Virus record (IMG/VR): IMGVR_UViG_3300025590_000015
Location: 1-42,166 of that record
Reading direction: 5' to 3' (one strand)
Source: a virus
DNA: 42,166 bases
Every line of letters starts with the position of its first letter. Position 1 is the stretch's first letter. A program made the translations under genes and the position numbers. Below, one piece after another: positions 1 to 42,166 of the stretch. The notes under the pieces are model-generated. The model searched no databases and was not told the origin of the DNA. It worked only from the letters and a program-made list of their open reading frames with translations.

Positions 1-1
1 G

Positions 2-1192
2 GAATTTATTGGACTTATAATAGGAGGAATTGTAGTCAATGCACTTCCTGCAATTATATCCAAAGTAAAAGAAATTATTGACAGTGTTGTAAATTTTCTA
101 ACACCAATTCAAAGTGGATTTAATTTTATTAAGGGATTTTTTACTGGAGAGTTAGATCAAAAAGAGTATGATGTAGATAGAAAAAGAATTGATGATGCAC
201 TTGCATCATTTGAAGCAGATGGTGGATTAGTCGATCAATTTGCAGAAAAAATGGGACCTCTTGGAGCTCTTGTTAAGCAATTGAAACCATTTATCGGTAT
301 AGTTAGAAAAGAAGTAAAAGGAAAAAATATAACTCTTGCTATAGTAGGAGGTAAGGAGGGAGTATTAAATACGGAAACTAAAGAATTTATAGCAAAAGAG
401 TGGACATCGGCAGAAAGGGAAAGAATGGGTGTGAAAGGTTCATCTTCTGCAGGTGCAGGTAATTTGAATCCTACTGATATTTCAAGTCATTCTGGAGATA
501 CTGTCACTTCTCGTGGAGGAACAACTGCAAATCAAGTTTCAGGATTTCCAATCACTAGTCATTTTGGTCAGAGATGGGGTAGATTGCATGGAGGTATTGA
601 TGTTGGAACACCTACCGGAACACCATTAGCTCTTGCTCATGCAGGAAAAATCATGTATGCGGGATTGAATGGTGGATATGGAAATATGATTGATGCATGG
701 GTTCCCCATCTCAATGTTCAATTTAGATTTGCTCATTTAGTAAAGTTATTTAAAAAAACCGGAGATAATTTTAAAGCAAATGAAATTTTAGGCAAAACTG
801 GTGGTGGTGCCGGAGATCCTGGAAGAGGTAGTTCAACAGGATCTCATTTACATTATGAAATTGATACTCAAAAAAATGGAACAACATATGGTGGATCTAA
901 AAATAAAGATCTATTGTATGATATGGCAAAACATGTAATTCTCGGATCTTCTTCATCTTCATCTAATGGTGAAGGTGGTACTATAATTCCACAAATTAGA
1001 GGAAATATGCCATCTGATGAAGTTGTTGGAAGAATATCACATTCTGCAATATCTGATCAAAATGTTTCTACATATTATTATATTCAACCATATGATACTA
1101 TTCAAAATCAAGTAGTTCCATTTCCGGTTTCAGTGAAAAAAAATTCAAGTATCACTAAACAATCCGAATTAAACCCAATATGGACGAAGTAA
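2..1192 (+). CDS. baseplate-associated protein with M23 (LytM-type) peptidase domain, 5'-partial
   Basis: The reading frame is open from base 2, so the gene begins upstream of the window; a Met codon at 251 is internal. The visible N-terminal part has a hydrophobic segment followed by a conserved region (about residues 1-85) that closely resembles the N-terminal region of the next gene. The centre is an M23 zinc metallopeptidase of LytM type: an HGGID motif at about residue 196 and HLH at about 282-284 supply the usual Zn ligands. Such enzymes cut peptidoglycan cross-bridges. The C-terminus (GEGG linker, then a YIQP motif) again resembles the neighbour's end. Next to tail hub genes, it is probably a virion-borne lysin used at DNA entry; the structural role is inferred. 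Confidence 0.75.
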   Translation, partial: EFIGLIIGGIVVNALPAIISKVKEIIDSVVNFLTPIQSGFNFIKGFFTGELDQKEYDVDRKRIDDALASFEADGGLVDQFAEKMGPLGALVKQLKPFIGIVRKEVKGKNITLAIVGGKEGVLNTETKEFIAKEWTSAERERMGVKGSSSAGAGNLNPTDISSHSGDTVTSRGGTTANQVSGFPITSHFGQRWGRLHGGIDVGTPTGTPLALAHAGKIMYAGLNGGYGNMIDAWVPHLNVQFRFAHLVKLFKKTGDNFKANEILGKTGGGAGDPGRGSSTGSHLHYEIDTQKNGTTYGGSKNKDLLYDMAKHVILGSSSSSSNGEGGTIIPQIRGNMPSDEVVGRISHSAISDQNVSTYYYIQPYDTIQNQVVPFPVSVKKNSSITKQSELNPIWTK

Positions 1193-2713
1193 ATGGATAA
1201 AAGTTTAGACCAGGCTAAAAAAATAAAACTAAATGTTTCCAATATTCGTAGTGTTCTTATAAAAGGCAATAAGGATCAGAAAGAAATAAATTTGAGAAAA
1301 GAAAGATTATCTGCTAAACAAAAAAGTAAAGAAAAATTTAAAGAGAAAGAAAAAAAATTAGAATCTCCAATAAAATCTTCATTAAATAAAGTTAAGGAAT
1401 CTGTAGGTTCTCCAACTGGTGGTAGTATTTTCGATAAACTTTTGGAATTTTTAGGATTGACTTTATTGGGAATTATAGTTAATGCTGCTCCTATAATAAT
1501 TGAAAAAGTTAAGGAAGTTTTTGATATTGTTGTGGAAGTATTTACTCCAATCCAAAGCACATTTAATTTGATAGTTGGGTTTATGACTGGAGAAATTGAT
1601 GACCCAAAATATGATGCAGATAAAAAAAGAGTTGATGGTGTAATTGAAAAGTTGAATAAACCGGGAGGTAAAGTTGATAAATTGATTAGTAAAACTGGAT
1701 TATTAGAACCATATATCAGAAAGTTTACAAAAGCTTTGAATATGGGATCAAAAGGTGTTGTTCTTGCAAAACAAGGAGGTATGGAAGGATTTAAAGATAC
1801 AAAAACTGGAAAATTTACAAAAAGACAATGGACAACTTCTGAAAGAAAATCATATGAATCATCAAAAATAACTAAAGTATCTGATGGAGAAATTGAAACA
1901 TTACCAGAATCTTCCGGAGAAACCCCAATAAACAGTGATGATCCAAGTGTCAGGATTGATGATCACCACCCAAGATCTCAGGCAGCTAGTCCTGGTGGAT
2001 CAGGTAAACCATTTGAAGCAGGAACTAGATATAAAAATGGAAAAATCTTCCTACATTGGACTGCTGGAACCTATACGAGTACTTATGGCACATACCATAC
2101 TATCTTTACTGGTGATGGTAAAGCTCATAGAAAAGCATCTTATGACACATTTAGAAACGGGCATACTTGGGGTAGAAATGATGAAGGTGTTGCACTGAGT
2201 ATAGCTGCTCTTGGTGACAAAACATCACAAGGTAGATGGCCGAGTAAAGATGATCATGGAAAATATCCAATAAAATCAGTGCAAATACAATCTATGGCAG
2301 AAGAAATTGCAAGATTGGCAATTGCATGGGACTGGAAAAAAAGTGATATAAAATTGGGGAGAGTTTATACTCACGCAGAAATTGCTAGGGAAGAGAATCC
2401 TCCATATGGTCCGAACTCTCGTGACCCACAGACAAAATGGGATTTATGGAATTTAAAATCAGGTGCGCCAGAGTGGTCAGGTGGACCAGAAATTAGAGGT
2501 CTTGCTAAAAAATATTATGATAAAATGAAATCTACAGTAGCAACAGGTGAAGGAGGATCTATTAATATGTTTACACAAGCAAGACCAGACGAAAGAAAAA
2601 TGGCAGCAATTAATCAACCAATGTACGAAGATGAAGAAGAAATTATAAATGTTTATATACAACCAATAAATAATAAAAGAACAGTATATAATTATCAACC
2701 AATACCGGTATAA
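1193..2713 (+). CDS. baseplate-associated protein with N-acetylmuramoyl-L-alanine amidase domain
   Basis: 506 residues, starting immediately after the stop codon of the preceding gene. Residues 1-70 are strongly basic and probably coiled; 80-220 form the domain shared with the upstream gene (VNAAPIIIEKVKEVF followed by TPIQSTFN). Residues 280-440 look like an Amidase_2 domain: HWTAG (His about 288), a second His in YTHAE (about 394) and Asp in a DPQTKWDLW motif (about 410) fit the Zn-binding set. The enzyme would cut the bond between muramic acid and the stem peptide. It ends in a YIQP-containing tail like its neighbour. Probably a virion-associated hydrolase; the catalytic domain is clear, its place in the particle is inferred. 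Confidence 0.78.
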   Translation: MDKSLDQAKKIKLNVSNIRSVLIKGNKDQKEINLRKERLSAKQKSKEKFKEKEKKLESPIKSSLNKVKESVGSPTGGSIFDKLLEFLGLTLLGIIVNAAPIIIEKVKEVFDIVVEVFTPIQSTFNLIVGFMTGEIDDPKYDADKKRVDGVIEKLNKPGGKVDKLISKTGLLEPYIRKFTKALNMGSKGVVLAKQGGMEGFKDTKTGKFTKRQWTTSERKSYESSKITKVSDGEIETLPESSGETPINSDDPSVRIDDHHPRSQAASPGGSGKPFEAGTRYKNGKIFLHWTAGTYTSTYGTYHTIFTGDGKAHRKASYDTFRNGHTWGRNDEGVALSIAALGDKTSQGRWPSKDDHGKYPIKSVQIQSMAEEIARLAIAWDWKKSDIKLGRVYTHAEIAREENPPYGPNSRDPQTKWDLWNLKSGAPEWSGGPEIRGLAKKYYDKMKSTVATGEGGSINMFTQARPDERKMAAINQPMYEDEEEIINVYIQPINNKRTVYNYQPIPV

Positions 2714-2742
2714 TCTTTCTAAGGAGTATGAATATAAAATAA

Positions 2743-4035
2743 ATGGCAAACCCAGCAGTCGCATCAAAATATCAAAAATTTGAAATTAGTAAGAAAGGAA
2801 GATCCTTTCCACTTCAATCTAAAGTTACGAGTTTTGATTATTATGAAAGTTTATTATCTCCTAATATTACCGCCACGGTATCATATGTGGATACTGGATT
2901 AGTTGAGGTAGATCAAAATGTTGCGACCTATGATAAGGAGTATGATAAACAAGAAAGACCCGGAACATTATATAATACACTTCCAATTGTTGGTGATGGA
3001 TCTGAAGAAATTAGATTTAAAATATCATCGGCACTTGGAACATTAGATTTTTCAACAACTCCATTATATGTAAATGGTTCCATCAATCCAGATCAAGATT
3101 CAAATCGTGAGTCTGTCATTCTAAGTCTTGTTTCTAAATCTGCGATTAAAAATCAAGAAACCTTTGTGAAGAAAAATTATTCGAAGTCAACCAATAATAC
3201 ACAATCGGTTGAATTGATTGTACGTGATTTATTGGATATTGACAAATTTTATGCGGAGAAAACTTCGAATAAGTATCCGTTTATAGGCAATAATAAATCA
3301 CCATTTGATGTGATTTGTATGTTAGCATCAAAATCTGCCCCAGAAAATGGAAATCCTGGATTTTTCTTTTATGAGACTCGTGACGGACACTATTTTAAAT
3401 CAATTGATACTTTGATTGAGCAAAAACCGGTCGCAATTTATTTCCGCAATGATTTCAATAGAAGTAGTGTGAGTGATAATTCAAATGATTTTAAAATTTT
3501 ATCTTTTAGTATTATTAAAAATCAAAATCTAATCAATGCACTAAAATCTGGTGTGTATTCAAATCGTAGGTGTGTATTTAATCCCAAAACTTTCCTATTA
3601 GAAGAAAAACAATTTAATATAGGACCTTTAAAAAAATCACTAGGTAAAAATGAAGCACCGACACCACAAGATAAAAAGCATACTAGAACACTATTCAGTA
3701 TAAAAGATGTTGGTTGTCTTTCCTCAAAGGTAGAAGAAAGTGATGAAGGTGATGTGAATAGTTATCAAGGTTCTGTTCAAATGAGATATAATTTATTGTT
3801 TACACAGATGGTAAAAATGCAAGTTCCTTGCAATCCAAATCTTAAGGCAGGTGATATTGTTAAGTGTAATTTAGAAATTATTACTCCGGGAGAAAAGGAG
3901 CAAGGTTCAGTTGATCCTGTAGAGAGTGGTAATTATATGATTTTAGATTTATGTCATCATTATGATCCCCAAAGATCATTTAGTGCAATGACTCTTGTTC
4001 GTGATACATACGGTCTATATACAGGTAAAAACTAG
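2743..4035 (+). CDS. baseplate hub protein, gp27-like
   Basis: 430 residues with a good ribosome site (AAGGAG) upstream. The protein begins with a beta-rich region about a restricted set of turns (QSKVTSFDYYESLLSP), has a conserved SPFDVICMLASKSAP segment in the middle and a late Cys-containing LKAGDIVKCNL strand. This layout, and its place immediately before an OB-fold gp5-type gene, matches the T4 gp27 / phage Mu gpP type of tail hub protein that forms the ring under the tail tube. I infer the family from context and general pattern, not from a signature motif. No obvious enzymatic residues. Confidence 0.55.
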   Translation: MANPAVASKYQKFEISKKGRSFPLQSKVTSFDYYESLLSPNITATVSYVDTGLVEVDQNVATYDKEYDKQERPGTLYNTLPIVGDGSEEIRFKISSALGTLDFSTTPLYVNGSINPDQDSNRESVILSLVSKSAIKNQETFVKKNYSKSTNNTQSVELIVRDLLDIDKFYAEKTSNKYPFIGNNKSPFDVICMLASKSAPENGNPGFFFYETRDGHYFKSIDTLIEQKPVAIYFRNDFNRSSVSDNSNDFKILSFSIIKNQNLINALKSGVYSNRRCVFNPKTFLLEEKQFNIGPLKKSLGKNEAPTPQDKKHTRTLFSIKDVGCLSSKVEESDEGDVNSYQGSVQMRYNLLFTQMVKMQVPCNPNLKAGDIVKCNLEIITPGEKEQGSVDPVESGNYMILDLCHHYDPQRSFSAMTLVRDTYGLYTGKN

Positions 4036-4037
4036 AA

Positions 4038-4544
4038 ATGGCAAATAATACTGGATATGATTTTGGTAATAATAAATGGTTTTTAGGACAAGTTCCTCCT
4101 GAAAGTAATCAACACTATGGAGTTGAATGGCATGATCAGCATGGAGATAGGGTAAAAGTTAGAATACCCGGAATGCATCCGATGAGAAGTAATGATGATG
4201 CATATGAACTTCTTGATAAGGATCTTCCTTGGGCAATTGTTGCAAAACCAACAACACATGGAAATCGTAACTATCAAAGTTCGGGAATTTGGGGTGGAGA
4301 ATGGGTAATTGGATTTTTTATGGATGAAGATTGTCAGATTCCGGTGATTACACAAGTTTTATCTAATCATGACCCTGGTAAAATTAAAAAATCGACGAAT
4401 GGAACAACATTAGGACAATCTGTAAGCAGGTATACTCTTGGAAATCCTCCATTCAATGCTCATATCTTATCTCCAAGTGTTCCGAGATCGATGATGACAA
4501 AGTTTGATTTGGATAAAAACTTTTTTGATGGTGCCAAAAAGTGA
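4038..4544 (+). CDS. baseplate hub OB-fold protein, gp5 N-terminal-like
   Basis: 168 residues, two bases after the preceding stop. It contains the typical OB-fold pattern of gp5/gpV-type hub proteins: HGDRVKVRIPGMHP, then LPWAIVAKPTTHG, a Gly-rich WGGEWVIGFFMD strand and a PVITQVL strand. In T4 this domain sits at the tip of gp27 and links the tube to the membrane-piercing spike. Here the lysozyme and beta-helix parts of gp5 are not in the same polypeptide; separate downstream genes carry a hydrolase domain and a beta-helical domain, so the spike appears split over several proteins (inference). Confidence 0.7.
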   Translation: MANNTGYDFGNNKWFLGQVPPESNQHYGVEWHDQHGDRVKVRIPGMHPMRSNDDAYELLDKDLPWAIVAKPTTHGNRNYQSSGIWGGEWVIGFFMDEDCQIPVITQVLSNHDPGKIKKSTNGTTLGQSVSRYTLGNPPFNAHILSPSVPRSMMTKFDLDKNFFDGAKK

Positions 4545-4551
4545 ATAAATA
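4544..4551 (+). promoter_or_regulatory. T4-type late promoter element AATAAATA
   Basis: AATAAATA lies 25 bases before the start of the next gene, with an AAGGAG ribosome site between. It matches the NATAAATA -10 element known for T4-like cyanophage late promoters. Similar elements precede other virion genes in this window at comparable distances. Confidence 0.6.
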
Positions 4552-4576
4552 TCAGGATAAGGAGGCAAAATTATAG

Positions 4577-7114
4577 ATGGCATATACTGAAAGAGAACTT
4601 TTTATAAGAACAGTTGCCGCAGAATCTAGAGGTGAAGATTTAATAGGACAGGCTCTTGTTGCTAGAATTATATTAAATCGTGCTGGACTTATACAAAGTG
4701 GTGCTGTCGGAAAGGGGACCTTTCTAGCAAATGATGCCAGTATAACCGGAGTCATTTATGGAAAAAATCAATTTCAAGTTGTTAGTGATGGATCAATTAA
4801 TAATAATTTTTCGCAGGTAGAACTTGATAATGCAGAAAAAGCAATTGCTATTGCTGAAAATCGGTCAGACTTAAGAGGTAGACTAGAAGCAAGAAATACA
4901 CCTCCGAATGAGATCAACAGTGCGATGGCATCGACTGGTTTTAGAACTGGTTCAGCATTTAATGACCCATCTCAAAATATAAACGTAACTAAATTTGGAA
5001 ATCATTATTTTAATACTGCTGGAAATAGTAATTTACAGATACCTAATGCAACTGTAAAAACAACAGAAAGTCCAGGATCAACTCAATCTTCTGCACCTGT
5101 TGAGACAGCAAAAGATCCTGCAACAAAAGCAACCACCACAAGTGATAACCCTGTGCCGGTCCCGGACAAGGATTTGGAATTTAATAATCCATATTTTCAA
5201 CTTGATAATGAACGACTTGATGCAGAAATAGAAGCAAATAGAAAACAGATTGCTGAATTAAATGAAAAATCTTCCGATCTTTGGACGGATGAAGAGAAAG
5301 AAAAATATAAAATGTTATCTGCCGAAACAGATGCATTATTTGCAGCAAAATTTGGTAATGATTTGCAAGAACAGGCAGATGCTGACGGGTGCGTGGCAAG
5401 AGAAACTCCGTTAGGAATGACTTTTAAAAATACTCCTGCATGTGAAAAACTTTTTAATAGTGTTGCATTTAGAGATGCAATCACAAGAATGCAGACAGAA
5501 AGAGATCTGCCAGATCCTTGTGGGACATCAGAGATGTCTAAAATCAATACACAACTACAAAAGTTTTTCACAGTCCTAAAAGGAATCAAAAAATATGCCG
5601 ATTTATATGTAAACGGAACTATTAATAAGATACAAAATCTTACGGCACTTATTAGAAGCACATCTCAAATTATTGGTGCAGTTCTCAAAATTCTTGTTAA
5701 TCGACTACGAGATTTCTTAATTGATAAAATTAGAGCAGGTATTGAAGATCTTATTCATATGATTCTTCCTACAGTATTAAAATCAATTAAAAATACTATT
5801 ATTCAAACTGTAATAGACAATATTTTCTGTGCATTTAAAGATGTTATTTCTAATCTTGCAAATCTTGTTGGGGACTTCTTATTTGAAATGATTGGAAAAA
5901 TTGTTAATGTTCCTTTCTGTGCCGCACAACAATTTACTAATGCACTTGTAAATAATGTTGCAGCAATCGTTGATCAAGCAGTTGGCCCAATCTTAGATCA
6001 GATTAATGATGTTCTTGGTGGAGTTACAAAAATTATTGGTAACGTATTCCAGGCACTTGACTACATTTTAGGATTTGAAGCATTCTTATGTGCAAAACCA
6101 AATTGTCCCGAGATCAAAAAGTTTAAGGCAAGTCCTTGGGGTGGACCATCTCAATCTCAGATTGATGACTTTGCAGGATTCTTAAGTCCACCATCAGCAG
6201 GAGATCTGATTGAAGATGCGACAAAGTTTATTGATGGAATTGAAATCTTTGGAAAACCTCTTGGAGATTCGGCAGGAACTATTCCGTCAGACATCACTAA
6301 ATGTGACCCAAGTGCTTATAAATGTGGACCACCAAGCATTGAAATCTTTGGTGGTGGAGGAGTAGGTGCAGTTGCCGAAGCTGTTGTAGATAATATTGGA
6401 AGAACAATCGGTGTAAATCTTATAAATGGTGGTTCTGGATATACAAGACCTCCATTTGTGTCTTTTGTTGATGGTTGCGAAGATACATTTACTAGTGGAT
6501 ATTCAGTAATTAGTGAATCTGGTGGAACCGGAACTGGAACTGGTGGAACCGGAACTGGAACTGGAACTGGTGGAACCGGAACTGGAACTGGTGGAACCGG
6601 AACTGGAACTGGAACTGGTGGAGAAGTTATTGATATAATACTTACAACAACACCAGTTGCACCACCAACAGACGGTAGAACTGAATTTGATCCTCCATCA
6701 GATACTGGTCAACCGAGTGGAAATGATTTTGTTGTTTGTTTAGAAGGGTTTAGAATTTTGGATACTGGTATAGGATATACTACAAATGATAATATTATAA
6801 TTACTCCAGATATTCCAGGACTTGAGGCAACTGTTCAAATGACCGAGTTTGGACAAATTGTCAGTATCCAAATCGGAACAAATGCATGTGGTCTTCCAGG
6901 GTATCCAGATATTGAAATAAATAGTCCAACAGGTGAAGGAGCTATTATTGAACCAATACTATCATTCACTCGTGTTTCAGACTTTGATGAGTCTGCAGAT
7001 GATGTCCAACTATCACTAGATGGACCAATTGATACATTAAGAGGAAGAAGTGTGTTAGTAGAAAGAGGATTTACAAGAAAAGATCTTGTCCGTGTTGTTG
7101 ATTGTGTGAGTTAA
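4577..7114 (+). CDS. tail/baseplate protein with N-terminal SleB-like cell wall hydrolase domain
   Basis: 845 residues with an upstream AAGGAGG. Residues 5-155 resemble the Hydrolase_2 (SleB/CwlJ) fold: TVAAESRGE with the likely catalytic Glu, LVARIILNRA, KNQFQ, and GNHYF at the end of the domain. A Pro/Thr/Ser linker follows, then a charged helix (about 205-260), a long amphipathic helical region (340-500) with several Cys, and a Gly-Thr repeat tract (649-680). The C-terminal part has repeated beta elements ending near RGFTRKDLVRVVDC. It is the third candidate peptidoglycan hydrolase in the first 7 kb. Position and size suggest a baseplate or tail-spike component; this is an inference. Confidence 0.7.
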   Translation: MAYTERELFIRTVAAESRGEDLIGQALVARIILNRAGLIQSGAVGKGTFLANDASITGVIYGKNQFQVVSDGSINNNFSQVELDNAEKAIAIAENRSDLRGRLEARNTPPNEINSAMASTGFRTGSAFNDPSQNINVTKFGNHYFNTAGNSNLQIPNATVKTTESPGSTQSSAPVETAKDPATKATTTSDNPVPVPDKDLEFNNPYFQLDNERLDAEIEANRKQIAELNEKSSDLWTDEEKEKYKMLSAETDALFAAKFGNDLQEQADADGCVARETPLGMTFKNTPACEKLFNSVAFRDAITRMQTERDLPDPCGTSEMSKINTQLQKFFTVLKGIKKYADLYVNGTINKIQNLTALIRSTSQIIGAVLKILVNRLRDFLIDKIRAGIEDLIHMILPTVLKSIKNTIIQTVIDNIFCAFKDVISNLANLVGDFLFEMIGKIVNVPFCAAQQFTNALVNNVAAIVDQAVGPILDQINDVLGGVTKIIGNVFQALDYILGFEAFLCAKPNCPEIKKFKASPWGGPSQSQIDDFAGFLSPPSAGDLIEDATKFIDGIEIFGKPLGDSAGTIPSDITKCDPSAYKCGPPSIEIFGGGGVGAVAEAVVDNIGRTIGVNLINGGSGYTRPPFVSFVDGCEDTFTSGYSVISESGGTGTGTGGTGTGTGTGGTGTGTGGTGTGTGTGGEVIDIILTTTPVAPPTDGRTEFDPPSDTGQPSGNDFVVCLEGFRILDTGIGYTTNDNIIITPDIPGLEATVQMTEFGQIVSIQIGTNACGLPGYPDIEINSPTGEGAIIEPILSFTRVSDFDESADDVQLSLDGPIDTLRGRSVLVERGFTRKDLVRVVDCVS
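6521..6616 (+). repeat. 48-bp tandem repeat encoding Gly-Thr tract
   Basis: Two copies of a 48-bp unit, each made of a 21-bp and a 27-bp block built from GGTGGAACC and GGAACT words. It encodes alternating GGTGTGT and GGTGTGTGT blocks, a flexible linker in the hydrolase fusion protein. Such tracts can change length by slippage. Confidence 0.85.
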
Positions 7115-7717
7115 ATGGTAAAACCAACAAACCCAGAAGTTATTGTTTCAGATAACCCATTTGGCACCATTATTATGGGTCCGGTTGGTGAGCAAGATAA
7201 AGTTGGTGAAGACATTGACACCAATAAAATTGAGATGCTGAAAAGTGGATATTGTCAGATACATAGTCTCAATGGAAGTAATACGCAAATTGTTCCTGGT
7301 TGTTCTCATGAAATTTTAGGAACTAATCTTGCTCAGGGAAGAAATGAAGACGAAAAAGAGAATGTTGCCAAGTCAATTGTATGTGAAAATGGTGATATTG
7401 TATTAGATGCCGCAAACGGAAATATCAAACTAATTGCAAAAAATATATACATTGAAACTGTTGGTGATAAGAGTGACGGATCAATCCTAATCAAGGCAAA
7501 TGATCACATTACAATGAAAGCAGATGAACAACTCAATCTTGCCGGTGGTAAGGTTTGTGTAACATCTGCCGATAGTATAACTCTAAATGCAAAGGGTTAT
7601 TTGAGGTTATTATATGCCGATGTTATTCAGGGTTCGCCACTTTCAGGAATACTAGGCACATTTATTCCTGGTCCCGTTGCCGACTTAATTACAGATATTG
7701 CGGAGACTTGTAAATAA
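7115..7717 (+). CDS. beta-helical spike-like baseplate protein (gp5 C-terminal/VgrG-like)
   Basis: 200 residues, starting directly after the preceding stop. Residues 85-165 are a run of short alternating strands (GDIVLDAANGNIKLIAKNI, SILIKANDHITMKADEQL, SITLNAKGYLRL), the pattern of the triple-stranded beta-helix of gp5, gpV and VgrG tips. The N-terminal part (PFGTIIMGPVGEQDKVGED) could be the attachment segment. It likely forms or caps the puncturing device together with the separate OB-fold protein upstream. No enzymatic motif is seen. Function is inferred from fold pattern and position. Confidence 0.55.
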   Translation: MVKPTNPEVIVSDNPFGTIIMGPVGEQDKVGEDIDTNKIEMLKSGYCQIHSLNGSNTQIVPGCSHEILGTNLAQGRNEDEKENVAKSIVCENGDIVLDAANGNIKLIAKNIYIETVGDKSDGSILIKANDHITMKADEQLNLAGGKVCVTSADSITLNAKGYLRLLYADVIQGSPLSGILGTFIPGPVADLITDIAETCK

Positions 7718-8532
7718 TGGCTTTTCAAAGTTTAGATAGTGGAACTGTAGATGTAATCCATCCTATATTAGGAAGTGCATTAAATATACCAAAAGGTTTT
7801 TGGGAACCGGGATCAATTGCGGCACATAAGGGACACTTTGGACAAGGTGCATTAACAGTTCCTTTTAGTGCTGCACTTGTAGCAGGACCATCATTAACAT
7901 CACCATTAAGTTTCAATTCTATTGGTCTTGATGTTCATACTGGTGTATGGAATACATTAGGAACAGATGTGAGACTTGGAACTGATGTTTCAATTGGACC
8001 ATTGACTGTTGATTATAGTGCCATTTTTTCCGAATTAAATGGTCTCAAATCTTCGGTTACTCCAGATTGGGGAGCTACAGCACCTATTATTAAGAGTAAT
8101 GGAGCAAGCATTTTTCAAAATAGTCCATTTGGAAATCTAAATGGATTTTGGATGTATAATGGTTCATTTGTTTCAACTGGACCACATACATCCGATATAA
8201 GACTCAAGAAGAATATAGAACCATTGACAAATGGTCTGGATAAGATTATGAAGTTGAATCCAGTGACCTTTGACTGGGATGAAACAATTGTTCCAGATCT
8301 TGCCGGAAAATATCCACATATGGTTGGATTGATTGCACAAGAAGTTGAGGAAGTTGTGCCAGAAGTCGTTTATAAAACGATGGTAAATAGTGTCAAAGAT
8401 GGAAAAGAAAAGGGACGAATTTATAAAAGAGTTCTTTATGAAAATTTAGTTGCTCATTTGATTGATGGGATGAAAGAACAACAAAAACAAATTGAAGAAT
8501 TGAAACAACGAGTATCTGAATTGGAGAATTGA
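7717..8532 (+). CDS. tail protein with C-terminal S74 intramolecular chaperone domain
   Basis: 271 residues; the start codon overlaps the preceding stop by one base. The first 150 residues are beta-rich with no recognised domain. Residues 160-260 are a Peptidase_S74 domain: SDIRLKKNI with the conserved Ser-Asp at the self-cleavage region, FDWDE, HMVGLIAQEVEEVVPEVV, then a C-terminal coiled coil (MKEQQKQIEELKQ). In this family the chaperone trimerises the fibre and then usually cuts itself off. The gene is probably a short tail fibre or baseplate spike. Confidence 0.75.
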   Translation: MAFQSLDSGTVDVIHPILGSALNIPKGFWEPGSIAAHKGHFGQGALTVPFSAALVAGPSLTSPLSFNSIGLDVHTGVWNTLGTDVRLGTDVSIGPLTVDYSAIFSELNGLKSSVTPDWGATAPIIKSNGASIFQNSPFGNLNGFWMYNGSFVSTGPHTSDIRLKKNIEPLTNGLDKIMKLNPVTFDWDETIVPDLAGKYPHMVGLIAQEVEEVVPEVVYKTMVNSVKDGKEKGRIYKRVLYENLVAHLIDGMKEQQKQIEELKQRVSELEN

Positions 8533-8534
8533 AG

Positions 8535-9614
8535 ATGGATGAATCATTAAGGAATAGAGCAAGAGAAGTCTTTGAGAAAGATCAAAAGCAACTAGATGAT
8601 GCATTTGAACCATCATCTGATGTGAAAGCAGTTGGAATTGTCTCCTCAATAACTATTACAGAAAATGCTGACGGAACATATACAAAGACTGTAAAAGAAG
8701 AAAAAGCAGAAGATCTTTATTTTGATGATAGTGTTGTAGGAAAGGCTGAGAATCAAATAAAAGAAGATGCCGAAACACTTCAAGAATTCTGTAAAGAATT
8801 TGATGATCAAATTATTTCTTATAATGCCGAAATTAATGCAAAAAAACAAGAAATAGTAACCTTATCTGCAGAAGCACTCGAACGTAATTGTTGGTCAGGT
8901 ATTGTTTATACTGCAACTACTACGGGAGGAGTAATAGCAAGTACAGGTGTCGGTGCCACTACAGAAAATGTTGGAAATTATACTCTTATTGAAGATCGAG
9001 ATGCACTTGAGATCTATAAAAAAATGGCAGGTCCAAATTTAGATTATGGTGCAGAAAATCCATTTGATCCAACCAGTATTGTAACTTTAACCTCTTCTTA
9101 CTCTGGATTTGGACATGAAAATATTCGAGATAATGGAAAAACTGTATCTAGTGATAATACTACAGAAGTGAGTGCAGATGATTATAATGTTGGAGGGGGA
9201 GGAGATGGCAGTAAAGAATATCTTACAAATTTTGAAACCTCCCCTACAGTAGGATCAGGTCAAAATGTATCATCAACATCTTCAAATCATATTGGTCCAA
9301 GAAACGTAGGTCCATTTAGTGCCTATGCTGGTGTTGGTGTTGCACCATATGCGACTAATACATCACTGACGGGAACTGCTGGTGCAAATAAATGTGTTGC
9401 TATTGCAAATTCTATTTCAACATTATCGTCAGAAATCACATCTCTCCGAACTCAAAGAGATGCTGCTGTTAATAGATCAAATCTCAATAAGGTAAAAGAA
9501 AAGAAGATGGAAAAAGAGTTGCAAAACTGGGGATCGAATAACGTTAAATCAAAACAAACTCAAAGAAAAACCTCAAATGCAGACGTAATTTCTGCCGTAG
9601 ACGCAATGATTTGA
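8535..9614 (+). CDS. predicted structural protein with coiled-coil ends
   Basis: 359 residues from ATG at 8535, three bases after the previous stop. An N-terminal acidic helical region (residues 10-115) carries heptad-like patterns; the middle is Gly/Ser/Thr-rich; the C-terminal 60 residues (ISTLSSEITSLRTQRDAAVNR onward, split here to its pattern only) again form a charged coiled coil. No catalytic motif is visible. It is the last gene of the baseplate block, so a tail-associated role is likely, but I do not recognise the family. Confidence 0.5.
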   Translation: MDESLRNRAREVFEKDQKQLDDAFEPSSDVKAVGIVSSITITENADGTYTKTVKEEKAEDLYFDDSVVGKAENQIKEDAETLQEFCKEFDDQIISYNAEINAKKQEIVTLSAEALERNCWSGIVYTATTTGGVIASTGVGATTENVGNYTLIEDRDALEIYKKMAGPNLDYGAENPFDPTSIVTLTSSYSGFGHENIRDNGKTVSSDNTTEVSADDYNVGGGGDGSKEYLTNFETSPTVGSGQNVSSTSSNHIGPRNVGPFSAYAGVGVAPYATNTSLTGTAGANKCVAIANSISTLSSEITSLRTQRDAAVNRSNLNKVKEKKMEKELQNWGSNNVKSKQTQRKTSNADVISAVDAMI

Positions 9615-9635
9615 CCACTTCCCCGACTGGCACAC

Positions 9636-9676
9636 TTGACACCGGCACTCAGATGCCTTATAATAACAAGGTAAGC
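9636..9676 (+). promoter_or_regulatory. consensus sigma70-type promoter with early leader motif
   Basis: TTGACA at 9636-9641, 17 bases, TATAAT at 9659-9664, then AGGTAAGC at 9669-9676. This is a perfect bacterial consensus and also a member of the TATAAT-N4-AGGTAATC family seen elsewhere in the window. It would drive the small gene at 9689, the antitoxin-like gene and the tRNA array. It begins about 20 bases after the end of the structural block. Confidence 0.8.
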
Positions 9677-9688
9677 AACCAAGGCACC

Positions 9689-9877
9689 ATGCAAGACGAG
9701 TTTCTCACACGTTGTGTTGTAGACCCCACCAAACGCACAATCTACATCTATTCCAGTGAAGGAGACACCAAAGAAATTGTTTGTGATACTGTAGATCAGT
9801 TCATGAATGTTCTTGAGGTCATCCGTAATACTTGTCCAGAAGATGCCTTGGTTTATGCAGAACCACTGGAGGTGTAA
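9689..9877 (+). CDS. conserved cyanophage hypothetical protein
   Basis: 62 residues. I chose ATG at 9689 and not an upstream TTG at 9611 because a consensus promoter lies between them and a CAAGG ribosome site precedes 9689. The protein reads as a small alpha/beta domain with RTIYIYSSEGDTKEIVC strands and a VDQFMNVLEVIRN helix. Proteins of this pattern are common in cyanomyoviruses; no function is known to me. It starts the tRNA transcription unit. Confidence 0.7.
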   Translation: MQDEFLTRCVVDPTKRTIYIYSSEGDTKEIVCDTVDQFMNVLEVIRNTCPEDALVYAEPLEV

Positions 9878-10051
9878 ATGGAGATTTTTACCCTGAAAGA
9901 ATGGGAAGACAATTTTGATGAACTCTTAGAAAGAGTCGAAAACGGTGAAACCATAGGTATTGTAAGAGAAGATGGTAAGGCAGCAGTCATGATGCCTGCA
10001 GATGATGAACTAATACGAATACACACTGAGAACAATAACGAAGCTCAGTAG
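9878..10051 (+). CDS. Phd/YefM-like antitoxin, no toxin partner seen
   Basis: 57 residues, starting immediately after the preceding stop. The pattern FTLKEWEDNFDELLERVENGE followed, after a short gap, by IGIVREDGKAAVMM fits the N-terminal DNA-binding half of PhdYeFM antitoxins, which bind as dimers to their own operator; here it is short and has almost no toxin-binding tail. No Doc/RelE-like toxin is adjacent: the next features are tRNA genes. It could be a repressor of the tRNA operon promoter or a decoy antitoxin against a host toxin. The family match is fair; the role is speculation. Confidence 0.6.
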   Translation: MEIFTLKEWEDNFDELLERVENGETIGIVREDGKAAVMMPADDELIRIHTENNNEAQ

Positions 10052-10061
10052 TTCATCATCA

Positions 10062-10133
10062 GGGAGTGTCGCATAATGGTTAATGCGCCCTGCTTATAAC
10101 GGGGTCATCCGAGTTCAATTCTCGGCATTCCTA
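10062..10133 (+). tRNA. tRNA-Ile (anticodon UAU)
   Basis: A 72-nt cloverleaf with acceptor GGGAGTG/CATTCCT, anticodon stem CCCTG/CGGGG with loop CTTATAA (anticodon TAT), T arm CCGAG-TTCAATT-CTCGG and discriminator A. It would read AUA codons, which are frequent in AT-rich phage genes and rare in many cyanobacteria. Confidence 0.85.
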
Positions 10134-10134
10134 T

Positions 10135-10208
10135 TAGTGTAGTTGTGATGTAAGAAAACACGCCTCTTCGGAGAGTATTGCAGGTATCAAACCCTGTCAT
10201 CTACACTA
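10135..10208 (+). ncRNA. tRNA-like cloverleaf lacking an anticodon loop
   Basis: A 74-nt element between two tRNAs. An 8-bp closing stem (TAGTGTAG at 10135-10142 with CTACACTA at 10201-10208) encloses a weak first arm, a central hairpin CTC-TTCG-GAG with a stable cUUCGg tetraloop, and a T-arm-like hairpin GCAGG-TATCAAAC-CCTGT whose loop is one base too long. The size and arm order are those of a tRNA, but nothing can act as an anticodon. It may be a decayed tRNA, a processing signal or a tRNA mimic. Confidence 0.5.
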
Positions 10209-10211
10209 TCT

Positions 10212-10284
10212 GCTTCCTTAGCAATCTGGTGAATGCAGCAAACTCATAATTTGCCTAAGGAGAGTTCGATCCTCTCAGGAAGCA
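10212..10284 (+). tRNA. tRNA-Met/Ile2 (anticodon CAU)
   Basis: A 73-nt cloverleaf with acceptor GCTTCCT/AGGAAGC, D stem GCA/TGC, anticodon stem GCAAA/TTTGC with loop CTCATAA (anticodon CAT), T arm GAGAG-TTCGATC-CTCTC and discriminator A. A CAT anticodon can be elongator Met, initiator, or Ile2 if the first base is changed to lysidine; the sequence alone does not decide. Confidence 0.85.
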
Positions 10285-10287
10285 TTA

Positions 10288-10459
10288 GGAACTTGAGACG
10301 TTCCAACCAAGGTGCTCATCGGTTCGGATATACCGAAACCCTGTAAGTGAGGATAAACCCCCTTGGATATTCACAACGGAAATTGTGTCTTACTCCATTA
10401 TAAACTGTCAGTATACTGGGTGTAATGCCCACATAGCATACGGATAAGTGTAATGCCTT
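10288..10459 (+). ncRNA. structured non-coding stretch inside the tRNA array
   Basis: 172 bases with no gene. Visible hairpins: GGAAC/GTTCC with a 7-nt loop (10288-10304); a nested element at 10307-10366 with CCAAGG/CCTTGG outside, CTCA/TGAG inside and GGTTCGG/CCGAAaCC at the tip; CACAA/TTGTG (10372-10387); and TGGG/CCCA (10417-10431). The word GTGTAATGCC occurs twice near the end. No known RNA family was recognised. It could be tRNA remnants or one or more phage RNAs. Confidence 0.4.
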
Positions 10460-10544
10460 GCGAGTATGGCGGAATCGGTAGACGCACCAGACTTAAAATC
10501 TGTTGAGCATTGTGCTCGTGGGAGTTCAAGTCTCCCTACTCGCA
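10460..10544 (+). tRNA. tRNA-Leu (anticodon UAA)
   Basis: An 85-nt type II tRNA: acceptor GCGAGTA/TACTCGC, anticodon loop CTTAAAA (anticodon TAA), a long variable arm (TGAGCATTGTGCTCG) and T arm GGGAG-TTCAAGT-CTCCC, discriminator A. It reads UUA, a favoured Leu codon in AT-rich genes. Confidence 0.9.
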
Positions 10545-10548
10545 CTCA

Positions 10549-10633
10549 GGGGAAGGAGTTAGCCCCACTATATGTAAAGTCACTCTGCGAGAAATGAAGA
10601 TTATATGATAGGGTTTTCTTTTGGTGAGTGACT
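10549..10633 (+). ncRNA. hairpins downstream of the tRNA array
   Basis: No gene lies in this stretch. GGGG/CCCC closes a 10-nt loop at 10549-10566, and AGTCACTC (10578-10585) pairs perfectly with GAGTGACT (10626-10633) over a 40-nt loop. This may be the 3' part of the tRNA precursor or a separate small RNA that ends at the terminator just downstream. Confidence 0.35.
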
Positions 10634-10639
10634 AACATG

Positions 10640-10669
10640 AGGTTCCTGGTGGTGCGGGAACCTTTTTTT
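10640..10669 (+). terminator. Rho-independent terminator of the tRNA operon
   Basis: AGGTTCC pairs with GGGAACCT across a 9-nt loop and is followed by seven or eight T. It ends the unit that starts at the promoter near 9636. Confidence 0.85.
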
Positions 10670-10674
10670 ATGAA

Positions 10675-10682
10675 AATAAATA
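10675..10682 (+). promoter_or_regulatory. late promoter element AATAAATA
   Basis: AATAAATA begins six bases after the terminator T-run and 20 bases before the next start codon, as expected for a late promoter restarting transcription after the tRNA operon. Confidence 0.6.
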
Positions 10683-10702
10683 AAAGAAAGAATAATATTA
10701 TT

Positions 10703-11011
10703 ATGTCTTATACAGTAACCACAAAGAATTGTTGGTATAATGACTATAGGATGATAGTCAAGATGTTCTTCTTAAATGATGTTCCATTTACATTTGATGA
10801 TTTGCCTGTGGGTTATTTTTATGATCGAGAAATAATAGAAGAAGCAGATAACAATAAAGAATATTCTGTAGAAGATATTTACAAAGGATCTAATTATTTG
10901 ATTATGGAACAGTGTCATCCTTGCTTTGATGATATTGAGATATTAAATCCAGAGAACTTACCAGAAGAAATACAAAGTTTCTATAATGGAGAAGAGGATT
11001 TACTGAGATAA
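10703..11011 (+). CDS. hypothetical protein
   Basis: 102 residues. I chose ATG at 10703 because the longer frame back to 10628 would run through the terminator and the late promoter. The protein is acidic with aromatic-rich strands (MFFLNDVPFTFDDLPVGYFY) and ends in an acidic helix. It lies between two late promoters, so it is probably made late, perhaps as a virion or assembly protein. Family not recognised. Confidence 0.6.
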   Translation: MSYTVTTKNCWYNDYRMIVKMFFLNDVPFTFDDLPVGYFYDREIIEEADNNKEYSVEDIYKGSNYLIMEQCHPCFDDIEILNPENLPEEIQSFYNGEEDLLR

Positions 11012-11014
11012 ATA
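11007..11014 (+). promoter_or_regulatory. late promoter element GATAAATA
   Basis: GATAAATA overlaps the stop codon of the preceding gene and sits 32 bases before the start of the large tail gene. Confidence 0.55.
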
Positions 11015-11046
11015 AAATATAGAAATGTCCTAGAAATCGTAATAAG

Positions 11047-14000
11047 ATGCCACTCAATAAGCTTGACAATTTCATTAAGAATACTGAAGGTCGTATACTA
11101 TATGTAAGTCCATCAGATTTAGACTCGACTGATAGTATTGATAATCAAGGTAATTCACTTGCTCGTCCATTTAAAACAATTCAAAGAGCAATTATAGAAT
11201 CGGCAAGATTTTCATATGTCAAAGGAAGTAACAATGATTTAATTGAAAAAACCACCATCCTCTTAATGCCTGGTGAGCACGTAGTTGATAATAGACCGGG
11301 ATTTTATATTAAGAATGTGAGTGGAGCATCTCAAGTTGTTTCTCCTGGAGGAGCATCAAGTGCAGCACAAACAACATTAGATTTAGATCTTGCTAGTAAT
11401 TTTGATTTAACTCAAGAAGATAATATTCTTCATAAGTTTAATAGTGTTAATGGTGGAGTAATTGTTCCTCGTGGAACTTCAATTGTTGGTCTTGATTTAA
11501 GAAAGACCAAAGTGCGCCCACTTTATGTTCCCAATCCAACTGATGTTAATGTACCAAATTCTGCTATTTTCAGAATTACTGGTACTTGTTATTTCTGGCA
11601 GTTCTCTTTCTTTGATGGAAATGAATCCGGAACTGTTTATACTGACTCAACAAACTTTTCTGTAAATAATAAATCAAAACCAATTTTTTCTCACCATAAA
11701 CTAACTTGTTTTGAGTATGCTGATGGTGTTAATCAAGTAACTGGTTATGATTTAACTGATCTTGATATGTATTATGCGAAACTTTCAAACGCATATAACA
11801 CATCATCAGGAAGTCCAGATAGAAATATTGATAGTAAGTATCCTCAGGATCCTGATGGATTTGCAAAACAAAGACCTGAATGGGAGATTGTTGGAGCATT
11901 TGCATCAGATCCAATTTCAATTTCTGCAATCGAAGCAGGATCTGGTGGAACACCGAATAATCAGGTTACAGTAACAACAACAGTAGATCATGGTCTTACT
12001 GTAGGAACACCAATTAAGATTAATGGTGTCTCGCCAACAGATTATAATATTTCAACAAAAGTTCAAAGTGTTGATTCATCTAATGCAAGAATTTTTACTT
12101 ATCTTCTTCCAACATTTAGAAAGAATCTTCCAACACCAGGAACTGCATCTGGAGCATCAGTAACAATTGAAACTGATACTGTATCTGGTGCATCCCCTTA
12201 TATCTTTAACATCTCATTACGTTCTGTTTTTGGAATGAATGGAATGTTGGCAGATGGAAGCAAAGCATCTGGATTCCGTTCAATGGTTGTGGCTCAATTC
12301 ACTGGAGTCAGTCTTCAAAAGGATGATCGTGCGTTTGTAAAGTATGATAAAACTTCTAGAGGATATGCTGGAATTAATATAACCAAACAATCTGGTGCAG
12401 ATTTATCGAATGGATCATCATCTACAAATCCAGATCAAGTATATCATTTAGATTCTAATGCTGTTTATCGTCAAGGATGGGAGCAAACTCACATTCGTAT
12501 CACAAATGATGCAATTCTACAAATTGTTTCTGTTTTTGCGATTGGATATAACAAACACTTCTCTATTGAAAGTGGTGGAGATGCATCTATTACTAACTCA
12601 AACTCTAACTTTGGACAATTGTCTTTGATTGCAGATGGATTTAAAAAAGAAGCATTTGCTAAAGATAATAAGGCATTTATTACAAATATTATCCCTCCAA
12701 GATCAACAAATGAAGCAGAAGAAAGTATTGATTGGTTAAGTATTGATGTTGGAGTTACCACTGCAGTTGGAGTTTCAACTCACCTATATCTTCGTGGATT
12801 TGAGTCGGAAGATAGTATTCCACCAGTTTTGACTCAAGGATACCGTATTGGTGCAAAAGTAAATGATAAGTTATTTGTAAATGTTGGTTCAGGAACCAGT
12901 GAAGCAAACATTTATATGCAGGATGGATTAACATCATCCACTAAAGAATTTAATGTTACTGCCAGTGCAGATAGCAAGTTGACTATTGGTTTAAATAATG
13001 GATTACAAACTGGAGAAAAAATCATTCTTCTGAGTTCTTCTGCCGATTATCCAGAAAATATTGATGCACATAAACCATACTATGTAATTTCCCTTTCTGA
13101 TGCGACAGATGTTGCTGATAGACCTAAAATTCAATTAGCATCAACAAAAACAGATGCTGATAATAAAAATTTCATTATTTTTTATGGGGGCACTGACCTT
13201 AGAGTTGTAAGCAGAATTACTGATAAATCTGCCGGTGATGCTGGTAGTCCGGTTCAATTTGATTCTACACAAAATCGTTGGTATATTACGGTAAACACTA
13301 CGAATGGAATTTATTCCACTTTAAACACTTTAGGTGTTGCAGGTATTGGTGCAGAAACTAATCCTACATTTATTAAGAGAGCACCAGACAATAGAAGTTT
13401 GGATGAAAAGATTTATAAGTTCAGAGTTGTTATTCCAAAAGAACTTATAAATGCAAAAACACCAGAATCTGGATTTATTATTCAAGAATCCAGCACAACC
13501 GGTGTCAGGGAAAATACAGACTTTACTTTATCAACAATTGGTTTAAATGATTTTGAATATAATAGAAATCCAAGATTTATTTCGGCATGTTCTCATAGCA
13601 CAAATACTTCAACTGTAATTACAGAACTTCAACATAATCTTGATGTTGGGGATCAAATTATTATCACTAATGTAACAGATACTAATAACACTGTTGGTTC
13701 TGCGACTAGTGGATATAATGGAACATTTACTGTTGCAACAGTAAGCGCAGACAATATGTCATTTACATATTCAAATACAACTGGAAATCCTGGATTATTC
13801 AATAACAACACAAGCACCAGAAATCTAAGTCTTCCAAGATTTCAAAGAAATGATTTGCAGAGTAACTTCTATGTTTATCGTAATGAAGTAATTAATGAAT
13901 ATGTTGAAAATCAACAAGATGGTGTTTATCACATATATGCACTCAAAGCAGACAATAAAATTTCTGCAGAATTTACAGAATTGGAGTATGGTCAAAATGT

Positions 14001-16296
14001 TACTAATTTATATCCTCAAACTGATAGAGACAATGTAAATGATAATCCAGGATCAACTAAGTCAAGAGCACTTTCTTTTCCAATTGGTGATGTTAATACA
14101 AGTGATTTAAAAGGAAGTATCACCAGAGAATCTGCAGATTCTTTCATGACAAAACTTGGTGGCGGTCTTATTGTAGATTCTGTTTCACCAGATAGTGGTG
14201 GTATTTCAACTATAACATTTACTAGAAATCATAAATTTGCCGGTATTTCTACTGCGACACTTACTAGTGCAGGATCAGGAACAAGAACTAATGGGACATA
14301 TTATAATGTAAAACTTTACAATGAAAATACATATTCAACTTGGAATGGTGCCACTGCACAAGTTGTCGTATCTGGTAATACTATTAATAGTTTCCATATT
14401 CAAGCACCTGGATCCGGATATTCTAATTCAGATACACTTTTCTTTGACAATGCTTCAATAGGTGGAAATCAGGATGGTTCTGTTACGGTATCAAATTCTG
14501 GTATCTCAACAAATGTTGGGGATGTAGTTCAGATTACTGGTATTGCAACAATTTCTGATGCATATTACAGAATTACTAATGTTCCAGGTGCAAATAAAAT
14601 TGCAATTGCTAAAACTTCTGGTGATCCCTCTACTTTCCAAGGAAGCATTCTTCTTTCCAGTGGACCTTCAATTTCAGTAAGTTCTTCTACATTCCTAAGT
14701 GGTATTACAACCTTTACGTGTTCATCTGCACATGGATTGATTTCTGGTAATAAGTTTAGAGTAATTGATGCAAGTAGTAATAATCTTGGGGATTATCTCG
14801 TAAAATCTAAAGTAAATTTGAATACATTTACTGCAGAAACTACTACAGCACTAACAAGTCCAGCATTTCTATTAAAACATAATTTTTCATCTAATTCAGG
14901 TGTATCAGATTCAAGTTCAGAAAATCTTGCAGGTAGGCAAAATACCTTCTATAGTGGAGATACTTTCGTTATCAATAATGGTGGAAATACTATAGGAATC
15001 AATACTACTTTAATTCCTCTTTCCCATCCAAAATCTGGAGTATCTGCTGGTGTTGGACTTACTGAAAGATTGCCAATAGGATCTTATATTCAAATTGATG
15101 ATGAGATTATGAGAGTCGCATCAACATCGATTACGGGTTCAGATAAACTGACCGTTCTTCGTGGTGTTTTCTCATCAAATGTTGGAATACATTCCGATAC
15201 TTCATTAGTCAAAAAAATTAATGTAATTCCTGTTGAGTTCCGCAGACCATCAATTATTCGTGCATCGGGACATACGTTTGAGTATCTTGGATATGGTCCA
15301 GGTAACTATTCAACTGGTCTTCCACAAGTTCAAACAAGAACTCTGACAGAAAAAGAAGAGTTCTTAACACAATCTCAAGAAAGATCTGCTGGTATTGTTG
15401 TTTATACTGGTATGAACAACAGAGGTGACTTCTATATTGGTAATACCAAGAAATCTTCTTCGACTGGTGAGGAAACTTCATTTGATACTCCAATTCCGAC
15501 AGTTACTGGAGAAGATCCCGCAAGATTGAGTGCAATCTTTGACGAAATTACTGTTAAGGAAAGAATTGTTGTTGAAGGTGGAGATTCACGTCAAATTCTT
15601 TCACAGTTTGATGGACCTGTTACCTTTGGTGGTGAAGTAAGAATTAAAAATACACTAGCACTTATTGGTAAATTAAGAATACTTAATACTACAAATAGTA
15701 CCGGTATTGGAAATGGTTCTGTTGTGATTGATGGTGGTGTTAGTATTGCTAAAAATCTTTTTGTTGGTGGCAATACAAACATTACAGGAGATTTTGATGT
15801 AACTGGAAACACTACTTTTTCAACTATAGTAGCAGCAGGTGCAACATTTGGCAATATTCAAATTGCCCAGACTGATGATAATACTATTGATACTTCATCT
15901 GGTGATTTTAAAATAAGTTCTATTGTAGGATCACTTGTTGCAATTCAAACAAATACCACAATTACTGGTATTTTGAGTGTAACTGACGATATTACAGCAT
16001 TCTGGTCCTCCGATGAAAGATTAAAGGATAATATTACTCCAATCCATGATCCTCTATCAAAAGTCATTTCAATCAGTGGTAATACATTTGATTGGAATGA
16101 TAAGTCTAATAAGTCGGGAAATGATGTTGGATTGATTGCACAAGAGATTGAAAAAGTTCTCCCAGAAGCAGTTACAACAAGAGACAATGGATACCTTGCA
16201 GTTGATTACCATAAGGTTGTTCCTCTGCTTGTAGAGGCAATTAAAGAACTCTCTGGTAAGGTCGATGCACTTGAACAAAAATTACAGGATAAATAA
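11047..16296 (+). CDS. giant tail fibre/structural protein with C-terminal S74 chaperone
   Basis: 1749 residues, the largest gene here. The N-terminal 90 residues (LARPFKTIQRAIIESARFSY, then TTILLMPGEH) have the start of a pectin-lyase-like beta-helix as seen in large cyanophage structural proteins. Several internal beta modules follow, with recurring HGL/LxxGD phrases (for example VDHGLTVGTPIKI and SAHGLISGNKFRV). The last 100 residues are an S74 domain: SSDERLKDNITPI, FDWND, VGLIAQEIEKVLPEAV, then a coiled coil (LVEAIKELSGKVDALEQ). This should trimerise and then be released by self-cleavage. Late promoter upstream. A fibre role is inferred. Confidence 0.8.
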   Translation: MPLNKLDNFIKNTEGRILYVSPSDLDSTDSIDNQGNSLARPFKTIQRAIIESARFSYVKGSNNDLIEKTTILLMPGEHVVDNRPGFYIKNVSGASQVVSPGGASSAAQTTLDLDLASNFDLTQEDNILHKFNSVNGGVIVPRGTSIVGLDLRKTKVRPLYVPNPTDVNVPNSAIFRITGTCYFWQFSFFDGNESGTVYTDSTNFSVNNKSKPIFSHHKLTCFEYADGVNQVTGYDLTDLDMYYAKLSNAYNTSSGSPDRNIDSKYPQDPDGFAKQRPEWEIVGAFASDPISISAIEAGSGGTPNNQVTVTTTVDHGLTVGTPIKINGVSPTDYNISTKVQSVDSSNARIFTYLLPTFRKNLPTPGTASGASVTIETDTVSGASPYIFNISLRSVFGMNGMLADGSKASGFRSMVVAQFTGVSLQKDDRAFVKYDKTSRGYAGINITKQSGADLSNGSSSTNPDQVYHLDSNAVYRQGWEQTHIRITNDAILQIVSVFAIGYNKHFSIESGGDASITNSNSNFGQLSLIADGFKKEAFAKDNKAFITNIIPPRSTNEAEESIDWLSIDVGVTTAVGVSTHLYLRGFESEDSIPPVLTQGYRIGAKVNDKLFVNVGSGTSEANIYMQDGLTSSTKEFNVTASADSKLTIGLNNGLQTGEKIILLSSSADYPENIDAHKPYYVISLSDATDVADRPKIQLASTKTDADNKNFIIFYGGTDLRVVSRITDKSAGDAGSPVQFDSTQNRWYITVNTTNGIYSTLNTLGVAGIGAETNPTFIKRAPDNRSLDEKIYKFRVVIPKELINAKTPESGFIIQESSTTGVRENTDFTLSTIGLNDFEYNRNPRFISACSHSTNTSTVITELQHNLDVGDQIIITNVTDTNNTVGSATSGYNGTFTVATVSADNMSFTYSNTTGNPGLFNNNTSTRNLSLPRFQRNDLQSNFYVYRNEVINEYVENQQDGVYHIYALKADNKISAEFTELEYGQNVTNLYPQTDRDNVNDNPGSTKSRALSFPIGDVNTSDLKGSITRESADSFMTKLGGGLIVDSVSPDSGGISTITFTRNHKFAGISTATLTSAGSGTRTNGTYYNVKLYNENTYSTWNGATAQVVVSGNTINSFHIQAPGSGYSNSDTLFFDNASIGGNQDGSVTVSNSGISTNVGDVVQITGIATISDAYYRITNVPGANKIAIAKTSGDPSTFQGSILLSSGPSISVSSSTFLSGITTFTCSSAHGLISGNKFRVIDASSNNLGDYLVKSKVNLNTFTAETTTALTSPAFLLKHNFSSNSGVSDSSSENLAGRQNTFYSGDTFVINNGGNTIGINTTLIPLSHPKSGVSAGVGLTERLPIGSYIQIDDEIMRVASTSITGSDKLTVLRGVFSSNVGIHSDTSLVKKINVIPVEFRRPSIIRASGHTFEYLGYGPGNYSTGLPQVQTRTLTEKEEFLTQSQERSAGIVVYTGMNNRGDFYIGNTKKSSSTGEETSFDTPIPTVTGEDPARLSAIFDEITVKERIVVEGGDSRQILSQFDGPVTFGGEVRIKNTLALIGKLRILNTTNSTGIGNGSVVIDGGVSIAKNLFVGGNTNITGDFDVTGNTTFSTIVAAGATFGNIQIAQTDDNTIDTSSGDFKISSIVGSLVAIQTNTTITGILSVTDDITAFWSSDERLKDNITPIHDPLSKVISISGNTFDWNDKSNKSGNDVGLIAQEIEKVLPEAVTTRDNGYLAVDYHKVVPLLVEAIKELSGKVDALEQKLQDK
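16288..16295 (+). promoter_or_regulatory. late promoter element GATAAATA
   Basis: GATAAATA overlaps the end of the giant tail gene and is 18 bases before the next ATG, matching the other late elements here. Confidence 0.55.
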
Positions 16297-16313
16297 CTCT
16301 AAAGCTTATAATA

Positions 16314-18554
16314 ATGGCAAATATTAGGAAGTCATTTAATTTTAGGAATGGTGTTCAGGTTGATAATGATAATTTCATTGTAAATTCGAATGGTCTGGTG
16401 GGGATTGGAACATCTATCCCTACTGAATCTCTCGATTTGATTGGAAATGCAAAAATTACTGGATTTACAACAACAATAACCTTAGGAGTTGCACAGACTG
16501 CAAACTTTTATAATGATCTAAAAGTGGGACCAGTCAATATAGATCCTAGTAGTGGAGTAATCACAGCAACAAAATTTGTTGGAGATGCCTCCGGTCTTCA
16601 AAATATTTTCGCAATTTCAACAACTGGTTGGATTTCACAAGGAGTAGGATTACATACATTTAGATCGATTGGTATTGGAACCACAAATCCAGTATATAAT
16701 TTACAAATAGGAGGAGACCCTGCCACAGCAACTGGTGCGGGTTTTGATGGTGGAAATATTCTTGCAAGTGGTATAGTTACTGCAACTAGTTTTGTTGGAA
16801 ATTTAACAGGTAATGTAACTGGTAATGTAACTGGTGTAGCTGCATCTGCAACTAAACTTGAAACTGCGAGAGATTTTAATATCACTGGTGATTTAGAATC
16901 AAGCACTATATCTTTCGATGGAACAGGTAATGTTAGTTTACCATCTGAACTGTCATCTAGTTTCAGTGCAAATACAAGTGGTATTGTAACTGCGAGTAAG
17001 TTTGTTGGTCCTACAGAATCAACAACATCAACGATTACTACCGGAACAATTACCACAGGAACAATCACGAATGCAAACATCACTAATGCTGATGTTGGTA
17101 TTGGAACCTTTGATGATTTAAGAATCAATAAATCTGCTGCAGCAAGTCTTGTTGTTACGAGTACAACAAACTCATCTGTAAGTATTGGTGAATCTGTAGG
17201 TGCAGGTAATAGTAGTGCCCAGTTACTCTATACACCAGGCACAGGACGTTTGGATATTAATAACTACGATGTTGGTGGAGTCAGTATCAATCTTCATGAA
17301 GGGACTGGTACAGGCACAACAGAAAGTTTCAATGTCAACTATGACAATTCAACACAGTTTGAAGTCACTTATGATGGAAAAGTTGGTGTAAATCGTGGTG
17401 GTGCTGCATTAGAAAATAATTTAGAAGTTGGTGGTGATGCTCTTATTACTGGAAATTCTCAAATTGTAGGTATACTTACAGTCGGAACAGGTTCAGAACA
17501 AGTAACTCTTGGTGATGGTAGTCCTATACCAGTTTCAGATAGTCAAAATTTTAATACTTTAAGTGGAATTAGCACATTTAATAAGTTGAGTGTGCAAGAT
17601 ATTCAAGTTGGAGGAGGAATAACAGTATCTTCTGATGTTTATGTTGGAAATGACGTTGGTATAGGAACAACAACAAACGTTGGTTTTGCTACTGGAGGTA
17701 TTAATCCAAAACTTCAAATATTTGGAGTAGCATATTCTACAGAAGGATTCATATCCAAGCAGACACTTGGAATTACAACAAATATTGACGGATCTTTTCA
17801 ATCAGATCCTAGAACAATTCCAAGTGATTTAGGTTCAACAATTCCATTCTTGTCTTATGGGGATTTCCAAGTTGATAGTGGTGCAGCAGGATTTATTTCA
17901 TCTAATTTTCTAATAGTTCCTACAGTTGGAGTTGCTACCGTAGGATTTGGATCAACTAATCTTGGAATAATTTCAAAAAATCATATACCAGGTGGAAGTG
18001 AATCAGAATACTTATCATCAGTTGGTGTCAATACTTACTTTGCAAGGTCTGTATTTGATGTAGGAACTGCTTCTACATCGATGAATAGTTATTTCATTCC
18101 TCCATCATTAACAGAAACTCAGATAAGTGTTGTTAGTAATTTATGGCAGAATCCATCTGGATTTGGGACAGTACTTTCAAGAAAAGTTACTCCAAATGGA
18201 CTTGTTCCTGGAGGATTAGTATATAACTCCTCAAGAGATAACATCCAGATTAGAAATACTGCATCATCATTTAGAAACTTAAGTCCTGTTGTTGCATTTG
18301 GAACTATTGTTAGTGGTGCAGTACCAACTCCTGCTGACGGATATAATTTGGATGCTCCAGCAAACAGCACTAATGATGCAAACTTTAGTTTTAGCACTGC
18401 ATTACAATCAGCAAACTATACGGTAATTGTTTCTAATACCGGAACATCAACATTTACTGTTCCTGAAGTGAATAAAACAACTGCTGGATTTAAAATTACT
18501 TTTAGTTCTAGTGCTAGCACCAAAAGTTACTCTGTAATGATACTTCAAGTATAA
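16314..18554 (+). CDS. large structural protein with VGIGT repeats
   Basis: 746 residues. Short repeats of VGIGT or IGIGTTNP type, separated by beta strands (ITGFTTT, GNVTGNVTG, TTGTITTGTITNANIT), run through the first 500 residues; the remainder is a beta-rich head ending in TKSYSVMILQV. Such repeats occur in cyanophage fibre and baseplate proteins and probably form an elongated trimeric shaft. No S74 domain is present, so folding may depend on another chaperone. Its own late element precedes it. Structural role inferred from composition and neighbours. Confidence 0.65.
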   Translation: MANIRKSFNFRNGVQVDNDNFIVNSNGLVGIGTSIPTESLDLIGNAKITGFTTTITLGVAQTANFYNDLKVGPVNIDPSSGVITATKFVGDASGLQNIFAISTTGWISQGVGLHTFRSIGIGTTNPVYNLQIGGDPATATGAGFDGGNILASGIVTATSFVGNLTGNVTGNVTGVAASATKLETARDFNITGDLESSTISFDGTGNVSLPSELSSSFSANTSGIVTASKFVGPTESTTSTITTGTITTGTITNANITNADVGIGTFDDLRINKSAAASLVVTSTTNSSVSIGESVGAGNSSAQLLYTPGTGRLDINNYDVGGVSINLHEGTGTGTTESFNVNYDNSTQFEVTYDGKVGVNRGGAALENNLEVGGDALITGNSQIVGILTVGTGSEQVTLGDGSPIPVSDSQNFNTLSGISTFNKLSVQDIQVGGGITVSSDVYVGNDVGIGTTTNVGFATGGINPKLQIFGVAYSTEGFISKQTLGITTNIDGSFQSDPRTIPSDLGSTIPFLSYGDFQVDSGAAGFISSNFLIVPTVGVATVGFGSTNLGIISKNHIPGGSESEYLSSVGVNTYFARSVFDVGTASTSMNSYFIPPSLTETQISVVSNLWQNPSGFGTVLSRKVTPNGLVPGGLVYNSSRDNIQIRNTASSFRNLSPVVAFGTIVSGAVPTPADGYNLDAPANSTNDANFSFSTALQSANYTVIVSNTGTSTFTVPEVNKTTAGFKITFSSSASTKSYSVMILQV

Positions 18555-18558
18555 GGAC

Positions 18559-18587
18559 TTGACAAGACTCTAAAAACCATGTAGACT
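18559..18587 (+). promoter_or_regulatory. sigma70-type promoter for a candidate small RNA
   Basis: TTGACA at 18559-18564, 17 bases, TAGACT at 18582-18587. The next open frame lies beyond a terminator about 75 bases away, so the promoter would give a short transcript. Confidence 0.55.
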
Positions 18588-18592
18588 ACCTT

Positions 18593-18662
18593 TGTTAGGG
18601 TTGAAGAGGAAGCTATAAGACACTTTAAGAACCGTCTACCAGGTCGCACTGGGGACGGTTTT
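18593..18662 (+). ncRNA. candidate small RNA of about 70 nt
   Basis: A stretch bounded by a good promoter (18559-18587) and a strong terminator (18630-18662), with no open frame of useful size. The 5' half is purine-rich and unpaired (AGGGTTGAAGAGGAAGC), and the 3' half is the terminator hairpin: the layout of a bacterial antisense or Hfq-type small RNA. Exact ends are inferred. Confidence 0.4.
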
Positions 18663-18663
18663 C
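18630..18663 (+). terminator. terminator hairpin before the helicase gene
   Basis: AACCGTC pairs with GACGGTT, with an inner CCAG/CTGG stem around a 6-nt loop, followed by a short TTT run. It closes the candidate small RNA and insulates the helicase promoter, whose -10 starts four bases later. Confidence 0.7.
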
Positions 18664-18664
18664 T

Positions 18665-18684
18665 GCTATAATAAGAAGGTAATC
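18665..18684 (+). promoter_or_regulatory. extended -10 early promoter with AGGTAATC leader
   Basis: TGC-TATAAT (extended -10; hexamer at 18667-18672), then AGGTAATC at 18677-18684 and a GAGGGA ribosome site. No good -35 is visible; the terminator hairpin occupies that place. Confidence 0.65.
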
Positions 18685-18695
18685 GAGGGACACCT

Positions 18696-19889
18696 TTGAC
18701 CATCACTCTCAGACCCCATCAACGCAAAGCACTGAATGAGATGCTGGCATATGACAAAGGTCAGTTGATCATCCCTACGGGTGGTGGTAAGACCTTGTGT
18801 ATGATACATGATATTGTTGAGAATCAAAAGTATATTGATAATGGTTCTACTATTGTTGTTGTAGCACCACGTATTCTGCTTGCAGAGCAACTTTGTAGTG
18901 AGTTTCTTGAGGTAATTGATACAACTCACACACATGTGATGCATGTTCATAGTGGTGAGACTTCACACTTCTCCACAACAAAAGCAGAAAAGATCAATCT
19001 TTTTGTAAATACTGCTAGAACTGCTGGTGAGAATGTAGTAATCTTTACCACATATCACTCTCTACATCGTCTTGTAGAAGCAGATATCGAAGTCAACACG
19101 ATTTACTTTGATGAAGCGCATAACTCAGTCCAACGTAACTTTTTCCCTGCTACGGAGCACTTTTCTGCTGATGCTGATCGGTGTTACTTCTTCACTGCTA
19201 CTCCTAAGCATTCTCTCTCTATTTACAAGCCAGGGATGAATGATTATGAGGTCTACGGTAAAGTCATCTGTAACATTCCTGCTCCTACATTAGTAGAGCA
19301 AGGATACATTCTGCCACCTAAGGTTGTTGTAAAGCAACTGGATATGGTTCAGGACAAGCAAATGATTGCCGACCGTGATTGTCAGAATCTGATTGAGACA
19401 ATTGATGAGAACTCACTGGATAAGATTCTGATTGCCGCACGTTCTACCAAACAGATTATCAAACTTCTGAGTCAATCTGATTTCCGTAATGAACTAGCAA
19501 AACGTGGTTATTCCTGTCTGTATATTACATCCAAGACTGGTGCAATCATTGATGGTCAGAAAGTCAATCGTGAGGTATTCTTTGATACTCTGAATGCATG
19601 GGGTAAAGATCCTAACAAAAAGTTTGTTGTTCTTCATCACTCTATTTTGTCTGAAGGTATCAACGTCAGTGGACTTGAGGCGGTGTTGTTCATGAGAAAC
19701 ATGGACTATATCGGTATTTCGCAAAGTATTGGACGTGTGATCCGTCTAGGAGGCACCCAGAAGACCTTTGGACTGGTCTGTGTTCCAGTTTATGATAAAG
19801 TGGGCATCAGCACTGCTAAATCCGTTCAGGCAGTCGTTGACACCGTGTTTAAGCAGGGTCAACCTGCCATCTCTGTTATCCGTCGTTGA
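18696..19889 (+). CDS. SF2 DNA helicase, UvsW-like
   Basis: 397 residues. The start is TTG at 18696: it follows GAGGGA at the right distance, and the conserved Q-motif region RPHQRKAL lies before the first ATG. Motif I is PTGGGKT (about residue 29), motif II is FDEAH, motif III is FTATP, and the C-terminal helicase half has ILSEGINVSG and QSIGRVIR. T4 UvsW is longer (about 500 residues) and unwinds branched DNA and R-loops during recombination-driven replication; this protein could do the same or be a second phage helicase of that kind. A PD-(D/E)XK nuclease gene follows. Confidence 0.8.
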   Translation: MTITLRPHQRKALNEMLAYDKGQLIIPTGGGKTLCMIHDIVENQKYIDNGSTIVVVAPRILLAEQLCSEFLEVIDTTHTHVMHVHSGETSHFSTTKAEKINLFVNTARTAGENVVIFTTYHSLHRLVEADIEVNTIYFDEAHNSVQRNFFPATEHFSADADRCYFFTATPKHSLSIYKPGMNDYEVYGKVICNIPAPTLVEQGYILPPKVVVKQLDMVQDKQMIADRDCQNLIETIDENSLDKILIAARSTKQIIKLLSQSDFRNELAKRGYSCLYITSKTGAIIDGQKVNREVFFDTLNAWGKDPNKKFVVLHHSILSEGINVSGLEAVLFMRNMDYIGISQSIGRVIRLGGTQKTFGLVCVPVYDKVGISTAKSVQAVVDTVFKQGQPAISVIRR

Positions 19890-19896
19890 GGTCATT

Positions 19897-20235
19897 ATGA
19901 ACACTAGATATCTAAAACAAAAAGGAAGAATGTTTCAACAAAAAATCAGAGATCTCATCATTGAATCTTTTGGTCTTCCACAAGAAGATGTAAAGTCTTG
20001 TAGTATGGGTGCTGGTGGTGTTGACATTCAATTATCATCTCATGCTAAAAGAGTTTTTCCATTCTCCATTGAATGTAAAAATGTAAAAGGTTTATCTGCA
20101 CTATCAACTTATTATAAACAATCAGTTTTAAACTGTGTTAAAGAAACAATCCCTGTTCTTGTGTGTGAGATGCCAGATGGAAAACCTTTGGTTACAATGT
20201 CATTGGAAGATTTTTTCGAAGTTGTACGTCGTTGA
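19897..20235 (+). CDS. PD-(D/E)XK nuclease, possible Holliday junction resolvase
   Basis: 112 residues from ATG at 19897, seven bases after the helicase stop. GVD at residue 43 and SIECK at 57-61 (Asp43, Glu59, Lys61) make the PD-(D/E)XK metal site, preceded by a helix rich in basic residues. Size and layout are like archaeal Hjc and small phage resolvases. T4 uses the unrelated endonuclease VII (gp49), so this may fill that role. Linkage to the helicase supports a job on branched DNA. The fold call is good; the substrate is inferred. Confidence 0.65.
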   Translation: MNTRYLKQKGRMFQQKIRDLIIESFGLPQEDVKSCSMGAGGVDIQLSSHAKRVFPFSIECKNVKGLSALSTYYKQSVLNCVKETIPVLVCEMPDGKPLVTMSLEDFFEVVRR

Positions 20236-20241
20236 TATTGT

Positions 20242-20261
20242 GCTATAATATCCAGGTAATC
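20242..20261 (+). promoter_or_regulatory. early promoter with AGGTAATC leader
   Basis: TTGTAC at 20222 lies 16 bases before TATAAT (20244-20249), which also has an upstream TGC. AGGTAATC follows at 20254-20261, with the same 10-base register as the other copies. Confidence 0.65.
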
Positions 20262-20277
20262 TAAGATTATTATTCAA

Positions 20278-20661
20278 ATGAATCCTTCAAAATACATTAC
20301 ATCCTCCATGCGAACTACCATTTACAATTCGGATGGAGAACATCTTAACAAATCCATTAAACATGGTGCAGTTTGTCAGGGAACTACTGGTCGAAAATTT
20401 AATAAAAATCAACGTGTCATTGTTGCAGATAAACGCAATGATGGTAATTATGATCTTGGATTTGGTGTTGCAACAGGAGAACAAATCGAAGTTGATGCTA
20501 CTAAAATTTGGAAAAATTGGCAAGATCATCCCAATTCTGTGATTAATTGTGTTTCTTTTTTTGCAAAAGTAGAAAACGTTCCCAGACACATGGTTAATCC
20601 TACACAAACTGATATTCCTAATCATCTTCGGGAACCTTTGTGGACTCTTTCTGCCAATTAA
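20278..20661 (+). CDS. hypothetical early protein
   Basis: 127 residues, directly behind an early-type promoter. Beta strands with basic residues (KNQRVIVADKRNDGNYDLGFGVATGE) suggest a small barrel, followed by a helix with KIWKNWQDHP. No known motif. As the first gene after its own promoter it may be a host-takeover protein; this is speculation. Confidence 0.6.
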   Translation: MNPSKYITSSMRTTIYNSDGEHLNKSIKHGAVCQGTTGRKFNKNQRVIVADKRNDGNYDLGFGVATGEQIEVDATKIWKNWQDHPNSVINCVSFFAKVENVPRHMVNPTQTDIPNHLREPLWTLSAN

Positions 20662-20698
20662 TAAACTGGCACACTCTGCTTCCGACTTTGCCTCACTC

Positions 20699-20719
20699 TG
20701 CTATAATACAAAGGTAATC
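20699..20719 (+). promoter_or_regulatory. early promoter with AGGTAATC leader
   Basis: TGC-TATAAT (hexamer 20702-20707) then AGGTAATC at 20712-20719 and AAGGGA before ATG 20734. It likely drives the long block of small overlapping genes up to about 26.2 kb. Confidence 0.7.
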
Positions 20720-20733
20720 AAGGGAACACCACC

Positions 20734-20874
20734 ATGAAATGCAAAGTTCAACTCTATGTTGCTGGCACCGTATTTGATGAAGTTGTTGTTGCACGGGACT
20801 ATGAAGATGCAAAAAAAACTGCCCTTGCACGTAATCCTACAGCAACAATTGTGAGTGTCACTGCCGTTTTCTAA
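20734..20874 (+). CDS. small hypothetical protein
   Basis: 46 residues beginning MKCKVQLYVAGTVFDEVVVA, a strand-strand-helix-strand layout typical of a small cyanophage family of unknown function. Its ATG follows AAGGGA in the early leader, and its stop overlaps the next start (TAATG). Confidence 0.7.
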   Translation: MKCKVQLYVAGTVFDEVVVARDYEDAKKTALARNPTATIVSVTAVF

Positions 20875-21128
20875 TGTCCAAGTTTCTCAAACCCCATGTT
20901 CATAATCAGAGTCTCCTGAACCCAAAATCAGGAGATCCTGACGGTTTTGTATCTAAAGACGGAATGTGGGCTGCTGTTCCACTAGCGGGAAAGAAGAAAG
21001 GGTTCTGTATTATACATAATGGTAGTCAAGTGCATAATGTAAAAACGTATAAGCAAGCACTTGATTATATCAAAAAGTATTCTAAAATCAAAAAGAAAGC
21101 AACCTCTTCTCTTGAACAATTTCTATGA
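20874..21128 (+). CDS. hypothetical protein
   Basis: 84 residues, coupled to the previous gene by TAATG and to the next by ATGA. The middle reads as a small beta-sheet (GMWAAVPLAGKKKGFCIIHNG) followed by a Lys-rich helix. It is basic overall and might bind nucleic acid. Not recognised. Confidence 0.6.
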   Translation: MSKFLKPHVHNQSLLNPKSGDPDGFVSKDGMWAAVPLAGKKKGFCIIHNGSQVHNVKTYKQALDYIKKYSKIKKKATSSLEQFL

Positions 21129-21307
21129 CTGATAAACAACAAAAGCGCAAAGATGCACTTGGACTTTTTTATGAGAGTGTATTGAAACCAGATCATGAAC
21201 TCAGAAAATGTGCTCACAATCAAGAATGTTTCTTTGAGTTGATGGAATGGAGAGCAGATATATTAGAATATCTTGACCGTTGTAGAAATCAGGAGTTTAA
21301 CCAATGA
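21125..21307 (+). CDS. hypothetical protein
   Basis: 60 residues, all-helical and charged, with two Cys in HNQECFFE and DRCRNQE contexts. ATGA overlap at both ends keeps it in the same translationally coupled chain. No family recognised. Confidence 0.6.
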   Translation: MTDKQQKRKDALGLFYESVLKPDHELRKCAHNQECFFELMEWRADILEYLDRCRNQEFNQ

Positions 21308-21552
21308 CAGCACAATATGTGCTTTTTTTGGTATTTGGAGTTATTTTATATGTGATAGTCATTGATCCAAATGTCGCAAAAGCATTTGATTATGTTCTTC
21401 AGTTAGTGAATACAAACATTAGAAAGGAATTGTGGTGGTTAAAAAATAATCCTGCCAATCCTGTGGTAAAATATATGATATACCGTAAAAATCTCAATCT
21501 TGCAAAGGAATTGCGAGCAAAAATAAATAAACACCTAGAGGCAAAAGAATAA
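21304..21552 (+). CDS. small membrane protein
   Basis: 82 residues. One N-terminal transmembrane segment (about residues 4-20, YVLFLVFGVILYVIVI), then an amphipathic basic cytoplasmic tail with several Trp and a Lys-rich end. Likely anchored in the host inner membrane. Such single-span phage proteins are often host-modifying; nothing more can be said. Confidence 0.6.
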   Translation: MTAQYVLFLVFGVILYVIVIDPNVAKAFDYVLQLVNTNIRKELWWLKNNPANPVVKYMIYRKNLNLAKELRAKINKHLEAKE

Positions 21553-21553
21553 T

Positions 21554-21868
21554 ATGCTGTCTACAAACTACCGTCTTCGGTTAGAATTTATTTGTAAATG
21601 TATTGCAAATAACGAAGAGGTAAAACTTGATGATATGGTATGGGCACAAAAACTTGCGAAAGCAAACACAACTGCCTATGAAATGTTGAAAAAAGCAAGA
21701 AGACAATCTTCACAAAACATTGAGGAAGGTAGTATGGATGATTTTCTTAATCGGATGGGGTTAGGTGATCCCGACCCATCCGAATATAAAACGGGATTTG
21801 GATCTGCTGATGAAATTGTAGATTGGTTTAATCATGAAAAAAGAGACGATTGGAGGCAAAGAGATTAA
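21554..21868 (+). CDS. hypothetical protein
   Basis: 104 residues, mostly helical. The second half has an MDDFLNRMGLGDPDPSEY region and a conserved-looking EIVDWFNHEKRDDW end. It resembles small acidic/helical cyanophage proteins of unknown function. Confidence 0.65.
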   Translation: MLSTNYRLRLEFICKCIANNEEVKLDDMVWAQKLAKANTTAYEMLKKARRQSSQNIEEGSMDDFLNRMGLGDPDPSEYKTGFGSADEIVDWFNHEKRDDWRQRD

Positions 21869-21869
21869 A

Positions 21870-22106
21870 ATGCAGGCAGTAATTTACAGCAACGGAAGTC
21901 AGGAGTGTGAGAGAATGGCATCTCTCATAAAATTTCTTGGGGATAACTTTCATGAATATGTGTTAGGTGTTGACTTTGATGATAAGGCATTTGAGTCAGA
22001 ATTTGGTTCAGAGGCAACATATCCTCAAGTATCAATCGGTTATCATCACATTGGTAGCATGAAAGAAACACTTCAATATATGAGTGAGAATGGAATGTTT
22101 GTATGA
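21870..22106 (+). CDS. glutaredoxin-like protein with one active-site cysteine
   Basis: 78 residues from ATG at 21870. The fold pattern is that of phage glutaredoxin: first strand AVIYS, active-site loop, helix ERMASLIKFLG, then YPQVSIGYHHIGSMKETLQYM in place of the usual TVPQVFI-IGG segment. The CxxC position reads S-Q-E-C, so only the second Cys remains, which is unusual: the first Cys normally does the chemistry. It may work by a different route, or only bind. In T4-like phages glutaredoxin feeds reducing power to ribonucleotide reductase. Confidence 0.65.
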   Translation: MQAVIYSNGSQECERMASLIKFLGDNFHEYVLGVDFDDKAFESEFGSEATYPQVSIGYHHIGSMKETLQYMSENGMFV

Positions 22107-22312
22107 AACCCCTAATCCTTATTGCTTGTTTTTTACCTCTGGTATTGATTTGGATCGTTATGAAACTTTCACTGTGGATTGCAGCTGTTAACCAAGAACA
22201 GAATTATGTCCGAACAGAATCCAAAAAACCACACGGACCATATGTGGCAGATGCATATGCGGATGTTGATGAGGAGGAAGAAGAATATGGAAACCGCACA
22301 GATTATCGATGA
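22103..22312 (+). CDS. small membrane protein with acidic tail
   Basis: 69 residues: a signal-anchor-like segment at 4-28 (LILIACFLPLVLIWIVMKLSLW), then a polar tail ending in an acidic Asp/Glu run. Starts inside the preceding stop (ATGA). Function unknown. Confidence 0.6.
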   Translation: MKPLILIACFLPLVLIWIVMKLSLWIAAVNQEQNYVRTESKKPHGPYVADAYADVDEEEEEYGNRTDYR

Positions 22313-22436
22313 TGCTTTATATGAATATTATGCTGTAGAACAAGGTAAACCTGTCCCCAATTGGAAGTATATGAAAGATGCTGATTGGTGGATTGATTAT
22401 CTTGAAAGTTTAGGTATTGACCCAAGAAATCCATAG
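22287..22436 (+). CDS. small hypothetical protein
   Basis: 49 residues from ATG at 22287, within the end of the membrane-protein gene and behind GAGGAGGAAG. Aromatic-rich and helical (IIDDALYEYYAVEQ, WKYMKDADWWIDYLESLG), common pattern of small cyanophage proteins. Function unknown. Confidence 0.6.
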   Translation: METAQIIDDALYEYYAVEQGKPVPNWKYMKDADWWIDYLESLGIDPRNP

Positions 22437-22467
22437 TGTTAAATATAACACAAGTTGCACTGAAGCA

Positions 22468-22635
22468 ATGGATCAGAACTTAAATTGGAACTTACTGCAT
22501 CAGTTTGCAAAAGAACTGGGTCAAGAAGGTCATGACTACAAAATACATAAGAGATCCTTATCAGACACAGTGAGCACACACAAGGAAATTGTGATAGAAT
22601 ATGGGTATAAACAAGAGAAACCTGATGCCCGATGA
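22468..22635 (+). CDS. small hypothetical protein
   Basis: 55 residues from ATG 22468; a TTG at 22417 would give 17 more but has no good ribosome site. Helical with a basic middle; not recognised. Its stop overlaps the next start region. Confidence 0.45.
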   Translation: MDQNLNWNLLHQFAKELGQEGHDYKIHKRSLSDTVSTHKEIVIEYGYKQEKPDAR

Positions 22636-22843
22636 AACTTGGACAGTCATGAACAATCTTGAGCAATCATTTTCCCGAATTTCTACAGTAGAATTTATGT
22701 TGGATGAATTGCAAGAGGCTGTAGATGAACAAAATCAAATGAAAATTGTTGATATTTGTTATGCACTAAACTCTTTCCTTCCAGTTTATACTGAAAACTG
22801 GGATAAAAACTTTAAGAAAGCATGGGAACAGGTTGTAGTATGA
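22625..22843 (+). CDS. small helical hypothetical protein
   Basis: 72 residues from ATG 22625 (an ATG at 22601 is possible). Charged helices with heptad-like spacing (NLEQSFSRISTVEFMLDELQEAV) suggest an oligomer. Ends in an ATGA overlap with the next gene. Function unknown. Confidence 0.55.
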   Translation: MPDETWTVMNNLEQSFSRISTVEFMLDELQEAVDEQNQMKIVDICYALNSFLPVYTENWDKNFKKAWEQVVV

Positions 22844-23046
22844 TACCAGTTTTTGTTGATGATCCTAACACATGGACCAAAATACAGGTTCCACAAGAGA
22901 TTGTGAGAATTTGTGAGAATTTTACGGCACTTGATCCCTATAATGAAGAGAATACAATCACTGAGAAGTTGAGATTGATTGATTGTTATTGGTATAATAT
23001 GGGATACTATGATATTGCTCCCCCACTCTTTCCTTTGTTTAAATAA
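22840..23046 (+). CDS. small hypothetical protein
   Basis: 68 residues from ATG 22840, overlapping the previous stop. Pro- and aromatic-rich, acidic, with a conserved-looking CENFTALDPYNEENT phrase. No family known. Confidence 0.55.
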   Translation: MIPVFVDDPNTWTKIQVPQEIVRICENFTALDPYNEENTITEKLRLIDCYWYNMGYYDIAPPLFPLFK

Positions 23047-23047
23047 A

Positions 23048-23215
23048 ATGATCAATCCAATCTCCTATGTAAAGAACACCAGAACTTCTTATTCCAAGTT
23101 CTTAGAAAAGAGTGTGAAGGAAGTTCAGGTTCAGTTTGATGATGAAAATCCTGCATGGATTCCTTATGATACTTTAATCGCAATAGATCGCATGATTACA
23201 AATGAAAAAGAATGA
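23048..23215 (+). CDS. small hypothetical protein
   Basis: 55 residues from ATG 23048 (the frame extends upstream without an obvious start). A basic N-terminus (ISYVKNTRTSYSKFLEKSV), then strand-like KEVQVQF and an acidic loop. Could be a small nucleic-acid-binding protein; unproven. Confidence 0.5.
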   Translation: MINPISYVKNTRTSYSKFLEKSVKEVQVQFDDENPAWIPYDTLIAIDRMITNEKE

Positions 23216-23615
23216 TGTTATAGAATACACGGGATGCTCTGAAGAGCAAATAAGATGGGGAAACAATGATGATCCCACTTCACATCTTATAATTGGTAAA
23301 GAATATATTATTGAAAAAGTGGATGTTCGTTCTCAACATACGAAAATAAAACTTTACAATAAGGAGGGATGGTTTAACTCAGTATGCTTTGAACTGAAAG
23401 ATTCTGGGGTAAATAGTAGTTTAGAATATCTAAAAGACATGGATCCAGATAGCATACAGTTAGAGACCACATCTAAACTCTTTGAATATGAAAAACTATC
23501 CAGAGAAATTGAGAACTGTGAAGATCTTGATACAATGAAAGTAATGGCAAGATGCTTTATTAAATTGTATCTAAGACATCAAGAAGTTACAACCCAAATT
23601 ATGAAAATGCCATGA
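23202..23615 (+). CDS. conserved cyanophage hypothetical protein
   Basis: 137 residues starting 14 bases before the previous stop. Residues 28-65 read as an SH3-like barrel (HLIIGKEYIIEKVDV, HTKIKLYNKEGWFNSVCFEL), and a helical C-terminal part (LDTMKVMARCFIKLYLRHQE) follows. Two-domain layout of this sort recurs in cyanomyoviruses but no role is known to me. The barrel may bind protein or RNA. Confidence 0.6.
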   Translation: MKKNDVIEYTGCSEEQIRWGNNDDPTSHLIIGKEYIIEKVDVRSQHTKIKLYNKEGWFNSVCFELKDSGVNSSLEYLKDMDPDSIQLETTSKLFEYEKLSREIENCEDLDTMKVMARCFIKLYLRHQEVTTQIMKMP

Positions 23616-23824
23616 GTTTAATTGATCCCTCCGACCCATTGTTCTTTACAGAATCATCCAGTGAACCTTATGATCGACATCACTATAAAGTTACAAAAAC
23701 TGATGGTAAGTCTCTTACAGTAGAATCATGGGAAGAAGCACAATCAATCTGGTGGAATACTCCAACATCTTTTCTCTCTCATATTGATGTGCTAGATAAA
23801 AAAGAAGTAAAAGGTTTCAAATGA
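23612..23824 (+). CDS. conserved small hypothetical protein
   Basis: 70 residues with ATGA overlaps at both ends. It contains a short strand-turn-helix with KSLTVESWEEAQSIWWNTP, resembling the post-attachment helix of a tiny alpha/beta domain. Pattern is common in cyanophages; role unknown. Confidence 0.6.
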   Translation: MSLIDPSDPLFFTESSSEPYDRHHYKVTKTDGKSLTVESWEEAQSIWWNTPTSFLSHIDVLDKKEVKGFK

Positions 23825-23967
23825 TGAATGATTTTTTAGACAACTTAGGTGCTCAACAACACGAAAAAATGATTGAGAAAAATGCCAGCAAAGAAGACTA
23901 CTACAACTCGCAAAGCGAAGGCAAAGAGTTCAACAAAAACTCCCAAGAAAAAGAATCTAACACCTGA
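23821..23967 (+). CDS. possible 48-residue protein overlapping the next gene
   Basis: The frame begins with ATGATG exactly at the upstream stop (the ATGA coupling used all along this block) and runs 86 bases into the next gene in another frame. The first 25 residues look like a normal small protein (MNDFLDNLGAQQHEKMIE); the remainder is Lys/Glu/Ser-rich because the other frame dictates it. May be real, a leader for coupling, or chance. Confidence 0.4.
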   Translation: MMNDFLDNLGAQQHEKMIEKNASKEDYYNSQSEGKEFNKNSQEKESNT

Positions 23968-24130
23968 AGAAATGCATCCATTTAAAGCATTCCCTTATCG
24001 ATTAGAATACAGGGACGGAAATGAAGATCGAATCTGCCATTTTGATTGTAATGAACACAGACAAGCACACATTAAACGATACAAACTCAGAAAAAACAAA
24101 TACACAATTAATGATCTCACCGTTGCCTAA
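23882..24130 (+). CDS. small protein with histone-like basic tail
   Basis: 82 residues from ATG 23882. Residues 1-25 are a Lys/Thr/Ala tail like histone or HU tails (PAKKTTTTRKAKAKSSTKTP); then a compact domain with FPYRLEYRDGNEDRICHFDC and a helix EHRQAHIKRYKL. The domain recurs in cyanophages. A nucleic-acid-binding role is suggested by the tail only. Confidence 0.6.
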   Translation: MPAKKTTTTRKAKAKSSTKTPKKKNLTPEEMHPFKAFPYRLEYRDGNEDRICHFDCNEHRQAHIKRYKLRKNKYTINDLTVA

Positions 24131-24239
24131 CCTAATCGCAACGGGCTTGATATTTCTGTCCGTCTTTGCTATAATCCTTGCAGGATACATTCACGGGCAC
24201 ATGAGTATCTCTGCTGTCTACAAAACTTTAAATCCATGA
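24111..24239 (+). CDS. small membrane peptide
   Basis: 42 residues from ATG 24111, starting inside the previous gene. One transmembrane segment (LIATGLIFLSVFAIILAGYI). Coupled by ATGA to the next gene. Function unknown. Confidence 0.5.
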   Translation: MISPLPNLIATGLIFLSVFAIILAGYIHGHMSISAVYKTLNP

Positions 24240-24394
24240 CTAAAAAAGAATTTACTGGAAAGGGTGGTGAAACTTGGGAGTGGGAAGAAACTCCTGAGGT
24301 TACTGAAGCACTCAAGCAACTTCATGATAGAGTGAGACGTGCTAAACTCAAAGAGCAAGATGATCAACTAAACTATGATACAGGAGGAAAATGA
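24236..24394 (+). CDS. small hypothetical protein
   Basis: 52 residues, start overlapping the previous stop. A Gly/Trp-rich N-terminus (GKGGETWEWEETP) is followed by a charged helix. Ends in AGGAGGAAAATGA, giving the next gene both ribosome site and start. Not recognised. Confidence 0.6.
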   Translation: MTKKEFTGKGGETWEWEETPEVTEALKQLHDRVRRAKLKEQDDQLNYDTGGK

Positions 24395-24669
24395 GCGATC
24401 AATTTATGAATGACGACGAATATGATCAATTAATGAAAGATGGACTGGAAAGGTACAAGAAAAGAATGAACAACATCAAGGAAGCAAAACTTGATTTTGA
24501 AGATATGGAACTTCTTCAATTGGAGTTTTATGTAAGTGAAATGGAGAAAAATTGTTCGATGGGTGGAGAGATCCGTCGTCATGAATCCATTTACAATAAA
24601 ATCAAAAAGGAACAATCAAGAAGAATTCTTGTTAAACTTGAAGAAGAAGCACTCGGTAAATTTAAATGA
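24391..24669 (+). CDS. small helical hypothetical protein
   Basis: 92 residues, almost wholly helical and charged, with a strong ribosome site inside the preceding gene. Coiled-coil pattern from about residue 15 to the end. No known family. Confidence 0.6.
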   Translation: MSDQFMNDDEYDQLMKDGLERYKKRMNNIKEAKLDFEDMELLQLEFYVSEMEKNCSMGGEIRRHESIYNKIKKEQSRRILVKLEEEALGKFK

Positions 24670-24893
24670 AAGATCAACCAATCACAGTCGAAGACTATAA
24701 AGAGCACAGTCAAGAGTTCTTTGATAAGTATTTTTATGTTGCCAAAGAACTTGGTGAAGGTGCTAAGGCAGAAGACATCCTTAAAATTATGGAGTCTCTT
24801 GCTGGTGTTGTTATGAAGAAAAGATCTGAAACTAAAGTAGGACCTTTTGGATTTAATAAAAAACCACCCGAAGAGAACAATGATTCAGACTGA
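24666..24893 (+). CDS. small hypothetical protein
   Basis: 75 residues, ATGA-coupled. Contains two helices (YFYVAKELGEGAKAEDILKI) and a Lys-Pro-rich tail (VGPFGFNKKPPEEN). The pattern is frequent in cyanophages; function unknown. Confidence 0.6.
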   Translation: MKDQPITVEDYKEHSQEFFDKYFYVAKELGEGAKAEDILKIMESLAGVVMKKRSETKVGPFGFNKKPPEENNDSD

Positions 24894-25134
24894 TACAAAA
24901 CCAGAAGTCATTATACCAGAAGGTGCCGAACTTATTGACGAGTGTTTCTATGTTTGGGCAACTCGTTATGGTTTGTTTTCTTCTATGACCAAAGATGGTC
25001 GTCAAATGCTCACTGGTGCCATTAAAGAAAATGTGACTATTATGACACGATGGCACCTTAAGTGTGAACAAGAAGGTTGGCCTGAAGGTAGCACTAGAGT
25101 AGTGAATAGTGGCATAGTTAGTGGTAAACTTTAG
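24880..25134 (+). CDS. conserved small hypothetical protein
   Basis: 84 residues from ATG 24880 inside the previous gene. Strand/helix pattern with AELIDECFYVWATRYGLF and IMTRWHLKCEQEGWP; two Cys. Possibly a small enzyme-inhibitor or adaptor; nothing identifies it. Confidence 0.55.
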   Translation: MIQTDTKPEVIIPEGAELIDECFYVWATRYGLFSSMTKDGRQMLTGAIKENVTIMTRWHLKCEQEGWPEGSTRVVNSGIVSGKL

Positions 25135-25185
25135 TATATGAAGGTTAAAGTGTTAAATACTTAAAACATCCAAACAAATCTTAAA

Positions 25186-25338
25186 GTGGATTTATCCGAC
25201 AAAAAAGCAACAAAAAAAATTATCAAAAGATCTAAAAAACATCCTGAATGGTATTCTCAAGAAGAAGTTTTATATGCTAAAATGATTAGAAAGCAATTAA
25301 AGAAAAATGAAAGACAGTCTGAAAGTAGACCAGAATAA
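25186..25338 (+). CDS. small basic protein of the HPE-Y-S-EE type
   Basis: 50 residues from a GTG start at 25186. A Lys-rich helix is followed by KHPEWYSQEEVLYAKMIRK, which matches a phrase common to many tiny cyanophage proteins (hPElYt-eEl-Y). The GTG start is inferred from frame limits; there is no clear ribosome site. Confidence 0.5.
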   Translation: MDLSDKKATKKIIKRSKKHPEWYSQEEVLYAKMIRKQLKKNERQSESRPE

Positions 25339-25462
25339 AGACGGAACCTTTAGTCTTGAATGGGATAAAGATGATCCTAATTGGAAGTTCTTAAATGGTA
25401 TGACAAGTAAGGAAATTCAGGAAATTGTAAATCGAGCAATCAAAGATCAACTTGACTCTTAA
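25307..25462 (+). CDS. conserved small hypothetical protein
   Basis: 51 residues from ATG 25307, overlapping the previous gene by 32 bases. NKDGTFSLEWDKDDPNWKFL followed by a helix that ends IKDQLDS is a pattern common in cyanomyoviruses. Function unknown. Confidence 0.65.
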   Translation: MKDSLKVDQNKDGTFSLEWDKDDPNWKFLNGMTSKEIQEIVNRAIKDQLDS

Positions 25463-25472
25463 TAATAAAAAA

Positions 25473-25703
25473 ATGGCACTCTCAGAATCAGTCGAAGCAT
25501 CACTCAAAGAAGCAGAACAATCACTTCGCAATGCACTTGCATTTGCGGCAAGGCAAGAAAGACCAATGGTTTGCAACAATATTGCAGAGATGATAAGTAA
25601 AATAGAATCAGTTATCTCTACTGATGAAATTCTTGATAAACTTGAAAATCGTAATCCTGGAGATAGTGGCATCTTTGACTCTTGGTTTAATACTGATGAA
25701 TAA
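25473..25703 (+). CDS. conserved small helical protein
   Basis: 76 residues from ATG 25473. LKEAEQSLRNALAFAARQER and a second helix with ISKIESVIS: a helical hairpin often seen in cyanophages, perhaps a dimer. No enzymatic motif. Confidence 0.65.
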   Translation: MALSESVEASLKEAEQSLRNALAFAARQERPMVCNNIAEMISKIESVISTDEILDKLENRNPGDSGIFDSWFNTDE

Positions 25704-25777
25704 ATGTGAATAAAAACTTAAATTCCTAGATAATATTGGATTCTAATGTTAGAATATCAACACACCGAAAGAAATCT

Positions 25778-25933
25778 ATGACTTTACCAAAAAACGGCAA
25801 GAAATTGACCGAAATGGAGGAAAAAAGCATGAAAATTGCCCTAAAAGAGGCAGATATACGTGCAATTCATCCTGAAAGAATGGAAGCTCTTGCTCATTAT
25901 TTGGTAGAAAAGGCAAAAAGTCAAAATAAATAA
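25778..25933 (+). CDS. small basic hypothetical protein
   Basis: 51 residues from ATG 25778 (a longer frame to 25736 has no ribosome site). Lys-rich with a helix IALKEADIRAIHPERMEALAHY. The late-type AATAAATA at its end overlaps the stop codon. Function unknown. Confidence 0.5.
   Translation: MTLPKNGKKLTEMEEKSMKIALKEADIRAIHPERMEALAHYLVEKAKSQNK
25925..25932 (+). promoter_or_regulatory. late-type promoter element AATAAATA before cp12
   Basis: AATAAATA, 22 bases before the cp12 start, the same distance as for the virion genes in this window. If used, cp12 would be transcribed late as well as by read-through from the early block. Confidence 0.45.
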
Positions 25934-25954
25934 AAGTATAAGAACAGTAGCACA

Positions 25955-26182
25955 ATGGAAAACATCGAAACTCACATCGCCAAGGACAAAGAAATCCTTG
26001 ACAATCCTATGATCTCTCCCAATCAACGTCGTCACATTGAAGGTGAACTACATGAATTGGAAGAATATGCTGAACATCATAAGAAAGAAATTGAAGCAGG
26101 TGATCATCACGATCCGTCATACCTTGAGTTGTTCTGTGATCAGAACCCATCAGAACCCGAATGTTTGGTTTATGAAGACTGA
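25955..26182 (+). CDS. cp12: CP12, Calvin-cycle inhibitor (auxiliary metabolic gene)
   Basis: 75 residues. The C-terminus LELFCDQNPSEPECLVYED is the typical redox-active CP12 end (Cys61 and Cys70 in the C-x8-C spacing, then VYED), preceded by His-rich and Glu-rich helices. CP12 binds glyceraldehyde-3-phosphate dehydrogenase and phosphoribulokinase and holds them inactive when its cysteines are oxidised. In cyanophages it is thought to block carbon fixation and push carbon to the pentose phosphate pathway for nucleotide synthesis. The N-terminal Cys pair of the plant protein is missing, as in many cyanobacterial and phage forms. A strong terminator follows. Confidence 0.85.
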   Translation: MENIETHIAKDKEILDNPMISPNQRRHIEGELHELEEYAEHHKKEIEAGDHHDPSYLELFCDQNPSEPECLVYED

Positions 26183-26209
26183 TTGAGACAGTTTGAGAAG
26201 TGTCACACT

Positions 26210-26230
26210 GACCCTTACAGGGTCTTTTTT
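26210..26230 (+). terminator. Rho-independent terminator after cp12
   Basis: GACCC-TTACA-GGGTC followed by six T. It ends the 20.7-26.2 kb block; the next promoter's -10 starts six bases later. Confidence 0.85.
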
Positions 26231-26236
26231 ATGCCT

Positions 26237-26254
26237 TATAATATAGAGGTAATC
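26237..26254 (+). promoter_or_regulatory. early promoter with AGGTAATC leader
   Basis: TATAAT at 26237-26242, AGGTAATC at 26247-26254, a weak TTACAG 16 bases upstream of the -10. The leader runs to ATG 26268. Confidence 0.65.
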
Positions 26255-26267
26255 AAGCAAAGGCACC

Positions 26268-26681
26268 ATGGGTACCCGTTCCCGCATCGGCATCCAACTT
26301 CAAGATGAGAGCATCGTTTCTGTTTATTGTCATTATGATGGATATCCTGCGTTCAATGGTAAAGTTCTGCGTGACAACTATGATACCGTTGAGAAAGTAA
26401 AAGAACTGATTGATGGTGGTGATATGTCCTGCACCTGGACTAATTCTGGTTGGGGTAATGAAACTCTGCCTGAGTCTGGTGCTCTGTATTATACTATGCG
26501 TGGTGAATCTCTTGAAGATAATGCACCACGTCTTGACAAAGATATGGAAGAGTTTTTCTCTGATGGTGAAGAATACTCCTACATCTTCCGTAATGGTAAC
26601 TGGTTTGCTTATGACATGCATCAGTTTGAAGATATGGTAGCACCAGAACCTGTGGAAATCCCTGCTGGTCCAGTTGCCTAA
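26268..26681 (+). CDS. conserved phage protein, GTRSRIGIQ family
   Basis: 137 residues. It starts with MGTRSRIGIQ followed by SVYCHYDGYPAFNG, a signature of a small phage family found well beyond cyanophages. Several Trp and acidic residues, no catalytic set that I recognise. It has its own early promoter, so it is probably made soon after infection. A role in host takeover is possible but not shown. Confidence 0.7.
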   Translation: MGTRSRIGIQLQDESIVSVYCHYDGYPAFNGKVLRDNYDTVEKVKELIDGGDMSCTWTNSGWGNETLPESGALYYTMRGESLEDNAPRLDKDMEEFFSDGEEYSYIFRNGNWFAYDMHQFEDMVAPEPVEIPAGPVA

Positions 26682-26692
26682 GTGTCCCAATG

Positions 26693-26724
26693 CATCCTGA
26701 AACCCTCTCAGGATGCCCTATAAT
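26693..26724 (+). promoter_or_regulatory. hairpin plus -10 promoter
   Basis: CATCCTG (26693-26699) pairs with CAGGATG (26709-26715), then TATAAT at 26719-26724. The hairpin covers the -35 and most of the spacer. The AGGTAATC word is not kept here, but AAGGGA and ACCACC before ATG 26748 are. Confidence 0.55.
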
Positions 26725-26747
26725 ATGTTCATACAAGGGAAACCACC

Positions 26748-27116
26748 ATGACTGCCACTTTCACTGACTACGTTGCTCAACAGGATGCACGTAACACCAT
26801 TCAGTTGAATGTCACCAAGTATGCTCTCATGCTTTGTGATGCACTGCAACAGTCTCATCAGCGTCAACATCCAAATGGTCGTAACTATTCTTATGCACTG
26901 ATCTCCGGTCGTAAGTATCATAAAGTGATGCAGTGTGTCGATGGTCAGACGGAATCAGTTCATGCCTTCATTGATAAGAAAACTGGTGAAGTATACAAGG
27001 CAGCATCATACAAGGCACCAGCAAAAGGTGTTCGTTTCAATCTGCTAATCATCGAAGAACGTGAGTTTGTGTTGGAGAACTGTGATTGGGCAGGTGGTTA
27101 TCTTTACATTCGTTGA
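26748..27116 (+). CDS. conserved phage hypothetical protein
   Basis: 122 residues behind AAGGGA. The central phrase FIDKKTGEVYKAASYKAPAK with nearby NLLI strand is shared by a small protein family seen in diverse phages. Alpha/beta layout with the GRKYHKVMQ strand before it. Function unknown. Confidence 0.65.
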   Translation: MTATFTDYVAQQDARNTIQLNVTKYALMLCDALQQSHQRQHPNGRNYSYALISGRKYHKVMQCVDGQTESVHAFIDKKTGEVYKAASYKAPAKGVRFNLLIIEEREFVLENCDWAGGYLYIR

Positions 27117-27152
27117 TTATTCCCAAATCTTTTCATTAAACACTGAATTATT

Positions 27153-27536
27153 ATGGCACACGAATACGATCTCACGGAACAATCTGATCTTGATATGTTA
27201 GATGAGGTTGATGGTGAGTATTACAATTGGGATCAGAATCACTCTGGTTATTTGTGGTTGACTGATGCATGTGTGGAGAAGTATGGATTAGAGAAGGGTA
27301 TGGATGTAGAACCCATTGACTGGGATATTTGGGATGATGAGTATTACGCTGAATACAAAGAGATGGGATTAAAGTGGGATCTTCCTATTCAACAATATGC
27401 CTCAGTGCATGATAAGGATGGAAAGTATCTCCGTGATTGCACCTATGAAGACTGGGAAGTATGTAAGGCAAATGGTATTAAGGAAGAAATGTTAAGTGAT
27501 GAAGGTTGTGAAATTATGGGATGGTGTGACGGATGA
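27153..27536 (+). CDS. acidic hypothetical protein
   Basis: 127 residues, very acidic and Tyr/Trp-rich (IDWDIWDDEYYAEYKE), predicted pI low; Cys cluster near the end (CEIMGWCDG). Such acidity could mimic DNA, but no family is recognised. ATGA-type overlap with the next gene. Confidence 0.6.
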   Translation: MAHEYDLTEQSDLDMLDEVDGEYYNWDQNHSGYLWLTDACVEKYGLEKGMDVEPIDWDIWDDEYYAEYKEMGLKWDLPIQQYASVHDKDGKYLRDCTYEDWEVCKANGIKEEMLSDEGCEIMGWCDG

Positions 27537-27694
27537 TTGTAAATCTAACAAAGAATGAGATAAAGCATCTTGTATATCTTCTGGGTAAAGGAGATGCTGA
27601 TTATCCTGAATTAAATCAGAATTTACTGAACAAATTAGGATCACTGATTGAAGTCTGTACTTGCAAAGAAAAAAATTCTGAGACTGAACAATGA
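27533..27694 (+). CDS. small hypothetical protein
   Basis: 53 residues from ATG 27533. An LTKNEIKHLVYLLGKGDADY start, then a short helix and two Cys. The first half resembles many tiny cyanophage proteins that begin with LT-xEI. Unknown role. Confidence 0.6.
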   Translation: MIVNLTKNEIKHLVYLLGKGDADYPELNQNLLNKLGSLIEVCTCKEKNSETEQ

Positions 27695-27849
27695 AAGCAT
27701 CATCTGATCGATGGATTGTCTCATGGAAACGTGAGAAGAAAAATGGTTACACTTCAACTCAGCAAGTTGTAGTCTATGGAATCAAAAATGTTGAGCACAT
27801 TATCAATACAATGGTTCCGACAGATGAATGGAGTGTAACACCAGCATGA
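27691..27849 (+). CDS. small hypothetical protein
   Basis: 52 residues, ATGA-coupled on both sides. Basic strand region RWIVSWKREKKNGYTSTQQVVVYG. It could be a small DNA- or RNA-binding sheet; not recognised. Confidence 0.55.
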   Translation: MKASSDRWIVSWKREKKNGYTSTQQVVVYGIKNVEHIINTMVPTDEWSVTPA

Positions 27850-27980
27850 CTGCTAAAGAAAAACTTTTATTCTTATCATCTTTTATCTGGGTTTTACATT
27901 GGGGAACATGTCTTACATCTTTCATAGTGGATACGGTTATTCTCAAAAACGGTGTGAGGATATTGCCCATTGGTTTTTGA
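27846..27980 (+). CDS. possible small membrane peptide
   Basis: 44 residues from ATG 27846, overlapping the previous stop and the next gene by about 70 bases. A hydrophobic segment (LLFLSSFIWVLHWGTCLTSF) could span the membrane. Coupling supports it; the long overlap argues some caution. Confidence 0.4.
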   Translation: MTAKEKLLFLSSFIWVLHWGTCLTSFIVDTVILKNGVRILPIGF

Positions 27981-28324
27981 GTGAATTTTTCCCACGACAC
28001 AAAATTGTGGTAGAGATTGAACATAAAGGTCTCAAACGTGATGGTGTTGTTGGGTATTGTGATGTGATTGGTAATGATTATCGGCCACGACACTTCTTGA
28101 TTGAACTTCAGGCACGTATGTCTGAGGAGATGTATATAAAAACTCTTTTTCATGAACTGACTCATCTGGCACAGTGGGTAGGTGGTTCTCTGCGGTTTCA
28201 TCATGGAAAAATGAGGTATTGTCAGGAACCGGTGGAGAATTATGATTATTGGGATCAACCACATGAAATTGAGGCACGGAAGGAAGAAGTAAGGCTATAT
28301 GATCAGTGGTTAAATGAGGAATAG
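27908..28324 (+). CDS. zinc metalloprotease-like (SprT/HEXXH) protein
   Basis: 138 residues from ATG 27908 (GGGGAA upstream). HELTH at residues 82-86 is the HEXXH Zn site inside a hydrophobic helix, and Glu120 or Glu122 in QPHEIEARKEE may be the third ligand. Size and order are like the SprT-like or ImmA-like minimal metalloproteases. In phages such enzymes may cut host repressors or DNA-protein crosslinks; the target here is unknown. Confidence 0.65.
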   Translation: MSYIFHSGYGYSQKRCEDIAHWFLSEFFPRHKIVVEIEHKGLKRDGVVGYCDVIGNDYRPRHFLIELQARMSEEMYIKTLFHELTHLAQWVGGSLRFHHGKMRYCQEPVENYDYWDQPHEIEARKEEVRLYDQWLNEE

Positions 28325-28355
28325 AGTGTGCCAGTCGGCAAACCGGTTCAGATGC

Positions 28356-28384
28356 TTGACATTACCATGAATCGGTGATATATT
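28356..28384 (+). promoter_or_regulatory. strong sigma70-type promoter of the methylase cluster
   Basis: TTGACA at 28356-28361, 17 bases, TATATT at 28379-28384. The leader of about 50 bases has GGGAG-AAAT-CCCC-like pairing and ends with AAGGAG before GTG 28438. It separates this cluster from the upstream small genes. Confidence 0.75.
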
Positions 28385-28437
28385 AGATTCATGGGAGAAA
28401 TCCCCGATCAACATTAGTCTTTAAGGAGATTGTAATT

Positions 28438-29580
28438 GTGTCCAAAACAAAAAAGCAAGGTGCAGGAACATCAATCGAGCATTATATTCAAGATGCAGCA
28501 GAGATTCGATTGACCGCACGTTTACAAGAAGAGGCAGAGAGATTAGGAGTTGCCTCTAAGAGCATTTCTTCAGAAATCAATAAGGAATTTGAGAAGGCAT
28601 GTGTAGACGGTAATATTGAGACTAAGTTCTCTAAGAGTAAGTATTCTAAAAATATAGAAGCAACATATCAGTCTATAGTTCAGGATCTTATTAAGAAATA
28701 TCCTGATCGTAAGTTTTATTTTCAGTGTGTAGATACAGAGTATCGCAATTTAGGAAAGAAAGGTGATATTCTTATTCATTTTGATGATGGTGAGAAAATC
28801 TCTGTTAGTGTTAAGAATTATCAGAATGGATATTCTTCTATTCAGGTATGTTCAGGAACATTTAATTCTACATTAAATAACATCTTATTTGATAATACTG
28901 ATTGTTCTCCTGGAATGTATATTTCACCTTATGGTGTAAAGTTTAAGGGAAGCAATAGAGAGTATCGTGATGGACTTGTAATGAGACAATATCCTGAATT
29001 ACTTCCTTTCTTTGGTAAGTTGGATAATATTAATGATAGTATTCGTGACTACTATATTAATAGTCCAGAGGCAGAGCATTATGAAAATGTAGCAGATCAG
29101 TGGAAGAAGGATTGTTCTTCTGTTGGTACTGAAGTTGCACCTCTTGTTGTTGAGGCACTTTCATTTCTACCTAATGAATCGGTTCTTGGTAGAATGCAGA
29201 AAGCAACTGGTTTAGTATCTGATGAGCATCTACTCTGTCTTGGTAAAGGTGAATATCTATTCTCTGTTACTAATGAGGATTATCATAAACTTTGCAATCG
29301 TGTAAAGGCAGCAACTCATGTTGAGTTGGAGAGTAGAGGACAATCAGTTTTCTATCATATCTGTGATGCTGATGGTGTAATCATTAGTATTAATCAACCA
29401 TGCACACTGCAAAAGAATGGAGCATGGTTTGCAACCAATGAACCAAAGTTTGAGGGTGTTCGTGAAAAGAATGATAAAGGTAAAAAGTTTATGCTTAAGT
29501 GGGGTCAAAGAAGACCACGTAAGAGTAAAGAACTTGCAACATCTACAAACATGTATCTTAAATTAAAAGACTATATGTAG
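28438..29580 (+). CDS. putative nuclease, PD-(D/E)XK-like
   Basis: 380 residues from GTG 28438 with AAGGAG at a good distance. The N-terminal half is helical; residues 108-126 read GKKGDILIHFDDGE followed by SVSVKNY, which fits the metal-binding strand-turn-strand of PD-(D/E)XK enzymes (Asp110, Lys126) with Ser124 where Glu or Gln usually stands. The remaining region has no known domain and ends basic (RRPRKSKEL). Next to a DNA methylase it could be a restriction-type or modification-dependent nuclease. The active-site reading is tentative. Confidence 0.45.
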   Translation: MSKTKKQGAGTSIEHYIQDAAEIRLTARLQEEAERLGVASKSISSEINKEFEKACVDGNIETKFSKSKYSKNIEATYQSIVQDLIKKYPDRKFYFQCVDTEYRNLGKKGDILIHFDDGEKISVSVKNYQNGYSSIQVCSGTFNSTLNNILFDNTDCSPGMYISPYGVKFKGSNREYRDGLVMRQYPELLPFFGKLDNINDSIRDYYINSPEAEHYENVADQWKKDCSSVGTEVAPLVVEALSFLPNESVLGRMQKATGLVSDEHLLCLGKGEYLFSVTNEDYHKLCNRVKAATHVELESRGQSVFYHICDADGVIISINQPCTLQKNGAWFATNEPKFEGVREKNDKGKKFMLKWGQRRPRKSKELATSTNMYLKLKDYM

Positions 29581-29600
29581 TCTAATGTTTTGATTTATTA

Positions 29601-29632
29601 ATGAATCTTTCAAACTCACTTGAAAGATTCAT
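29601..29632 (+). terminator. perfect 13-bp inverted repeat, possible terminator
   Basis: ATGAATCTTTCAA at 29601-29613 pairs fully with TTGAAAGATTCAT at 29620-29632 over a 6-nt loop. There is no T-run, so it may be an attenuator, an RNase stop or a bidirectional weak terminator between the nuclease-like gene and the next. Confidence 0.6.
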
Positions 29633-29670
29633 ATATACATGGTATTCTTGAAACAACCTTTAAAAAAACA

Positions 29671-30747
29671 ATGAGTAAGCATTCCTTCGGCGTAATTAAC
29701 GCACAAAAATTTCCAAAAGCACCCGATTGTAAAGAGGGGTATGAATGGATTGATGGTGGAGATGTTAAGATGATCCCAATTGAAAATTGGGAGTCTGATT
29801 ATGAGTGTGATGCAAATACTAAAATAAATGATCACACAAATTATGAAAAAGTAGAGAGTAATTTACAAGCAACGGGATTTGATCATTCTTTTGAACCAGG
29901 ACATGCAGTTCCTATCCCTGGGACAAATAATGTTTCAGGAAAGAGTGCTAGAACTCGTCATAATATTCTTAAAAACAATGGATATAAGTATTATCCAACT
30001 AGGTTAATGACACCTGTTGAGGGATATGATGAAAGAATATCATCATTTTCTGAGGCGATGTCTGCTGATCTGCAACATAAACCACATAGAGAATTGAGTA
30101 TGAAGCAAATTGCACAACAAATGTGGGCACAAAAAGATAAAGGTATTTCCTGGTATCATGGGCAACCCGTTAATCCTGTGACCGGAGAAATTATCTATGG
30201 GGATGATGAATTTGATCATGCTTATGATACAGAGTTTGGAATCAATCAGGTATTTTGGCATAAAGTTCCAAGGGGAACTATCAGAAATTTAGTAAACAAA
30301 GGATTTTCCACTGCTGTGAAAATCAATGATAAAGATGAGAGAGTAATTAAGCAAGAAGTCAAAGATCATGAACTTGGAAATGGTAATGATGGATATAAAG
30401 TCAGTTTGATTTGTATGGATGACGCTGGCGCAAATGCTCCTGCTAAATTGTGGAATTTGTTTATGAATCCAAATAATAAGATTCGTCACATTATTTTCAC
30501 TAAAAAAGCACAAACGGCAGAAGAAGTGAAAACAATGAGAGAGACCTGGAGAAAAACTTTGATTAATTATGCAAAGATTGCTATTCAGTTTTCTCTGCAA
30601 AATAAATATATTTCTCCCGAAACAAGGGAAGAATTTATTAATGAGCGACTTCATATAATGTTTGCAAATTTTGAACTTTATGGGTATAATCATCTTGAGG
30701 ATGAGGAAAATTATGTGAAGATTGATATGTTTCGTGAGTATGTTTGA
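29671..30747 (+). CDS. unknown protein of the methylase cluster
   Basis: 358 residues from ATG 29671; a TTG at 29620 lies inside the hairpin and was rejected. Around residues 85-115 GHAVPIPGTNNVSGKSARTR with HNILKNNGYKYYP is vaguely like ParB/Srx-type folds, where a Gly-rich loop and basic residues act on nucleotides or DNA. A second conserved-looking block is GISWYHGQPVNPVTGEIIYG. The C-terminal half is helical with IIFTKKAQTAEEVKTMRE. It may be the DNA-recognition or regulatory partner of the methylase; this is only from position. Confidence 0.5.
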   Translation: MSKHSFGVINAQKFPKAPDCKEGYEWIDGGDVKMIPIENWESDYECDANTKINDHTNYEKVESNLQATGFDHSFEPGHAVPIPGTNNVSGKSARTRHNILKNNGYKYYPTRLMTPVEGYDERISSFSEAMSADLQHKPHRELSMKQIAQQMWAQKDKGISWYHGQPVNPVTGEIIYGDDEFDHAYDTEFGINQVFWHKVPRGTIRNLVNKGFSTAVKINDKDERVIKQEVKDHELGNGNDGYKVSLICMDDAGANAPAKLWNLFMNPNNKIRHIIFTKKAQTAEEVKTMRETWRKTLINYAKIAIQFSLQNKYISPETREEFINERLHIMFANFELYGYNHLEDEENYVKIDMFREYV

Positions 30748-30830
30748 TCTAATCTAACAGATAAAGTATAACGACATTATTCTCATTGGAGATTGGTTTG
30801 TTTAATTAAATAAATCACCTCTAAGAGAAT

Positions 30831-31754
30831 ATGCAGTTTGATATAATAGTAACGAATCCACCATTTCAGGATTCTACCAATAAGAAGAAGACACAACATA
30901 AGCTATGGATTGACTTTACACAGAAAACATTCAGTGAGTGGTTAAAACCTGGAGGTATTCTCCTTCAGGTTTCTCCTAGTAGTTTCTTATCACCATCCAG
31001 TAAGATTCTGCAACTGTTTAAGTCTAAGGCAGTGAAGTTTCTGAACTTAGATACAAAAACTTATTTTCCTGAAGTGGGAAGCACGTTCGCCGACTATATG
31101 GTCTCCAACCGTCCCGGCATCGAAAAAACTAAAGTTGTTACTCAAGACGGTACATTTGACTGTAAAATAGATGATTCAGTGTTCTATTTGCCTATAGATT
31201 TATCAGAAAATGCCTTATCTGTTCATAATAAGGTAATGTTTGAGATAAGAGAGCACCTTGATGTAAGATATGATTATGTGACGTGTCATAACGTGAATTT
31301 GCTACGGGAGACTGGTATCATCAATAAGTGGGATAACTGTTGTGACATTAAAACTAAACAAGAGTTTATTGATAGTCATCCAATTCTACACACAAACAAA
31401 CAAACTTGGTATTCACGAATTCGACAGGATTGGGCATCAAAGAAGAAAGTAATGTGGTCACGGAGTGGATATACAAAACCAGTTTATGATGATGGTATTT
31501 TAGGTGGTACTGATATGGTATATTATGTGTTGGTGAATGATAAAGAATCGGGAGAGAATCTAACACATAACCTGAATAGTACGCTAATGAAGTATATTCT
31601 CAAGACTGCAAAATGGTCTGGGTTTGGTAATGAGAAAGTATTTTGTAGGTTGCCAAATTTACCAATTGATTGTAAAATGAGTGATGATGATGTGTTTGAT
31701 TTCTTCAACATCACAGAACAAGAGAGAGTGTATGTCAGACAAATTGTGGGATGA
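30831..31754 (+). CDS. adenine methyltransferase, catalytic half (motifs IV-VIII)
   Basis: 307 residues. It starts almost at once with motif IV, NPPF at residues 9-12 (MQFDIIVTNPPF), the catalytic tetrapeptide of N6-adenine methylases. KLWIDFTQKTFSEWL, then LKPGGILLQVSPSSFLSPSSK and TYFPEVGSTFADYMV follow in the usual order of the catalytic and target-recognition part. There is no AdoMet-binding motif I upstream. That part is on the next gene, which overlaps this stop by 23 bases. Most N6 enzymes have I before IV in a single chain, so this is a split and permuted enzyme, or half of one. Confidence 0.75.
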   Translation: MQFDIIVTNPPFQDSTNKKKTQHKLWIDFTQKTFSEWLKPGGILLQVSPSSFLSPSSKILQLFKSKAVKFLNLDTKTYFPEVGSTFADYMVSNRPGIEKTKVVTQDGTFDCKIDDSVFYLPIDLSENALSVHNKVMFEIREHLDVRYDYVTCHNVNLLRETGIINKWDNCCDIKTKQEFIDSHPILHTNKQTWYSRIRQDWASKKKVMWSRSGYTKPVYDDGILGGTDMVYYVLVNDKESGENLTHNLNSTLMKYILKTAKWSGFGNEKVFCRLPNLPIDCKMSDDDVFDFFNITEQERVYVRQIVG

Positions 31755-32202
31755 AGTAAAGAATAGGATGAATGATCACTCTTATATGGGTGAGATTAAT
31801 CGTGACGAATACAGAGTCAAAGTAACAGCCGAGGTTTTTACTCCGACTGATTTGGTGATAAGAATGATTCGTGAATGTGGTACGGATGAGTTTGTATCAG
31901 GCAAAACAGTTCTTGACCCTGCATGTGGAGATGGTCAGTTTCTAACAGCAGTCAAGTGGGTGAAAGTGTTGTTTCATAATATGAGTGAGGAAGATGCACT
32001 TAAAGATATCTATGGTGTGGATATTATGAGAGATAATGTTGACCTATGTAAGAAAAGATTGGGAGGAGGAAAAATATTAATGGGTAATACATTAGATCCT
32101 GCAAAGAGATTAGACGGTCAAAGTGATAGTGAACATGATATGATGAAGTTTCTATTTCTAGCACAGACAACGGTCTATAGTGCCGAAGCAATGGACACCT
32201 AA
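31732..32202 (+). CDS. adenine methyltransferase, AdoMet-binding half (motifs X-III)
   Basis: 156 residues from ATG 31732. EVFTPTDLVIRMI (residues 34-46) matches motif X of gamma-type N6 methylases. DPACGDGQFLTAV (62-74) is motif I, the AdoMet loop; IYGVDIMRDN (93-102) is motif II; ILMGNTLDP leads to where motif IV would normally begin, but the chain ends soon after. The catalytic NPPF half is on the gene just upstream. The two probably make one enzyme. As AdoMet half alone it could not methylate DNA. The chain end may be an old fusion point. Confidence 0.75.
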   Translation: MSDKLWDEVKNRMNDHSYMGEINRDEYRVKVTAEVFTPTDLVIRMIRECGTDEFVSGKTVLDPACGDGQFLTAVKWVKVLFHNMSEEDALKDIYGVDIMRDNVDLCKKRLGGGKILMGNTLDPAKRLDGQSDSEHDMMKFLFLAQTTVYSAEAMDT

Positions 32203-32219
32203 ACAAGTGGCACAGGGTG

Positions 32220-32261
32220 TCCTGAAACCCCACCAGGATGCCTTATAATACAGAGGTAATC
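32220..32261 (+). promoter_or_regulatory. hairpin plus early promoter with AGGTAATC leader
   Basis: TCCTG (32220-32224) pairs with CAGGA (32234-32238); TATAAT at 32244-32249 and AGGTAATC at 32254-32261 follow. CCTGAA sits 17 bases before the -10, as in the copy near 26.7 kb. Confidence 0.65.
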
Positions 32262-32279
32262 AAGGGAACACCACTCACC

Positions 32280-32549
32280 ATGCAAATCACCAACAATGTC
32301 ACCACGGTTGATTTCTTTCCTGAGGCATTCATTGCCGAGGCAGATGAAGAGAAAGGAATGATCACTGTGGTCAAACGTTTTCAGAAACGTGTTACTTTCA
32401 ATGCTAATGGTCTGAAGTCTTATTCAACTGTGACGGCACTGAATGCACGTAATGAGTGGGACACACGTATTGCGAATGGTGCGGTGGTAACTGATTTCAA
32501 TCTTGACAAAATGCCACGTTCAGAGTATACTCCTATGGCAGTAGGTTGA
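32280..32549 (+). CDS. hypothetical early protein
   Basis: 89 residues from ATG 32280, behind the early leader. Small beta-rich layout (MQITNNVTTVDFFPEAFIAE, GMITVVKRFQKRVTF). Ends in a TGATG overlap. Pattern is common in cyanophages; function unknown. Confidence 0.6.
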   Translation: MQITNNVTTVDFFPEAFIAEADEEKGMITVVKRFQKRVTFNANGLKSYSTVTALNARNEWDTRIANGAVVTDFNLDKMPRSEYTPMAVG

Positions 32550-32695
32550 TGAGTAAGGTTAATTTTATTCAATACATGCTGGCATTTATCATCACGATGT
32601 TCGCAATGTCATCTTATTTGATGTTCCTTGCAGAACGTGACACCAAAATGATGAACTATTATGACTCAACAATCGAATCAAGAGTTCGTGAATGA
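32549..32695 (+). CDS. small membrane protein
   Basis: 48 residues, one N-terminal transmembrane segment (YMLAFIITMFAMSSYLMFL), then an acidic short tail. Start overlaps the previous stop by one base. Confidence 0.55.
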   Translation: MSKVNFIQYMLAFIITMFAMSSYLMFLAERDTKMMNYYDSTIESRVRE

Positions 32696-32804
32696 CTTGT
32701 TTGACAAACTCTTTAAGCACACAGACACGGACATGATTGATTTGCACGATGATGATTCTTGTGATGACCATCTCCAATTTGAAAAACTCATTCTTGACTT
32801 CTAA
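32661..32804 (+). CDS. small acidic protein
   Basis: 47 residues from ATG 32661, overlapping the membrane-protein gene by 35 bases. Asp/His-rich middle (HTDTDMIDLHDDDSCDDH). Ends in a TAATG overlap. Unknown. Confidence 0.5.
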   Translation: MTQQSNQEFVNDLFDKLFKHTDTDMIDLHDDDSCDDHLQFEKLILDF

Positions 32805-33073
32805 TGACTGATCTAACTTTTTCTGGTGTATTTGTTACTTGTGAAGATTATGGATGCATTTATACTGTTTGCACTGAAGGTGAATTGTTTTATGCACCTA
32901 TTCATAATGATGGAAAGATAGATTTTGATGAATTTAATATGGTAGATTTTTGGGAATGTGATTTGGATGTGGAAGAATTGGAGGAGATACAATCAAAGTT
33001 AATTGATATGATGCAAATTGCCGGACTGTATTTCAAATCACAACCAATTGAATTATCAGGAGTTAATGAATGA
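32804..33073 (+). CDS. conserved small hypothetical protein
   Basis: 89 residues; two strands with Cys (FVTCEDYGCIYTVC) then an acidic helical part. Resembles one of the small cyanophage families that occur next to early genes. No function known. Confidence 0.6.
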   Translation: MTDLTFSGVFVTCEDYGCIYTVCTEGELFYAPIHNDGKIDFDEFNMVDFWECDLDVEELEEIQSKLIDMMQIAGLYFKSQPIELSGVNE

Positions 33074-33285
33074 AAAAGACTGAGATTAATATTGAACTGA
33101 ATGTGCATGAGTTAGATATTATACTCAAGGCACTTGAATTAGTAGAGAACGGAGATGAGATACAGATCAATCGATCATCAGGTAGTATTGACACCTTGTA
33201 TGATCGGTTGTATGATTATTATGCCACATTAGACACAACAAACGTCGAACTCAATTATGAATCTTATGTTGAACCCTCTTTCTAA
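33070..33285 (+). CDS. small hypothetical protein
   Basis: 71 residues starting at the previous stop. A beta-hairpin start (KTEINIELNVHELDIILKAL) followed by a helix and a Tyr-rich tail. Not recognised. Confidence 0.55.
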   Translation: MKKTEINIELNVHELDIILKALELVENGDEIQINRSSGSIDTLYDRLYDYYATLDTTNVELNYESYVEPSF

Positions 33286-33442
33286 AAGAACACCAGTGAC
33301 CCCACAAACAAATCCAGAGTTATGGTATTCATGGTATAATGTGGTCAAAGAAGATGCACCTGAGGTATTAGATCAGTTTATTGAAAACACTGCTGCAAAG
33401 ATGGAACTGACTGTTGATTACTTTACTGCGGAGTTCTTGTGA
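33257..33442 (+). CDS. small hypothetical protein
   Basis: 61 residues from ATG 33257 (also ATG 33266), overlapping the previous gene by 29 bases. WYSWYNVVKEDAPEVLDQFI is helical and aromatic. Ends with a TGTGA overlap with the next GTG start. Confidence 0.5.
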   Translation: MNLMLNPLSKRTPVTPQTNPELWYSWYNVVKEDAPEVLDQFIENTAAKMELTVDYFTAEFL

Positions 33443-33669
33443 AATACATGTATGTTGTTGATTACTGGGTGCCATTTCCACAGTCAGAGTATGGAGGGTT
33501 AATTACATTGATTGCAGAGAATGATGCAGAAGCCCTTGAATTGTTATCTGATGAGGAATCATTTAATGAGGACTATGGACATTTGATTATGGAAAAGATT
33601 ATTACCGCAAATAAACTCAGCTTGCTAGATGAATATGAATCTGGTATAATAGAAGCATTCTGCACTTAA
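33439..33669 (+). CDS. conserved small hypothetical protein
   Basis: 76 residues starting with GTG 33439, overlapping the previous stop. VDYWVPFPQSEYGGLITLIAEN then a helix with ALELLSDEESF: a small alpha/beta domain seen in other cyanophages. Function unknown. Confidence 0.6.
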   Translation: MKYMYVVDYWVPFPQSEYGGLITLIAENDAEALELLSDEESFNEDYGHLIMEKIITANKLSLLDEYESGIIEAFCT

Positions 33670-33674
33670 TCTCT

Positions 33675-33827
33675 ATGGAAGAATTATATAAACTACAGGA
33701 AGAAGGGACGATGGGATGGACTGATGTTACGGGAGCATTAACAAAGGAGGAATGTAAGAGACAATATGAAGAAAATTTAAATGATGGTACAAATCCAAAA
33801 CGATTAAAGATTGTAAGAGTCCAATGA
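33675..33827 (+). CDS. small conserved protein
   Basis: 50 residues. GWTDVTGALTKEECKRQYEE and the end NPKRLKIVRVQ are a pattern frequent among tiny cyanophage proteins. Start separated from the upstream gene by five bases; ATGA overlap downstream. Confidence 0.6.
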   Translation: MEELYKLQEEGTMGWTDVTGALTKEECKRQYEENLNDGTNPKRLKIVRVQ

Positions 33828-34102
33828 TTGATTTCCCACACCTACCACCCGAAGGTTTTTCTTATTCATTTGAATCATTTAGCGCAAGGTATGATGCAGT
33901 ATGGATAGTCAATCATGCAGACTTCTCTTATAGAGATACACCACCCAAATCAATATGGGGATTCTATTCATCAAAGAAGGGAAAGTATTATGCACCGATT
34001 AATTCAAAGAAGGTAGGTAAGGAAGTATTGATTCAGGATACAACTCCTTATAGTGCAATGAAAAAGAACCTAAATCCATTAGAAGCAATATTGTATTCAT
34101 GA
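33824..34102 (+). CDS. hypothetical protein
   Basis: 92 residues, ATGA-coupled. Aromatic- and Ser-rich beta pattern (FSYSFESFSARYDAVWIVNHADF) and a basic IWGFYSSKKGKYYAPINSKK strand pair. Perhaps a small binding protein; no family recognised. Confidence 0.55.
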   Translation: MIDFPHLPPEGFSYSFESFSARYDAVWIVNHADFSYRDTPPKSIWGFYSSKKGKYYAPINSKKVGKEVLIQDTTPYSAMKKNLNPLEAILYS

Positions 34103-34347
34103 GTTATGTTCCAAAGGTTAATGATTATGTAATATGGAATCATCATGGTATTATACATGAGGGATGGGTATACTTTGTTGATAGTGCCTATATTACGATT
34201 GAGACAGGAGTAAGACCTAAACCAAACTGTGAGTATACCAGAGAAGAGAAACATAAGTATATTCATACTCTGCTTTGTTGTTATCCTCATCAATGGAAAG
34301 ATCTAACTTATGTGAAGAGCCGGAAGAGCATTTATGAATCGTTATAA
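34099..34347 (+). CDS. small hypothetical protein
   Basis: 82 residues. SH3-like start (YVPKVNDYVIWNHHGIIHEG, WVYFVDSAYITIETG) with a basic tail. Overlaps the oxygenase gene that follows by 14 bases, which suggests coupling. Confidence 0.6.
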   Translation: MSYVPKVNDYVIWNHHGIIHEGWVYFVDSAYITIETGVRPKPNCEYTREEKHKYIHTLLCCYPHQWKDLTYVKSRKSIYESL

Positions 34348-34981
34348 GAAAGTATTATTTCCTATACATTTGTTTCAGACAAATATTCGTGAAAACGGAT
34401 TAATCTTAGATGATGTATTAGATAAAATCGAATATCTTTATAAGAAAAAAAATTTAAAAGTTCCTGATGGTTGGTTGACTGACAGTCTGTTTACTACATT
34501 TGATATAAATGAAATTAATTCATTTATTTTTCATGAGGATAGTATATTTTTCAAGTACTATCATGATTATGTAAAAAAGTTTTTTGATAAACCAGTTGAA
34601 TTTGAGTTTGATGATATTTGGTTAAATGTTTATTCAAAAGGTGAATTTCAGGAACAGCACACACATTCAAGTTTTGATGTTTTCTCAAGAAGATCACATT
34701 TCTCTTGTATTCATTATTTAAAATTTGACTCAGAAGTTCATGAACCAGTAATATTTGTTGATCCGATTGAGGAAAAAAGATATAATACAATAGAGATGGA
34801 TTCAAATTATTATGGTAATGGTAGATGGTCACCTTATGTTCGTGAGGGTGATTTATTAATGTTTCCACCATATTTGAGTCATTATGTGAGTAAGTCGGAT
34901 CCGACACCAAACAATCCAAGAATATCAATTTCATTTAATATTTGGATCAAACAATATGGAGATCGAAAACATGGAAATTAA
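34334..34981 (+). CDS. putative 2OG-Fe(II) oxygenase
   Basis: 215 residues. A double-stranded beta-helix pattern: QEQHTHSSFD (possible Fe ligands His109/His111), a central HYLKFDSEVHEPVIFVDP, then LLMFPPYLSHYVSKS (His183) and RISISFNIWI (Arg196 for 2-oxoglutarate). This fits the phage-type 2OG-Fe(II)_Oxy_5 group, common in cyanomyoviruses with unknown substrates. Immediately followed by a second oxygenase, with a third after the glycine-rich fibre gene. Confidence 0.65.
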   Translation: MNRYKKVLFPIHLFQTNIRENGLILDDVLDKIEYLYKKKNLKVPDGWLTDSLFTTFDINEINSFIFHEDSIFFKYYHDYVKKFFDKPVEFEFDDIWLNVYSKGEFQEQHTHSSFDVFSRRSHFSCIHYLKFDSEVHEPVIFVDPIEEKRYNTIEMDSNYYGNGRWSPYVREGDLLMFPPYLSHYVSKSDPTPNNPRISISFNIWIKQYGDRKHGN

Positions 34982-35453
34982 TTTTGATGATAATTTTTTA
35001 GAAAATAAAGAATTTAAGATTGTTCGGGATTATTGTTTAAATGCATCATATCATTATGGTGAGAGTGATAATGGTGATGATATTGTGACGGGAATGGTGC
35101 ATAACATACCAGAGACAGAATTTGTATATAAGTTATTTCGTAAGAAGTTAATGGATAAATGTTCATTTCTTTCTAATATGAAATTATATCGGATGTATAT
35201 TAATTGTTTTGCTCCAAATGAGAATCCATATTTTCATACTGATGGGGAGGGAGTTACATTTTTACATTATGCGAATGATAGATTTGATTTACAAGAAGGA
35301 GGGGAGACACAATTTTATGTGGATGAGAACATTTATGGTGTGATTCCAATACCAAATCGATTAGTCATGTTTGATGGTAGGATTTTACATCGTGCAACAT
35401 CATTTCGGAATGGTCATCGATTTACGGTTGCAATTAAGTATTCTCCACAATAA
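34956..35453 (+). CDS. prolyl-4-hydroxylase-like 2OG-Fe(II) oxygenase
   Basis: 165 residues, overlapping the upstream oxygenase by 26 bases (an ATG at 34971 is an alternative start). HTD at 94-96 and His145 (ILHRATSF) are the Fe triad, and Arg155 (HRFTVAIKY) the 2-oxoglutarate arm: the plain P4H arrangement, with GGETQFYVDE between. Known members hydroxylate Pro or Lys in proteins or act on small molecules. The next gene codes for a Gly-Asn-Pro-rich fibre protein. Confidence 0.75.
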   Translation: MEIENMEINFDDNFLENKEFKIVRDYCLNASYHYGESDNGDDIVTGMVHNIPETEFVYKLFRKKLMDKCSFLSNMKLYRMYINCFAPNENPYFHTDGEGVTFLHYANDRFDLQEGGETQFYVDENIYGVIPIPNRLVMFDGRILHRATSFRNGHRFTVAIKYSPQ

Positions 35454-35456
35454 ATA
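35449..35456 (+). promoter_or_regulatory. late promoter element AATAAATA
   Basis: AATAAATA overlaps the oxygenase stop codon, 19 bases before the fibre gene start. Confidence 0.6.
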
Positions 35457-35475
35457 TAAAAAAGTCATTATATTC

Positions 35476-36651
35476 ATGGCAACGAACGTCACAAAAACAT
35501 CACACTTTACATCTGGTGCGGGTAATCCGATTTCATTTTCGCAGATTAAGGCGCAATTTGGTGGAAATACTTCTGATATCAAGGCGAGTGCATATTTAAG
35601 AAATACTGGTGATGATGTTGATTGGGATGGACCTAATGCATCATCAATTAGTCCAAGGATACCGGATGCAACAGAAAATAGTAGTGTTACTTCAACAAAT
35701 AATGACTGGACGGTAGATTCATTAAGAGATACAATTACAGGATATAATGTCACTCAGAGTGGAAATAATGAAGAATTGGAATATGGTGATACTAATACAT
35801 CAACATGGAATGGAAATTTAAGTCGTAATGTTTTAAAGAAGTTTGATGTAACAGGAACGATTTTTGCAAATCAAACTGATAAAGATGCACTTACATTTGA
35901 TGGAAATTTATATAATTTAGAGATAGAGGTTGATCAAGCGGGTGCAATTTATGGAGAAGGTGGTGCTCTTGGAGGAAGTGGAGGAGATGCATTATATGTG
36001 AACAATACTTATACGAAATCAGATGTTGAGATTCGATCTTATGGTAGGATCTGGGCTGGTGGTGGAGCAGGTACATCGGGCAATCCCGGAAATCCTGGAG
36101 GATCTATTAATAATTGTAGTGCTACTCAGTATAGGTATGGTGTATCTAATCCTTATACGAGTGGAACTAATTTAGCATCTGCAATGCCTGGTCGGTCGTG
36201 TCGCATTGCACTGGGATCTGGAGCAAGGTGGATGAATGCGAATCAAACTGCTATCAGAAATCGTTGTCGTGGAAGTGGATCAAGAAGAGGAATGGGTGTA
36301 TATCCGGCAGGTAATTATCAGTGTTCGGCAAATTGGTCGATTAATTGTTACAAACCAATCAATTTTAGTATTGGTGGAGGTGCAGCTGGAGCTGCCGGTG
36401 GTGGAGGAGTTGGACAGGGATTTAGTAATTTCAATAGTCCAGGAAGTGGTAATCCTGGAGGAAGTGGATCCACGAATAGTTGTAGTGGAGGAAGTTCGAC
36501 AGGTAATAGTGGTAATCCCGGAAATTCTGGTGGTAAATGGGGACAGAGTGTGGTTGGAGGAGGAAGTGGAGGAAAATCAATTCAGAAAAGAAATGCCAGA
36601 GTCGAATATTATACTAACAATACTGTAAAGGGATCAATCACTAATATATAA
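35476..36651 (+). CDS. glycine-rich tail fibre/adhesin-like protein, collagen-like patches
   Basis: 391 residues from ATG 35476, behind a late element. Residues 10-60 have SGAGNPISFSQIKAQFGGN, a conserved start of cyanophage fibre proteins. Residues 160-391 are Gly-rich: GAIYGEGGALGGSGG, GNPGNPGG, GSGNPGGSGS, GNSGNPGNSGG, with several Cys and Arg (GSGSRRGMGV). Short Gly-x-Pro runs resemble collagen, while the general GG-block pattern is like phage S16/T4 gp38 polyglycine adhesins. Likely the receptor-binding tip. Flanking prolyl-hydroxylase-like genes raise the idea that its Pro or other residues are hydroxylated. Confidence 0.65.
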   Translation: MATNVTKTSHFTSGAGNPISFSQIKAQFGGNTSDIKASAYLRNTGDDVDWDGPNASSISPRIPDATENSSVTSTNNDWTVDSLRDTITGYNVTQSGNNEELEYGDTNTSTWNGNLSRNVLKKFDVTGTIFANQTDKDALTFDGNLYNLEIEVDQAGAIYGEGGALGGSGGDALYVNNTYTKSDVEIRSYGRIWAGGGAGTSGNPGNPGGSINNCSATQYRYGVSNPYTSGTNLASAMPGRSCRIALGSGARWMNANQTAIRNRCRGSGSRRGMGVYPAGNYQCSANWSINCYKPINFSIGGGAAGAAGGGGVGQGFSNFNSPGSGNPGGSGSTNSCSGGSSTGNSGNPGNSGGKWGQSVVGGGSGGKSIQKRNARVEYYTNNTVKGSITNI

Positions 36652-36663
36652 TAAAAAAACAAT

Positions 36664-36996
36664 ATGATGTTAAATGAATTGATATTTAAATTTATGGATG
36701 AGTTTTTTCTTCAAGAGATGCACGAATCATTTCATGCATCAAAGAATTGTCAGAAAGAACGGTGGAGTATATGTGAAGGATGTGAACACTTTGATGAACC
36801 GGAGGAAGGATGTAAGGAATGTGGATGTTATTTGCCACATAAGATAAAAGATCCATGGGGTGATTGTCCTTTAGATAAATGGATATCAAATGATGAGGAA
36901 TGGAAGAATAAACATTATAATCAGTTAAAAGATGTTATAATAGAGAAGTATCCAGAATATCAAGAACTTATTGAAAGACATGAAAGAATCAACTGA
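36664..36996 (+). CDS. Cys-rich zinc-binding-like protein
   Basis: 110 residues. CEGCEHFDEPEEGCKECGCYL with DCPLDKW makes a compact cysteine cluster (C-x2-C, C-x2-C-x-C and a later Cys), likely one or two Zn sites. The end of a paralog 0.9 kb downstream has the same layout (ICKKC, CRQCGCYL, CPIGKW). The pattern is common in cyanophages. The short protein may scaffold or deliver to the neighbouring oxygenase. Confidence 0.65.
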   Translation: MMLNELIFKFMDEFFLQEMHESFHASKNCQKERWSICEGCEHFDEPEEGCKECGCYLPHKIKDPWGDCPLDKWISNDEEWKNKHYNQLKDVIIEKYPEYQELIERHERIN

Positions 36997-37597
36997 ATTG
37001 AAGGGAAGGTATTCTGATTTCATTGGAGAATACTCATGTGTATATTCTACGGAGTATTGTAATGAGATTATAAGGGGTTTTGATTATTATCAGGATATTG
37101 ATGCAGTTTATTGTGAGGATGATCAATTTGAGAATAGTAATGCCGGTAGGTTTGATTGGGCATTAGATTTACATGATATGAGTCCGAGTATGAATGGTCC
37201 TGTATCACAACAAATGAATGAAGTATTGTTTGAATGTTTAGAAGAGTATACACAAGTCTTTGGTCATTTAAAAATAGTACCATTTTATTCATTGGCACAA
37301 AAGATACAGAAGACACCAGCAGGAGGAGGTTATCATGTCTGGCACGATGAGAATAGTAGTGTACAAGAAGCACGAAGATCTCTTGTATGGATGATCTATT
37401 TGAATGATGATTATGAAGGAGGAGAAACAGAGTACTTGTATTATAAGAAAAGAATACAACCAGAGAGAGGTAAGTTACTTATATGGCCTGCAGGTATGAC
37501 ACATTGCCATAGAGGAGGATTAGTATTAAAGGGGAATAAGTATGTTGCGACAGGATGGTTCTATCTGGGAGGAATGAATTATGGAAGAGAAGAATAG
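36980..37597 (+). CDS. 2OG-Fe(II) oxygenase, prolyl hydroxylase-like
   Basis: 205 residues from ATG 36980, overlapping the Cys-rich gene. GGGYHVWHDEN (His122, Glu124 as an H-x-E/D site), MIYLNDDYEGGETEYLY, then LLIWPAGMTHCHRGG (His175 or His177) and a basic KYVATGWFY strand. It is of the P4H type and matches the pattern of a host/phage oxygenase with ELKGRY-like N-terminus; Lys187 stands where Arg usually holds 2-oxoglutarate. It overlaps the second Cys-rich gene by 17 bases. Confidence 0.7.
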   Translation: MKESTELKGRYSDFIGEYSCVYSTEYCNEIIRGFDYYQDIDAVYCEDDQFENSNAGRFDWALDLHDMSPSMNGPVSQQMNEVLFECLEEYTQVFGHLKIVPFYSLAQKIQKTPAGGGYHVWHDENSSVQEARRSLVWMIYLNDDYEGGETEYLYYKKRIQPERGKLLIWPAGMTHCHRGGLVLKGNKYVATGWFYLGGMNYGREE

Positions 37598-37859
37598 AGA
37601 TGAAGACTTTCCTTCTGTTAATGAACAAGGAAAGAATTTAGCAAAGTTTACATTTGAAGTAGTCAAGAATGTAATTGATCTATCACCTAGTAATGAGAGT
37701 AAGTTACTTCTATCTAAAGAAGAACAGAAGGAAAGAATGGATATATGTAAGAAGTGTGATTATTATAGTGTAAGACAGAATAGATGTAGACAGTGTGGTT
37801 GTTATCTGGGTACTAAGGTGAAGTTCGGTGTGAGTCAGTGTCCAATAGGTAAATGGTGA
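37581..37859 (+). CDS. Cys-rich zinc-binding-like protein (paralog)
   Basis: 92 residues. The C-terminal 35 residues, MDICKKCDYYSVRQNRCRQC in pattern form (C-x2-C, C-x2-C-x-C, CP-x3-W), repeat the cysteine layout of the gene at 36664. The N-terminus is different and longer. It starts inside the oxygenase gene. Two such genes around one oxygenase suggest a shared function, for example metal handling or substrate presentation. Confidence 0.65.
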   Translation: MEEKNRDEDFPSVNEQGKNLAKFTFEVVKNVIDLSPSNESKLLLSKEEQKERMDICKKCDYYSVRQNRCRQCGCYLGTKVKFGVSQCPIGKW

Positions 37860-37923
37860 ATACTAATGAACTAATGGTAACAACGGATACATTATTGATT
37901 AAAAAATAGGTTTTAAATATGAT

Positions 37924-37931
37924 TATAAATA
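37924..37931 (+). promoter_or_regulatory. perfect TATAAATA late-type element
   Basis: TATAAATA, the T4 late-promoter -10 consensus, in a gene-free region. No gene starts within 300 bases on this strand, so a late transcript here would read through the putative origin. Confidence 0.5.
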
Positions 37932-37952
37932 TAAAACTGTTTTTTACATAGT

Positions 37953-38004
37953 TGTGGAAAAGTATTGTATTTCTGTGGATAAACCCTATTATTTGTGTGG
38001 AAAA
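37953..38004 (+). other. cluster of three DnaA-box-like 9-mers, candidate replication origin
   Basis: On the plus strand TGTGGAAAA (37953-37961), TGTGGATAA (37974-37982) and TGTGGAAAA (37996-38004) are the complements of TTTTCCACA, TTATCCACA and TTTTCCACA. TTATCCACA is the classical DnaA box, and TTTTCCACA is the cyanobacterial form. All point the same way and start 21 and 22 bases apart, about two turns of the helix. No coding gene is present from 37860 to 38278. AT-rich direct repeats and promoters follow directly. Confidence 0.55.
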
Positions 38005-38006
38005 CC

Positions 38007-38072
38007 TCTTATAAACCTCAGATCTTATGCCTTATAAAGTTCTTATAAACCTCAGATCTTATGCCTTATAAA
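38007..38072 (+). repeat. tandem pair of 32-bp perfect direct repeats
   Basis: The 32-bp unit occupies 38007-38038 and again 38041-38072 with two bases between. It begins TCTTATAAACCTCAG and ends CTTATAAA; it also contains the palindrome AGATCT. A partial third copy (TTATAAACCTTCTGAG) may follow. The position next to the DnaA boxes resembles the AT-rich unwinding or iteron part of an origin. Confidence 0.85.
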
Positions 38073-38180
38073 CCTTCTGAGACTTGTGACCTTTACCCGC
38101 AGGCTATCACACTCAGAGCATTTTGTCAACCACCCCCGCATAAAAATTCTGAGACCCACACATTTTTTATCGTCGAGACT

Positions 38181-38188
38181 TATAAATA
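38181..38188 (+). promoter_or_regulatory. perfect TATAAATA late-type element
   Basis: TATAAATA between the first and second dyad, about 30 bases before the sigma70-type promoter. It could give a late transcript of the small genes that follow. Confidence 0.5.
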
Positions 38189-38217
38189 ATGCTTATGGAT
38201 CTCGACTAGATATGCAC

Positions 38218-38246
38218 TTGACATCTAGACGAGATAACAGTATAAT
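38218..38246 (+). promoter_or_regulatory. perfect consensus sigma70-type promoter with operator in spacer
   Basis: TTGACA (38218-38223), 17 bases, TATAAT (38241-38246). The spacer holds TCTAGACGAGA, one of the dyads. Transcription should start near 38252, 27 bases before ATG 38279. Confidence 0.85.
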
Positions 38247-38278
38247 ATACAAGTAACATACAAATCTCGACGAGACCC

Positions 38279-38470
38279 ATGTATTACTACGATCACAATC
38301 TCGACTATACATCATTAAGTAATGATCATAATGTATACGATCTCGACGAGATGTGTGAGACATACATGCATAATACATCACTAGATATGCAACTAGATGC
38401 ATACGATGATGATGAGTATGCACGAGATACACATGATTACGTCGAGCTTGCATACAAACATTACGCATGA
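38279..38470 (+). CDS. small Tyr/Asp-rich hypothetical protein
   Basis: 63 residues, first gene behind the consensus promoter. Rich in Tyr, Asp and His (DYTSLSNDHNVYDLDEMCET, MQLDAYDDDEYARDTHD). Two of the dyads lie inside its coding part, and one overlaps its ribosome site, so its synthesis is likely to be regulated. Acidic nature could point to a DNA mimic or inhibitor; no family is recognised. Confidence 0.6.
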   Translation: MYYYDHNLDYTSLSNDHNVYDLDEMCETYMHNTSLDMQLDAYDDDEYARDTHDYVELAYKHYA

Positions 38471-38476
38471 TATAAT
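38448..38476 (+). promoter_or_regulatory. second sigma70-type promoter
   Basis: TTGCAT (38448-38453), 17 bases, TATAAT (38471-38476), at the end of the preceding small gene and 25 bases before the next ATG. Confidence 0.65.
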
Positions 38477-38500
38477 ACGTAAACATCACACGAGATACAC

Positions 38501-38653
38501 ATGTACGCACAGAAACGCATTGTAAGTGTTACATTAGACATTGAGTGTTATGAAGATCTAGACCTGCAGAATATCAATTGGGTTGATATCTTAGGACTAG
38601 AAGGTGATGAGAATATTGATATTAGCATCAGAGAGACTGCAGATCTATATTAG
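38501..38653 (+). CDS. small conserved protein
   Basis: 50 residues. KRIVSVTLDIECYEDLDLQN is one strand, then INWVDILGLEGDENIDISIR: a common pattern of small cyanophage proteins with an N-terminal strand and acidic loop. It follows its own promoter. Unknown function. Confidence 0.6.
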   Translation: MYAQKRIVSVTLDIECYEDLDLQNINWVDILGLEGDENIDISIRETADLY

Positions 38654-38741
38654 TGTGCCAGTTCGTGGATCGGCACAGTTTAAACTAGTGTCTTGTGCCA
38701 ATCGTGGAACCGTCCACTAAATGAGCACAGGGCATCGAATT

Positions 38742-38751
38742 CGTGTATTGT
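38742..38751 (+). promoter_or_regulatory. copy 1 of TCGTGTATTGTAG promoter-like motif
   Basis: CGTGTATTGT with TATTGT (38746-38751) as a likely -10. The leader AGAAGGGTCAAAGAAATTCACC precedes ATG 38780 (split as AGAAGGG and ATTCACC). No canonical -35, as for the other three copies. Confidence 0.5.
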
Positions 38752-38779
38752 AGAAGGGTCAAAGAAATTCACCTCAAAA

Positions 38780-38947
38780 ATGATTAACAACGACACACTT
38801 GAGATGTTATCAGCACGGGAACAATTGATGCATGATATCGACGCAATTGTTGATGGTGAACTTAGTGGCATTATAAGTGATCGATTGAGTAATGAATTGG
38901 TGACGCGTCTATGTGATGCTGTCTGTCGTAATTTCCCCACTAAGTAA
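38780..38947 (+). CDS. conserved small hypothetical protein
   Basis: 55 residues from ATG 38780. LEMLSAREQLMHDIDAIVDG and the end LCDAVCRNFPTK are a conserved cyanophage pattern, all helical. It lies behind the first TATTGT motif. Function unknown. Confidence 0.65.
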   Translation: MINNDTLEMLSAREQLMHDIDAIVDGELSGIISDRLSNELVTRLCDAVCRNFPTK

Positions 38948-39002
38948 CAAGAATATGTGCCAGTCGTAGAGGTGTCCACTAATCTCCCCACTGGCACCAA
39001 AA

Positions 39003-39013
39003 TCGTGTATTGT
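39003..39013 (+). promoter_or_regulatory. copy 2 of TCGTGTATTGTAG motif
   Basis: ATCGTGTATTGT with TATTGT at 39008-39013, 26 bases before ATG 39039; leader ends AATTCACCAAATG like copy 3. Confidence 0.5.
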
Positions 39014-39038
39014 AGTTAAGTCATCAGGAATTCACCAA

Positions 39039-39275
39039 ATGCAAGGTTACAACGGTTGGACAAATTGGGAAACCTGGAATGTTGCTCTCTGGATCGGAAA
39101 TGATCCTGGTTTGTATGAACTTGCATGTGATGTTGCCAGGGATGGTGGAACTTATGGTCATATGGTTAGTATGATTTTAGAGTGTAGTAAAGAAACACCA
39201 GACGGATGTAAGTGGGACGATGTTAATATCAACGGAATAGAAGTAAACGAAATGATGAAAGAACTTATAGACTAA
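39039..39275 (+). CDS. conserved GWTNWETWN family protein
   Basis: 78 residues. GWTNWETWNVALWIGNDPGLY is a family signature (DUF7249-like) found in many phages and bacteria. It then has a helical part and an acidic end. No known activity. Confidence 0.75.
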   Translation: MQGYNGWTNWETWNVALWIGNDPGLYELACDVARDGGTYGHMVSMILECSKETPDGCKWDDVNINGIEVNEMMKELID

Positions 39276-39317
39276 GTAACCCTTACTCAACTCTCACTAA
39301 CTAACACTTTTTTTCAA

Positions 39318-39467
39318 ATGGATTACGACACTTTCGACACTGACATCTTCTCTGAGATTAATGACATGCCGGGTGAGATTTATGATGTGATTGAATATAA
39401 GGAAGAGTATGAAGATGATAAGAAGTTTGACGTAGAAGGTTACATTAACGGAAACACTGATTACTGA
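39318..39467 (+). CDS. small acidic protein
   Basis: 49 residues, extremely acidic (YDTFDTDIFSEINDMPGEIY), few hydrophobics. TGATGA overlap with the next gene. May be a DNA-mimic-like or inhibitor peptide, but unproven. Confidence 0.5.
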   Translation: MDYDTFDTDIFSEINDMPGEIYDVIEYKEEYEDDKKFDVEGYINGNTDY

Positions 39468-39574
39468 TGAAATTTACTCTCGTTCGTTTCAAAGGTCAAT
39501 GGGTGAAAGTATCGAACAAACTATCACCTCCAAGCAACTGGGTTACAGTTATTAACTCACCTCACACTAAGTAA
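39467..39574 (+). CDS. small basic peptide
   Basis: 35 residues: FTLVRFKGQWVKVSNKLSPP, a basic beta hairpin. Overlaps the acidic gene by one base. Coupled pair of opposite charge. Confidence 0.45.
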   Translation: MKFTLVRFKGQWVKVSNKLSPPSNWVTVINSPHTK

Positions 39575-39642
39575 CACAAACCGGTCGGCCGCGAGTGGAC
39601 AGTTGGACAAAGTGGCATAAGGTCACGGCACAGACCCCAAAA

Positions 39643-39653
39643 TCGTGTATTGT
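39643..39653 (+). promoter_or_regulatory. copy 3 of TCGTGTATTGTAG motif
   Basis: TATTGT at 39648-39653 with upstream CGGCACAGACCCCAAAATCG, shared almost letter for letter with copy 4. Leader ends AATTCACCAAATG. Confidence 0.55.
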
Positions 39654-39677
39654 AGAAGGGTCAAAGGAATTCACCAA

Positions 39678-39893
39678 ATGCAAACTTACACCGACCCCTG
39701 CACTTATGCCATGCAAAATGATATGAACCGTCTCAAGGAAGAGATTGCTTCAGACCTCGCAAACTACATGCTGGAGATGATGCCTGATCTTGAAATGTGT
39801 GTCGATTGGGTATGTGATCGTTTCGGTCTTAATTGCACCGATGAACTGATAGATTTCGTTGCTGATTGTCACGATGAATTCTTCGGTAACTGA
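39678..39893 (+). CDS. small hypothetical protein
   Basis: 71 residues from ATG 39678. All-helical with Cys and many acidic residues (LANYMLEMMPDLEMCVDWVC, DELIDFVADCHDEFF). Behind motif copy 3. Not recognised. Confidence 0.6.
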   Translation: MQTYTDPCTYAMQNDMNRLKEEIASDLANYMLEMMPDLEMCVDWVCDRFGLNCTDELIDFVADCHDEFFGN

Positions 39894-39903
39894 TACTAAC
39901 AGT

Positions 39904-40134
39904 ATGAACAACGAAACCGAGACCATGACCGAACCAAAATGCATTGCCGTTATCGGTGGTCATTATCTTGATGGGCATTATGAAGGAGAGTTCTTCGATT
40001 CTCTTCGTCTCTTTGACTGTCAATCAACGGCAGATGCCTACAAGGAAGAAATCAAAGATGATTTTGAGTACGTGCTGATGAAAGTCCTTCCCATCTCACA
40101 ATACAGCACCATGATGGGTGGGACAATCGGATAG
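39904..40134 (+). CDS. small hypothetical protein
   Basis: 76 residues from ATG 39904. Strand CIAVIGGHYLDGHYEG followed by DSLRLFDCQSTADAY helix and a C-terminal strand. Possibly a small alpha/beta enzyme relative; no motif identifies it. Confidence 0.5.
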   Translation: MNNETETMTEPKCIAVIGGHYLDGHYEGEFFDSLRLFDCQSTADAYKEEIKDDFEYVLMKVLPISQYSTMMGGTIG

Positions 40135-40165
40135 GTGGCACAAGGTTCCGGCACAGACCTCAAAA

Positions 40166-40176
40166 TCGTGTATTGT
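40166..40176 (+). promoter_or_regulatory. copy 4 of TCGTGTATTGTA motif
   Basis: TATTGT at 40171-40176 with CGGCACAGACCTCAAAATCG upstream. The leader to ATG 40235 is longer (58 bases) than in the other copies. Confidence 0.5.
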
Positions 40177-40234
40177 ATAGAAGTGGAGGGGACAGCACCT
40201 CACCACACCTCTCAGACCTTTCTACCTGCCTCTC

Positions 40235-40552
40235 ATGCGTAAAATCGAAACCCAGATGATCACAGCAGTTCAGAACGACGAACGTTGGTCATCTGCCAAT
40301 ACGACTGTTATCCCCGGTTGGGAGGGCACCTCTGATGTATACCTCCACGGAAACAAAATCGCAACCGTTGGTGATACCTGGATTCAGATCTTTGACGGTG
40401 GTTATCAATCAAAGACCACAAAGTCACGTTTGAATGCTTTACTTTCTGCCTTCGGAATGGACGGTGAATATGTTTTTCAAAAGAACTTTCAGTGGTTCGT
40501 TAACTATCAAGGTTCTCCAATTCCTTTCTTTGACGGGATGCGTCTTGCATGA
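40235..40552 (+). CDS. conserved phage hypothetical protein
   Basis: 105 residues. DVYLHGNKIATVGDTWIQIF followed by KSRLNALLSAFGMDGEYVFQ is a small sheet-plus-helix module that appears in varied phages (including T7-like). Unknown function. ATGA coupling to the next tiny gene. Confidence 0.65.
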   Translation: MRKIETQMITAVQNDERWSSANTTVIPGWEGTSDVYLHGNKIATVGDTWIQIFDGGYQSKTTKSRLNALLSAFGMDGEYVFQKNFQWFVNYQGSPIPFFDGMRLA

Positions 40553-40626
40553 TTAAAACCAAAAAAGAATGGGCATCAATCTATGCCCAATTCTACTCAA
40601 TTATTCTCATTCTCATCATTCTCTAA
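40549..40626 (+). CDS. 25-residue membrane peptide
   Basis: MIKTKKEWASIYAQFYSIIL plus a hydrophobic end: a basic start and a short membrane-spanning C-terminus. Coupled on both sides (ATGA before, stop directly followed by the next ATG). Plausible but small. Confidence 0.4.
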   Translation: MIKTKKEWASIYAQFYSIILILIIL

Positions 40627-41538
40627 ATGCAAAATAAGCACATCGAACATCCCGAAGATTCCATTCTCACTGGTGATTTAAGTGCTCTTGATTGTCTACG
40701 TAACGAAGGCAATCTGTCAGTGAAAATGGACGGAGCACCTGCAATCGTATGGGGAAAGAATCCTGCGACGGGTAATTTCTTCGTTGGTACTAAGTCAGTT
40801 TTTAACAAAGTAAAGATCAAAATCAACGAATCGCATCAGGATATTGATAGGAACCACACAGGCAATGTTGCTAATATTCTTCATAAGTGCTATGACTATC
40901 TTCCACTAACTGACGGCATCTTTCAGGGTGACTTTATCGGATTCGGTGGGTCTGATGAATATACACCGAACACAATCACCTATCAGTTCGATAATATTAT
41001 AGAGGAGGAGATTATCATTGCCCCTCATACGTATTACACAGCAGAGAGTGATTTAAGGGATGCAATCGCACACCCGATGAACTTCACTATTACAGACACA
41101 TTCTATTGCAAGTTCGTGAAACCTAGGGCAACGATTGCGTCTGGTTTGTATGATGATGGTCTGAAGAGATTCCATGACTTAGATGACGTAATTGCCTTTG
41201 CTAAGGTAATGGCACAGAACGTTGAGTTTGTATCAGATAAGGATGCCGTACTTATTAAACAGGAACTCAATTCCTGTATCCGTGAGAATCGTCCCGTGAT
41301 TGCTTCTACCTTTATGAATGAGAATCTCATCAGTTTCTGGTTGTTAGTTAAGTCGATTAAAGAGGACGCTATCTATCTCTGTCGGAATAATGGACCGAAG
41401 GCATACATCGGACAAACTCCAATCGGTGGTGAGGGTTATGTCTACTCCAATGAGTTCGGTACATTTAAGTTAGTCAATCGTGAGCAATTCAGTTATGCCA
41501 ATTTCAGCAACAATAAGTTCCAAAGTGTAGACAAATAA
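40627..41538 (+). CDS. KxDG nucleotidyltransferase, RNA/DNA ligase-like
   Basis: 303 residues. SVKMDGAPAIVWGKNPATGN holds motif I (Lys33-x-Asp-Gly), the AMP-binding lysine of covalent nucleotidyltransferases. GIFQGDFIGFG is a likely motif III, EGYVY at about 269 is motif IV and FKLVNR (Lys about 281) motif V. Size is between T4 Rnl2 and small DNA ligases. It occurs in many cyanophages as an unnamed protein. It may seal RNA or DNA ends; substrate unknown. Confidence 0.65.
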   Translation: MQNKHIEHPEDSILTGDLSALDCLRNEGNLSVKMDGAPAIVWGKNPATGNFFVGTKSVFNKVKIKINESHQDIDRNHTGNVANILHKCYDYLPLTDGIFQGDFIGFGGSDEYTPNTITYQFDNIIEEEIIIAPHTYYTAESDLRDAIAHPMNFTITDTFYCKFVKPRATIASGLYDDGLKRFHDLDDVIAFAKVMAQNVEFVSDKDAVLIKQELNSCIRENRPVIASTFMNENLISFWLLVKSIKEDAIYLCRNNGPKAYIGQTPIGGEGYVYSNEFGTFKLVNREQFSYANFSNNKFQSVDK

Positions 41539-41577
41539 TCTTATCACCCTCATCAGCAACCCTTATCGTTCAGGGGG

Positions 41578-41605
41578 TTGGCAGGGGGGTGCGATGCTGT
41601 AGAAT
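41578..41605 (+). promoter_or_regulatory. sigma70-type promoter
   Basis: TTGGCA (41578-41583), 16 bases, TAGAAT (41600-41605). An upstream hairpin CAACCC/GGGTTG near 41557-41580 may end the ligase-like gene. The leader has GGAGGAACC before ATG 41631. Confidence 0.6.
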
Positions 41606-41630
41606 ATGGAGGAACCAAGCAAAGCACCTC

Positions 41631-41822
41631 ATGCGTTCTGACCTTATCTGGGATGAGTTTCTCACCTCTGCTGAATGGGATGGCACCGTTTCCTGGTTAC
41701 AGGGTTTGCGGTTCGTTCATCACCTGGGATTGCTGGATGCGTTCATTGCCTCCCCTTACTGGGAACTGATGAACGAACGTCTAGATGCTGGTGAACTGGG
41801 AACCTGGGTTCTGGAGAGTTGA
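41631..41822 (+). CDS. small conserved protein
   Basis: 63 residues from ATG 41631. DLIWDEFLTSAEWDGTVSWL and LRFVHHLGLLDAFIASPYW helices; aromatic and acidic. Its stop lies in the terminator hairpin. Unknown function. Confidence 0.6.
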   Translation: MRSDLIWDEFLTSAEWDGTVSWLQGLRFVHHLGLLDAFIASPYWELMNERLDAGELGTWVLES

Positions 41823-41842
41823 TCAACTCTCTCGTTTTTTTT
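41813..41842 (+). terminator. Rho-independent terminator
   Basis: GAGAGTT-GATC-AACTCTC with a run of eight T just after. It overlaps the end of the upstream gene. Confidence 0.85.
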
Positions 41843-41858
41843 CTCTTTACTTTCTCCA

Positions 41859-42056
41859 ATGAAATACAAAAAAGAAGTTCGCATCTTCATGGATTCTATG
41901 GGTTATGACTTAGAACGTCAAAGGACACATTTAGTCTTTAGGCATTATGTAGGATTTACATATACTGCCCCATCATCACCATCATGCCCTCATGCTATGA
42001 ATCAAGTAAGAAGGGGAGTTCGCAGGCAGTTGATAGATATGGGCATTCGTTCGTAA
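41859..42056 (+). CDS. HicA-like small protein
   Basis: 65 residues. FMDSMGYDLERQRTHLVFRH matches the double-stranded-RNA-binding-like fold of HicA toxins (GFELVRQKGSHxxF with the key His24), then a QVRRGVRRQLIDMG helix. No HicB antitoxin is next to it in the window. The phage form may be a remnant or serve another RNA-related task. A G/C-rich hairpin follows. Confidence 0.5.
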   Translation: MKYKKEVRIFMDSMGYDLERQRTHLVFRHYVGFTYTAPSSPSCPHAMNQVRRGVRRQLIDMGIRS

Positions 42057-42064
42057 ACAGCAGT

Positions 42065-42082
42065 GGGGGGTATATGCCCCCC
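42065..42082 (+). terminator. GGGGGG/CCCCCC hairpin
   Basis: Six G and six C around a 6-nt loop (TATATG), followed by TTATGTTATG. Likely the end of the HicA-like gene's transcript; the T-run is weak. No gene is seen from here to the window end. Confidence 0.55.
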
Positions 42083-42166
42083 TTATGTTATGCGTTGCCG
42101 TGCCCCGTATATAAAACCCCCCTACTACTTTAAGCTATAAACGACCCAAAGTCCGTTCTCAATAAT

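Follow-up and report, generated by a model that had tools for sequence, protein, structure and literature searches.

The locus considered here lies in a window of 42,166 nucleotides, the whole analysed stretch of the viral record IMGVR_UViG_3300025590_000015, and comprises two overlapping genes and a linked upstream gene, all on the plus strand. The first of the overlapping genes, g1 (30831..31754, 307 aa), encodes a putative catalytic and target-recognition subunit which is TaqI/Eco57I-like from motif IV onward; its NPPF motif (30855..30866, residues 9-12) is invariant in a 13-sequence alignment (A2), in which long invariant blocks have been observed. The second gene, g2 (31732..32202, 156 aa, alignment A1), starts within g1 and encodes a putative AdoMet-binding subunit with motif X (EVFTPTDLV, 31831..31857, residues 34-42), the invariant motif I (DPACGDGQF, 31915..31941, residues 62-70), motif II (YGVD, 32011..32022, residues 94-97), and motif III, after which the protein ends ahead of any motif IV. 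Coordinates and motif positions have been rechecked, and they agree with the initial annotation, according to which g1 begins at motif IV without a motif I and g2, with motifs X, I, and II, ends short of motif IV; neither chain has been found to hold the complete motif set. The sequence likewise agrees with the 23-bp overlap described there (31732..31754, +), a figure that assumes the g2 start at ATG 31732, the frame from GTG 31681 being an open frame only. The purine-rich AAGAGAGAG stands just before the overlap, and translation of g2 may be coupled to that of g1 through this overlap.

Regarding the enzyme class, g1 residues 1-73 correspond to positions 73-159 of the Pfam Eco57I profile, followed further along by a weak match to the TaqI_C specificity domain, and g2 residues 31-107 correspond to positions 24-94 of the N6_Mtase profile. 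Bacterial g1 homologues match PDLC03273, the canonical Type II methylase of PADLOC (432 aa), at positions 130-408; the match of g2 to this profile, at 28-90, is weak, with E 0.004 for the window and 0.03 for L152. The g2 profile has also matched M.BseCI (E 2e-4), and the g1 profile search against PDB sequences has given no usable match. The AdoMet motifs (X, I, II) and the catalytic NPP[FY] of the gamma class are thus all present across g2 and g1, in the order IV-TRD / X-I-II-III in two chains instead of the X-I-IV-TRD of the gamma class in one. The resulting order IV-TRD-X-I, which is of the beta-class type, holds for the gene pair read together and for the fusions described below; no beta-class family has been found, and the DNA-methylase matches in Pfam are limited to Eco57I, TaqI_C, and N6_Mtase. 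These assignments support g1 and g2 as predicted parts of a single gamma-type N6-adenine methylase with reversed gene order.

A single four-base step within the overlap has further been used to join the two window genes, which were modelled as one chain with 41 homologous rows. The joined chain folds as one gamma-class adenine methylase (pLDDT 84.4, pTM 0.84), for which CamA, M.TaqI, BrxX, and M.BseCI have been returned as PDB fold matches (prob 1.00), with TM-scores of ∼0.4, as expected when a permuted fold is aligned sequentially. The two halves, whose pairing in models had been raised as a decisive point, pair within this tethered single chain (pTM 0.84), which is not a docked dimer. In the window, g1 has neither the beta1-beta3 strands nor motif I and therefore needs g2 structurally. 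The description as a permuted and cut gamma-type enzyme is accordingly borne out by the division of motifs between the chains, by the folding of the joined model, and by natural fusions that keep the permuted order.

IMG/VR scans and a profile census have yielded 43 viral contigs in which g1 is complete and overlaps the g2 behind it (among them four near-copies of the window and L041, in which g1 lies in two frames; cases cut by a contig end are additional), and the pair is present in seven bacterial genomes. This recurrence of the pair with its overlap is far beyond chance. Identity among the homologues drops to about 50%, the overlap measures 20-23 bp in most of them (11 bp in L034), and a purine-rich, ribosome-binding-like AAGAGAGAG or GAGGAG precedes g2. 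In the aligned sets, NPPF, FTPT, DPACGDGQFL, and YG-D are invariant, and dN/dS is about 0.05-0.29 for both genes in the pairs with usable values. The distances of g1 and g2 are correlated (Mantel r 0.87, 0/2000 permutations).

The gene upstream of the pair, R (28438..29580, +, 380 aa), was overlooked as its partner in the initial annotation and is predicted to encode a restriction endonuclease of a PD-(D/E)XK variant. Every one of the 43 split and six fused viral loci has it beside the methylase, upstream or downstream, as do six of the seven bacterial genomes, in four of which it lies on the opposite strand; its position and strand relative to the methylase thus vary. The bacteria bearing R are Curtobacterium ammoniigenes, Cellulomonas, Geodermatophilus, two Micrococcales MAGs, and one Limnochordia MAG. 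A screen of the class and of the family of Curtobacterium, with some 400 genomes in each case, has yielded almost no further R, and the R-methylase system is therefore rare in bacteria. R distances track those of g1/g2 only partly (Mantel r 0.57). E22, K108, KGD110, SVK126-x-Y128, Q136, and SGT139-141 are invariant or nearly so in R, and conservation points to a putative nuclease active site at D110 ... S124-V125-K126 (28765..28815, +), with D110 and K126 present in all 28 aligned homologues and S124 in at least 90%. The AlphaFold model of R (pLDDT 90.7, pTM 0.82) has HinP1I as its top PDB fold match (prob 0.98, 0.95), then MspI (0.23) and, weakly, EcoO109I; the likeness to HinP1I is remote (Foldseek E 5.7e-3, TM 0.30/0.42). 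As in R, where S rather than D/E precedes the active-site K, the middle residue of the D...xxK-type site is not acidic in HinP1I and MspI; R is longer than these enzymes, whose sites are GCGC and CCGG. No family match to R has been found in Pfam, NCBIfam, or PADLOC and no usable match in a profile search against PDB sequences, and a fold search against viral models has returned mostly uncharacterized or unnamed proteins. Two features of a Type II R-M system are hence present, namely a linked candidate endonuclease gene and a nuclease fold (the remote HinP1I/MspI match, with invariant D and K). Since the R gene belongs with the methylase, the locus reads as a putative R-M system. A plasmid of Curtobacterium (D40) and one MAG have g1 and g2 in records that contain no R homologue, as an apparent orphan split methylase.

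Between R and g1 lies a gene for a 375-aa protein (29620..30747, +) with no family match. A homologue stands beside the system in about eight of the 37 loci compared, and because it is absent from most of them, the protein is accessory or an unrelated insertion and not a constant part of the system.

Within the phage collection, homologues of R with 59-66% identity have been found in two cyanophages in culture, namely Synechococcus phage S-SZBM1 (NC_070839.1, gp024) and Prochlorococcus phage P-RSM6 (NC_020855.1, CPXG_00166), and neither whole genome contains g1 or g2 anywhere. If R is a restriction enzyme, the DNA of these phages, having no methylase, must therefore lack its site. A k-mer scan followed by a gapped-palindrome scan, in which many words were tried, has led to TTCAA/TTGAA: TTSAA (S = C or G) has a count of zero in both full genomes (177,834 bp and 192,497 bp, respectively). 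The trimer-based expectation is 738 for P-RSM6 and, over its first 150 kb, 674 for S-SZBM1, with roughly 740 or more sites expected per complete genome; the remaining pentamers of comparable composition all reach at least 165 counts in both phages. With ∼700 sites expected in each of two genomes, the zero is not due to chance despite the many words searched. In control phages, observed and expected counts are close (Bellamy 471/482, syn9 136/133, S-PM2 131/154, P-SSM2 126/139, P-SSM4 96/106), giving 960/1013 or 0.95 of expectation when pooled; P-SSM4 serves as the same-host control (Prochlorococcus NATL2A). Phages with both R and methylase are about half-depleted, in split (421/944, 0.45) as in fused forms (142/307, 0.46), and loci with g2 but another system show no depletion (299/291, 1.03). 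TTSAA contains an adenine, which an NPPF methylase requires. Based on the linkage and the partial depletion, the methylase may share the TTSAA specificity predicted for R. CCGG was also considered as the site of R, given the MspI fold match and its absence from both phages that have R without methylase, and has been rejected, as R-free cyanophages lack CCGG too and it contains no adenine. The CCGG count is zero in S-SZBM1, P-RSM6, and the read stretches of syn9, S-PM2, P-SSM2, and P-SSM4 (L182-L185, L188-L191), and 53 against 52 expected in the window.

A survey of relatives, grouped as fusions and INTERMEDIATES, has answered the earlier call for full-length homologues: natural fused forms exist and have kept the permuted order. 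Six marine contigs (L139-L144) carry the g1-like and g2-like parts in one chain of 472-500 aa, and permuted single chains occur also in the Aeromonas phages ZPAH1, phiAS5, and PX29. Permuted two-gene forms are found in Shigella phage PSD9, Klebsiella phage PKO111, and Aeromonas phage Ah1; the PSD9 pair is flanked by the genes for primase and dCTP pyrophosphatase, which is the position of dam in T4. In PSD9, the CDS at 1485-2984 of L003 (PSD9_103) has a LEM-3-like GIY-YIG nuclease domain ahead of a degenerate AdoMet half and an NPPF half. In Synechococcus phage ACG-2014f (L001, L172), the g1-like gp186 and the g2-like gp051 lie ∼100 kb apart in the same genome.

Genes of the g2 type also follow other methylases, which have an intact N-terminal half in L080 and L095, a decayed motif I in L082 (DPAMAGG), L096 (DPVMGGG), L078 (DPSMGSG), and L100 (DPAFANG), and an erased one in L075 and L077. 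The g2-like half of L075, L076, L099, and Bellamy (L002) is accompanied by a helicase, a small Mrr-like nuclease (with an Mrr_cat_2 match in L075), and a methylase with motif I erased, which looks like another phage R-M-like system sharing the g2-type subunit. Helicase-methylase genes precede g2 in L080 (T5orf172 and ResIII) and in L092, L095, and L100, where they encode fused chains with lengths of 1113-1288 aa, and these loci are candidate large phage restriction systems. In Bacteroides (L159, L160), a 227-aa AdoMet-half gene stands before a methylase that has a weak half of its own, which is another duplicated-half arrangement, in the opposite gene order.

Free and fused AdoMet halves form one group in the tree, apart from canonical N-terminal halves, a placement that is weak because the deep branches are long. 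One change suffices for the canonical halves (support 86/94), and the fused forms need at least two state changes. An origin of g2 by local duplication of an N-terminal half is not supported, since the free halves group away from the halves of neighbouring full methylases, again on long, weakly placed branches. The forms may have arisen in the order full, decayed, split, and fused, which we only infer, as the deep branches are long. A wider reading, to which we give slightly more credence than to its negation, holds that the locus would be a TTSAA R-M system with an obligate heterodimer of a permuted gamma methylase, that its relatives would keep natural steps of a circular permutation, and that the free AdoMet half would be exchangeable across several phage R-M-like systems. 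The steps would be a full methylase with a spare AdoMet half, the decay of its own half, separate catalytic and AdoMet halves as in the window, and a re-fused permuted chain.

The best explanation, which we consider very probable, is a Type II R-M system for TTSAA in a marine T4-like phage, whose methylase would be naturally split and circularly permuted. Motifs, conservation, linkage, single-chain co-folding, natural fusions, fold similarity, and site avoidance support it; against it stand the remoteness of the HinP1I match and the S before the active-site K of R, the partial agreement of R distances with those of g1/g2, the tethered form of the joined model, R without methylase in two phages, and methylase without R in the Curtobacterium plasmid and one MAG. 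Such separate occurrence, together with other phages that have both halves and no R homologue, is what one would expect if g1/g2 were a functional orphan split methylase directed against host restriction and R a nuclease that serves some other purpose, e.g., the breakdown of host DNA, at a different target; orphan methylases are also frequent in phages (PMC7824862). The constant linkage of R in the 43 split, six fused, and six of seven bacterial loci, in several orientations, and the loss of TTSAA only where R stands without a methylase, with mere halving where both are present, make this unlikely. About equally unlikely is a wrong site assignment that would leave the R-M reading standing, the avoidance in S-SZBM1 and P-RSM6 being due to host restriction or another phage enzyme. 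Avoidance can indeed have other causes, as the CCGG missing from these phages and from R-free cyanophages illustrates, but TTSAA occurs at expectation in R-free cyanophages including the same-host one (96/106) and is half-depleted where R and methylase coexist.

Slightly less probable still is that g2 would be a general AdoMet-binding or regulatory subunit for various phage methylases, some with their own motif I, instead of the missing half of g1. The g2-like genes behind methylases with intact (L080, L095) or degenerate halves (L082, L096, L078, L100), which the tree groups with g2, speak for it; the window g1 without beta1-beta3 strands or motif I, and the fusions that join exactly the g1 and g2 halves, speak against it. 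Each half is incomplete and gene fragments abound in phage genomes, so that a broken methylase in decay, or a normal gene that was misassembled, comes to mind as well. Dozens of independent contigs share the same architecture, however, as do bacterial chromosomes, under purifying selection and with invariant catalytic and AdoMet motifs, by which relics, misassembly, and the sequencing error that had been named as a possible cause of the split are excluded; we regard this last reading as very improbable.

Under the preferred R-M reading, R would cut the unmodified palindrome TTSAA as a PD-(D/E)XK-type endonuclease. The AdoMet-binding half, with motifs X, I, II, and III, would come from the g2 protein, and g1 would bind the site and contribute the DNA-recognition domain as well as the catalytic half with its NPPF (motif IV). 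Both would assemble into one Rossmann-fold catalytic domain, permuted in gene order and cut at the old C-terminus/N-terminus junction, and the heterodimer would methylate the A in TTSAA and so shield phage DNA from R. The likely role in infection would be the killing of rival phage DNA or host DNA breakdown.

Compared with known systems, the gamma-class M.TaqI, M.BseCI, CamA, and Eco57I-like enzymes share motifs X, I, II, and IV and a TaqI-like specificity domain with g1/g2, which differ in having two genes, the reverse order, and a catalytic half opening with motif IV at residue 9. Beta-class amino-methylases such as CcrM have the same order of catalytic region, TRD, and AdoMet region, whereas g1/g2 are two chains, and since the sequence and fold matches are gamma, this order would have been reached independently of the beta class. 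M.AquI and M.EcoHK31I are naturally split C5-cytosine methylases, and none of the split or permuted methylases of this kind is known to be both, or to be an adenine enzyme. M.BssHII is a permuted C5-cytosine methylase (PMC5944983); all three are two-polypeptide or permuted like g1/g2, but act on cytosine C5. Circularly permuted M.EcoKI-like adenine methylases of jumbo phages were noted in 2021 (Iyer et al., PMC7824862), and the available part of that source gives them the order IV...X-I of g1/g2, but in a single chain, with no mention of a split version or a linked nuclease. The Aeromonas fusions are probably of this kind. A chromosomal form of the system occurs in Curtobacterium, which belongs to the same family as Agrococcus. 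AgsI of Agrococcus has the site TTSAA (PMC5051824, PMC3925983), the same as predicted for R. The initial suggestion that a permuted split methylase may be new holds in that no report of the split form has been found; the methylase is not a lone oddity and belongs to a widespread family that includes fused, split, and partly degenerate members, and its fused permuted form had already been mentioned for jumbo phages (PMC7824862). Literature searches have likewise turned up neither an adenine methylase that is both split and permuted nor the R family, although predicted entries may exist in REBASE.

Circular permutation of methylases has so far been inferred from end products, and possible intermediates can here be compared side by side. 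The three-gene R-M set carries a specific prediction, m6A in TTSAA, and R would represent an endonuclease family outside all protein-family libraries used. S-SZBM1 and P-RSM6 would possess a cutter without a protector, every site having been purged from genomes of 178 and 192 kb. Finally, a natural adenine methylase in two pieces could be of use as a split tool with which DNA is marked conditionally.
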